Shown piece after piece: positions 1-64,000 of a stretch of DNA of 64,000 bases. A program made the translations under genes and the position numbers. The number at the start of each line of letters is the position of its first letter. The stretch's first letter is position 1. The notes beneath the pieces were generated by a model. That model was given only the letters and a program-made list of their open reading frames with translations. It did no database searches and was not told the DNA's origin. This DNA is from Polytrichum commune (lineage: Eukaryota; Streptophyta; Polytrichopsida; Polytrichales; Polytrichaceae), in the NCBI GenBank assembly GCA_950295325.1, contig OX485804.1, positions 57,960,429-58,024,428 on the forward strand, read 5' to 3'.

Positions 1-313
1 TGACGCATAAGACTGCACATGAAAGAAACCCATATCTCAAACGATCAGGGAGTTTAAATCAAATTAGAGTCAACAGATAATAAGTGACCCTAGCAAAAGG
101 AATATGCACTGCTACTAATTTAACTAGCTCTTTTCGTATATCTGCATCACTTAAGACTCCAACCAAACTTTGTAGGTAGTAAACTTATTTCTTCTGCACA
201 AAGCCTATGATTATTCTTCAAACTATTCTTCAGAACATAGATTTTGAAGACTACATAGAACTCGTTAAAACATTGGCTATTAATATCAATCAGATCAGAC
301 ATGACGCACCTAC

Positions 314-1943
314 GCTGCACAAAAATGTGAACATCTCTGTCTCGACCTTCACCACGAGCTGCAATTTCTTGAACTGCTTGTAGCAGAGAATGCACCGCAG
401 CCTGCAACCAGTTCCACAAATTGAGATACAAGGGTTTTTTTTTAATTCAGTCATGTGAAGACATTCCACAAACATGACCACTTTGCTTTAGATTCTCCGG
501 ACTTCAGGAGCACAATTCTTAGGTGCATTGGAAGCACAACACAACAGGGTATTTTCAGATCATACTTCTGTTCAGGTGAGTAATGGAGTATTATTTTCAA
601 ACCTCTTTTCTTCATTTTCCAGGCTAAACGAAACCAATTCTTATCTTGTTCCCCTTCATAATAGTGGTCAAGCGTTCAATGATACAGTTGAACACTTTGG
701 TCATACAATATAATCTGTCTTTCATTGACAAACTTCGGAGATATTACTATTTATAAGAGAGCTCGTCATAAGGAAAGAAACAAGACTACCTTCCCCTCGA
801 GGACTTTCTCAATTATGGATGTGAATCTTACTTGAAGCAACCATTGACACCACCCAACGCATCTCAAATCATAAACTGGCCAAGTGGTTGACTATACCTA
901 TCCCTAGAGAAAACAGATTATGCCAATTTTGCTCCCCCAATGCAGTTGACAATGAAAATGAGGCACACTTTGTGCTGTAGTGTCCCCCTCTACAACTTCA
1001 TTAAAGATAGATTTCTCACCCTATTCAGAATGTAGTTTTAGGCAGTCTCAAGTCTTTATTCCAATCGGCCTATCGCGTTGATGTTAGCCGCTATCTCACA
1101 GAGGCCACTGCACTCCGTTACTCTAGGGAATTAGCCTTTTTTAACACCATCTTGATGTACTTCGGTCCCATAAGCGTTTTGGCTTCCTAGACTTCAATAT
1201 CAATTTCATCTCAATTTATAGGCTCGTTTTGCAGTTCTCAGAAATCGAAGCTCGTAAGTGGTTCAGCTTACGCTCATCTCATCTCATCTCCATGCAATGC
1301 ATATATGTATACTTATGGGTACACTGGCCAATTTTCAATTTGACATTCTTTCCAAGACTAGCAGATTCGCTTGAGAGTAATTGCCTAGTAAGCGAACAGT
1401 TCTCAGAAATTGAGGCTTGTAGGCTCAGCTTAAGGTCATCTCATCTCCATGCAAGGCATACATACTTATGGTACAGTGGCCAATTTTCAATTTTGGCATT
1501 CTATTCAAGACTAGCAAATACATCTGGAAGTAGGTAATTGCCTGGTAAGCGAGCAGCTCTCAGAAATTGAGACGTGTAGGCTCAGCTTATGGTCATTTCA
1601 TCTCCATACGTATAAACTTATGGTACAGTGACCAATTTTCAATTTGACATTCTGTTCAAGACTAGCAAAATTCGTTTGGAGGTAGGTAAATTGCCTGATA
1701 AGCGAGCGTCCTCATCCACGCATTTTTGTCGATACCGAGCCATTTTTGAGCAAACCAAGGGCCGCGCGTGAGCGACTCTTGATCCTCCATGGCGGATTTA
1801 AAGACACTCGCTGCGTCATGCAAAGCTTGCACAAGATTCTTGTTGCCCTGGTTGCCGCCCTGGTTACCACTGGCCAAGGCTTCTTCATCAAAAAATCTGA
1901 CCCGTGCATTGGCACTCCTATCTAGACTGCCATTCAAAGACGC

Positions 1944-1976
<33 letters not shown>

Positions 1977-2357
1977 ACTTTCTTCCTCTGACGTCGACGC
2001 CGAAGAAGCGACCAGGTAAAAGAAACCAGCTGCTGCTGCTCCTGCTCTGAATACAAACCATTGCTTAAGCTTAGGTTTCTCAATCCCTGCCTTCCGTCCA
2101 ATGAATTCCACTCCCTCATTACTACACTTCTTCAGCTTGCCAAACCCTGTGGCTCTGTTCGACGCCTGACAATCTAATGCATGATGATGACCTCCTCGGC
2201 GAAGAAGAACATTGCTGCAGAGGCACCCCGGCCTGGAACTTTCCAGAAGCGGTCTCGAGGCAACCCCCACTGACACGCTGCTACACACAGCGGAATGCAT
2301 CATCGTAGTTACGACCCTCCTCGCAGTAGTAACCTTCTTACTTCCCCTCGAGAGCAC
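314..2357 (-). CDS. Plastid-type plant protein, first two exons (5' part; gene runs off the left edge)
   Basis: Exon 1 is 2357-1695 (221 codons) and exon 2 is 401-314; later exons are not resolved and probably lie beyond position 1. The start is the first Met of the long frame. The N-terminus is rich in Ser, Arg, Val and Thr with few acidic residues, as in a chloroplast transit peptide. An Ala/Gly-rich hydrophobic stretch follows near residues 105-120, then a poly-Ser tract coded by AGC/AGT repeats. The end of exon 1 carries RGPWFAQKWLGIDKNAWMRT (residues 198-217) and exon 2 continues AAVHSLLQAVQEIAARGEGR. This conserved-looking block resembles a plant-specific protein I recall but cannot name. 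Exon 1 ends in CAG followed by GC, not GT, and joins exon 2 in phase 0, so intron 1 is a GC-AG intron. That intron (1694-402) holds a LINE fragment and three tandem repeats. Function unknown. Confidence 0.72.
402..1694 (-). other. GC-AG intron 1 of the plastid-type gene
   Basis: The 5' splice site reads CAG|GCAATT on the minus strand (exon end 1695, GC at 1694-1693), and the acceptor is TTGCAG before 401. No GT occurs in a usable position before the reading frame closes. The frame runs correctly from TLAYQ into AAVHSLLQ, which supports a GC donor. The intron contains the tandem array at 1229-1708 and LINE-derived sequence. Confidence 0.65.
830..1080 (+). mobile_element. LINE (non-LTR retrotransposon) C-terminal fragment, broken
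   Basis: Plus-strand translation from about position 868 gives HKLAKWLTIPIPRENRLCQF followed by a Cys-rich motif with the pattern CxxC...EAHFVL-stop-CP. This is the zinc-knuckle arrangement found downstream of the reverse transcriptase in plant LINEs. A stop codon precedes the CP, and one extra C shifts the frame before LYNFIKDRF. It is a dead fragment inside an intron, in the opposite orientation to the host gene. Confidence 0.55.
1229..1708. repeat. Three tandem repeats of about 157 bp spanning the exon-1 edge
   Basis: The units are about 1229-1397, 1398-1553 and 1554-1708. Each begins (plus strand) with a version of AGTTCTCAGAAATTGAGG, passes through CATCTCCATGC, CCAATTTTCAATTT and CAAGACTAGCA, and ends with AATTGCCTGRTAAGCGAGC. 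On the minus strand that last block is the end of exon 1 plus its GC donor. About 13 exonic bases were copied with the intron sequence. Confidence 0.85.
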
Positions 2358-3050
2358 ATCGATGGTCCAATTTCTATTTCTCTACACCAATAGCCCCCTT
2401 CCCTCCCCTCCCCTCCCCGTTCCAAATTCCAATTGATAAACAACCTCCACACCAATAGACGGCACGCACAACTCCAGCAGCTTCCTATGAGACCCTATCC
2501 AGCACGTGGACACTCCAATTCTCTGACACTAATGAGTTATGCAGACATGAAACTCAGGACAGGTATGCGGCTTGGATTGCAGAAATATCATGTGAGGAGA
2601 TTGAAGAAAGGTCAGCAGGGGGAGGCAGGTGATTGATTGTGAATGAAGGTGGTGCAGCCCCTGAGTCTGTGGCTATGGCGGTCGCGATGCAAAGTAAGGG
2701 AGTCAGTAAAAGCCTTCAGCAGACGGCAAGTCTTGAGGTGAGAAGAGAGACAGACAGACAGAACGCACTAAAGCCCTCAACCCTACCCAAAACCATCACT
2801 TAATAGAAGATACACTCAGATACACTAACCTTCACACTAGGTAACTTACAAAGGACTGGACCACTTCACTCACCATAATATCCTCAAGGTCTTCTTAACA
2901 CTTTTGGAAAATCAATTTAGTGTTTGTTGTTGCATTGCATTGTTTCATCTTTGCGACCGCAAGAGATTGTTTACTTGTTCACTAAGGCTAAGGGTGGGTT
3001 TACATTAGGATGCAGGTCCAAAACACCCCTAAACCCTTTGAAGGATGCAT
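2358..3050. other. Likely promoter and 5' region of the plastid-type gene; no gene seen
   Basis: A CT-rich run (CCCTCCCCTCCCC, about 2399-2420) lies just upstream of the minus-strand start. That is compatible with a plant pyrimidine-rich 5' leader or promoter patch. The remainder shows only short open frames without recognisable products. Confidence 0.3.
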
Positions 3051-3260
3051 GCAGGGGCTCAATTTACAACATACATGCACAATTTATACGAGCCTCATCA
3101 AGTTTTACAATATCATTTTCCAAAATTTGGAGGTCTGGAACTTTATATTATGTTATGGATAAAATAAAAATATATTTGTATGTGACATTGATGATCAAAA
3201 TACAAAGTGTGTGTTTATATGCAATGACACTTATGTTGTGTATTTGAACTTAAATCTTCA
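3050..3260. repeat. Dispersed repeat, related to 33975-34190
   Basis: It shares the blocks ATGCACAATTTATACRRGCC, CATCAAGTT, GATAAAATAAAA and GACATTGAYGATCAAAATAC with the segment inside TPC intron 12. No coding capacity and no clear termini. Confidence 0.55.
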
Positions 3261-3387
3261 ATATCATAGAGATATTCAACTGGTTTAGAAAGTGGACTTG
3301 AAGAATAAGTCATTTTTACACATGATGGCATTTGACACAGTTAGCTAAGAATGGAAATGTGTAGCAACTCAAATACTTGTTCTATGC

Positions 3388-3900
3388 ATGAAGAGGTCCA
3401 GTCTAGGCCTCTCATTCCCCGGCCACACTAGGGGGTCCAGCCGGGGCCCAACAAGCCCGGCCGGTGCACGTCCCCCCCCCCCCCCCCCTGCAACTAGGGC
3501 CACCCATCTGGGGCAAGGTCCCAAAGAGTCCCGGGAGGGGGGGAAGGGAGGGGCTAGCTATGGGGGGGCCGCACCAACCGGGCTCTCTGGGCCCCGACTA
3601 GACCCCCCACTGTGGCTAGGGTATCAAACATTCAAGTGTCAACGGACCCTACAATCTGACTCAATATTGGACCCCAAGCTTTTAGTTGGTCTCCCAAATT
3701 TGGATGAGTATTTTCTTGAGTTGGGACCAACAAAATCTTGTAGGAAAATGATGCCATATTGGTTAGCACCACTTCATTTCTGATACTTTGGATTCACACC
3801 CTAGTGTACACCTCTTGGGTTCAATTTTTTACTCTCAAATAATATGATTGCTTGATATTGAGGTTTCTTTGGTCTTGGACTACGATGCAAGCACGCCCTA
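3388..3900. repeat. GC-rich dispersed repeat, related to about 20540-21150
   Basis: A GC-rich head (CCCCGGCC, GGGGCCC and a C homopolymer at 3473-3488) is followed by an AT-richer tail. The tail matches the later copy in blocks such as GAGTATTTTCTTGAGTT, GATTGTTTGATTTTGAAG-like and TTGGTCTTGGACTA. The open frame across it is low-complexity Pro/Gly/Ala and I do not call it a gene. Confidence 0.5.
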
Positions 3901-4154
3901 AAGGCCTGGCACCGAGGTGCTGCTTCAACCAAGTTGCCTACTCCATGGTGGGCCCTAACACTCTAGAATTAGCGAACATGGTAAATTATTCTCAAAATGA
4001 CCACGGTTGTTGTCATTGTGGTGGTAAATGTGTGTGGTTGCAGATAGTTTCGTTAGTCCAAAGAGGGAAAACATGAGGAAGATTTACAGTTGAGGCTCGC
4101 CTCAATGGCAACTGAGGCCCAAGCTATCACGCTACCACCTACAACCCCAAGAGT

Positions 4155-4283
4155 TGGGGCAAGTGCAAACTATGCATCAACTACAATTGTGGCAAGGCCA
4201 AAGCGGCAATTTTGAGGCACATGTGCCAAGGCCATAAGTTCATGAAGGGGTATAAATTAGCAATATGTGAAGAAATAGAGTAA
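4155..4283 (+). pseudogene. BED-type zinc-finger fragment of a hAT-like transposase
   Basis: The frame from WGKCKLCINYNC through LRHMCQGHKF to a stop (TAA 4281-4283) has the C-x2-C ... H-x3-C pattern and leading Trp of BED fingers, which begin many hAT transposases. No catalytic domain follows. Treated as a transposon remnant. Confidence 0.5.
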
Positions 4284-5190
4284 CAATGGAGGCAATTAAT
4301 TGTCAATAGAGCTTGTGTAACCTCGTCTGTAACTAGGTATGGTGGTCACAATGCAAGGCAAATGACCATTGAGCAAACGGCAAGTGTTGTGGGAAGAGAG
4401 ACACACTAAGTTTACCTACACGTGGCAATTCCTCTTTGTGGTTCCTAATGTGAACTTTGAACTAACCTCCACAAGGAGGGTTTTATTTATTCATATTACA
4501 ACGGGAAGTTAGGCCGAAAGGCTTATGGGATTAAAAATACATCAAGATGATGACAAAAAGGCTATTTCCTACAATAATGGAGCGCAATTGCCTTTGTATC
4601 ATCTTTGTGATTGAATTAGAAGAGGAGACACTCCAACTCAAAGTGTGCCTTGTTTTTATACATTGATCAAGCGAAAGACTTGGGATAATTTGTTATCTCT
4701 AGAGGTTGGGATAATTAACCATCAATTGGTTTCAATGGCAATCCTATAACATAAATGGCCAAACGCATCCTTTAACTAATATAAAGTAATTCAACGCTTG
4801 TCTTCTTTACCAATCTTGTATAATTAACATCATCTCCAGTTCAACACAAAAAATTGAATAATGATGTTTTATAAGGTGTTAAGAACTTGCAAATAAAACT
4901 ATGCAATAAAATAACTTACATTGTATCCTCTTACAATCTTATATTTACATAAACTTAGGTCAAGGTCCAATTCAAAATTACAACATGCTTGAGTTGTAAG
5001 GGTAAGATCTTTTGATAGAAATGCACACATAAACATGATCATTGTATAATAATAATTGTCTTGATCAAAATGTCGTTACTTATTTGTTACATATACTTCT
5101 ACATAAAGAATTGATGATTTCTCAACAATATAAAATTCAGCTATTCATTGAGGTTTCATATATTTAGATGCAGCAAAGTGCAGCAACTGA
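4284..5190. other. AT-rich spacer, no gene seen
   Basis: Short open frames only, with poor coding character and no clear element ends. Confidence 0.4.
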
Positions 5191-5193
5191 AAT

Positions 5194-5694
5194 GCCCTCA
5201 CACTTCCACACGAGACTGAGAGCCCGTGACCAGTACACTTCAAGCACTCTCATTGGAGGAAAAGGCGGAGCCGGTCCAAGTTCGCTTCACACTCCACTTG
5301 AGGGACCAACGGAGTATGTGAATGCAAGATGGATGTAAAGTCCACATGGATTCCTACATGGCATCAAGTGGATCATATTCCATGGTTACTTGGATTATTT
5401 TCAAAAACCACCTCTTGGAGATAGGCTTAACACAAAACTCGGAGATCATGACACCCCGAACGCTCACAACGCTTGGTTTATTTTAGGTTATCATAGCTGA
5501 GGACTCGCATGAACAGAAATTCATTGAAATAGCATTTGGTTGAGGGCCCAATCACATATGACTTCACACTACACTTGAGGATTTGTGATCACACTACATG
5601 ATTTTGGAGGTGTGTTGGGACGGTCTTTGGACACTTTCTTTTGGGGTCTTATAATTTCATGGTCATAGCTCTTGGCTTGTGTGTGAAGTGGCCC
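5194..5694. mobile_element. Harbinger/Tourist-like MITE, copy 1
   Basis: A non-coding element of about 500 bp. The right end GTGTGAAGTGGCCC is intact; the left end (CCCTCACACTTCCACACGAG) is degraded. Internal blocks such as CAAGCACTCTCATTGG, TGGATTCCTACATGGCATCA and TAGCATTTGGTTGAGGGCCC recur in the copies at 5698-6716 and 7994-8499. The three bases between this copy and the next are TAA, the usual PIF/Harbinger target. Confidence 0.7.
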
Positions 5695-5716
5695 TAAGGG
5701 CCACTTCACACACAAG
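5676..5716. repeat. 41-bp perfect palindrome at the junction of two abutting MITEs
   Basis: CTTGTGTGTGAAGTGGCCCT, a central A, then its exact reverse complement. It arises because the right end of copy 1 and the left end of copy 2 meet across a shared TAA. Confidence 0.9.
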
Positions 5717-6716
5717 ACTAAGTGTCTGTGACCATTACACCTCAAGCACTCTCATTGGTGGAAAAGGCAGACTTGGTCCAAATCGCTTCACACTATGCTT
5801 GAGGAATCAACGGAGTAAGTGAATGTACGATGGATGTAAAGTAGAGCCCAATATTTTCCTTTTAAATTGCACCCATACCCAGACCATGCCCATCAGCAGC
5901 AACCTATGCTATTCAAATTGCGCTCATGTATTCAAAAATTGTGTAATGTGTATTACCCGCCTACACCAAGTCTTGGTTGGATCGGACAAATAAAAGGTCG
6001 TTCACTATCGTTGGCTTCAGTCCGGAGTGCTTCTTGGTTAGCGTATTCCCTGCATCCAAGAAGTTTGACTCCAATTTGGAGTTGGATGCAGGGATGCACA
6101 AAACCGAACGCGCCACACACGACATGATGGGGAATGTGGGGGCTCCTTTCAGCTTCCACCACAATAGAATATTGAATTTAGCAGTGGTATCTTGATTCAT
6201 TGGCAATGCTAAGCTCACATTTGCAATGATCTCATGATCACCCATGCCCACCCATTATAATATCGAACCTATGCCCACCCATGAACAATAATATCGCACC
6301 CATGCCCACCCAAAACCCATGGGCATGGGTGGGCATGGGTATGGGCACCCAATGTAGGGCTCTGATGTAAAGTCTACATGGATTCCTACATGGCATCGAT
6401 TGGATCATGTTACATGGTTTCTTGGACTATTTTCATTAACCACCTATTGGAGGTAGACCTAACACAAAATTGGGAGACCATGGCACTCCGAATGCTCACA
6501 ACCGTTTATTTTACTCTATTTTATCATGTGTGAGGACCCGCATAAATAGAAGTTTATTGAAATAGCATTTGGTTGAGGGCCCGGTCACAAATGACTTTAC
6601 ATTGCACTTGAGGATCCGTGACCACACTACATGATTATGGAAGTGTCTTGGACGGCCTTTGGACACTTTCTTCTGGACTTTCACAATTTCATGGTCACGG
6701 CTCTTGGCTCACTTAG
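5698..6716. mobile_element. Harbinger/Tourist-like MITE, copy 2, split by a nested insertion
   Basis: It starts GGGCCACTTCACACAC and matches copies 1 and 3 until 5842, resuming at 6364 after a 521-bp insertion. The right terminus is degraded around 6716. Confidence 0.7.
5843..6363. mobile_element. Mutator-like non-autonomous element, copy A (10-bp TSD)
   Basis: The ends are AGAGCCCAATATT and GTAGGGCTCT, short inverted repeats. It is flanked by an exact 10-bp direct repeat GATGTAAAGT (5833-5842 and 6364-6373), in the 9-11 bp size class typical of Mutator-like elements. The right part carries CCCACCCATGCCC-type minisatellite sequence with complementary GGGTGGGCATGGG. No transposase frame. Confidence 0.8.
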
Positions 6717-7352
6717 TGTAGTGATTATGTACCTTAGAACAGGCCATTTTTTATGTCACTAGAAAGAGATCTTTTCCTTTCCTTTCTTTTGTGTCAAGAG
6801 CAAGGGGTATGAGTCCATTATCGTGTGTTACTTGAAATCAAACCAAGATCCAGGGTTGTTAATTTCTTATGTATAAAAATGTTAGGGTTGCAATTTTAGG
6901 CCCCTTTTACGTAGATCTTGACGTTAGGAGGAATTTAAAGTTCACACTTGCAAATTTCAAGGAGTTGATGTTTGGAATTCATGTCACGCTTTCATTGTAA
7001 GCTCGACTATGGAGAGCTTGACCAATTCTCAAGCTTTCAATAGCTAAAGCAAGTGTAAAGTGGTCATCTTCAAAGTGAGGCATCAACGGAGAAATGATTA
7101 TACTCAACAACGGAGAATTCATAAGAAGTCAAAGACTTGTTGTCATTGATGAGAGCTTGAACTCTCAACGATCCCAAGAGTAAACTTTCATGTGTTCTCT
7201 TCCCATTTATCCAGTTTGAATGTTGCAAGAATGGGTTTTCAAATCTTGAGATTTCCATAAAAATAATAATAGAGCAAAATATGAGAATGTTAGGCAAGCT
7301 TTGAATTTTAAGAACATGCCATCAACAAAAGGACAAGTTCATGTTAGTAAAG
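6717..7352. other. Spacer, no gene seen
   Basis: AT-rich DNA with short frames only; no element ends recognised. Confidence 0.35.
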
Positions 7353-7355
7353 TGA

Positions 7356-7888
7356 GGGCCGCTTTACACTTAGAGGCCAGGCCAATTCGTTGTGTAAGAG
7401 GCTTGAAATCCTCATTTGTGATTGGTCAAAAGGCTCAAATCGGCCCCAACCCCTTTACATCTAGAGGCCGGGCCGATTTGGTGGTATGATTTTTTAAATT
7501 AAAAAATGTATGTTATGACACGGCCCGAGCTCGTTGAATTGGGTGCACCCAAAATGGAAGGCCAATTCTTGGCCTAGAGGCCAATGTCATATTCCACTAA
7601 AAAAATCTTCTTAAATAAAGTATAATTTTTTAAAGTGAACTAGATCCATTGGATTATGTGGAATCTAAAGGCTCTATCTTAGATTATGCTACATCCGTTG
7701 GATTAGGCTAATTTTTTTGAATCAGCTTGGCTTCTTGGCCCGAGGGCCTTTACATATGGGAAAATTGGCCCCCGGTATAATCTTATTATAATGTGTAGTA
7801 GAGGCCGGCCTCCAACCCAAAAAAGGCTGAAATTTTGTGCAATCGGCCTCAAGGGAAATTGGCCCGGCCTCTAGGTGTAAAGCGGCCC
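7356..7888. mobile_element. Harbinger-like MITE with 32-bp inverted ends
   Basis: The left end GGGCCGCTTTACACTTAGAG and the right end (reverse complement GGGCCGCTTTACACCTAGAG) match over about 32 bases with few differences. It is flanked by TGA on both sides (7353-7355, 7889-7891). An inner copy of the terminal motif lies at about 7442-7481. 533 bp, non-coding. Confidence 0.8.
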
Positions 7889-7993
7889 TGAGAGTTCAAT
7901 GAACAAGTATGCGTAAGAAGCTATTTTCACCGCTAATGAAAAGGCTCTTATCTTCACGCTCTCAACCTTCAAGGTTTCAACCTCCCTAACTGA

Positions 7994-8499
7994 GGGCCCA
8001 CTCCACACACGAGACTGAATGCCTGTGAGCATTGCACTTCAAGCACTCTCATTGGCTGAAAAGGCGGAGCTGGTCCAAGTTTGCTTCAGACTACGGTTGA
8101 AGGACCAACGGAGAAAGTGAATGCAAGATGGATGTAAAGTCTACATGGATTCCTACATGGCATCAAATGAATCATGTTTCATGGTCAGTTGGATTAGTTT
8201 CAAAAACCACCTCTTGGAGGTAGGCCTAACACAAAACCAGGAGACCAAGGCACTCCGAAATCTCACAACCGTTGATTTACTAGATTTTATCATGTGTGAG
8301 GACCCCGCATGAATAGAAATGCGTTCAAATAGCATTTGGTTGAGGGCCCGGTCACATAGGACTTCACGCTACATTTGAGGACATGTGACTACACAACATG
8401 ATTTTGGAGGTGTCTTGGGAGGATGGCCTTTTGACACTTTCTTTCAGCCTTTTCACAATTTCATGGCCACAACCTCTTGGCTCATGTGTGAAGTGGCCC
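7994..8499. mobile_element. Harbinger/Tourist-like MITE, copy 3
   Basis: It starts GGGCCCACTCCACACACGAG and ends CATGTGTGAAGTGGCCC, collinear with copies 1 and 2. The flanks are TGA on the left and TTA on the right, so the three-base target copy is imperfect. Confidence 0.75.
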
Positions 8500-8502
8500 T
8501 TA

Positions 8503-9652
8503 GGGACATTATTCGAGCTTGAGGACTCATGACCATTGGATCTAAAAATCTCTTGTTAGTTGAGGATGCCAAGACTATCCCACTTCACTTTATACTAGAA
8601 CTTGAGGGCCGAAAGGACCAAAGAAGTTTAGGTGGATAGAAGACCTACATGACGTGCAATAAAAAATATTCCAAGGTCTACCAGTTTTTACATCTAGACT
8701 TACTAAAAAATGTAAGTAAAACACAAAATTGGGAGATCATGGCACCTCAAAATCTATCAAACCCTAAATTATTATGCAAGACGCTAAATGCACCGCAATG
8801 AGCCATGACAACCTGAAGCAGTGGGCATCAGGACCCATGTGTTAGGGCCTTGTCTCAAAAGTTTGTCCTCTTGCTCAAGCCGTTGCATGTCAAGAGCCAA
8901 CGAAGCACACCAATGATTCTTCAACAAGCTGCTACCCCCACTACCACCAAAGACCCTAGCCAAAACTTGGTAAATCGCTCTAATTACGATCCGAGCCTCC
9001 ATGGCCTCGCTCCGATTGAACTGGAGCTTGTAACTATGAGAGGAACACAAACACGAGATGGATACATTAATCAAGCAGGAACCCACATTTTTCAATTTGA
9101 AAATTATGCACATTGCAAGACACTAACCTCACACACAAACATGGGCCCAATCCTCTCTTCTTGGTGCTTCCATTATACACTTCAATAAATAAAAGTCATA
9201 TTCCCAGTCTGTAATTTGCTAGGTAACATCACAAATGATCCAATTCATACATGCTGAACTTTCCCACTCCATAGTTATGCACAAAACCCCCTCCATGAAC
9301 CCACATTTGTGCCAAGTAAAGTCGCATGTATCTTTGTGCATGCAAATTGGCTACTCACGTGGAATCGTAATGGTAGAAACATTCATCACTCAACAAAAAC
9401 AAACGCCAATGACTATTGTATGTGTATCTCACTAATATAGTCTTGATTTTGCTATTGTAGCACACCTCTCCACGAAGAGTGCCCACAACATCATGGGCAC
9501 AAAGGGACCTTGGAGTGACGCCCAGGACTTGTGGCGTCATAGGTGAGAGGGCCCAAGTGATCCTAGTGTAGGTGAGGGTCCCGGCCGTTGAGAACGCCTC
9601 CCACCAATGGAGACTAGGAGTCATGAGAGTAAGGCCATGAGCATTGAGTAAC
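8503..9652. other. Spacer, no gene seen
   Basis: Several overlapping short frames on both strands, none with recognisable domains or splice-linked continuation. Confidence 0.35.
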
Positions 9653-10117
9653 TTAGGGGCGGTTTACACTATGGACCATGAAGTTGGACCAGGGCTCTGC
9701 AAGGCAGCTAATTGGCTCTTGAAGTTGTCCCGGGACAACTTCGGTTTACACTAAGGAAAAAATGGCAGAGGGACCATGGAGGTTGAGGTCCCCAAAATAT
9801 AATTTTTAAGGCCTAATAAATGCACTGACATGGTCCAACGGGTTTTGCGATGAGAGAGGCAAGAGAGGTGGTCTGGTAGGAAAAGGCAAGGGCCCATGTC
9901 AAAGAAATGCCATTTCAAAAATATTTTAATGAATCTACCTTTCATGTGCCTTAATCATATTATAGCCCATGAGACATACTAGCACTACCTTGCCCTACCC
10001 CTTAAACCGGCTTACATGTGTTTCATCAAACAACGCGGGACATCTAGAATTCAAGAATTCAAGTGCAGATTTGTTTTTTTGGTCTACCAGCTGCAATGTT
10101 TGGAATTTGGGGGCGTA

Positions 10118-10166
10118 TAATATACCGTTGGAAAGGTCTTGAAAAAACCTTTCCAACGGTATATTA
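10118..10166. repeat. 20-bp perfect hairpin inside the Harbinger element
   Basis: TAATATACCGTTGGAAAGGT (10118-10137) pairs exactly with 10147-10166 across a 9-base loop. GGGGC/GCCCC just outside extends the symmetry. Confidence 0.85.
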
Positions 10167-10248
10167 CATGCCCCAAAATGTTTAAAAAATACAGTTGCAA
10201 AACAAAAAACAAAAATACATAGTCGTTTAGTAACTGTAGATCAGGGTG

Positions 10249-10683
10249 TCAAAAGAAGCGCAATGGGAAATCTTCTAATTGAGTATTTTTTTTTTTCAAA
10301 TATGGACCTAACCTCTCACACAAAAATCTGAATGTATTGTGTGTCACTCGAGTTCGCTTTCTAAATTCATTATCCGTCCACGAATCCAACAATAAACGGT
10401 CTACGAATCCAATCATCCGTTCTTGACTCCATATACTCCTCTCTCTATACCCCATATTCTCATAAACCAAGCTCAAAATTGCTAACTTCTCCCATTCTCC
10501 TTGCAAAATCAGCGCTTGAATGTCTACCACATGCTTTACAAGCATGTACAAAAACATGTACAATCCTAAAAGCAAAACAAATGTCCTCCTCCTCTCCTCC
10601 ATTGCTTGTTGAAATTTTAGGTTCAAGCAAGCGAAAACTAGAAGACAAATGAAGAGAAAAGAAGTGAAGAGAAGAGAAGTCAA
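10249..10683 (-). pseudogene. Truncated Harbinger transposase, N-terminal part
   Basis: The frame has a Met-rich hydrophobic start and ends in WTDNEFRKRTRVTHNTFRFL followed by CERLGPYLKKKNTQLED. This is the pre-catalytic region of Harbinger nucleases, where the family reads roughly FR(M/V)S..TF..LC..L.P.L.K. Translation stops soon after, and no DDE catalytic segment follows before the element ends. It is therefore a deletion derivative unable to encode an active nuclease. Confidence 0.7.
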
Positions 10684-10947
10684 TAGAAGTGAAGAGAATG
10701 GTCAAACTTGACTTTTTCCAAAAACTGCCTTTTTTTTTAACATAAAAAAATTCAGCACCTCCACTTTTTGGTGCATGGTCATTCTTCTTGGTCCACATTC
10801 GGTTTACACCTAGTGAAGGGCCCATGAATCATGAAAACTAATATTTTAGTAACTCGGACCATGGAAATCGTCCCATGAAGTCGTCCCACGCAAAATAGGC
10901 CTCTTACGTGGGATGACTTCATAGTCCATAGTGTAAACCGCCCCTTA

Positions 10948-13100
10948 TGATGTCCATATTCTAGAATGCTCGAGAACTCCCCTATCGGAGGTGTGAGCTA
11001 GGAGATATGGCAATTTGAGTGGGACAACGCCCTGGGACAGCATTGACCTGGGAGTGGCACCTATGACTGCCTAGATTAGAATAGCCATAACTTCCTTAAT
11101 ATTTGCATGAATGCGGTAAGCGAGGAGTCTATCAGCATCTACGCAAAGAGTAGATGTCGATGGAGTGGTTGCTTCATAGAAGCAAAGATCAGACAACAAA
11201 GTTATGGAGGTTGAAGCTGCTAGGGGCTTCCAGACCCTACGGCTAAGGGAAAATGTCTACTTCATCCCAAGTCTTAGGAGAGAGACAAAAGGTTACTTGA
11301 CAGTGGGGTAGGGGCCCTGCCCAAAGTCCTAGAGGCTTATATGGGTGAGGCAGCGTGGCCGATTGAACCCACCCGAGGCCGAACGGCACGGCCTTCACGG
11401 GCGTTGGCCCAACGTGGGGGCACAGTTGCCTAGTATGGTTCGGGTTGTTATAATGTTGCTCCGGCAATGCAATGATCAATTAAAGATCGGACTTTCATGA
11501 ATGGAAGTCCACATCTAACCATTGGCTACCGACTAAGAGAAGAGTCCCGAATGCATGTGTAGGAGCATTGGTCACCCATCTATGAGGTAAGAGTTCCGTG
11601 GTATTGGGAGCTAATCATTCGCATGAGTGGAATGCGAAGGGTTAGTGCTCGTAACCCTTGCTAAAATTAAGAAATGGTCAAGATAGTTAAGGGGCACTAG
11701 CAAGGGTTGCGACAAGAGGTACCAAATGCCAAACGCATTCAACATTGTCATAGCAAAACTTCATTCTTCTGTCAATTGGAGCAAGTGTTTCATGCATTGG
11801 GTAGGCTACTCCACCAATTAGTACAACATCTACTATTTATTTAATTTGATTATAACATACAATCCATGCATTGGAATTGGATGTGGTGGAGATGACAGTT
11901 TGAGACGGTTTTCAACTGTGAAAGCATTGACTTCCTATATTGCGCATCACTGAACCTCTTCACAAGTGGACTTCCACTTGACCATGAAGCTATATGGATT
12001 CCCAACTATTGTTTTTGACACTGAAGGCTTCACAACACCTATATGACACATAACAATAGCCAATGTAGAATGTCTTAAACCAAAGTTTTTTGTTATCAAA
12101 TATAACATAGGGACACGCAGTGCAAACCCTAATCCTACTCCAACAAAGATAGATAGATAGAAACTCCGGTCCCAGTTTAAGGGGCCGGCGTGAATGAAGT
12201 GTCCGTTCGTATTGTCAAATGACCCGATGTCTGTACTCCAACAAACTTGTTAATGGGGTCGACGTTTGCTACCAAGCATTTTTCTTAGCATCAAACCTCT
12301 TTTTTGTATGAGGAACACAATCTATGCTTTTGCCACTTTTGCATGCCTCTTAGTTGGCTTCTTATTGTTTGAACAAACCCCGTTTATCATATTGATAAGT
12401 GTCTTTGAAATACTTGTTGCTAATCCTCTCGAGGTTAGAATTGTCTAAAGGTAGCCATGTTGGGTACATTTTGAGTACATTGGGCCCATTCCAAGCCTTG
12501 TAGGCTGTGAGGCCAAACCCACCACCCTTAAGCGTCCTAGTCCGGGTGATGGTCTTGAGAATCACATGTAGTGTGTATAGCGTGACAATCTATTTCTTCA
12601 CATCCTTAAGCATTCATGTCCTTGTGAATCACTTTGTTTATTAGAAGTAGCCTCTTGGCTCGGGGTCGCGTTGGCTTTTTGTAGGGTCCAACCGGCGGCC
12701 TTGTCAACACAAGTTCTCAAAGATATTCCCCTTTGGCCTTTGATCACCCTTTCCTCCATATTGCCCTTGCTAGAGTATTCCCCTTTATCCATTTTTTATA
12801 AGTGATTGATTTTTACCAAAAAGGATGTAAGTGTTGAAGAACACTCCCTCAATGGTTAATCACAATTAAAATTGCCTTTCAAACCACACATAATTCTAAT
12901 TTAACTAATGCCTTAACTACGTAACTTGCACTACCACGTCTAAACACCTAATGTAATAGTTCCTAAAAATACTAAGGTATGGTTAATTAGAACCATTCGT
13001 GACTAGCCTTTTAGGTTCATACAATGTGGTTAGGCTTCCCCAATAACCGGCCTAATTCCTTCAAATCACTCACTCCTCGGACATCTTCAAAGTTTAGCCT
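10948..13100. other. Repeat-like spacer, no gene seen
   Basis: Two adjacent minus-strand frames (12792-12598 and 12565-12362) are short and unrecognised. The rest has no coding signal. It could be decayed retrotransposon DNA but I see no LTR pair. Confidence 0.3.
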
Positions 13101-13106
13101 ACCGGG

Positions 13107-13376
13107 CCACGTCCAGCAGCTAAGCTGAGTTTGTCTAACCCCCAGTCCAGCAGTTGAGCTGAGTTTGTCGAAGCCACGTCCAACAGCTAAGCTAAGTTTG
13201 TCTAACCCCCACTCCAGCAGCTAAGCTGAGTTTGTCGAAGCCACGTCCAGCAGCTAAGCTGAGTTTGTCTGACCCCCGGTCCAGCAGCTAAGCTGAGTTT
13301 GTCGAAGCCACCAGTCCAGCAACTAAGCTGAGTTTGTCGAACCCACGTCCAGCAGCTAAGCTGAGTTTGTCGAAAC
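13107..13376. repeat. Minisatellite, eight units of 32-35 bp with alternating types
   Basis: Each unit carries GTCCAGCAGCTAAGCTGAGT followed by TTGTC. Units 1-6 alternate between a CCACG- lead and a CCCCCAG/CG- lead, giving a higher-order dimer of about 67 bp. Unit 7 (CCACCAG lead) and unit 8 (CCACG lead) break the alternation. Confidence 0.9.
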
Positions 13377-13379
13377 CAC

Positions 13380-15950
13380 CCAAACCAAACTAGCTCTAAT
13401 CACCTAATAACCTAATCGCCTAATTGCTCAAGGTCCACATGCAAGCCTCTTAGCTACACACCTAAATGCATACTAACTAATTAACTAACATCATCAACTA
13501 ATCCACACACGTGGCCCGAAACTCTAGGAGTTCACCCCTCTTGAGAGAACTTAAGAGGTAGAGCTTCACTAATTAACTCCACTAAAACTAATAACCTACA
13601 CACGTGGCTCAAGCTCTTAAGAGCTTGCTCCCTTGAGAGCGCTTGATGGAGAGAGAGGCAAATGAGAGAAAAAACACCTTAAGTAGCAAAGAGGGAGAGA
13701 GGGAGAGAGGGAGAGAGGGAGAGAGAGGTGAGGATAGGGTGGGAGGATTAGCACCTCCAATCACAATCCCTTAACCTTCACCTTCAAAGTAGGGACTAAT
13801 CCCCTTCCACCAAGCTTCTTTCTTCCTAAACTACCAAGGTGGATCCAAAAGTGGGCATTTAACCCGCGGAGCTCACCTTGCTTCACCTTACCCCCTTACT
13901 CACATAACCAAGGCATCCCCTTATTGAAATCAAACCTTGAAATAACTACACAACACATTCTAATGCCTAAACTTAAATCCAAACCACACTTCACTCTTTT
14001 TATGTTTTGTGAATAATCATAACACATCAAAGTCAAACTAAAATTGGTTTCGAAGAGTTAATCACCACATGTGGGCACCATTTTGGGCTCACATAGGCGT
14101 TTGTTAACATGTGGTAAAAAGAGAAAAAAATTGTCCTGAAACTCAAGGTGGCAATGAATGCAGGTGAAGCCAAACGTCATGCTTGAATTTTTCTATGGTA
14201 CTTTTGGCACTCATGTGTGCCTCCAAGACCAAAGCTTTGTACTTCTCTTCCGACTACAATGTCATACACAAATATCTATTGTGTGTCATACTTCACCAAT
14301 AAATTTGAGATTTTCCATTGTGCCCACCTAGATTCCCATTCATTCATGTGACCCTAACCTCACAATGCTTAGAAACACAAGGAATTGGTTCATATGCTCT
14401 ACACTTTGAGTTGTTGTGATTATGTGGCATTCATATGCATTAAATGAAGACCTACACTACCTGAAATAAAGGTTGCAATAATGTGGCAACCACATGCACC
14501 CTTCGAAGACCCCAACCCAACCTGAAATCAACAATGCAACCTTCAATCTTGCGGCAATTAAGGTTTAAGAAAACTTATCTTGGTTGCTAACCAAGTGGAC
14601 CATTGATGCAACCATCCACAAACAACGTCATGCCCAACCACCCAATCATCACTCTGTCCTCATAGACCATGAGACCAAGAAAAACTCATGGTAGCATCTT
14701 TGACTTAAAAACCTCCAATCCCGTCATCTTCGATTGAATGCCCCTCTACTTCATTTACTTTGTGGGCAATGCAACATGTGCTTGCATGAAACTTGTCATA
14801 CTTAGCATCCCCTAATCCTTTGGGCCATGATTGTGCAACAAGCAATCCCCCTACGGTATTAATATGTCATGCAAATGCACATGGATTGTCTCGGGAGCTG
14901 GTTGCAAAGGCACATTAATTCAAATGTTACACAATGAAGTTACTCAAACATTTAACTCAATTATTGCATAAATAAATGATGCATGTCCGGATATGTTGGT
15001 GCAAAACACTATGATAGATATGCTAAACACAACATTTCAAACTTTAGGGGCTATTGGCGCCGTTTGTTGACCCTTGAGACGATGGTTGTTGGTGGAGATC
15101 GGGGTAGTAGATCGGTGAAGAGTTGTTGGATTGCTTCACTGGCTCGGCGTCAGGCAACAGCTTGGGCATGAAGGCAATTTTAAGGCATGGCACTGATACG
15201 TGGGCCATGGCATCCGCTACTTCAAGCAACTAGGGTTTGTTGGGGTGCATTTAGCGTCTTGCTATTATTATTATTATTATTACTTAGTGTATAGAAGACC
15301 CACATGATGAAGAGGATGATAATGAAGTAGCGCTTGGTTGTGAGCCCAGTTGTGAGCCCGGTTACGTATATCTAAGGTATTAAGGCCTTAAAGTAACACC
15401 TTTTTTTTGGTGACACCTTTATTTAATCCTTGAGCCGTCAACAATGAGGGCAACGGTGCCATCGAGTAAGTCATTGTTAAAAAAGATTAATCACATGTGG
15501 CATTAAGTATAAAATAACACCACTTTGGCCACTTGTAATAATAGTGTAACAAGATACAATAACATTTTTAGAAGACCACCAACTTTGGCCAATCACAATG
15601 GCTAATTAAGGATCTATTTGTTCAACGAGGTGGTGTAAGAAATGATCCAAAAAAGGGGGACAATGCCTTCGTTTAATTAAAAAAAAATCCTCACTTGCAA
15701 TAAGTATGATTTTGTGGTGATTCTCACTTAGCAATCCAACATCAAGACCCCTGTAGTGGAGAGTAATAGGCTATTTCCTTAAGACAACTTTGTGAATTTT
15801 TGTAGGTTGCATAATAATTTATTTATTTTTTAATTTTTGTATACTTTGTATATATTTGTTGATATATGGAAATGTTTAGAAAAAATTCCAAGCTACCCAA
15901 ATTTCCTTAAATATATTTATTATTCTTTAAATGGCATTTTAAGGCCTCAT
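13380..15950. other. Spacer with simple repeats, no gene seen
   Basis: It contains a GGGAGAGA microsatellite at about 13690-13728 and an ATT trinucleotide run near 15264-15282. No convincing coding frame. Confidence 0.4.
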
Positions 15951-15959
15951 TTCCTTGTA

Positions 15960-17560
15960 CACTACACTTGAAAGCATGTGATCACACAAACTTTAATTTC
16001 AATTTTCCACATGCATTGCACAAATGTGTTTAGCTTAAGCTCAATAAATTCAAGAGGTTTTCTTGTTATATAAAGAACTTCAATGACTCATATGCATTGT
16101 AATGCACCTCATCCCAACCAATTTCAAGTTTCCATGATACAACCTTGAGATGAGTTTCATTGGCCTTCAAACAAACATGGTCACAACCCTTGGACATAGT
16201 GTAACGGGGCTTTAACATACACTACACAAGTGCGTTTAAGTTGTATGGATTTAACATTGTTTTCAATTTTCTTATTAGATAAAGCACTTCAATGATTCTC
16301 ATGCACTAGAATGCACCTTATCCCAACCAATCTCAATTTCAATTTCACATGGTACAACCTTCATACGAGTTTCAAGGGCCCTCAGGTTTTGACATCATTT
16401 GGAGATCATAGTGTAAAGGAGGCTTTAACGTACACTTCACAAGGGTGTTTAACTCAAGCTCAATGGAATGAGGTTTTCTTGTTATATGAGCACTTGAATG
16501 ATTCAAATGCACTCACGGGTAGATCACTCTAAGGCATTTTTGTGCACCACGTGCGGCTGGGGGGCTATTTACCTTCAAGGGTTGAATTAAAGCCTCCCTA
16601 TAATTACTTAAATTTCAAAAATGGCCCATTTGTTTGTACCCTTCCATTACTTATATTGTCCAAGTCACTATAATTTTTTGTACTATATATTCCTTTTAAG
16701 TAATAAACGGGCGTGGGGAAGACGACCCCAACGATGGCGAGTTCCCTTTTCATCCATTTTTTGACAGACGGAAATCCCAATTATCATCCATCCCTGTGAG
16801 ACCTAAACCCATTTACATACCATACTAAACATACCTTCTAGGATCCTTATCTTCAGCCCTTATATTAATTTTACAAAAAAATAATGGCCCACGTTTTATG
16901 TCCATCTAACTTACTTATAATGGGATTGTCTACATTTAATGGCCCCTTCATTATTTGGAATTCCTTTATAATTTTTATTTCAAATGATTTTAATCCTCTC
17001 TATATTATGCCGCACGTCGTTTTTAAAATGCACTAAGTGATCTACCCGTGAATGCACTATAGTGCACCTCATCCCAAGTAATTTCGATTTTCTGTGGTAC
17101 AACCTTCATATAAGTTTAAAGGGCCCTCAACATCTATATAAAGAGGACTGCAAAAAAATTGGTAATTTTATTTCTTAAGTTGAAATTATTGTGAATTTTT
17201 CTTGTTATGTAAAGAACATAAATGACTCATAAACACTACATTGCACCTCATCCCAACGAATTTCGATTTTTCCATAGTACTATCTTTAGACCTCAATGTC
17301 GAGAGCCCGTATAATTTCATGGTCATTGGACAAGTGTGTTCAACCTAAGCTAGATGGATTCAAGAGGGATTTCTTGCTATGTAAAACACTTCAATGTCTC
17401 ATATGCGTTGTAGTGCACCTCGTCCCCAACCAACTTCAATTTTCCATGATACAAAACCTTCATTTGAGTTTGAAGGATCCTTAAAATTTCATGGTCCCTT
17501 GGGCATAGTAGTGTAAAGGGGCTTTAGCTTACATTGCACAAGTGTGTTTTGAGCTCACTT
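15960..17560. repeat. Tandem array of 172-209-bp units
   Basis: The marker CACCTCATCCCAA or a close variant recurs at about 16107, 16315, 17069, 17246 and 17415, with an outlying copy at 18656. Surrounding blocks (TTTCTTGTTATATAAAGCAC, CATATGCACTRYAATG, ACAACCTTCATAYGAGTTT) repeat with it. Removing the 545 bp added by the insertion at 16514-17050 restores a 209-bp spacing. Confidence 0.75.
16514..17050. mobile_element. hAT-like MITE with 8-bp target duplication
   Basis: The ends CACGGGTAGATCACT and AGTGATCTACCCGTG are exact inverted repeats of 15 bp. AATGCACT is duplicated directly on both sides (16506-16513, 17051-17058). An 8-bp duplication and CA...TG termini are typical of hAT elements. 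537 bp, no transposase. Confidence 0.85.
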
Positions 17561-18725
17561 AACCCTTTAAATGCTTATGCAAAAAAATGTTTTGATGGGG
17601 TTTGCAACCCACTAGGTGGCAATCTACATGGATGGAAGGTTTATATTGGTGTAGGGTGGTGCCCACTACCATGTGGGCCAAAGTAACATATAAAAACCTC
17701 ATACTCCAAGCATGTAGGTTGGCACTGCTTGTTTTGGAGGCGGTTCCACGTGTTGCCCAAATGTGGAAGCCAAATTTACGAGTCAATATCTTTCACATAT
17801 GATGTTCAATTTGGGTGGGGTTTTTCCCTTAGGAAAAGGTGACGGTTGTGCACGACTTGACTCAATGGATTTGGAAGGAAAAAATCAGTGCACATGTTGC
17901 TTGCTCCATGGAAAAGGGGAAATCTCCCAAAATGACATGATGTGTGGCCCCCCTCCAACTTTGAGGGAGATGGACTTCATCTGAATTTGCTCAGAAAACC
18001 CCAATTATTTGGGAGTAGCTCATTTGTCATCCACATAACTTAACTTAATGTGGTACCAACTTTCTAAAATTTGTGGCATGACCTAAATGGTCATGAAACG
18101 AAAAAATTCCCTAATTTTCTTTAGCTGCCCCAGACGAAAGCCATGTCCATATGTCGAGTTGGCCTAGCAAATGTGGTCCGATTGACTTCAAAAAATTCTA
18201 GCAATGACATATGGTAGTCTAGTTCATATCTGTACGGTTGGATTTAAAAAAGAACATTGCACATTTGCTACATAATATAAATATTCAGCATTGGTGCCTA
18301 TGATCGGGGAGAACCGGCAGTTAGTTGCAAATGAACTGGTTGAATCTGAGAAATAACCGGTTGAAGTTCAAGACTGCATGAAAATTACCGATCATACCAG
18401 AGGAATGTATAGAATATACCCCAATTTAATAAAGGAAAACTGAAGAATGTCAACATGTAACCGGTTGGACTTGCAAACACTAGGATCTCAACTGGTTATG
18501 CCCAAAAATCTCCCCCGACCACTGATTGGTGTTGGAAAATGCCCGAAAATGGAATGTGAAGGCTTGAGCGTTTAGGGGTTAAGGTCGATGGAGTCAGTGA
18601 GCCAGTTGGTTTTCTTGTTATATAAAGCACTTTAATGACTCAGACACACTACAGTGCACCTCATCCCAACCGATACTTGCGTGGACCAAGCCCCGTGTTA
18701 TAACTTATATGCCTTCTACACACGT
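17561..18725. other. Spacer with clustered ACCGGTT-like motifs, no gene seen
   Basis: AACCGGTT or AACTGGTT occurs several times between 18330 and 18500. I see no coding frame and no clear element boundary. Confidence 0.35.
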
Positions 18726-18729
18726 CCCA

Positions 18730-19170
18730 CCACACCTGGCAATGGAGTGTGGCAGTAAGCAACTGCCGCAAGGCTGGTTAAGGTTAAGGCTTAGATGTGC
18801 CTTAATCGGTTACGTTTCCCAACTCGCCCACTTCTCTTGGAATACGAAACACAAGATGATTAAGTTAGTATGAGATGGTTAGCAAATCCACATCAAGACC
18901 GTAGCCACTTTCCTCACGGTTTTCGGAGCTCGTATGGATAAGTTATTCAATATTAAAGTGAAGAATTGCATGCTCATCAAACGGTCATATATATGGTCCC
19001 CCCCCCTTTCCCTTCCCTTCCCAAATTATGTTGACTTATGAATTTAGAACAATCACCATGGTTTGGGGCGCGTAGTCCAATTTTTTTGAAACATATGTCT
19101 TTTTGGTGTTCATTCTTGGAGCCACGCTTATCGTATACCGCTCAAATACAGGTGTTTGATTAAGGAATAT
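18730..19170. repeat. Dispersed repeat, related to 24420-24760
   Basis: The two segments share, in order, GGGAGCTTGGATGAATA-like, TATTAAAGTGAA, CTCATYRARYGGTCATATA, GTAGTCCAA and TGTCCATTCTT-like blocks over about 350 bp. Both copies are non-coding. Confidence 0.6.
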
Positions 19171-19497
19171 CCCCTTCCCACCCGCCTTTACCTAATACCG
19201 AGTTAGCTTACTGAAGCCGAGTGGCAGAGATGAATGGTCTCCCATCTACACTTGCACCTAGCATTGGAGGAGATATTCTACCACGGCCTATTATTTTAAC
19301 GAGTTTAGCTTATGTTTTTTCCTTCACTTGGTCGTTGTTTTAGCTTTATAGGTTTTTGTAAATTTGGCAGTTGACCCCCAAGATAACTAACACATGGTGC
19401 AACCTATCACATGCCACACATGGGTAGCATACTGAGCCGCTTTCAAAACGAGTTGGAAATCTAGCAACAATAACTAGCCTCGGTGACAATGGATGCG

Positions 19498-20533
19498 GGA
19501 GGTTGGTTTCAAGGTGGCTAGCTCATATTGCCACATCGACTCGGCAGTAGAAAGCGGTTTTGGTGTGAAGCCTCGCTAACTAAGCTCCAATGTTAGGTTG
19601 AAACCAAGTGGACTAAAGTAAGGTGAGAAGGGGTTTTCAAGGTGGCTAGCTCAGATTGCCACATCGACTCGGCACTAGAAAGTGACTTTGGTGTGAAATC
19701 TCTCTAACTAAGCTCCAATGTTAGGTTAAAACCAGAGCCCAACATTTTCCTTTCTAATTGCACCCATACCCAAACCATGCCCATCAGCAACGACCTATGC
19801 CCACCCATGCCCACCCATAGCATGACATGTGCGCACCCATGCCCACCCATGCCCACACATAGCATGACATGTGCCCACCCATGCTATTCAAATTGCGCCC
19901 ATGTATTCAAAAATTATGTAATGTGTATTGTGTAATTGTGTAATTGTGTAATTATGCCCCACCCATGCCCGCCCATGCCCGCCCATGCCCGCCCATGCCC
20001 GCCCATGAACAATAATAGCGCAGCCATGCCCACCCATGCCCGCCCATGAACAATAATATTGCACCCATGCCCACCCAAAACCCATGGGCATGGGTATGGA
20101 CGCCCGATGTAGGGCTCTGGTTAAAACCAAGTGAACTAAAGTAAGGTGAGAAGGGGTTTCCAAGTTGGCTAGCTCGGACTGCCACATCGACTCAGCAGTA
20201 GACAACGACTTTGGTGCGAAGCCTCGCTAACTAAGCTCCAATGTTAGGTTAAAACCAAGTGAACTAAAGTAAGGTGAGAAGGGGTTTCTAGGTTGGCTAG
20301 CTCAAATTGCCACATCGACTCAACAATAGACAATGACTTTGGTGTGAAGCCTCGCTAACTAAGCTCCAATGTTAGGTCAAAACCAGGTGAACTAAAATAA
20401 AACGAGAAGGGATTTTGAAGATGGCTAGCTCGGACTGCCACATCGACTCGCCAACAGAAAGCGATTTTGGTGCGAAACCTCACAAACTAGGCTCCAATGT
20501 TAGGTCAAAACCGGGTGGACTAAAGTCATGTGA
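19498..20533. repeat. Five tandem units of about 129 bp, interrupted by a transposon
   Basis: The units start near 19498, 19628, 20149, 20278 and 20406. Each contains GGCTAGCTC, TGCCACATCGACTC, CTAAGCTCCAATGTTAGGT and AACTAAAGTAAGGTGAGAAG-type blocks. The second unit is split by the 385-bp element at 19734-20118. Confidence 0.9.
19734..20118. mobile_element. Mutator-like non-autonomous element, copy B (10-bp TSD)
   Basis: The ends AGAGCCCAACATT and GATGTAGGGCTCT match copy A. It is flanked by an exact 10-bp direct repeat GGTTAAAACC (19724-19733, 20119-20128). The interior is dominated by CCCATGCCCACCCATGCCC-like minisatellite. Neighbouring 129-bp units contain the unfilled site TTAGGTTAAAACCAAGTG, which confirms the exact insertion point. 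Confidence 0.9.
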
Positions 20534-20539
20534 GAAGGG

Positions 20540-21150
20540 GGCATAAGTATGATGACATAGGTGACCCCCCCCCCCCCCCGGTGACTTGTTTCCAAGGGCC
20601 CCTTTGGGCCCGGGCCTGTAGGAAGGAGACCACGATTTGGTAGTCAGGCAGGCAGGCCCCCTTTTTGAAGCAATCAACTAACATATTCGATGACACACAA
20701 AACGCAAATGATCCAAAGGTGACACGACCCACGTGGCATGATCCGTGTAGCATGAGCTCCGGTTGGGGCCGATTGTAATGATGCACTTTTGGGAAGGCGA
20801 AAGTTTAAAAGCCCAAAAGCGGAAATGAACAAAATAAAGGTGCGTTTTACATTTCGCGTCTCGGTCCAAGGGACTTGGGGGTCCAACGCACCCCTTGCAT
20901 AAAGGGACCTTCACATTTGCGACGCAAAGATCATCTCCGAGCTTGAGGTTTGGTTTCCCAACTTGGGTGGAGTGTTTTCTTTTGAGTTCGGATCGATCGA
21001 CGAGATTTGGAGGGGCAAGTGTTGTTGCGTGAGCACCATACCATTCTCTCGTACTTTGGACTTGGATGCTAGTTAGTGTAAATGTCTTGGGTCTAAAATA
21101 TATGTAAGATTGTTTGATTTTGAAGTTTATTTTGGTCTCGGACTTTAATG
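20540..21150. repeat. GC-rich dispersed repeat, second copy
   Basis: A C homopolymer at about 20566-20579, a GGGCCCGGGCC patch and a tail collinear with 3690-3900 (GGTTTCCCAACTTGG, TTTTCTTTTGAGTT, TTTGGTCTCGGACTTTAATG). Confidence 0.5.
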
Positions 21151-24100
21151 TAAACCCACATTAAGCTTGCTACAATTGTAGTGTGCCTGACTCGAGGGCC
21201 ATGGTCTAGTGGTACGTCTTGTGGTTTGATGTCCCAAGGTCCCAATTTCAAACACACTCTTGATGAAAGTCCAACATTTCCTTTCCTTAGGGTGGGACTT
21301 GGAGACCATCTCACCACCATTGAAGTCTTATCAAGTCAAGGTGTAGTAATAATATTAATTATACCTCGAGTTGTGTGCGCGTTCATCTCCAACAAGCGAA
21401 AACTCATGGCAACCATGTAACTTGAATTGAAGGCGAAAACGTTGGAACCTCTTGTGCTCAAATTTATGGTATCTTTGTTTGTTTTTATTTTATTTTTTTA
21501 AGAAGAAGAAAGCATAATGAACCATCTAAATTAGTATCTAAGAAGGCTAGGTCCAAATCTATGTACCGAGAGGGCTCTTCATGTGGTATTAGTGCCGGAA
21601 TGTGGTTTTCATGTGGGATACACGAGGGTCTCAACCAATGCATGATTGCCACATGGCCCAAACTTTTTGAGGAGGAAATAATTCAATTATGCCAAAATGG
21701 AGAGCCCTCTATGGTATTGATATTAAATTGGGAAGAATGAACCATAAATTACCTAAAAGGGGTAGGTGTTCACACCTCCCTCAAATCCTGACCCATCTCA
21801 AACCAATCCATACCAAGCATGCCTAATCCATGCATACAAGTCATATGCAATTGTCCCACTTCGATGAAAGACCAATGCAAATCTACCACCGTGCTAGATT
21901 TTCCAATTTTCCAATTATAAAGGACAAGTTTCAAGTGACGTAGGTCAGTGACCTAGGACTCATATGCTTGCAATGATAAATATCTTTGTAAACTTGAGCA
22001 ACTTGTGTTGAGGGCATTCATTATCAAGGCATCTTAAAGTCTCAACGACTAAGTTACCTATAATATGCTCGACAACCTCATTTCATTCTCAAGCATCAAA
22101 TGTTGTGGTGGTTAGTCTAATTGAGAGTCAATATTCCTACTTCCTATAGACATTCACAAATTCAACGTTGCTTCAAGTTCACTTGCAAATGGCATTTCCT
22201 ACTCCCCATTTATTATGATGGATGTTCAACTGCAACCATTGTTTTCGACCCCCGTAATTATCATTATGGATGTTGGATCTTAGATTTAGACTTAACCACA
22301 CACCACTCAAATATATGATGTACATCTGGACATATTTTCAAAATGCAGACTTTTGGGTTGCTTCAATTTCATTGGCAGGTCCGTTGATACACTTCTCATA
22401 TATCAAAATCGTAAGGGAGGTATGTGAATCCTCAGCAAGTACTTGAAGGTTATGTTACTAAGATATTATTGGATTTTTGATGCTAATTCTATACCAATTA
22501 ATGTTGAATAATGAGACTACGATCAAAACACATGCTATTATAGTATCATAATTAACTTTGCATATCTTATCAAAGGATCTTACCATACAAGCCTATCGTA
22601 AGATCCTATGATAGAACTCAACATATTATAATTATGGACTTGGTCCAATTTTACCTAAATATCAATTATATAGGTGTCTTATCAAGAGATGTGTTAGAAT
22701 GAGGCATGTAACCTTCATATGGTACATCTCATGGTTCTTATATTATAAAAGTGTTTTGAGCTTGATGCTCCATTATTTGCTTATTTAATATTGTTTGGCA
22801 ATACCATCAATGCATATTTATTGACTACTTTTTATTAGAACATACATTTTGTTGTCAATGTTGGGTTGGGATGACACAAATCCATTATTTGTAGATTACA
22901 TTGTGATTGTGACTTGCATAACATTATGAAGTAGTGTGCATGTGTTCATGTGGGGTCTGAGAATATAACCATGGATGCCGCAATTAGTGCAAATTCAATC
23001 TAAATGTGCATTGGTGGCAACATCCCATGATTATATTCGCAGGGTCCACCTGAACAAATGCACATTGCTTAATAATGTTACATGCCATCTCATGGCAACT
23101 TATTACTTGGTTATTGAGTGGCTTTTCAAAACTTAGAGATTCACCACGTTGTGGGGACAACCGCATTTCCCTTTGCCAACAAGAGCTCTTGTTGATGCAA
23201 TGTGCAGAGACAACCCTAGTAGAAACTGAGTTTGAAGGAAACTTGTGACCGTGGAAGATGTTGCAATGCGATGAAATTTATTTTAAACTTTATGAGGCCA
23301 AAAGGCTTATGAGACTAGAATTACATCAAGGGAGGGGGGGGGGTTCAAATACAAATCCCCTAGAGTGATGATATGCAATGGCTTATGTGGAATAGTGGTT
23401 AATATCAACATGATGATCAAGTTGGTAGAACAACTCAGGACTAATCTAGCTCTAAATTTGAAACTTGGATGTGACCTCTCTCTAATTGAGATGTACAAGA
23501 AATATTCCAACACGAAACGTGCCTTATTCTCAACTATATTGTGAGAGAAAAAATGCCACAATCTTTTATCTCTGAAGATTGAGGAAGTTGGCCACCAACT
23601 AATTTCAACAAGGAGTCTATCATTTGAGGTGTGTTAGGCAACATGGAGAATTATTATCATAAGAGTTGGAAGAAGATGTAGTTATAGACAATTAAGGGTT
23701 AAATGTTGACACTCGTAAATCATTTTTATTGGCTAGATCTTCATAGTGTCAAGGCAGATTCATTCATTGGGAAGGTAAATTTGGATTTTTTAAAGCTAGT
23801 TTGGTTGTAAAATTGGCGTAAACAACCTTGGAATAGTATAGTTGGAACAAGTCAACCCTTGAGCTATAGAGAGCCTTGTTGTTATATCCCCTTCATCTAG
23901 TGGTTCACACGCGCATTTTGTTCATTTTCCATGTGAATTGAATTGGTCAAAGGTATTTTGTTGGTTATAAAACATTACGTTTTCTTGTGAATTCCTCCTT
24001 CAATTGTTATAATCTAAAAAAAGATTATTCGTGCTCATTCCCCCCCCCCCCTCCCCTTTTGAAATAGCTCATCTCCCATGTTTCAAGATCCTATGGATAA

Positions 24101-24415
24101 ATCCCATTTTACCTTCAAAAGTTGTCCATGAAAATTCTAGAACCAACATTGACTGAAATGCACCCAAAACAACCCTTTCACAGGCTTGAGAAGTTAGAGG
24201 TTAAACTTGATTCATGCATCATTGCAAGGGCAAGATTCGCGATGTCCATGTAAACTTATCCATTAGGAAGTTGAAAATACAATAGATTACTATATAAATC
24301 AAAATATCTATCCAAAGATAGTATGACTCCCAAAATGGCTTCACAGACACCGAATGAGTTTAGTGGCATCAAGTTGAAATGAATCGGCCCTCAACATGTA
24401 GGTGAGTTGTTTTCT
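21150..24415. other. AT-rich spacer, no gene seen
   Basis: It holds a 16-bp inverted repeat (22568-22583 with 22598-22613) and a short repeat at 24235-24415 that is copied at about 25280-25500 (marker TGACTCCCRAAATGGC). No coding frame supported. Confidence 0.4.
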
Positions 24416-24419
24416 TTAA

Positions 24420-26770
24420 GGTAGACATGTGTTATTTAGATACATTTCTCTATGCACTCGCTACTAATAGGATGTGAATCGTGCCAATTAGTGCAAGATG
24501 ATTAACAAATTCAAGTAGTACATGTAATCATTTACCTCAAAATTTGGGAGCTTGGATGAATATCTTATCCATTATCAAAGTGAAACTTATTGTGCTCATT
24601 GAGTGGTCATATAGGTCTCCCCATTCATGTCACCCGTTGAGCCCCCTGATGGTTAGCATATTTTGAGCACGTAGTCCAAACTCTTTTAGTCATATGTCTA
24701 GTCGGTGTCCATTCTTAGATCCACACTAGATCGCAAACTAGTCAAATGTAGAGCCATTTCATGAATACACATTGCAAACTCACTACTTATAGGTGTTCAT
24801 ATTATTGTTATGTTGGAATTAGGCATGTCTACCTTGAGGCCAATTTGCACTAGTGGCTAGTGACCATGATTACCGCTTTCTAAAAACTCTACCATGTCCG
24901 AGGAAAATTGATTTTTTTTTCAAAAAAAATCATTACAAGAAATAGATATTCTTAACCAAAAAAGTTAATTAGCTTTAATTTTTTTAATAAGTTTGAATTT
25001 TGGATCTTTAGTAAAAACACCATGTCCCAGTTTAAATCTGTTTCACACTATGACATGTGACCAAGGCTTTTTAAATGTGATGTAAATTTCTCTTGGTCGT
25101 GGTCTTCTGGCCACCAACCGTGACCACAACAAATTATAAATCAATCTTTCTTGCGGTCAATGATCATGTGTGTAAATCGGCCCTTAGAGTCCATAGACTT
25201 CATGAACCCCAAGCCCGATATAAGAGTGGTATACGTGGTGTGTACAACAATTAGGTAGTTGCAACCGCCATTGACTTATTAGAAGCAGCTAGGGATTCGT
25301 GGTGTCTACATAAACTCATATGCCAGCAAGGTGGTGAAAACGCAAGGAACTATTTTATAGTCAATTTTTTTTTTTTTTTTTTTTTTTGGGTCATTTGACT
25401 CCCGAAATGGCATCGGAGACCCCAAGTTAGTGTAGTGTACTACAAATGAAATGAATCAACCCTCAACCTTGTAGGGGGACTTGCTTTTACGAGAACCCCT
25501 TCATCCATGATAGATAAGTTGACATAAAATGCCATGAATCTTGAGCCGATTGGAAGCTACACTAAATGTGATATTTAGTGTCACCAATTTATAATCGTCT
25601 CGCTCAATACTAATTGTAAACCGTGGTATATTGTCACCACCACTAAATGTTAACCCATCATTATTTGTCATTCCTTGTAAAAATTTTGGGACGTTATAGG
25701 TTTACGAGTTGCAAATACTGTCACTTACCAATCGACTTTCATCCAAATTTCAATCATCCATGACAACATTTCATCACAAGTTGCTCACAAGAGAAGGCAG
25801 GGTTTTGGTCAACGGATGAACACATCCATCATCCACATCCATTTATCATCACTTATTGATAAGAAGTGTCATCCAAAAAGTTACCATACTGGCATTGAAT
25901 CCCCATACGACACAAGTATTACATGTAGTGTACCCCACTCGTATTTATTAACACAAGTTAATCCATTAATGTAAACCGATTCAAAAAATCTAAAGGAAGA
26001 TGTGGCCCCATTGCATCCAGGAATCCATAGGACTAAAATTTAAAAAAAAAAAAAAAACCATTGCTCAAAAGAACCAGTGGCTGAGGTGGGCACAATTGGA
26101 CAACTTTGACTTTGAAGAGAACTTGGAGAACAGCCTAAGCAAAGAGCACAAAGGAAGAAGTGTGTATGTGGAAGGAAGCCAATGCTTAAAGGCTTACTTT
26201 ACTAGGAGCCAACCAAACTCGCGTCATTTCTCCTTGGGCCCCTTTCCAAGGCAATTGCGGTTCGAGGTGAAGAGAAAAACACTAAGGGTATATTATGTGC
26301 AAAATGTCGGCGTGGGGAATGAGGGGAGGGGGGGGGGGTCTTTAAATAGCCCGAGGGCCAATGGAAGGGGCAGCTCGTGTGTTTTCAAGGCATGCTTATT
26401 TGGTGGTGGGCATTGAGCCACTATTATACTATAGAGTGTGGATATAGATCGAGATGTGCCTTCGCGGCAAAGATAGGCCGTTGCTCACACCACCATGTGG
26501 GGTGGGCTACCTAACGCTAGACGCTAAAGCACCGCTATTGACCTTTGTTTGCCTAAGAATCCATTGCCCCTGGTTCACGCGCCAGTGCCCAGACCATAAT
26601 TTATTGACCTTGCCCACTTTGTTGTTACCTGCAACTTGCCTGATCGGATGGAACCATAAAACGGAGTTAGCTCCAACGACATTAGTCATCCTTCGAGCCA
26701 ACGACCCTCCTCGGACGTCAGGAACGTTTTTTTGGCTCCCATCTCCTGTGTTTTGCACCACATTTGCTGA
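24420..26770. other. Repeat-rich spacer, no gene seen
   Basis: It contains the second copies of two dispersed repeats (24420-24760 and 25280-25500) and homopolymers (T run about 25364-25387, A run 26041-26057). Open frames at 26000-26416 and 26454-26786 lack recognisable domains. Confidence 0.4.
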
Positions 26771-27265
26771 TGTGTTATGCAAATAAGATATGTTAATGTG
26801 TTTTTCAATAAATGATGTGTATTTGAAGTGTTCTACACGACACGTATTGTATGACACACGCATTCAGTCAAACGGGCATAGAACAATCATGAGTCTACAT
26901 TGATATGAATGGTATATTGTAGTGGATCAACATAATCATTAGCCAGTAGTACATAATAAAATTGAGTGCAATCAAAAACACACATGTACAACCTCTAGAT
27001 CATGTGAGTGTAGGCACATAATAAGGGAGTGTCTACATTGAGCTATAGAATCTTGGTATCACATGTTGAAGGAGGAAGAACCCTTGACTACAGACAATGC
27101 TTGTATGAGATACTTGTGCGAACTAACAAGTTTGGATCCACTAATGCATCATTAGTGGATTTTGTGTCATTGCATAACACATTCCAAAAATTTGATGCAT
27201 AACACATCAACAAATCTTAGTTGCATAACACATTAAAACAAAAAATATTATTTGCATAACACATT
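26768..27265. repeat. Foldback-type element with multiple subterminal ATGTGTTATGCAA motifs
   Basis: The left end GATGTGTTATGCAAATAA is inverted at the right end (TTATTTGCATAACACATTC). Three further copies of TTGCATAACACATT or ATGCATAACACAT lie just inside the right end. Clustered subterminal repeats are typical of transposase binding sites. No clear target duplication. Confidence 0.5.
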
Positions 27266-27489
27266 CACTACCAAGAATTCAAGTAAGTTTGTACAAACAT
27301 GTCTCCAAAACCGTTCTTCCCATCATCACGTGGTTGCGTATGCATTTTTCATCCATTTGTGCAATTTCATCCACACACATGTTCTTGTCGTGTCTTGAAA
27401 CTAGGTCAAGAAGGATGAATGAGTCACTGGCCCCAGCAGTTCGTCATCATCTCCTCTCGCAGGTTCCATAGTGAGATGTGGAACTTTGT

Positions 27490-27960
27490 CTGGAGAGAGG
27501 GACTTGGATAGAGTGGTAGCTTAGCCGGTGGATGATCAGGATGAACGAATGGGGACGTTCATCCCTTCGACACTTTGACAAAGATGAAACTCGGGTGGAA
27601 CCGAGTGTGACATCACATCCTCATGGACCTTCCCACGGATGAAACGTGGGGTGAATGGAATGGAAGCTTCAACACAAGGAATTTACCAGTCGTGAGATAA
27701 CTGGTGGATGCGGGATCGCGGGACCTTTGAGGGACGTGGATCTATGATAGAGTGTGTAGCTGGCCGGTGGATGGTCCCGGTGGATGGAGCGATGCGTTCA
27801 TCCTTCTCGACGATAAATCGATCAAACAAGGGAGGAGCCCACTGTGATATTCATCCTCCTGGAGCTTGTCACGGATGGAATATGGAAACTGGTGGAAAGA
27901 CAGTGGATGGATGAAGATACCGGTGGTGGAATAACTGGTGGATGCAGCCGGGGTACCCTC
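27490..27960. repeat. Diverged tandem duplication of about 232 bp
   Basis: Two collinear halves share AGCCGGTGGATG, GGACGTTCATCC-like, GAACCGAGTGTGACATCACA-like and GATAACTGGTGGATGC. They are more GC-rich than the flanks. Confidence 0.55.
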
Positions 27961-28557
27961 GGCGTGGAAAGAGAGAAAGCCCTGCGCACATGATACGCTT
28001 ACCAAGACGTTCGCCGCTGTGGTTCCCACCACCTGGACGGCGACGGCGTAGCGAAGGTGAACATACGGCGGTAGTGGCGAAGAGAGAATTTTGGTTTTTT
28101 AATGCCTCGCCACCTTAGCCAGGTTCACCAGTTCCGGACTCCGCGGGGGGAGAGGCAAAAGTGAAGGGGAACGCCTTCGTGTGCGAGGCCTAAGAGTTTC
28201 TGGCCTGCCATCATCAATGCGGACGACGCACGATGCGGCTGAAGTGTATGCTTTCGATGAGTAGGCACCTGTGGGCATGTAGATTCGTCCACTCCTTCAA
28301 TCCTTGCACGGATAATTATCAGGATTGCGGCTTTTGGTGACTTTCTTGCGACCTTTTTGCATGTTTCTTGTGGAGAACTTTTGATCAAGGACTTGTCTGT
28401 AACTTAGAGTTTGAGGATAGGCTGCGAATCCGTGAATGAGAGGGTCGTGTGGTGGCAGAGGTCTTGTTGGATTGCAATTTTTCCGCAATTGTGGCGCATT
28501 GCCAGGTGCTGGCGAGTCGTTAGGGCCGGATTGTGGATTCTCGGGGTTGAAATCTGC

Positions 28558-29087
28558 ACGTAGGTCTGCTTGCATTGTTCTTGAAGGTCTGGAGCATATT
28601 GAATGCATCAGGTAGCTTAGCGTCGTTGAGTTTCGATTCAAATTCGCTCAGCGATTCCTCACTGTTTTTAGCTTCTTGATTCCAGAGTCAGTGTCCTCAC
28701 GCCCTCGGATTCTTGTGAAGCTTGAGAGAGGCTCCAGATTTTCTGCCTGGTAGTCGACATCTGAGAACATATTAGAAATGATGGTGATAGTGTTCACTTT
28801 GCAACATGTGTGCACTAGAGGTCTGCTTGTATTGTTCTTGAAGCTCTGGAGCATATTGAATGCATCCTGTAGCTAGCTTCGTTGAGTTGGATTTGAATTC
28901 GCTCAGGGTTTCCTCACTTTCTTTGTTTCTTGATTTCTGGATCCTATTGCCACTGCCCGCTAGCCTGCGGAGCGCATCGGATTGTTGTGAACATTGAAAG
29001 AGGCTCCAGAACTTCTATCTGGTTGTCGACGACCAGCGAGAACATATTAGAAATGGTGAGAATGTTCTCTTGGCAACATTTGTCCAG
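28558..29087. repeat. Tandem duplication of about 260 bp upstream of the TPC gene
   Basis: The copies begin near 28558 and 28814. Both contain GGTCTGCTTG, TTGTTCTTGAAG, TCTGGAGCATATTGAATGCA, GAGAGGCTCCAGA and GAGAACATATTAGAAATG. They end about 730 bp before the TPC start codon, so they may lie in its promoter or 5' leader. Confidence 0.8.
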
Positions 29088-29089
29088 TT

Positions 29090-29819
29090 ACGCGGCATCC
29101 TTGGTCGAAGACTGAATGATGTAGTATTGAGTCGTCATCGTCACGAAATTTTGACTTCTTTCAAATCCTCATTTCATAAGCATCCTATTCCCCTTTCTTT
29201 TAAGTAACAGGGTCTATGCCTTGCTCGCTTCTAACTAACCCGAGGCACGGTGAACACCGTGAAGCTTAGGTGATTCGAAGCCATGGCAGACGTGTCGCTC
29301 AGATTCAGCAAATTTTTGGACCATGACCTTCTGCTGATTGTGTACGCGTGAGATTCCTCAGCAATTACTTTCCAGAAGACACGACGCAGTTTGAAACATC
29401 GACATCTAGACCGAGGGGTCGCAGTGGAACATGGAGCACGAAGTGCTTGTGGTCGGGATCGCGCACCACTTTTTCGAGTTAGACTGCACATTAAAATGAC
29501 GTTCTTTAGTCCTTGGTGAATTTCAGCCACGGTCACTTTTAATTACGTTGTTCTCCCGATTGCTGTAGAGTTACTGTATCCTTGCTCATCTGCTGTCCAT
29601 CAAACAACTTACGAAGCAGCGAATCGGGGATTGTGCGAAATCAACCTCTAGTTTGATTGATTTTTCCAAATTCCGAACAAATCCACTTTAGTGCCGGAGC
29701 GAGAAGAGTTTGCGTGAGAAGCAAGAAGTTGTTTTGAGGAATCCTTGACGCTGCCGTTGAGTTAGTATCGTGCACAACTCTCTCTAATTTGTGTTCAGGA
29801 GTACGTTTTAATAAGCAAG
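29090..29819 (+). promoter_or_regulatory. Presumed promoter and 5' leader of the TPC1-like gene
   Basis: No other gene intervenes. The DNA just upstream of the start is moderately GC-rich with ACTCTCTCTAATTTGTG before the ATG. I cannot place a TATA box or transcription start with confidence. Confidence 0.3.
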
Positions 29820-32800
29820 ATGCCTTCCTTCAGACCGCTGCATCGGGCGACCTCCGTGCCACTTGACAGAGATAATCGATCAACCAGAAGAACTATTAGT
29901 CGGGAAGAGATGAGGAAAAAACTGACGAGGAGGAACACGCTGCCCGAGATTCAGGAGGAAGGATTGTTAACTCCTCTACGGCGCGGAGCAGCTTATTCTG
30001 GGTACGGTGTGCAACCGCAAGATCCGAAGAGGTCACGTGATTTGGAAGCAGGTGCGGACACTCCTCATCACCAGTTAAATTCAAATGTCGAGATGGCAGC
30101 TGCCCTGGTTGATCAGGTAATGTCGCATACAGAACATGCTTGATAGAAGTCGGTCATGCCATTCCATCATGCTCACTTTTAGTTCTAGTCTTCGTTATCA
30201 CGTTTTTCTAAGGCTCTTCCTTGTTATTAATATAAGCTTCACAAAAGAAGTATGAAAAAGTTTTAAATTGTGAAACCATTTTGGAAACTCCTAATTCAGC
30301 TATGTATCGATCCTGCTCTTAGATTTTATACGATCCGTGGACATCTATCTGTTCCAGTGTCTTCCATACATGTTTTCCAATCTCTTTATCTTTTCCATAC
30401 ATGTTCGTCTCTTGAGGCTTATTGTGAAATGTGCAGGCAATGCAAGGGCGGTACCTGCCTCTGGCTGTGGTTTACCACAAAGACTATGAACACGCAAAGC
30501 GTGCCTTCCTACTGTATCATAAGCTGTTTTTCGCCCGGGGCATTGTTTATGCTCTGTTCATGTTGCTGCCTTTTTTTGAGGTATCCAGCATTTCAGAATA
30601 TGCTTGATTTCTGCTTGCAAGAACCAAACTCTTTCACAAAGGATGTGGATGCAATTTCGTGCGTCCCCGGAGCTCGAAGTTTCTGATTGTAAGTGGAGTT
30701 GCCTCATGTAATTGACCTCATTTCCTCTGACATGTAGTTATTGTTTTTCCTTTTCTAGGTACCAGCTTGGTGCCATGGAAATATGCCAAACCCGTGTGGT
30801 GATCCAAAGATATATCCTCTCAGCGGTTTGCCGTATATTCAGCCACGGATATCTCTTTTGATTCAGGTACTTAGGTAGACAAATGAATGCCCTGCACAAC
30901 AATTCATAATGATCAAGACACTCGAGTTGTCAACTTTCAGCCTGACTCCGTACAACGTGCACCATAAATTCCAGAAATCGATTTGTAAAATTCATGAAAA
31001 ATCACTCTCAAAATCCTATGGCGTATGTGTGAGTGAGATTGAAGGACTCAAAGATACCTTGGTGTCTTGCCAGGCGTTCTGTGTGGTGCTACTGGCGTGG
31101 TCAGTTGCCTTACAACGTTATTTCCTGGGATCCACTTTTTGGCTGAACTCTATTGCTGTGTATAAGGTGAATACACTCTCTCCAGCACATGTTGTCATTT
31201 TTGGAAATTTCCATCGTAATGCCCATTTTCGTCAAGCAGTTTCAATATCAGACAGTCCTTCACATTTGGTGGCAACGTGTTACGTATGATTCTATTTTGA
31301 GGATATAATTATGTTTTTTAGGAGCTGCATAGTCTAAACTCAGAACACTATTGAACGGTCTGAACAACGTGTGGCCAGATCCTCCTACTTGCAATAATGT
31401 TCATGGCCATATCTACATCGGCTTTAGGCTTCGCAGAGCAGCAAGGCCTCAAAGTTTCGATGTACATGCGTATCCTCATTCCGATTGTTTTCAGCAGGTG
31501 CGTTTCAGTCTATCGTGTGGCTTTCACAGTGCAACTTGATCTCCTGGCGAAGGGAGAATGATGTAACTTGTCGTCCTCTTCTGCTTCACATGTCTCAAGA
31601 TTGCACTCAAATCTGGGTTAACGTACTTGATTGACAGTGTGAAATCACATTTTGGTCGTCCAAGTGTTCTGAAACTTCTTCACTAGTTTTGTGTTTAGTT
31701 TTTCCAGATGCTTCTTGACCAATACATTTTGATCAAAACTTGTGCATGGCAGAGCTATTCGAGGTTGCTTTCGAATGACGGTGCTTATTGTGCACACCTT
31801 CATGGACATAGCAGTACAGTCTTTTTCTTCCTCAGATTGTACTATATCATGTGAATCGGCTTCAGTGCTAAGAAGTCTGTGGATCTAGATTCTGTCAACT
31901 CTGATATTTCCTAGTCCTTTCTTCTGATCAACTGTGTCTCTTTTTATCACCAAAGTGAATGTGAGACTTAAGGAGTGTTACGTGTGCGCACAGGTTTTGG
32001 TGGTTGCATTCGTGATGCTCTCTGCCTGGCTTGCCAAAGCTCTATTTTCGAAATCTTGCCCTGAGTTTCAAGATTATGGCACTTCGTTATTGAACTTATT
32101 TGTGTTGCTGACAACTGCAAACAATCCGACTGTCTGGGCTACAGCTTATAAAACGAATCGATCGGCGTTCTTTTTCTTCTCCAGCTATTTACTAGTGGGG
32201 TTCTTCTTTTTGATGAATTTGGCTTTCTCCGTGATATACAGCAACTACAAAGCACAGGTGTGCACGGTGTGCTGATGTTCTATAAGACATTAGTTAAGGG
32301 TTTCTTAAGTGTGATGAAAGTGGGAGAATTATATTGGAAGGGGATTATGGAGTGTACAGATCCTACAGTTTTAGGATTTAGTATCATGGATCTATGCCAG
32401 TTTTTTGCTTATCGTATTTTAATCGGTCATGAGTTGTGTGGGATCCACCTGTGTGGTTCTAACTCTCAAGGAAAGTGGTCGATTTTCTTGAAAATCTCAT
32501 TTAGTTGTTTAGTCGCCACTACGTCCTCCTCTAGTCTTCTGGAGCGTCAACTTTAAGCACACATCCTGATAACAAATCGCAATTTCGTGGGTGTTATAGA
32601 TGGCTGTGGAGGTAGCCAAGCGGATTACAGCAAGACAAGGAAATTTAAGAGCAGCTTTCAGTCTTCTAGATATCCGCCGTCAGGAATGGATTGATGGTGC
32701 CACAATGATAGCTCTCTTTCTTGCGGTTGGTCGATACAGGTATGTATCGATTCCATTGGGATCTGTAACCAGAGGCATCTGTGCCCTCAGCAGATACCGA

Positions 32801-35800
32801 CTTCGACATATTTGTTTGTTTTGTATTATTATAGGCTTTGCTTTGTGCTGTGAATGTACATCTGGGGTAAGCTTGCTGTATTTATTGCGTATTGAGAGCA
32901 CAAAAACATCATATCGGTCGTGGTATGGAGCAGACACATACCTGATGTTCGAGCACGGACTAGCCACCTCTTTTTGGCCCTCAATAAACGAGGAGATTTC
33001 AAGATCTGGTCTGACGAATTCGAGGAGCTTTGTGATGTCATTGCGAAAGAGGTTTCGAGGCTGCCGGATCCACGGATGCTTCGAAGACGGTTAAGCAGAA
33101 GCGAGTTACAGTTTGTCAATCATCCAGTCTATGCGTATGTCATGTGGGCATTCACCTTTGGTTCTCTCGCTGCCGCAATCACTCAGTTCAATGTAAGCAA
33201 TCAAACCGATGTTTTGTGTTCCCCCCGTAGAAGCATTTCGTAGGAATTTCAGCGGAAGCTAGCTTCTCAAATATTTGCTCATAAGCTCCCGAGTGAGGTG
33301 TAGATGCTCCTTGCAGATTTGCAAGCTGAGCAGAAGGTTCGTGAGAGCAAGTCTGGAGAACGTTTTTGTCTATCAGCTTTCAAGCAGTAATTCAGTTGCC
33401 TGTGGATTTCATGCAACTGACAGCGCTAATGCTTGAAAAGAGTTCTAAGTCACATTAACACATTATGGACTGGCTCATTTTGGAGAGCTTTGTGCTCAAC
33501 ACTGTGAATTGTTGGTCTCGTTGAGACATAGGGCAATGGTAGCCTTTCGTGTGTCAACTGTATTTATCATGTTGCTCCTATTCATTGACAGGGACCACCT
33601 CATTTTGTTGCAGGTGGGTGGCACTGCCGGAGGACTACTCTTGGGTTTAGAATTTCTATTTGGTACTCATCCATCCCACATCTCTTGGTGCTACAGATGA
33701 TCGAGTGGTGTTGAAAGTTCTCTGCAATGTTCTGGAATGCACCAGGATATCGAGTGTAGACTAAGATGGGAAAGGTCGTTGCGGGTTTGGTTTTGCAGGT
33801 TGGATATTTGCAATGGATGCGTTATTAAAGTTCTCCATTCAAGGGTGGAAACCATATTGGCGCAGCAAATTAAACCGATTTGACTTCATACTTACTTCTC
33901 TTATCGTGGCGCTTCATCTGTTTTCTTTCTCCCAACAATATGCTCGCTCCTGGTATTTACTCTACCTTAACCTTCACAGGACGCAGGGTCTCAATATGTG
34001 GCCACATGCACAATTTATACAGGCCTCACCAAGTTCAGAACTCAAATTTTGTGGGTTTGAAACCTTATCTTATACATTATCTCATGTCAATGATAAAATA
34101 AAAGTACACTCATAAATTGACATTGACGATCAAAATACACGTATGTATATGAATCCAAGGGCACCTAGGCTCTGCACTAAAATTTAAATCTGTAATAATA
34201 TTAAGGTATTCATTCAATTCAAAATTTTGCACTTTAATATTACGTTAATTTTCGATAGGGTCATTTTTGATTGAAAAAATAAAATGGAATTTTGTAGTTC
34301 AGACAGACGGTTTTTATGCAGAGAGAGAGCCTCTCGGATGCTTATGATTGAACCTTGTAGTTTCAGCTCTGATTTTGAACCTGGTGGATGTTTGTACCAA
34401 TGTTGGACCTGGTATATAGGTGATTGCCTGGTATCAATACAGTATGTCTATAATGGTATTAACGAATGTACCTCACCGGTATCAGAATTGTAAAACCCAT
34501 CAGATATTGATACTAAGTGGGTATCATTTGAGAAAAATCTTTGGACACCCAAGTCGTTATCTGTGGCAATACTATCCAAATTTCATATTAATACTAGAAT
34601 ACTTTTACCTAGTTATGAAGGTATCTGAATAGTATATTGATGTGCTTGGGATTTGCGGCAGCCATGTAAGGGGGTCTTGTTAAAACATCTCTCTTATACC
34701 TAGGTTCGTGGTTGACTTCACTAACTTCATCCCACTAGACTACTTCAGGGTCTCTAATGCTCATTTATGGGGAAAGATTTGCTGCATATGATAATAATAT
34801 GACGTATAAGGGGATTTGTTTCCCAGAAATATTCTCAAATACTCGTACCCTATTTATATAAAAAAGAAAGCGATCCTTACGTATTATACCTGAGCGGTGA
34901 TACTTGTCCATTACTTTGTACTGTAGTAAGAGAGGGTGATGAAGGGAAGTGATGACTAACTCACACTCTCTCAGAAACAAGTGGTGGTTATGTTTTGAGA
35001 TTGAGGTCCAAAGGGGCTTAATGTACAATCTCTAGAAGTCCTCATCAAGTCTTGAAATTGTATTCAGAAAATTTATCAGCTTGAAACTTTCTATAGAACT
35101 AAGGAGAAAACAAAACTCATAATCATGGTTGACATTGACAATCAATATTCTAAAGTATGTACTTTTCATCCAAGGGCATCCAAAAGTCATGTATTTGAAC
35201 GAACCATAATTTTCAAGTGCACTAAGATATTAAACCAAGTGAATTGAGTGCACTTGATGAATGAGGTTATCTCCTCGCCCAATGGGACTTGGTCCTTTAT
35301 GATCTTCCATTGGTTGTTTCGCATACAACATCAGTAACGTATTTCCACTTGTGGTGCATGTTTGAAGGTAGGGTTTGAATTTGAAAGAAGAGCGACCTGT
35401 TTCGTGAGGCTCATTGAGGAGCCAAACTTAATTTAGCACCTCTCAGCATGCCAAAATGAGTTTGGACCTCAATGAACGGATATAGAATGTCCCCCCCTTT
35501 TTGTTTTTTTTGTTGAAACCTCCACAATACCTCCAACCACCATGCACTACAAACTTATTGAAGACGGACGATCCAACCAAAAGTCATGTTGTATGTTGTG
35601 TTATAGGACGACTCTAATGTTTGGAAATATCTAGCTCAAATGCACGACGTTGTTGTTGTTGTTGTTGTCGTCGTGGATGTGGAGGCCCCGGATGATGAGG
35701 GGTGGGGTTTAAAACGAGAACTTCGGCGAATCTCATCGTTTGCTGACATTCTGTTTTCGGCGGTGTTGATTGAACAGGGTGTCGTATCTGCTGATTGTAC

Positions 35801-36387
35801 GTGGCTTCAGGGTTTTTGCCTTACTGTCCTCAATCACACGCTGGCGTTTGATGGCCCGGACATTGATCCACGTGATTCCTGCCACGGTCCCCATCCTAGC
35901 GCTGCAATTCCTAGTCTGCTCCCTCTTCTCTCTCCTGGGCATGCACTTGTTCGGGGGGCTGGTGTACGATGGCAACCCCGCACTCGCGGGCACGGAGTAT
36001 CTCACGCTGGGATTCGAAACGTTCAATTACAACGACTACGCGTCGGCCATGGCCACGTCCTTCAACTTGTGCGTCGTGAACAAGTGGTACGTCATCATGG
36101 ACGGCTTTGCCACCGCCACCAATTCCCGGTGGACTCGCACGTTCTTCATCGCCTTCTGGGCGGTGGCCGTGGTGTTCACGTTGAATGTGGTGGTCGCATT
36201 CTTCACGGAGGCGTTCACGAGCCAGATGGAGAAAGCGGAGCGGATGAGGGACCGGGAGATGAGGCTGCGCAACGCCGACGAGCTTCCCACCCTCGGCAGG
36301 AAAAGGTCGGGAGGGAACCTGCCATTTAGGGCAACCAAGTCCCTATCTTACTACGACCTCTACGAAGATATCATTCGGAAGACATGA
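29820..36387 (+). CDS. TPC1-like: TPC1-like two-pore vacuolar cation channel (13 exons, 780 aa)
   Basis: Exons: 29820-30116, 30437-30580, 30759-30866, 31074-31166, 31379-31497, 31753-31813, 31994-32257, 32600-32739, 32934-33192, 33253-33297, 33614-33662, 33799-33952, 35778-36387; all phases close. The order matches plant TPC1: basic N-terminus (1-99), first six-helix domain with filter LLTTANNPTVW (313-321), two EF-hand positions (386-397, 426-437), second six-helix domain, filter NLCVVNKW (674-681) and a cytoplasmic tail. The expected role is a tonoplast Ca2+-regulated cation channel. It differs from Arabidopsis TPC1 as I remember it. EF-hand loop 1 has lost most Ca2+ ligands. The first-domain luminal Glu-Asp pair is Ser293-Lys294. 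The last of the three key S4 arginines in domain II is Ala592 (R586 and R589 kept). Filter residue Asn is Lys680. Intron 12 (1,825 bp) holds repeat DNA. Family assignment is firm; gating behaviour is inference. Confidence 0.92.
33953..35777 (+). other. Intron 12 of the TPC1-like gene, enlarged by repeats
   Basis: It includes a dispersed repeat (about 33975-34190) shared with 3050-3260 and a weaker copy near 35040-35200. A GTT/GTC trinucleotide run lies at 35649-35672, just before exon 13. The splice pair is CCTG|GTATTT and GAACAG|GGTGTC. Confidence 0.75.
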
Positions 36388-38387
36388 GAGCTGGGAGCCA
36401 TTGAAACCTCGAAACCACGAAACCTTTCCCGCCTCTTCACATATTTACCCCATCCAAGCAAAAGCTTCGAAGCAAAGCAAAGCTGAAGCAACCTCATGCA
36501 TGTGCAGATCGTTGTCGCCGCTTGCATCTTGAATGCATACTGGCTTCGGTGGTCAAGACGCACACAGAAGCTGCCTCAGTATTGCCTTCGTTCCCTGCAC
36601 TTCAAATGCTCTCAAGAACTCGCGAGTTATCACCGGATCACTGAGTGAGCGAAGTCTACTTCGAGAGATAACGGTCAAGATGAAGCGGCAGATGAAGATA
36701 TGCAGGGAGAGTTGGCACTAAGTTTAGAGGGGGACAAGCTTGACCGGTTTCTAAAGACAGTACTTAGGCACTAGGGGAGAACTTGTCCCCAAGGGATGAT
36801 TGCTTTTTAAATGAGTGTATAGATTTGAGTTCCTCTCGTAAGTGACTGTAACATGTATTCCCTAGAGAATCGATTGGGAGAGAACTGTAGAAACGCGAGC
36901 GCATTCATTGACACGACGATGGACATTGTTCCCAGAAATTTGTAAACTGGTATTCTTTTGTATGTACATGAATTCAATGTTACCTTGTTTGTGTTGGCAC
37001 CCCCGAATCTCTTCATGTACCATTTCAAAAACAGGTGTCCACTTGAGAGGCACGACCACGTGAGAGCCACATTACGTTGCCAAGATGGGTTAGAATTGAT
37101 AGAAATTATCACTGCGAAAAGTGCAGGCAATACATAAATTACTATAGTACGTTGGGTGCAGGCGGACTCCGGCTCTCGCCGATGCATCAGAGTCTAATTA
37201 CTTCTGCACTGCCATTGTGAGCTCTTGCTGGCGCCTCTTTTGAGTTCCGGCCGGCCCTACAGTCTTCCTCAACGAGTCCTTAATTCATCCAGCAATGGCG
37301 TGAATTAACGGTCGCTGAGAGTTATGGGTTATGAGGTTCTGAGCATCTCTACTTGTGTGGAATCCGAGACACAGAAGGCTACTTTCACATCGACCACGCG
37401 AATAGGAAATAACCAACCTTGATTGTGGCCGCAGCTAAACAATTCTGGTGCTTTTGAGACAACAGGAATTGTAAGTAGGCACAAAGTATGAAGGAGCTTA
37501 ACTCGTGGGATGGTGAACTGCTGTGCGCTGCTTGCTGTCACTCCCTTGCCATGGTTCGACTTTGCACTCGCTGGCTGCTATGAGCTTGAGTTTAGCAATT
37601 GGAGCTGAGATGTCTTATCTAAGAGCTCGTCAGCATTTGATGATTTGTTGATGATCTGATGGAGAGTGGTGGGCGTTGGGGTGTTGTGGCTGGACCGATC
37701 GGGCGCCCTTGGCAGTTGGTCGGAGTCTTTCTGGTGGAGCCATACACCGCGCCGAGAGAATGAGCTTGAGCAACCGTGATGGGGTGTCATAATTGTTGGT
37801 GGATGACTGGCGGGGCTAGCTGCAGCATTCAGGGAGCCTTCTTCAGTGACGAAGCTGGTGTGGAGATTGGAGGTTATCTCGATGGCGCCGTGCTCTGCAA
37901 TGGGACGCACCACCGTTTCTGCGCTCGTGGTTTGTGCACACAGCTTGTGGTAGAGAACTCTGGAGTAGTGTACATATTGAAACAGAAATGCTGCATATAT
38001 CAAGGAAAAGAAACCTCGTCAGAATGTGATCATCCGGAGAGGATGAAGAGTCCCCGACAAAATATAATTTCGTCCATAAATCTTTTGGGAGGCTCACTAA
38101 TGCTAGATTACTTCAAAAACTCCAGGTTCGGCAGCGGGTTTTCATCAGGCCTTTAGAAATCGATTTTACTTGGGACACAAAGCAGTAAGATTCTCCACTG
38201 CCTATTGTTGCTCGGTATTATCTTTAAATGATCTGCTTTGTGTTGGAATGCGTATGTTTTCATTTCTTTAATGAGTTTCTCGTGTTCCTTGAGAAGAACT
38301 CTCCAACTTGGAACTCATTCAAACTCCTATTCTGTCTTTATTTCTCTTTCTGTGGCCCTCACACCCCTGTTTTCGTAAGACCAGGAA
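36388..38387. other. Convergent 3' region between the TPC1-like and E2F-like genes
   Basis: Presumed 3' UTRs of both genes. Open frames of 126-141 codons overlap here on opposite strands (for example 37578-38003 minus and 37776-38156 plus). None shows a domain or a splice link. Confidence 0.35.
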
Positions 38388-41300
38388 TCAAGAAGCAGCA
38401 CCTGGATTTTGGGCTTGTAAGTGTTGTAATTGTTCAGGTGTAAAGAGCTGCTCCAGGTAGTAGAGGGGATTGAAATTGAGCAGGTGGTTCTGCTCGTCCT
38501 CATTCAGGATGAAACTCGGCTGAGAGCACGTCATGATTGAGAGATCTTCACAAGATCCAGGACCTGGATGTGCGAATACCGAACTCCAGTTGTGAGGCCT
38601 TTTCTTGTATGGAAACTGAAATATGTTAGGGCCTGACCCACAATTGGAGGTATCTGCGATGGTATCAACTAGGACAATTTCAGTATTCTGAGCTCCTCCT
38701 TGCCATGGATCGCTAGCGTTTGAAGTCCTGATGGCCTTGTCTCCTGTCATGGTTCGATCATCAGAGTTTCTTTCCATTTCAATAGTGGTTGATGTCGCTC
38801 GTACGCTCGTCTGCATTGAAATTAACGCTGTGATAGCCGTGTCAGTTGCACCTTCCGCACCTCCTGGCGATGAATGAACGTTTAGTTCGGGACCACGACC
38901 AAAACGTCTTGGCCCAAGAGTGCACTTCGAACTCTTGTTTGCACACATTCCCCTCCGTTTTTGCAGTGGCTCTATCACAGAGTCTCCTATTTGGCAGGGG
39001 TTCTTATTCTGGGTCTTCTTGGATGGGGAAAGATGACGAAGATCACGTGCATCGCTGGTAACAACGCCATTCCGAGCGTTTCGAAATGTGTAGGAGACTT
39101 CTTTGACGGTTACTAGTCGAGGCCTTCTTGGCACAACAGCACGTTTGTTCTTCTCAGGGGGCGAATCTCGTCTATGGAAGCCAGCTAGTCGTGCGTAGTA
39201 AGGAATGTCGTCCTCCCCACTCATGTCTGAGAATCTTCGTTTGGATCCTCTTGAGGGTTGTCTGTTTCTGTGTGTCTGATTCTCGGAGGTTTGTTGGTCT
39301 TGCTCAGCCAAGCAGCTGACCAATTTGTCATCACGATATTGGCGACCTCGAGATTCAATTGGAGTGCTTCTTCGCTTCCTTGTTGGCGATCCTGCTCTTT
39401 CCAAGTATCGTGGATCGTAAGGGACATCTCCCTGTATTAACAGAGATCCTGTTGCATGATCCGTGAATGTATTAAGTTGATAGCATATCTTGCCACGTCT
39501 GTCTAAAATGTATAAATCTCGAGTAGAAAAATCTTTACCAATACATCCTTTCGACATACTTTGGTTTCAAAATTCTTTGGCATACAATTCTTGTCAACCG
39601 ATCACTTTCACCGACGAGAGTGTATAGACATGTCAAAGCCGCACATGGTAACTGAAAGATGATTTTTATTAATTTTTCATCTACGCAACAATCTATATCC
39701 ACCAAATGGGTTTCAGTAGACATCATTAAGCATGTGAAGCCCTCAAGTTTCCTAGAAACGTGTACAAAAGAATTGTATGCAAAACGACGACCAGGCGGTA
39801 GTGGATATAAAGAATCTGCACGCTAATGACTTGCCTGACAGATTGTTGAGATGCTCAATGACTGCTTCAGCGCCGAGCCACCTGTAGGTTATTGCTGAGG
39901 AGCTTTTGTCACGGGTCCTTTTGATGAGGTGCAGAGCTTCAAATATACTCAATATCTCCTTCAACCTTCTTCCTCTTGCTGCGCAGTAAACATTTGACGA
40001 CTGCTATCAGCAACGCAATACGGTGCACAACACCGATCACAGATGCGACAGTAAAAAATGAATATTGCAATCATAAGATATCTGAGAGGTTTGTACTTAC
40101 AAAATATTTGCTTGGAGTTGTCTGAGGAATTGTTACCGAAGAGTGTCAATGCCCGATCCAATGGAACAGGGGTGGTCTGCACACCCAGCGTGCCATTTTA
40201 GAGGACAACAAATGTCTGTCATGGAAGCTAAGTTTTCGTTTCCAAGTTATGTCTAATCTGCTGGCCATTTGCTGGAAGGTAAATCGTTAGTATAAATGTG
40301 ACTAAAACCATTGAAAACTTTCAAATCTTAAATGAGAATAATTACCACGTCAGCTAAAAACAGTCGAATGATTTTCTTGCTGATACTGCCCATTGAACCT
40401 TCCATCATGTGCTTGTCTGAAAAATTTAAAATTGAGTTAGGAGATTGACATCCAGGGAATTAATATATATGCTCGGCACAATCTGACTCTTAGTTCGGAT
40501 TACCGACAAATTCAAGGAAATCAAAAGTCGAAACAGTCTCAAGTGCTCACTCACTGAAGATGAATGATGAATTGTACCTCCAATAGGATTGGATCCAAAT
40601 CCTGCACCTTGCACACTTGGTTTACCCCTCGCGTGTCCTTCCTGAAAATTGTTATCAAATAATGATTTGGTCACTCCACGCTATTTGAGCATCGCTACAC
40701 TTTGTGTGGTTACTTCACTTTTGTGTGGAAACTTGTAACATAAATTCGCACGGTTCTGGTTCCAATTCTGTTTTGAAATTAGCTGTTTACTAGGATGTCC
40801 GCTTGTGAGATATCCAGAATTTAATAACTGAATAGTATCCCTGAGAATAGTATAAACTCGTAAGAGATTTTCAATAAGGGTGCGGAAAGACGAGCAATTC
40901 TATACTGCTCTCGATCTAAAAATGAATAGATCCAAAATGAAGGGGCGTGAATGAGAGTAAGAAGAACCTTACTTACCCTGGACATCCTTGCAATGAAAGT
41001 CAAAATTAGAGAACCGCCTAGCCAGATAACCTTGGCCTTCTCCTGCTGTTGCACCACTTTGATGCTCTGAAGAACCTTGAATATATCAGCTACTAGGCCC
41101 CGTTTTGTTCCTGATGAAGAAGTAACACAAATCAAAGCTTGCAACCAGCATTGGCACTTGATGGTAGAAACCGCAAAATTCACTCTGAAAAAATTGCAAT
41201 TGATTATGACAGTCAATTGCTCCAGGAATCTAACACTTCTTAAAGCTTGATTATAACTTATTCTAACATTTCCCTGATAAATTAGTTATTGAAACTCAAA

Positions 41301-44041
41301 CCCATTATATTTAGACTTAAGGACAAGCCTCCTTAGCGCTTACGTAGCATATTAGCCAGAGTTCTTGAAGATATCACTGCTTGAATCGGCTTCAAGGCAC
41401 ATGCCAACAAAATCCTGCGTGCAGTCATATCATATTGAGAATGCGAAGGCACCCTTCAGCAACTTGCTATTAATTTCTTCGAAAAAACTTTTGCCCATCT
41501 ATTGAAAGCGTCTGCAACAAAGTACGTCATGAAAAGAGTTCAACCCCGCCAGGATCCAAAATTCGTTGGGAAACATCTATTATGTAGAGGAAAGTGCTCA
41601 TAATCGGTTGTGAATTACCTCTCCGTCACCATGGCCACATCATCGTGCTTGATCTCGGTATGGAAGAACTGATCAGAATAGGAACCCGATTTTATTTGTT
41701 GTTCTTTGTCGACGGTAGTGGAGCCCTAAACAAATTATTGAAAGTTGCAATGCCAGAGTGAATATTTTTGACATCATACATGTGAAGTATGATTTAACAA
41801 CTGAAGCATTAACTTCAAAGGAACATTCATCTCTTTCAGGATCACCTTGCACTCAAATTGAAGTCAAATATTTTCAGAATGAAAATATTGTACCGCTTTA
41901 TCTTCCTACCATATCACCTATACATGAGCCGGATAATGTCTATCCTGTATGTGTAACCGACGAGTTTACCTGCTCATCCGGGACCTTACAACGTTGACGT
42001 TCAAATCCTGGCAGAGCCATAGTTTCCGCTGAGGGAACTATGCTATTCTTTCTTATCTCCTTGTTTGAAGTCGATTTGCACCTTGAAGGGCTCATGTTTT
42101 GGGGAAGACCTGTTCAGAATATTTCTCAAATAAGAGATTAGATACAAATTTCACACCTAGATTTGGGAGATAGAATGATTATGCGGGTCCTAGCCTACTT
42201 CCTTCCGTCTGCAGATTACAGTATAATCTAGTTACTATTAGGTTAGAATCCGCAAAGTAAGATTCATGAAACAAGACAAGGTAACCGGAGGTGAACACAG
42301 ACATCTATATCCTATATTGTACCTCACCAAAGCAGGCATGGTTTTGTCTGAACTAAAGTAGTTCTGAACAGAAACTCAAGATATTCACCTTGTAGAGGTA
42401 CTCGAGGTTGAAGTGGAACTGGAAATTCTTTCAAGTGGACCTTGTTGCTTTGGAGCAGGGACGAAGCTTTGACGACGCCTACAACATTTGGACAATTACA
42501 TGAACGATTAGTAGAATCTTCTGACATGCATTTCATCTCAGCGTCGATTCCGAGACTGGGGATGCAAGGTGATTAGTAAGACGCGTGATTAAAATTACGT
42601 GTGACTCATCGAAAGTTTGCCGAATCATCTCAGTCGCGAAGGTCAGACGAAAGTAAGAGGAATATTTTTTCGAAGAGTTGACTAAGAATTTTTGTAAACC
42701 TGACAAAGAGAGTGACGTGCTTAAGCTCATGAGAGTTTCTTATCGTCATATTATGCAGAAAATTTGGAAATAACCAAAACCCGAGGTACTTTACAGGCTT
42801 CATATTCTGAAACACCTCCTGAAGAAGTGTGCTGTGTTATACGTACCTCTCAAGTGGCAGTGCAGTTTAAATGAAGCAGCTCCCAGAGGTGCATCATTAT
42901 TTGCAAGAACACGAATGCTACTGGAGACTGTAGTTCCGATCAACCGATCTTTGTCATCGTAGGCCGCGACTAGTAGCCTAAAATTCGAGGTCTCATGTCG
43001 AGCACATACATGAGTGCTGGCTTCGTCAATTGCGATGTACAGATGGCGAGGCTCTTTCCAGCAGTCCTCCCCATCCAATGCAGCTGCTCCTCTTCGAGGC
43101 ATTTTACCGAACCTCTGGAGGCCTCGAATGACAGAACCGATGCAGCCTTTCCGACATTTAGAACGTGTGACAGGCATCCAGTGATACAGGAGAGTATCCT
43201 TGTCGGATCTGGTTGTGCCATAAGGTCTGGCATATACCACATATATGTACAGCTGCATTCGGGAATTATCAACGAAGCGGACATTGAATTTCAAACAACT
43301 TCCGCGCAACTGCTCATCGACCTCCGGCCCTAAACTGGCCTCAATGGCCTCCGACACTATCAAGTCTGACACGTTGCCGCCGCTCATGTCCTTGATTACG
43401 AGCTCCACCTGATTGTAAGAACATTTCTGCTTTCCAAGCTTGTACGCCCTGTACGCAACGGAGCAGAGCATGCCAGGTCAATATTATAAGCGTCCGAGGG
43501 GACACGGAGAGGCATAATTAGACTAGGTTATCAAACATTGCTTGCATTATTCCAAAGTGAACGTAAACGGCAGTTTCTTCATAATTAGGCGTCCGATCAG
43601 TTCCCTATATGAGCAGACTCAATGAATTATTATGAAAAGACTGGTATAGTTGCTTGTATAGTTGCATATTATTCCAATTGTAGCAGACTTCATGTACCCT
43701 GACTGTGCTCCTGTCTATGCAAGGGGTGATTGACCGATAACAACTTACACTAAAGAACAAGGCGATTTAGCGAGGAGCCTTTGAGATAACATTCAACAAG
43801 GATGAGAGAGATACACATCAATATGTGACGTGATTTGGTCGATGACAAATACCTTAATTCTGGTTCTTCGGCAATCGCGAGAGCACTACTTGTTGACACG
43901 GGGCAGAGGATCTCGGAGCCTTCAAGAAATGGTCTTGTGGTCGCGTTCTCCTTGCCAATTGATGGCTTAGCATCTTCATTGCAATCTACTGGCCTACTCG
44001 TCGTTAATACTCCCATTGAACTGACTTCTTCAGAGAGATCA
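38388..44041 (-). CDS. Probable nuclear protein with two E2F-like winged helices, an unidentified N-terminal domain and a disordered tail
   Basis: Supported exons: 44041-43853, 43448-42847, 42699-about 42600 (end unresolved), 42478-42389, 42109-41970, 41725-41619, about 41498 (short, unresolved), 41414-41344, 41182-40977, 40641-40578, 40416-40346, 40176-40101, 39978-39835, 39502-38388. The second winged helix is clearest: SISKKIIRLFLADV, then PLDRALTLFG, then RGRRLKEILSIFEALHLIKR and ITYRWLGAE, as in atypical E2F/DEL DNA-binding domain 2. An earlier segment (GTKRGLVADIFKVLQSIKVV, then KVIWLGG) aligns with the first domain. Exon 43448-42847 encodes a beta-rich domain of about 200 aa (FRLLVAAYDDKDRLIGTTVS) that I cannot assign. 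The 371-codon last exon is polar with basic clusters and ends FNPLYYLEQLFTPEQLQHL. A possible upstream exon lies at 44411-44296. The intron after 39835 has a GC donor (CTGTCAG|GCAAGT). E2F relationship likely, function inferred. Confidence 0.6.
39503..39834 (-). other. GC-AG intron in the E2F-like gene
   Basis: The donor TCAG|GCAAGT is the classic GC consensus, and the acceptor is ACATTTTAG before 39502. Phase 1 is kept on both sides, joining EHLNNLS to DRRGKICYQL. An in-frame read-through would stop within about 30 codons. Confidence 0.7.
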
Positions 44042-47000
44042 CTAAGTGCAATGAGGATTTAAATTTGGACTTAGAAGTTTGATGACCGTGCGACGGGTGT
44101 GCAACTCGAGCACCTGGAAACGGAGGATTGGATGTTTCGTAGTTTGTCTGCTGTTGTTTCACTTAAAAAACGCGAAGAACTTGCTGTCATCACTAAAGAT
44201 CTCCACGAAAAACAATCCATATGTGCCCCCGATGCCAGGGGAACTTAAACGAGAAATTTGAAGCACACGGGCAGTGAATAGAGATTGTCACACACGAGAT
44301 GCACGTAAATGCTCCATAAATTCTGTGGAAGACGGTGAAATACGACTTTGAGGAGGGGGACCTTCTGACTTATGAAGGGCAGCTTCTGCCAAACTCTGGT
44401 TCGAATTGTACCTGCAAATGAAAAACAAACGCGAACTCAGAGACGGAACCGTCTCATGGTTTCTACATGTCTGCGAAAACTAAATTGGACATCATTCGCA
44501 TGAGTATAGGACAGTAAACAAGGCAGATTCATCAATCATTACATATATACAATGCGGTTTGACGTTCACGTGCTGCATATTGATGCTTATAAACTCTCAA
44601 GCATTTCCAGTGCCTTTGTAAAGAACTTGAGACATGGAAACAGGAAATCATGCTTCAATGACTCAACTCGAGGTAAACAATGCAAACAGCATTCTCACAA
44701 TATCCTTTCATCTGAAAAAACCATGATGTCCTTTGCAACAAGATGTGTGAGAACGGATGCAATGTTGTACCCTGGATTGCTAGCCGCCAGAGGAGGATGA
44801 GTGACGAGGATTGGGAGGATGATAAACAAATTCAAACATCTCCTCCCCTGCAGAGACTTGTGCTTAAACGTCGATTGGAATTACTGTCCTTGATTGATCT
44901 ACACTAGAAACTACACCAAATTGCAAGAGAGCCGGGCCATCAACAAAGCACCAAACGAATAGGATGGACACAGCTTAGAGATCACTGCATATAGAAAGAA
45001 AAACTGATCAGGTAGGTATCATTTAGAGCCAGCTCAGTTTTGGTTGATCTTCGCTCTGTAACTCGATGCATCTACTCACAAGTCATAATTGAGTCACAGA
45101 TGACGATCAACAAAGCTAAAATCGTATAATTCTGTAAGCACGCCTCAAGAAAACATAGACACCGATTCAATTCGGATCTAAGTCGGCGGCGCGGCCTCCT
45201 CACTGTTGATGAATGATTCGCGCGACGCCAATCAACAATTATCCACCAGGTTAAGCAGTACGGATGGCGTGTATGAGCATCCCGCAGATCAAAGTTGCGG
45301 ACAGCGCAAAGAGAGCTTGCCGATGCGAGCAGTTACAGAGAGAGCAAACGGAGGCACCAAGAAAAGTAGGAGCTCAGGAGCAGAAAGACAGTGCATGCAA
45401 GCCTGGAAGGAGCGTTGGGCACTGACTGACTTACTTCCATGGGATGGGAGAGGGGGCCCAGAAGAGAAGGGTGGGAATAGTTCCAGAGAAGGGGGCGAAA
45501 GGAGTTTTCTTTCTGCCCTGCCCGGGCCAGTCGGGCAGAGGGGGGCAGGGGCAGGAAGGTTCTTGGCATGCCTACTGCATCTCCAGCGAGCGAGCCTTGT
45601 AGTAAACCCCGGGCAGTCTCATGTGGGCAGGTAAAAACAAGAGCCACGTGAAACAGAGGGCGCCGGTGTTCCTTCTTTCTCCCCCTTTCCAATGCACGCC
45701 ATGGTAATCTGTTGTAAAATGATCAAACCATAGAAAACTTGCTGCCACGTAGTAATCTATGCTTGCTGGGATGCCAAATATGTCCAAATTACCCATGTGT
45801 GAGAAAACCAATTTATAAGCCAATACACAGAAAACATAATCCAAATGTTTTGGGCAATCAAATAAGGATGGCTTAGTTCAAAGACTCAATTTGAGCATAT
45901 TAAAACACACAGGAAATCCAATTTGCTATATAGGTTTGAGATGAATCACGTGAGAGAATTTCTATCAAATCTACATAACATTATTATATAACTAGTTGAG
46001 ATTGTTATGTGGGCTCAACATGTGGGGGGAGAGGTTTAGGAATTAGATTAAATCAAATCCCTAACATTATAGAGCTTTAAGTGTAAATTCGGGTTATTAC
46101 GATTGTGTGTTCTTGATGCATGTAGCTTAATCCTATCGAAGCAGTGAGATATCAACGTTGATGTAACTCAAACATTGTAAAGTAGGGAGGACATACCCAA
46201 TATCAGAATGGGGAACAAGACCCCACCTCTTAGTAATGTTATGTGCATGGGGCTCTATTCAACACCCACTTATTTGGTTCTATATGTTCACTTTCTTCTG
46301 CCTCACAATTTATTGAAGCAACCTTGTTAGGAAATTATTATGGAATGTTGACATGTGTAATTAAATTGTAGGGGGTATCCCTTATGTTGCAATGGGTAGG
46401 CACATGGGCCCATTTACCCCAAATTATGTAAAACCATTTTTAGGTTTGAGAAAATATTTGTATGCATCCACATGATAGGCAAGTTGTGTCTACCTAGTAT
46501 GTTTAATGTGTTCTTCATTCACATATAGAACCTCAAATTATTTTCTTATCAAACATGAACTTTACATTGTACGAAGGGATGCAATCATTTTTTCATATTA
46601 TTATTACAAGCTGAACTAGGTAAAAAAAAGAAAAGAGGAAGTATGCTATAAATATGATTTAGGATGGCATTAAAATTGGTTTGGCATGTTAATTGAAAGG
46701 GCCTAAGTGCAGAATTTGTCCGATAATAGCAAGTGTCTCATGCCACCTTCGATGGTTGCAACCCAATGATTGCAAGATCATTTTCGTGGGTCGACATGGG
46801 TCGACAATGAACAAGCAATGAAGTGGTCCATACCAAATCTACCGTATAGGTAGTGAGTGTTGTTTTCTTGGTGTGTGGAAGGAGAATAGGCTAGAAGATA
46901 TCATCCTTAATGACCAACAATGTCATGCCCAAGGCAAGATTGCTAACCAGTTGTTCGTAAAATTTCACTTACGAACACATGAAGTTGTGTGAGTGTGTCT

Positions 47001-48915
47001 CCCAATGTTATGTGTGACCATTGGCATTTAGTGTAGGTTTATATGGCTCATTCATGGTCACACTAACAACCGTATTTAATAATAGGTAATGCATTTGGGA
47101 AAGTGCATTATGGGGAATAAGGACACCCTGCAAAGCAAGAGCTGAGCATAAGTGTTCGTATTCCTCATAATGCACTCCTCGAATCCATTGCCAAACGTAA
47201 AGACCCAAGAACAAATTTCAACGGCTCTGATTGGTTGAGAAATGTATTGCCCTCACCAGAATCGCATTGCACTCTGAAATATGTGGGATGCATTACGCAA
47301 AGTAAGGCTATCTCAAATAACAAAGGAAAAATTCGGCCTGGGTCTTTAGGTATAGTGAAGAGTTGTTCACCTAGTGTGTGGGGAAGGGGAACAAGGAAGA
47401 TTTTCATTCTTACTTATCGGACATGAACGTCATGCCCAAGGCAAGATTGCTAACCGCTTCCCCTCCGCTGCTTCTTCATCTCCCTTCATCTCCAACATCT
47501 CTGTGGCTATCTTGGCCAGGGTCGCGACCATTGGAATTCAAGAGGCCCTCCTCCATCCCACGGCGACAGGTGTCTGTCTCAGCATTCGAAGGCGTTCACG
47601 AGCTCTGGGCCAGCACTTTCGGCCAGTTTCAGACAACATAGAGAAAGCCAGAACGGAATCCGATCCATCCTACCCACGAATTCGTAGCAGGAGTTCTTAG
47701 AATTGCAAGGCCAATGAAGTAGGAAATGATTTTGAGGGTGGCATTTTGCAGCACCTGCTTACGATAGATGATCCTGGCTGCAAAACCAACGGTTGCAGAA
47801 CAAGTCATTTACAACCCTAAGACGCTCATACACTTAATGAGCAATTCAACTGCTCCCATTTTTAGGTCAAGTCTTGACAATTCATGTACAGATAGATGAT
47901 TCAAATTTATGCAGAATCTACATTGAAAGCTGTGATTCATTTGCTATAGTTCGTATGCCGAAGTGACATAACCACATGGGAACCACACCCTAATTCTGCG
48001 TTGTCGGAAATCATTCCATCATGAATTGGTTCGTATTATGAGAGCAATTTGTTACTGTTTGAGTTATGTGGTTTGACGATAGTGAAACGTTTCACAACAT
48101 ACTCTCGTCTGAAAATATGACTGTAAATTGCCAGGTCACAGAATGTATGAAGGCTGTCCTTGACATAGTATGCCCTTGTCGAAAGACACATTGAAGAATG
48201 CTTTGACTCGAATCTCCTCAAACATATATCAACCATCAGAATGTTGTCGACTCTCTCAACGAAACAGATATGGACGACTGCATGATCGAGGCGCCCCTGA
48301 ACTTCGGAAGGACTGTTTGTGCTGAGAGTTTTCCCTCATAAGAATGGACAGGAGTTATTCGATGCATCGATTTAAAGAGTGATGACCATGGTTTCTAGGA
48401 ATCAAGCAGCAGGTGATTTAAATACGGTGGCATTTAACGACATGAGTAGAGCTTAACGCTGGTTCTGCACGTTGGTTCGAATGGCTGATGAAAGAACAGT
48501 AGTGGACCTTTCCCCGCCGAATCCAACAACCCTTGTGCTCTTGTTTTTCTTGCTCTTGTTTGTCAAACTTGCAGGCGAGAACAACAGTCAAAGCTCAAAC
48601 CAACATGGAGATGAATAGTTCCAAGATCTGAAGCAGGGATTGACCATTACCTGCAGTTTACACTGAACATCACTTTGTTGATTAACCACATCAGGAGTTA
48701 CCATCATATGAGATGGAAGTATGATCTGATTACATGCTTCTGACTGTCAAGGTCACAGAGAGGGTTTTAGAAGCTCCAGAAACACCCACCCTATCTTTGA
48801 AGGTGGAGGAGAGTCTCTGAAATCGAACAATGCAGAGGGAATACCATGTCATATGCATCATCGATCGAGAGCAACAGCAACTCCCGTCACCATGTGAAAA
48901 CAAGACTATCAATCT
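44042..48915. other. Upstream region of the E2F-like gene and spacer; no firm gene
   Basis: A possible 5' exon of the E2F-like gene lies at 44411-44296 (acceptor TTTGCAG, donor CTC|GTGTGT), but its phase does not join directly to 44041. A GC-rich, purine-rich frame at 45206-45634 (plus) has no domain. A block of about 85 bp ending TCATGCCCAAGGCAAGATTG occurs twice (about 46864-46950 and 47373-47455). Confidence 0.35.
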
Positions 48916-49221
48916 GTGAAGGAACAACAGAAGCTTCAGAGAATGCTTGAAAAGTTACAATTGTTGATTACTTATTGTACATTATGGAGTATAAAGAATC
49001 CAATTGATTTGATGGATTGCCCATCAAACATGGAGATCGGTTTATGTTGGTATAAAAAAGAAACCAACAATAAGTGGACTTACAATCTTACAGATCATTT
49101 GATGCTAGATTTAAAAACAATAATTGCATTAGCTTCTATGACATATATTATAGACTTAGATGCTTATGAGCTACATCCGGGGGATGAAAAAGTCTTCAAC
49201 GATTTTATTAATGAGTACTAG
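48916..49221 (+). CDS. Hypothetical 101-aa orphan ORF in AT-rich DNA
   Basis: An open frame rich in Lys, Asn, Ile, Leu and Tyr that continues straight into about 200 bp of very AT-rich DNA. Its second half reads like a folded protein (WYKKETNNKWTYNLTDHLML, later AYELHPGDEKVFND). No splice signals or relatives are visible to me. Codon use is A/T-ending, unlike the host genes here. It could be a fragment of organelle-derived or foreign AT-rich DNA, or chance. No function claimed. Confidence 0.3.
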   Translation: MKEQQKLQRMLEKLQLLITYCTLWSIKNPIDLMDCPSNMEIGLCWYKKETNNKWTYNLTDHLMLDLKTIIALASMTYIIDLDAYELHPGDEKVFNDFINEY

Positions 49222-51362
49222 GGTTTTATATCATACATATATTAGGTATTCATTCTTATTCAAAAGTATATTTGTATGCTTATGTTAACATTTAACTATA
49301 TATGAATGTAAATTTTCTATATGTACATATTGCCACTTATATTTTTATCCTTGAAATTATATGTGTATTTCTTATTTTACATTTTATATATATATATGGA
49401 TTTTTTAGAGTATGTTGCGTCCACATGTGATTCTTGGTTTTAAATAAAAGGTGCACCCCCAAGGTATTGCATGTGCCAAATTTTGTGCCTTGTTGATGCG
49501 TCTGTGTCCAAGTGCCATTTTCGTGGCATTAGAAATAACCTTTGGCTATTGTCATTCACCAATAATTAAAGGTTGGTGAGTGGCCATACTTACCAAGAAA
49601 TTGCTCAAAATTCTTGTGCACACCATTGTGCCATATGGACTACTTGCCATTGGGAAGTAAGGAATTTCTATTGCAAAGTGCTATGAGGTCTTACCACTAC
49701 AATCCTCAACACTTCTAATCTAGAAATATTTCTAGCCACATTTTCAGCCGAATGGCAGATGTTTCAGAATCGCAAAAATCAACAACCTCTTAGAACTAAA
49801 TTGGTAGTCATTGAACAAATCATGTTTTAAGATGAAGCCATGTAGTTCAATTTGACGTTAACACCCAACACACAACATTTCACAAATGTCCACCTCTCAG
49901 TTGCAAAAGTAGGAATTGCTATATCCATATAGTTCTAAATTGACCCAAATGACGTCTTATAACAAATTGTGATGACTAGATAGCTTGTTGTTGCAATCAA
50001 ACTCACATGTGAAACACCACTACATAATTGAATCCTCTAATTTGTGCGAGCTACATTTTATGTAATTTAATCCATGAGCTTACAATAAAACCATCCCACC
50101 AGTTAGTGGCCATAAGACAAAAACTTGCATTCATGAATCAGAAGGTTAGAAACCATACAGAAGGTCAGAGGTTACATTAAATTGTTATAGTCATACCTTA
50201 GTAAATTATTAGCCAAAGTTTAAATGGAATTCAGTGATGATGGTAAACATCCATAAAATTACAACATTAGGGTGTTGCACCCCTTGTGTTGAGCATCATG
50301 AGAATTTCAAGAGAATTATTCTACTCTTATAGTGCACCATCCCTTGCAAAATGAATAGTACTTAGCCTGAGTACTATTCAATTTGCAAGGGCAAACCTCT
50401 AACTGCATTGTTCCCTTCATCCGGCCACCAAATAAATAAAAATTTAAAGATAAAAAAAATATAGCTAGTTGAGCTGGCCTCCATGCTTACTAGCTTACAA
50501 AAATGTTGCCGCAAAGTTGAATTCAATCGAATGCATTTGATGCCATCCATGCCATTCAACCCCCACCCAAACCCACAAATTCAAAAGTGCAATGTCTATT
50601 TTGGAACCAAAGTTTAAACAAGTAACTTGAGTTAAGTTAAGTTAACCCACCTATGAATTCCTTTTTGTACTTGGAACAACTCCATGATCCCAAGGCACAT
50701 CCTAGTGCGGGTCCCACCACTCATGCACACTAATTACCTCGATTATATGACAAATTGGACTTGAAAATAATCATAGTACGATCGTCGTAGTTGTAATATG
50801 GGGATAAATTAACACTAGAAAGTTGGGTCGACCAGAAATGCGTCCCATTATCGAGGTGTTGTATTATCAAGGTGAGACTGTAGTCCAATATCATGTATCA
50901 CAAGCCTTGCCATATACCAATCATTTTCAAGTCTCTAGCAAAGATGGGTTACCACATAATACCCATATATATACATATATATCATGTTTGATTCAAGTAA
51001 AAGTAGTTTGAATGACTCTAGGTAAATGTGCCTCATTTGGTTATTCATCTTAAATAGACACCTTCATTTAAGTGCTATATGATTAAACGTCGATTTGAAA
51101 GCGGATAGCAAAAAATCATGTGCTCAAAAGAAACAAACTACATGATTACAAATCTTTAAGTATTTTAGGCTAATGATCAAAATACAATATGTGGCCATTT
51201 GTCGAGATAGAGAATCTTCACTTTGATGATAAACAAAATATTCATATGAACTCTAAAATTATGAGGAAAATGGTTGTGCGCAAGATTTGGATTTGCCTTA
51301 TCATCTCGCACTAGTCGCATGTTTCATATCCTAAGAGAAATGAGCGCATAATTAAAAGTGTC
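49222..51362. other. AT-rich spacer, no gene seen
   Basis: It includes a (TA)n tract near 49388-49399 and the 51-bp hairpin at 50341-50391. No coding frame supported. Confidence 0.4.
50341..50391. repeat. 22-bp-arm hairpin
   Basis: CCCTTGCAAAATGAATAGTACT (50341-50362; shown split as CCCTTGCAAAATGAATAG plus TACT) pairs with 50370-50391 with one mismatch across a 7-base loop. Confidence 0.85.
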
Positions 51363-51572
51363 TGTTTAAAATCCGCTCACTTTAAAATCCGCTAGGAACT
51401 AGTATAGTGTGTCACTATAGTGCCCACCCCGAGAGGGGTTAGTAGTCCTGCACCACTAGTATTATGCCCTGAGGGTTTAATGCCAAGGGTGGGTCGAACG
51501 GGCATTCCAATCACGCTGATCACATGGTCAGCATTTCTTCTTCTTCTTATTTGTTTAAAATCCGCTCACTTT
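51363..51572. mobile_element. Possible SINE-like insertion between 21-bp direct repeats
   Basis: The 21-bp sequence beginning TGTTTAAAATCCGCTCACTT occurs at 51363-51383 and again at 51552-51572. The 168 bp between contain GGGTCGAACGGGC, close to a pol III B box, and end in TTCTTCTTCTTATT, a possible simple-repeat tail. It lies about 400 bp upstream of the dehydrogenase start codon. Confidence 0.4.
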
Positions 51573-51956
51573 GGGTACAAATGAGTGGAATTGAGAGCTC
51601 AAAATGTAATCTAATCTCCTCTCCTCACACAGGCCCCGTGGTGAGATTTGGACCGAAAGAGACAAACACGCCAAGTGGATGAGAAGAGATGGATGGATGG
51701 ATGGATGGATGAAATGTCCGGCGACCACTTCTCGCTCCCCTTTTATAACGCTCTTGCGAGCGCTTGGGCGTCTCCGGAGCGAGTGTGTCCGAAGGAAGCC
51801 CGGTGGGAGGGAGCAGAGCAAAAACAGAGTTAAGGGATCTCACATAAGATTTGAGTCGCGGGGGAGGGAGGGCGTCGTTTTGACGGATTGATTGATCAAT
51901 CGAGAAGAAAGTACCTCCATCTGCGAATTAGTTAGTGCTTCTCGAGCGAGCGCGCG
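51573..51956 (+). promoter_or_regulatory. Presumed promoter and 5' leader of the dehydrogenase gene
   Basis: It contains a GATG/GATGGATG tetranucleotide run (about 51690-51712) and becomes GC-rich towards the ATG. The leader is GCGAGCGCGCG immediately before the start. No TATA box assigned. Confidence 0.3.
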
Positions 51957-54357
51957 ATGCTGCAGGGCAGGCGCTCCATCTGCCGCGCGCTCCTTCGCAG
52001 GGGCGTCGACTGGAGCCGCAGCTATGGCGCGGCTGCGGCCGGTGGAGGTGTAGGAACCGACGATCCCGTGCACACGCCCTCCAGCGTACCGCAGCACTTC
52101 GGCCCGGGGAAGCTGGTTGGCAAAACCGCTCTTATCACAGGCAAGTCGAGTCAAGTGCACCCCTTCTATGTCGTCTGTGAAGCTCTGTGTCGTCCGCCCT
52201 GTCCTGCCCATCCTGTGTGAATTTGGAGCCCATATTGGCACGAGGCTCCGAACCGTGAAGGTTTTTGTTGCATTGCGCCTTGGTGTGCATGGTACATTCT
52301 TCTCTTTCAGCCCCTTCCGAGTGTGCTAGTTGGAAAGAGAGGGCTTGATTCAAAGGCAAGTCGGGTCAAGTAATCCCCCTCTATATCCTCTGTGAAGCTC
52401 TGTGTCATCCGCCCTGTCCTGCCGCTCCTGTGTTAATTTGAGCCCAATTGGCACGAAGCTCCGAACCGTTAAGGTTTTTGTTGCACTGAGACTAGGTGTG
52501 CTAAGTACATTCGTCTCCTTTTGCCCCTTCCGAGTGTGCTAGTTGGAAAGACGGCTCTTATCACAAGACAAGTCGAGCCAAGTCATCCCCCTCTAAATTG
52601 TCTCCGAAGCTCTGTGTTATCCTCGCTGTCCTGCTGCTCCTGAGTGAAATTGGAGCCGGGAATTGGCACAGGCTAGGAACTGTTAAGGTTTTTGTTGCAT
52701 TGACACTAGGTGTGCATAGCACAGTCTTCTCTTTTGGCCCCTTCCGAGTGTGCTGGTTGACAAGACAGCTCTTATCACAGGCAAGTCAAGTCAAGTTATC
52801 CCCCTCTATGTTGTCTGTGAAGTTGTATGGCATCCGCCCTGTCCTGCCGCTCCTGTGTGAATTTGGAGCCGAATTGGCACGAGGCTTGGAATCATTAAGG
52901 TTTTTGTTGCATTGAGACTAGGTGTGCATAGTACATTCTTTTCTTTTTGCCCTTTTTGAGTGCGGTTGAGAGCTGAAGCATTTATTGAAGCTTGGCTGGA
53001 TACAGGAGCCGGCAGCGGGATTGGACGACATGCTGCACTTTTGTTCGCACAGGAGGGCGCTTCCGTAGTCGCTGCGGACCGGAACCTGGCAGCCGCTGCA
53101 CGGACTGTGGACGCAATGCACGAGTTGAATGGACAAGGTGTAGCTGTCGGGGGTGATGTTTCCATTGCCGATGATGTGGCAGCTATGGTGGCCAAGGCGG
53201 AGAAGGTAAAGTGAACAAATTATGTATATATAATCTGCATATTGAGGTGCATACGTACTGTATTCATCTGATCCAGGTTAGTACTCTTGAGTATTCTAAA
53301 GCCTGCATTAGATAGACCCAAAGGCACGAACATTAGACTGAAATGATTAATGAACAAATTAACAAGGCCGTCGCCCGTTTTGTCGACTAGATAACTTTGC
53401 AATATGCGTTCACCCCAAGGTTCTGAAAGCCTAGCCTAAGAGATGGTTAGAGTTCGTTCCAGTTCGACAACAATGCGACCAACAGTTCAAGAGTAATGGT
53501 GACCATACGAAGGGTTCTGCAAACGAGGAACAGTGTTTCTGTTGGTTCATAATTGGCCATGTATGCAAATTTTGCACTTGATGTATGTGCAACAGAGCAA
53601 CAGTTTTGACACTTGGTGAACACACATTGACGGCCATTAATGTCAAGCTCTCTGCAGGTGTTTGGTGGACTGCACATTGTGTTCAACAACGCTGGTATCA
53701 TGGATTCCGGAGATGATAACGTTATCAACACACCTGACGATGTGATTGACCGCACTTTAGCCATAAATGTCAAGGGAGTAATCTATGGATGCAGGTAACT
53801 GGATTATTTCCCTTTGCTACTTACCACGAGTCACTAAGAATTCAGATATCCCTTCATTGTGGAGGGGCTAGCTGTGATCCTTGGTTGGTTGGTGTACACT
53901 TCTTTCCGGAATCAACCTCTTATTTACATCTATATTTTTTTACTGATGTTTCAGGTATGGCATTCCTGCAATTATAAGATCAGGTGGTGGTTCCGTGATC
54001 AACACAGCCTCATTTGTGGCGTTCCTTGGGGCAGCTACCCCCCAGATTGCATACACGGCAAGCAAAGGAGCTGTTCTGGCTCTCACAAGAGAACTAGCAG
54101 TCATCCATGCGAGGGAGGGAGTTCGAGTCAATTCTCTATGCCCAGGCCCACTAAGGACCGAGCTTCTTATGAAGTTTTTAGACACTGAAGAGAAAAAACA
54201 GAGGCGTCTTGTTCACATTCCCATGGGACGCTTTGGAGAGGCCGAAGAGATGGCAAAGGCAGCACTCTTCCTTGCATCGCCTGATAGTTCATACATGACT
54301 GGTGCAAGTTTGCTAGTGGACGGTGGAATTACTTCTGCATATGTGACTCCTCAATAA
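51957..54357 (+). CDS. Short-chain dehydrogenase/reductase, probably mitochondrial (4 exons, 307 aa)
   Basis: Exons: 51957-52140, 53006-53205, 53658-53794, 53955-54357; phases close exactly. The classical SDR features are present. The NAD(P)-binding TGAGSGIG (61-68) is split by intron 1. The NNAG motif is at 138-141. The catalytic set is Ser193 and Tyr207-x3-Lys211 (YTASK). PGPLRTELL and a C-terminal LVDGGITSAYVT close the fold. AADRN after the second strand (ADRN, Asp in the cofactor-specifying position) favours NAD(H). The first ~20 residues (MLQGRRSICRALLRRG) are Arg-rich with no acidic residues, which suggests a mitochondrial presequence. Substrate cannot be told. Exon 1 ends ATCACAG|GCAAGT, a GC donor, and intron 1 is a four-unit tandem array that repeats this junction. 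The stop codon lies inside AATAAA (54353-54358), a possible poly(A) signal. Confidence 0.95.
52141..53005 (+). repeat. GC-AG intron 1 made of four ~213-bp tandem repeats that copy the splice junction
   Basis: The unit marker at the donor recurs at 52141 (ACAG|GCAAGTCG), 52356 (AAAG|GCAAGTCG), 52568 (AAGACAAGTCG) and 52781 (ACAG|GCAAGTCA), a period of 212-215 bp. Shared blocks are CCCCCTCTAT, CTGTGAAGCTCTGTGT, GTTTTTGTTGCATTG, GGTGTGCATRGTACA and CCCCTTCCGAGTGTGCT. In the last copy about 29 bp of exon 1 (LVGKTALITG codons) are repeated upstream of the decoy donor as GCTGGTTGACAAGACAGC. The true acceptor is GGATACAG before 53006. Confidence 0.92.
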
Positions 54358-56388
54358 AAGCGGTGAAGAGAAACTGGATCGGACTGAAAACGCACCATCA
54401 AATTTCAGTCACCATCTTGCTGATAATTTTTTTATTTATCATGTAATTGCAGTTGTTCAGACAAAGACCAGATGAGATAAGCACTTTGGCTTGGAAGGCA
54501 CATATCTTCTTCAAGTAGTGGCTGTAAAGCATGTGCAATGAGCATTTCAGCCTTGAGATAGTTGGAAGCAAAGGGCAAGGTTATGTTGGTACCAATGCTT
54601 AGAGGCCAACTAGACAGTCTGTGTCCGTCTGCTCAAGCACCTGCTTGAGCAGAGAAAATGTCTAATTTTAATCGGGATCTGTTCCTGATGTATGAGCAGC
54701 TACTTGCATGCACAAATGTCCAATTCGAAGAAGGATATGTTGGTAGATATGTGGTCAACAGACCTTTCTAGACCACAGGATGAAGTCCATTTCAAATAGA
54801 CATCTCTTCCTAATGTTTGAGGCAAGCTACTTGAATACACAAATGTGAAATTTGAACAAAGATATGTTGCTTGCTGTGTAGGCTACAGCCAAAGGATGCT
54901 GCACTAAAGAGTCAGTGCTTGGGTTGCCAAAGCTCTACTATTCTACTACAAACTTGAACAGAGCCATAAAAAAAAATCACAGAACACAACTACCTAAGCC
55001 TCAAATCCAAAAGCTTGCTATTCTGGTTGACAAAATTGGATGCCTTCCTTTGTATCAAAGTAATTGGGCATCTGGTGTCGGAATGCAACGGTGGTGACAT
55101 TGTGAAGGCATCACAAGGTAAATCTACAACATTGTCCTGACATAAGTCATCATTAATGATTGTTCTATCCAAATATACCAAGAACTCACCTTCTCCTACA
55201 CCAAGTGACGTTTTACATATAACCACCATTCAAATTTTCGAGGCTCCATATTTGAAGGACAAGGAGGGTTAAGGTGTGTTGGTGACAACCACACCCACAA
55301 GTACTCTTGCCCACCTAACATACAAAGTGTAGTTAAGAGTGGTTCCAAATTGCAATGGTTGTACTTTACTTTCTTTGGTTCTATTATGTTTGTAGTTATT
55401 ATGTGGCACCCAGTGCAAACTTCAAGGCCAAAGGATGGGAGAGGACTTGTAGGAGGCAATTACGCTGAGACAAACTTTCCACTAGAATCCACAAATTGTT
55501 TGTCTCCACTCCACGGAGTGCACCAATAGAAGGGACAAAATTGAGGTCAAATCCGCTCTTGAACTACTACACCTTGTGTAAAATAATCATAATTGTGGTT
55601 GAAATTGGGTCCGAACCACAACCGCTCCAGTTGTGTGAGTGGTTGTAGTATGTTTACCATGTGGATGTAGATCAAAGCATATTATGCAAGAAATGGGTCA
55701 AACAACAACTAATCTCTCCTAGACAAAGCTTTTCAGCTGGTTCATGTCCTATCGTAACAAGTCATCCAAGCACCTAGCCTTGGGAATCCTTCCTTCCAAC
55801 AAGAGGATGACAAATGGGTTCCAAGCTTTGAAACCCAATCTCTTACATCCAATCTAGTATGATTCAATGTTCTTTTTCCAGTAGTAATCAACATACATAG
55901 TTAACAAGAGATGGTCATATTTATTATCATCATGGGTGTATGCCTCTTGTCAAGATAGCTGCTACATGAGTAAAGCGCCCTGGCCAGTAAAGATGGATAT
56001 CAACGTGCACTAAGATTTGTATTATCTTACCTCCAATTCAGAAGAGTGCAGCAGAAATGACAAATAGATGAAGGCAAGTACCCCAAATAAGATAAATCAC
56101 TGCAGACATCTCTCTCCTTTGTGAAGTTTATAAGATCAACCTTAGAGCTTCAGCAGGACATCCTGAACTCTATACTGCCTGTGCTCTTTACAAACGTTCA
56201 CACCTCACCATGGAATATATGAGGTGACCAGGCCTTTTAACTTGGAAGAGTCCCCCTATGTGTCAAGTAGCAGCCCTCGCTCCTTGCAGAATATCTTGCA
56301 TTTAGTTCATTCATGGAGCCTCTTATCTACACATTACCTTGCGCAAAAATCAACACCAGGGTGCTATGACAACTGGCATAGTCTTTCC
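54358..56388. other. 3' flank of the dehydrogenase and spacer before the B3 gene
   Basis: It holds a short perfect hairpin (CTGCTCAAGCA, CC, TGCTTGAGCAG at 54629-54652) and a weak tandem duplication of about 120 bp (marker ACACAAATGT...AAGATATGTTG) at about 54645-54875. No gene seen. Confidence 0.4.
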
Positions 56389-59300
56389 TCAATCTACATA
56401 ACAGCTGATGAAATCAGAAGTGAAGTGATCATAAGGCACCCACCAGTGGCCACTTTCATCTTGCTTCACTTTTCCCTTCTTGTGACTCTGGATCACTTCT
56501 CCATCAAGTTCAACTAGAAAGACCACTCCATTCAGACCTTTCCGACGATCTAACAGGCGCACCACATTATATAGCTTATGAGATTTTATTTTATCGTTCG
56601 TGCCTTTCCTCCTCTCGGTAATGTCAGCGGATGAAACCTTTAACTTCTTTTGCTTGCGTGCACTCTTCTCTTGTGTAGAACCACTCCCATCTCCCAACGT
56701 GGTGGAAGGCGTTGTAGAGGCATCCAGAGTTTCGGAACCGTCTGTTCCTTGTTTCTTCTTTGATTGCTTCAAAGCCTTTGTTGGTCCAGGTTTTGCAACC
56801 TTTGAAGGTTCACCGTTCACCTCCACGGAGAATGCCTTATCCTTCAGCCAGGCGGGTTGTTCTGGTGTTCTTTTGGACATTCTCTTTGAAACTGGTGATT
56901 CTCCAGTCAACAGATTCTTTGATCTTCCCACAACCTTCCGAAGCTTCTCATCTGGAATTTTTTCACTCTCTTTGTCTTCGGCACGTCTTCTCTTTTTCTC
57001 ATCCGGATGGTTAATAAGTGTTGACATGCCCGGTGATAGTCCCCCTTTGGCCTCAGAACGTGTCTTTGCTTCAGAGGGTGTTACTGGGACTTCATCGTTC
57101 CTTATCTCATGGGCACGAAACACATGGACCCGGACTCTAAAGTCCTCCTCCTTATTTTCAACCACTTCCATCACACAGACATCATCAACCTCAAGGGCAT
57201 GTGAATCAACAAAGTCTTTCCACCCCGGACCTTGCATATATCGTCGCTCAGGTCTCCAATTCGCTTTTCGCACACAACCCTCATTATCCTCCAATTCCAA
57301 AGATCTCGTCACCTTTGGAAATATCGCTGCACACTTAACTGACACAAACTGCAAGCACGAGTGACAATACAAATACGTAAATCACAACATTTTTCACATT
57401 TGAACCATTCGGGACTTGATTGCTTTAGAAATCAAGCCAAGCCCACTAATCACTTCAGCATTGTTCCTCGTAAAGGTTAGTGTCAGCTACACCAGTGCAA
57501 TGAGTAGCACAAACTTGCTTTTGCATTAATGTAACAAACTTGACAACTAAGTGCACTACTTCGTTTATGGTACACTTGATTCTTTACATAGGTTAAAGTA
57601 GTTTTAAGAAAAACTTGCTTTTGCTTTGACAATTGTCAAGAAGCCTAGTTGAAAGTTGAGGGCCGGCATTATAGATGCATATTTTTGTGCAAAACTTTTC
57701 TGTTGGAGACTTACACAGGAGCAGGTTTTTTCAACAAAACTTATTCTCATTGCCACGACCGCACTGGGATTCTGTGTCTCGGCCGAAAAGGCATGTGCAG
57801 CTTCAAGGGCCTTCTGTTTCTGGTCCTCTGTAACTGGTACACTTCTTGGAGGTCTCCGGGGATGTGGAGACTCTTGGGGGGTTCTAGGGTTTGGACTTTT
57901 CAAAGGGCTTTCCTCTGCAAGCTGTTCACCACCTTCAGACTTGATCATAACTGCTTTCAGAACACCAACGCTAGGCGGCGGTGGTGGTGTTGCAGGTAGT
58001 CCACAGTTTGCACATTTCCCATCATCATGCAGGCCATGATGTTCAGGACTGTCGATGTGCGCTTCCATTTCAACCATGGGCTCCTCCTTCACCAAGGAGG
58101 GTTGGAACATGTCAGTGGGTTGTTGATTATTACCGTGGTCTACCTGCTCCTGAGCTATTATCCCATTGGACTGGTGTTGCATTCCAAGAGCTGCTGCTTC
58201 TGGATCCTCTGGTGGGATCTCGATGTTCCTCCTTTGATCCTCCATACCCACGTCTTCGTTATGGTGTACTTCTTCAACAAAAACCTCCTGGGCCAGGCCA
58301 TGTTCCTCGATTTCATTGAGACTACCATTAGTAGTTAGGTCTTCCTTCCTTCCGGCTCTCTCGTCTGCATCCAAACATAGACTACTTCCATCTTAGAAGA
58401 CCCAGCAGACATCTCAATCCTAATGAGGCAGTTTAGGGTTCATCCTATGATCAATTTCTACTAAACTGAATTATGGTCAAAAGCGTGGGCATACATATGG
58501 TGTGACTTACCCTGAGAAACCTTATCGTGCGGCCCACAGTAAAGACCATCACCCGTATTAACTTCTGGCAACCTTTCTAGTGAAGCTGGAGGGCTCCTTT
58601 GTCTTCCTCTTAACTTCTTCCTTTTTGCTCTTGCTAACACTGCCTTTGCCAAAAGTACTTCCACTGAATCAGCCGATGATTCACTCGCCACAGAACTTTC
58701 TCCCTGATGACATTCCTGTTCACGACAAAACAAGTAAAAGTGCAAACGCAGTTTACCAAATTCATCGTGACAAAATTGTCAGCTTCTGTAAACCTATTGC
58801 AAATAATATAAAAACAAGCGTTGAGAAGCATTCACAAAGACACCATTACCTCTGCTTCAATACTATGTTGTCCTCCTCCGAGTGTCATCTTTGGAGGGTG
58901 ATCAGTTACCCGATTTAATGTATAGGCTCCATTTTGACCATTTTCGATCTCCTGCCTTATGGGAGATACCGCAGCCTCCCCTCCTTCCCTGTTGGAGGTT
59001 TGTAAAACTGTCAATTGAGCGTCCCCATCAATGCTAGCCTTGCGTTTAGAGCTCCTAGCCTTCGGAAAAGATCCCTTCCCAATGCCCAATTTCTCCATTC
59101 CATTCTTGTCAAAAATGTGCACGAGGAAGCGATTCGTCCCCGTCAGACCGGCCATTAGGTGGTCTCCTCTCTCAATGCAGTGATCCGCAGCAAAGGATTT
59201 CCAACCGCCATACAAGCCGCACCGGTTGAAGCTGACAACCCATTCCGACCCCATGGCGTCTTCCAGGACGAAATCTTTTTTCACGTCCTTCCCGATGTGG

Positions 59301-60591
59301 TCTCTGATGTATCCACTCGGCACACACTGTACACAGAAAGTCCAGATCGATTATTAACTGTTGGAAACTCCTTCACAACTACTCACTCCAATTGCAAAAT
59401 GTTAACCGCTCAATGTGAACAACATCACCACAGAACCACTCTTTCGGAAATCGGAGCTATTGCCTCGGTGTGTGGAGTTTTGACATATGAAACCCCAATT
59501 CTTTGACTGCTCCAGACTTCATTAATCCCAAAGTGTCACAGTGCAGACAACAATTGAAGAGATATCGGAAGAGTGATGTCCGAAAAGAATGCCCGACTAT
59601 AGTGGAAATCTGACAGAGTGTACAGACGGAGAAGTATTAACCACGTCAGGTTTCTACAGGTGTGGATAAATCACCACAGAACGACTCTGTCGGAAAACGG
59701 AGCCTATTGCCTCGGTGTGTGGAGATTAACATATTGAACCCCAATTCTTAGACTGCTGCAGACTTCATTGACCCCAAAGTGTCACAGTGCAAACAACAAT
59801 TGAAGAGATATCGGAAGAATGATGTCCGAGAACAATGTCTAATTGAAGTGGAGAGCTGACAGAGTGGACACGTGGAGAAGTACTAACCACGTAAGGGTTT
59901 CTACAGCGTGTGGAAAAATCACCAAAGCAGAACCACTCTTTCGAGAAACGGAGCCTATAGCCAGGGTGTGTGGAGATTAGCATATTGAACCTCAATTTTG
60001 GACAGCTCCAGACTCAATGAATCCCAAAGTGTCACAGTGGAAACCACAATTGCAGAGATACCGGAAGCATGATGTCCGAGAACAATGTCGAATTGAAGTG
60101 AAGAGCAGCACACAGAGTGGGCAAAGGGGGAGAATTACTAACCAGGTAAGGGTTTCTATAGGTCTGGACTGACTGTACACAAAAGTCCAGATAAATCACC
60201 ACAACAACCATTCCTTCGGAGAACGGAGCCTATTGCCTGGGTGTGTGGAGTTTCAACATATATTGAGACCCCAATTCTTGGACTGCTCCAGGCTGAATTA
60301 ATCCCAAAGTATTACAGTGCAGACAGCGTATTATTGAAGAGATATCGTCGGAAGAATGATGTCCACGAGCAATGTCCAACTGAAGTGGAGACCAGCACAC
60401 AGAGTAGGCACAGAGAGAGTAGTACTAACCAGGTAAGGGTTTCTACAGCTGTGGACTGCGCTGTCGGAGAGAGTTTTGTAGAAGCGGGGCACCACGACAG
60501 GCTTTCTCCCTTTCCCGTGCGCACTCTGACAAGTATGAGTGCACACTCGACACGCCCTGTATTCGTCGGTCTCCTCGTCATTGCTCCCCAT
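56389..60591 (-). CDS. B3-domain DNA-binding protein with two B3 domains (5 exons, 808 aa)
   Basis: Exons: 60591-60457, 59326-58850, 58715-58511, 58364-57715, 57348-56389; every phase closes. B3 domain 1 spans about residues 31-125: VVVPRFYKTLSDSA in exon 1, then VPSGYIRDHIGKDVKKDFVL, EWVVSFNRCGLYGGWKSF and ERGDHLMAG in exon 2. B3 domain 2 spans about 458-565: NPSAVVAMRISFV, then FPKVTRSLELED, PGWKDFVDSHALEVDDVCVM and RVRVHVFRAH. Between them is a Pro- and Glu-rich linker with KRKK-type basic clusters and a CANCGLP motif. A long Lys-rich region follows domain 2. The last ~65 residues (NVVRLLDRRKGLNGVVFLVE) form a small beta-like module, vaguely chromo-like. The N-terminus has CRVCTHTC, a possible metal site. 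REM-type B3 proteins are nuclear DNA binders; targets cannot be told. Intron 1 is a tandem array. Confidence 0.9.
59327..60456 (-). repeat. Intron 1 of the B3 gene, made of four ~250-280-bp tandem repeats
   Basis: The marker CCCAAAGTGTCACAGTG (last copy CCCAAAGTATTACAGTG) recurs at about 59527, 59773, 60023 and 60303. The marker CGGAGC(C)TATTGCC recurs at about 59451, 59699, 59949 and 60225. Minus-strand GTAGAAACCCTTACC follows the exon 1 boundary and recurs at unit boundaries. TGTGTACAG, the true acceptor before 59326, has a copy at about 60171-60179 placed directly before a GTCCAG copy of the donor side. Confidence 0.88.
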
Positions 60592-61900
60592 TTGGCTCCA
60601 AAACCTGCCTACTCACTGACTTACTTCCACAGACAAATTTCCTATGGAGCTCAAGAAGGAATTTCTTACACGCACCCTATCCAATGCAAATATACTCTCA
60701 CCACAAATCTATGCTTCTGAGGAGCCTTAACCTGCTCGCATCCCAAGTCCGATAAAAGGAGCCCACACAGAAGTCTCTTCCTCCCAGTCTGTTGTGCAAG
60801 CTACCCCAAGCCCTGACAATCGCCATTGGAAATTGTACAACTGCACTACTCCGGGCATCCTATCCGTCATCGATAACTCTACAAAAAAATTACGCTAAGC
60901 TACTTAGTACCACATGCTAGGCCAACTCCACAATTAACAGTGGAGAGGTCCTCTGGCCGCAATGATTTCGAGAGCCGAGCCCTCATACTAAGTTATGACT
61001 GCACCAAAACCCAGCTGGAACCGCTGCAGAGGAAGATCATTGAGAAACTCCCTCCCATCATTGACGGCAATCAGGGGGACCAAGTCAAACTGCACTCCAA
61101 CTCTTCGTGGAAGTGGCACCGCAGATATTACTCCAAAAGAAAGAACGAACCAAATTGCCGACGACACAGTGATGCCTTCCCCGAATAGATAGCCATGGCC
61201 CAAAAATGTAATCCTACTCTTGCTGCTCCTTCCACACTCCCAATTTGCTCCCCTGCTTCGTCCCTGTATAATCTCCTCTGTCCACTGCCGCTACGACCAC
61301 ACAAAAGGACAACGACAGCAACAACCCCCTCCTTCACATCCTCTCCTCATCCTCAATCCCCACTCCGACACAACACATCACAAAACCACAACACGCACGC
61401 TTCCTCCCTTTCTTTCTTTCTCTCCCTCTTTCTATCTTCTTTCCCACGCGTGAGTCTCAATGCTTCGATGAATTCCCCATTCCACAGCACCCACGCCGAG
61501 GAGGTTGCGAGATGATCCGAACCCAGCTTGCAAAAAAAACCCTGCGTTTTGGCTATACCTCTGTAATCATCATTACGTATTAAGCTTCGGACCGCGAGCT
61601 TAACAAGAAGTAAGCCGTGGCGCAAAGTCGGGTCGCAATGATGGAATCTGGATGATCATCCCCTAAAAATGGCAGGGAGCATCGATCCCAAAGTTAATTC
61701 CGCCGAGACCGCATCATTCACGGAGTCAAGGAATGCCTGCGCTTTAATGGCATTGCGGGGTCCGTCGTCTCCCCGCGAGTCCCATCGATCGTCGTCATCA
61801 CTGGGCCATTCTTCCGAGTAACTTATTAACCCCTGCCATTCTTTCTCTAAGAAAGACGCTTTCCTCCAGCATTTCATTCATTCATTCATCCATCCGAAGT
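60592..61900 (-). promoter_or_regulatory. Presumed promoter and 5' region of the B3 gene; no firm gene
   Basis: A pyrimidine-rich plus-strand stretch (TTTCTTTCTTTCTCTCCCTC, about 61407-61430) is GA-rich on the gene's strand. Several frames of 60-106 codons occur on both strands without domains. Confidence 0.3.
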
Positions 61901-64000
61901 GGATGAATGAACTACAGTACACTGATTATGGTAAATAGTGTGGGCACTAGCGAATTATCTCAAATTCATCTCAAATTCATCTGAAGTTGGTGGTCCGTGG
62001 TTCTTTATGTGTAGGGGAATACCTTGAGGAGTGTGCATTCCGGGATTGGAAAGCATTGTCTAAGAATCCCGGAATGCACGACCCCAAAGGGCATGCCATT
62101 GCACAAAGACCATGTATGGGGCATGCATCATGGTGTAAAGTACTATATGGCAGGCATTACGTGGACCATAATGCACTGTCACCTCAAATGAATGGGTTCT
62201 GCTAAATAATGGACATATTTCAAAGAACGAAGAAAAAAAGAGTTTCGGGTGTTTGTGTCTGGTGAGGTCCTTGCCTAGGAGCCTTTTGTGAAATACAGGC
62301 CCCCGTGATATATCCACCTCCTTCCTCGAGCTTGAAAGCCTTTCAAATGCACATTAATTTTCTATCCAAAAGTACTATTGTAACTTACGCTTACAACGTT
62401 GAATCTTGAGGGTTGGTAAATTGTATGCACCCAAAGTGTTATTTCAAACATTTATGTGTTGAAATGAGCTCCATACTCAATAATGTGGCTCACAATTGTT
62501 ACCGTAAATCAGTATGGTGTGCAAATGTTTCCTTTTTTCATAAACCATCCGGTCAGAGTATCAAGAGAAAATATTAAGAGAAAATTTAATATTTGATATC
62601 CGGTCATGGCGTTTAGATCCCTATCACATCCAACCATCACTTGGGTCATTCCTCCGAGTGACGTTTATGCATTTATGTTTCCTTAAAATTGAGGCTCCTC
62701 CAATAATTCATGCATCCAAAATGGATGAATAACATCAAAACTTCAGTAGTTATCAACCTTTACGCGTGTGTATACTTGTGAGTAAGGTATTTGGGGAAAA
62801 CTAGTATTTGGTAGGCTCATTGTAGTGAAAGTGTTCATAAATTTTGCAAGGATAAGCATGTGATACCATGGAAGCTTGCAATGGTACATGTGCAACCCTC
62901 AAGTGGGTATCAACATGAGCATCGAAAGACATAATCGTAAAGAATTCTAAGGTAATGTCGTCTATGGCTTACTTAAGCTTGTTCCTCATGTTTTAGTGAG
63001 TAAGGATTCTAAAATATAAATGACGTGTCATACCCGGGGGTCATGATATTAAAATATATTCATAAAATGTTCATGAATGCCATCATGAAACTTTACTATA
63101 ATATATATATGTTCAATATCAATTCCGGGGGCATTGATGTTTGCACTAAAGGATATGAAAACCATCCTAATCAGGTACTTATTGATACACGTACACTTAT
63201 TGATACATGGGTTGAACCGGATACCTCACAACAACATTTGTAATTACCACACGGGAAGGGCAAGCTCATACATTCGGATGTGGATGGTCTCCGACATTCA
63301 TCCATTGGTGTTTTTGTCATCCTCGTTCCCAGGCTCCCTTGCTACGTCAAACTGAAAGCCCCAATCCAATCCCACTTGGCGTATCGGTGGCCGTTGGATG
63401 CGACTGCCTGCCCCATCTGATGGCGAGGAGTGTTGGATTCGGGGAAAAGGCAGCCTCGTTGCCTCCCATCTTCGTATTCTTGATGGCTTCCAAAGAGGAG
63501 CACTAAGTTACCATTGCAATTCGTGATTAAGGTAATGCCCCCTCCCCACCTTACTTTACCAAATAACCAAAGCCTTTCCTAAAAACCGGGTAAAGTTCCC
63601 TCGGTTATAGCAGAGGCATATGGTTATCCCAATGCACCTATAAGAATCTGCTCCGGAGGATTTTGAGTAGGTTTTAGTTAAGTAGCTTTCACACATGTTC
63701 ATAGTTTTACATACGTACCAAGCAATGAATGTTGGATAGTTTTTGTCCCATTTCCAAATGCCTTACTACTCATCTATTTGACCATCGGTTTTTTTTGTTA
63801 GTGAAGCTCCTCGTGCCTTCGTAGCTAAGACTAAAAGCAACCAATCACAAGGGCAGGAGGCGACACTTTTAAAGGTCCTACATTCGTGCCTCCTGTCTAG
63901 GTACCGATGGGAGAGTTGGTGCTTGAGGCTTAACACCTCCACTTTTAAACCATGCCACATCATTTGCCAACTAGGCTCAGCATTAGAGAATGTCGATGGT
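61901..64000. other. Right-edge spacer, no gene seen
   Basis: It includes the 15-bp-arm hairpin at 62033-62079 and otherwise AT-rich DNA. Frames near 63025-63355 are short and unrecognised. Confidence 0.4.
62033..62079. repeat. 15-bp perfect inverted repeat
   Basis: GTGCATTCCGGGATT (62033-62047) and AATCCCGGAATGCAC (62065-62079) flank a 17-base loop. It may be the core of a small foldback element. Confidence 0.85.

Follow-up and report, generated by a model that had tools for sequence, protein, structure and literature searches.

The 64-kb window, by which we mean the whole stretch of DNA analysed here (positions 57960429-58024428 of its contig), contains on its forward strand a gene (51957-54357) whose four exons, joined by way of the junction 52140/53006, give a 307-aa short-chain dehydrogenase (SDR) frame (Table 1). 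The encoded protein matches the Pfam family adh_short_C2 (E 1.5e-61) and aligns to the solved structure 4wec (E 5e-66) with no gap across the junction of intron 1, where the glycine motif is divided between exon 1 (ITG) and exon 2 (AGSGIG); the motif is likewise ungapped against 4dqx. Judged from its sequence, intron 1 has the features of a GC-AG intron, running from CAG/GCAAGT to ATACAG/GAG (slashes mark splice junctions) and restoring a conserved protein when removed, and GC-AG is the best reading of this first intron. Among the best candidates listed for other SDR places in the genome, a homologous intron is present in none of 10: eight give near-complete matches to the query within a single open frame, at 32-38% identity, and two match partly, at 42-44% identity.

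Table 1. Coordinates of the genes, repeat units and candidate exons discussed in the text (window positions).
Feature	Position	Strand	Remarks
Third array, unnamed gene, intron 1694-402	1231-1714	-	three copies of exon end and donor; the first is the real one, apparent GC donor TATCAG/GCAATT
SDR exon 1	51957-52140	+	ends ACAG/GC, phase 1 (KLVGKTALIT/G); homology across junction
SDR intron 1	52141-53005	+	best read as GC-AG; 865 bp, 49.6% GC
SDR unit 1	52112-52326	+	exon end, real donor and 5' part of intron; TRF, register, alignment
Candidate 45-nt pseudo-exon	52311-52355	+	acceptor-like TTCTCTTTCAG ends at 52310, decoy donor at 52355; TGA would enter frame
SDR unit 2	52327-52538	+	donor copy AAG/GCAAGT at 52355; register, alignment
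SDR unit 3	52539-52751	+	donor copy broken, CAA/GACAAG at 52566/52567; reads LVGKTALIT
SDR unit 4	52752-52964	+	exact 9-base donor copy at 52780; reads LVDKTALIT
SDR single-copy 3' tail	52965-53005	+	about 41 bp; sole acceptor of gene model (ATACAG/GAG); border to unit 4 approximate
SDR exon 2	53006-53205	+	joined frame
SDR exon 3	53658-53794	+	joined frame
SDR exon 4, up to stop codon	53955-54357	+	joined frame
B3-domain gene array, intron after exon 1 (60591-60430)	59414-60456	-	four copies of exon end and donor; the first is the real CTG/GTTAGT
Candidate 30-nt in-frame micro-exon in B3 array	60143-60172	-	near-copy of real acceptor, exon-end copy, donor copy

A tandem array in the first intron

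Tandem Repeats Finder (TRF) reports at the SDR locus a repeat at 52112-52952 with a period of 213, 3.9 copies, 82% matches and a score of 1117, and by test the array is a tandem repeat, with head-to-tail copies above chance. In an ungapped register the starts of successive units lie 215, 212 and 213 bp apart, and the units are 79-84% identical in pairwise comparison over 208-214 columns. Each unit spans from about -29 (exon) to about +184 (intron) relative to the donor. The initial annotation, which had described four units of about 213 bp filling the dehydrogenase intron, was therefore right on this point, and also in its observation that the last unit copies some 29 bases of the exon end (26 of 29 nt match at 52780, and none of 1000 dinucleotide shuffles does as well) together with a donor identical to the real one, both being CAG/GCAAGT. 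Its further statement that two other copies keep or nearly keep the donor holds for the copy at 52355 and fails for that at 52566/52567, which has neither GC nor GT; position 52567, which it had listed among the decoy donors, is unusable as one.

Several simpler origins can be set aside. It is extremely improbable that the gene model is wrong, with exon 1 ending at a GT elsewhere, or that the array is an assembly artefact, given that the GC-AG junction produces the ungapped glycine motif against both structures and that the units differ at 16-21% of sites, which is too much divergence for a collapsed or inflated assembly repeat. An intronic cluster of small RNAs (snoRNA) was rejected, as a cmscan search of 51700-55500 gave no Rfam match within 52112-53005 at E values up to 5. 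Gain of an intron by duplication of an AGGT-type segment was also rejected, since the best intronic match to the start of exon 2 is not significant (219 of 1000 shuffles are as good); the duplicated junction is that of an already existing intron. Pairs of CAGGCAAGT separated by 180-210 bases had no match in the genome, but the SDR locus itself falls outside this pattern, which makes the result uninformative.

Arrays in two other genes of the window

Arrays that include an exon end and its donor are not confined to the SDR gene, as two more genes in the window carry them. The window holds two B3-domain matches, which mark it as plant DNA, since B3 factors are plant proteins. In the B3-domain gene that carries an array, the intron after exon 1 is 1103 bp long, and the exon-end copy alone is matched by none of 1000 shuffles. 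The first unit of this array also holds the real acceptor (ATCTGGACTTTTGTGTACAG versus TCTGGACTTTCTGTGTACAG), followed by a 30-nt copy of the exon end and then the donor CTG/GTTAGT. Inclusion of the candidate micro-exon would keep the frame and add SVQTYRNPYL directly before CVPSGY; either form matches the B3 domain (25.1 and 24.3 bits), both scores being below the curated cut-off of 30.1 with part of the domain as the query. The third gene has no Pfam match, and its apparent GC donor is deduced from the joined frame. Its exon end alone is matched as well by 19 of 1000 shuffles, and by none of 1000 when 15 nt of intron are added. By eye, the remainder of intron 1694-402 seems to include other repeat-like sequence.

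In a DNA search of the 408-Mb genome (seven contigs make up 406 Mb), with very common words skipped, the SDR, B3 and third arrays were each found in one place, and on this basis, which falls short of proving absence, a dispersed repeat or transposon of the introner-like kind was rejected for all three.

Donor copies and possible regulation

Across the nine codons LVGKTALIT, exon 1 and the third SDR copy differ by four silent third-base changes only; the fourth copy differs from exon 1 by one amino-acid change (G to D) and two silent changes, and the second is scrambled and contains a stop. From these differences exon 1 looks like the copy that is used and under protein constraint. The decoy donors had initially been described as lying in the coding frame, which is true in the weak sense that the third and fourth copies can still be read as exon-end peptides (Table 1), and is not true of the frame coming from exon 1. 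The intact copies at 52355 and 52780 lie 215 and 640 nt past 52140, neither distance being divisible by 3, the distance to the broken third copy is 426 or 427 nt depending on the counting point, and read-through from exon 1 meets a stop at 52218, inside unit 1. In the frames of the exon copies themselves, 2, 31 and 20 open codons precede 52355, 52566 and 52780, respectively, and none of these open stretches holds an ATG, so that being in frame would matter only for a transcript or exon starting inside the intron.

Pairing energies with U1, a crude guide here, are -7.4 for both 52140 and 52780, -5.9 for 52355 and -2.0 for the third copy, the best of the set being a GT site at 52364 (-8.7). Since 52780 equals the real donor in pairing energy, site strength alone cannot make 52140 win, and since the nine bases are identical the choice must rest on something besides the site. 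Of the 8 donor copies in the three arrays of the window, 7 retain the dinucleotide, where the rate of dimer retention within the units predicts about 5.6, so there is no clear indication of selection for or against donor copies.

Competition between donors in the SDR intron, as raised in the initial annotation, would be conceivable. That the array serves to regulate splicing, either through donor copies competing with 52140 or through a poison pseudo-exon (52310/52355) that lowers mRNA by way of decay, we regard as quite unlikely. The equivalence of 52780 and 52140 in donor bases and pairing energy would suit such a role, as would the TTCTCTTTCAG that stands 45 nt before the decoy donor 52355 in unit 1 and in no other SDR unit, inclusion of the segment adding a TGA. 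Against it, the donor copies decay at an approximately neutral rate, with the third lacking its GC, and conservation singles out no element, as the longest stretch of invariant positions, at 15 bases, is not significant (permutation P 0.085). The same lack of significance tells against the idea that the repeats enhance transcription or expression from within the intron and are maintained because unit number matters, an idea that we consider very unlikely even though the array lies in a first intron near the start codon and the unit core AAGGTTTTTGTTGCA is identical in the four SDR copies; in addition, a kinesin gene (L042, below) carries the same kind of array in an internal intron.

Arrays in long introns of six gene families

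For a wider view, exons of kinesins, AMP-binding enzymes, SNF2 proteins, glucan synthases, Cpn60 and ABC transporters were mapped (best candidates only), and 79 long-intron stretches totalling 110 kb were taken from these six Pfam families; they were picked by eye, in most cases because successive exon matches lay far apart, and are not a random sample of introns. Clear arrays, with units of at least 60 bp, occur in 8 of the 79. Two have the donor in the unit. In the kinesin L042 the exon end alone (8 nt) is not significant (222 of 1000 shuffles), with 15 nt of intron it is matched by none of 1000, and the donor dinucleotide is kept in one of two copies; the AMP-binding L045 is a weaker case (2 of 1000 shuffles). 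One array, in the ABC transporter L085 (77-707), has a unit carrying the acceptor and about 14 nt (16 by hand) of the next exon (0 of 1000 shuffles), and both of its decoy acceptors are dead, AG having changed to AA in copy 1 and being deleted in copy 2. The other five (L048, L075, L082, L090 and L097) include neither donor nor acceptor.

Together with the three arrays of the window this makes 11 clear arrays, with the donor in the unit in 5, the acceptor in 2 (L085, and B3, whose first unit has both) and neither in 5. The dead acceptors of L085, set beside donor copies that mostly keep their dinucleotide, would fit a view in which additional acceptors do harm and additional donors do none; this is a lead only, as the intact acceptor copy in the B3 array runs counter to it. 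Arrays with a period of at least 90 are present in 3 of 15 random pieces of 10 kb. Dropped before these counts were L071 (a dispersed ACCCATGCCC-type repeat), L092 (a 53-bp pair 528 bp apart), L026 and L053 (30-bp units) and L059 (a 21-bp pair). Two further cases are borderline: L066, a 29-bp pair 70 bp apart that starts at the donor (8 of 1000 shuffles; its acceptor is approximate), and L044, an interior 28-bp pair 94 bp apart. The 11-array and 13-array counts leave both out and take both in, respectively, and the 12-array count includes L066 and omits L044.

Placement of arrays relative to splice sites

All three genic arrays of the window include the donor, which looked systematic, but the family sample and a geometric null removed the signal. 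This null places a unit of the observed length uniformly over the inferred ancestral intron and predicts 3.45 arrays that cross the donor; 5 of 11 are observed to do so (P 0.23). The corresponding P values are 0.34 without the seed array (SDR), 0.75 for the eight arrays of the family sample, 0.095 for 12 arrays and 0.12 for 13 with both borderline cases. Donor inclusion thus occurs at about the geometric rate and needs no special pull towards the donor; many units must cross an edge because a unit often approaches the ancestral intron in length. A seeming excess of GC donors was likewise dropped: 2 of 12 compares with 1.49% in plants, as given in a survey of non-canonical splice sites (PMC7072748), at P 0.013, but at 0.15 without the SDR seed.

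The exon part that is copied is short. It measures 8-33 nt in all six clear junction-crossing arrays, which has a post hoc P of about 0.0007 under uniform placement, with family exon borders, unit lengths, copy numbers and exon parts in these placement counts hand-read or rounded. Local alignment gives shorter exon parts, namely 13 versus 19 for the third gene, 29 versus 33 for B3 (where the query was cut at 30) and 14 versus 16 for L085. Exon parts of at most 33 nt suggest that array placement may be not wholly random. They would also be expected from a mutational hot spot, in which DNA breaks preferentially where exon meets intron (for example through a link to transcription) and arrays start just inside the exon. 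We think this unlikely, as the pattern comes from few cases with hand-entered exon parts, the P value becomes 0.0037 without the SDR seed and 0.084 when the family sample is taken by itself, and the same outcome would follow if longer exon copies were selected against.

Probable growth of the SDR intron

Neutral growth by tandem duplication across the exon-intron junction, with the extra copies silent, is the probable history of SDR intron 1. Growth of this kind had been raised in the initial annotation, and the extent of the unit (-29 to +184) and the recurrence of arrays in other introns support it well. The ancestral intron would have been about 225 bp long (three units, 640 bp, being subtracted), and its donor would already have been GC. 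A segment of about 213 bp, bounded by one break in the exon some 29 nt short of its end and another some 40 bp upstream of the acceptor, would have been duplicated in tandem, and with it the exon end, the donor and most of the intron, after which further unequal exchange would have led to four units that then diverged by drift. Microhomology may have been the trigger, as GCTGGTTG in the exon end forms a short match with the GCGGTTG that closes the last unit. We infer this order of events, and we suppose that the extra exon ends would be silent inside the intron, the duplications being tolerated because the first donor still adjoins the exon and the sole acceptor stays single. The SDR array is old, mostly ordinary in mechanism and one of several such arrays in the genome.

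A more far-reaching proposal is that junction-crossing duplication is a recurrent route of intron lengthening in this plant, one that stores exon ends (of at most about 33 nt) and sometimes gives rise to whole new micro-exons, for which the 30-nt B3 cassette is the best candidate, and that the SDR donor copies and the segment 52311-52355 tune expression; taken as a whole, we find this unlikely.

Comparison with known cases

The nearest literature includes a review of intron origins (PMC3488318). According to a review of intron gain (PMC3443670), intragenic tandem duplication can supply extra splice-site sequences, as in the SDR array, but in that mechanism duplication of an exonic AGGT segment creates a new intron, whereas in SDR an existing intron was lengthened and none was gained. 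The potato RdRp gene (PMC4974935) offers a plant tandem duplication crossing an exon-intron boundary, as in SDR; it differs in that the boundary is 3' (intron 1/exon 2) and a new intron was made, while in SDR the boundary is 5' and the copies lie within the old intron. The nearer parallel to that case is L085, whose unit runs across the acceptor and some 14 nt into the following exon. Novel intron positions in Drosophila (PMC2891723) similarly involve regional tandem duplication including a splice site, but, unlike in SDR, coding sequence was duplicated and one copy intronised.

A search of the open literature, mainly outside subscription journals, gave no report of intron growth through arrays in which the 5' splice site is part of the unit. 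Human introns have reportedly been linked to tandem arrays by Zhuo et al. in 2007, to go by the title.

Pre-mRNAs of the SDR type present several near-identical donors before one acceptor, with strength approximately constant and position varying, and so allow the choice that plants make between equal 5' splice sites to be tested directly. The arrays also show a simple route for the lengthening of introns and for the possible birth of micro-exons, and the copies may have retained an earlier state of the exon end at its silent sites.

Further repeats

Other repeats were noted in passing. At 20119-20540 of the window a 128-bp tandem array adjoins ACCCATGCCC-type repeats at 19760-20080 (the latter seen by eye), and L071 near 520-630 resembles the window stretch 19760-20540, possibly as a dispersed element. 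Window positions 13106-13379 hold an array of 33/67-bp units with 90% matches at period 67, the unit corresponding to about 11 codons. Very recent tandem duplication is seen in L020 (6687-7036), where two 174-bp copies show 100% matches. An 83-bp tandem duplication in an ABC-transporter intron (L097, 361-527) is also recent, at 97.6% identity, and suits a study of fresh breakpoints.
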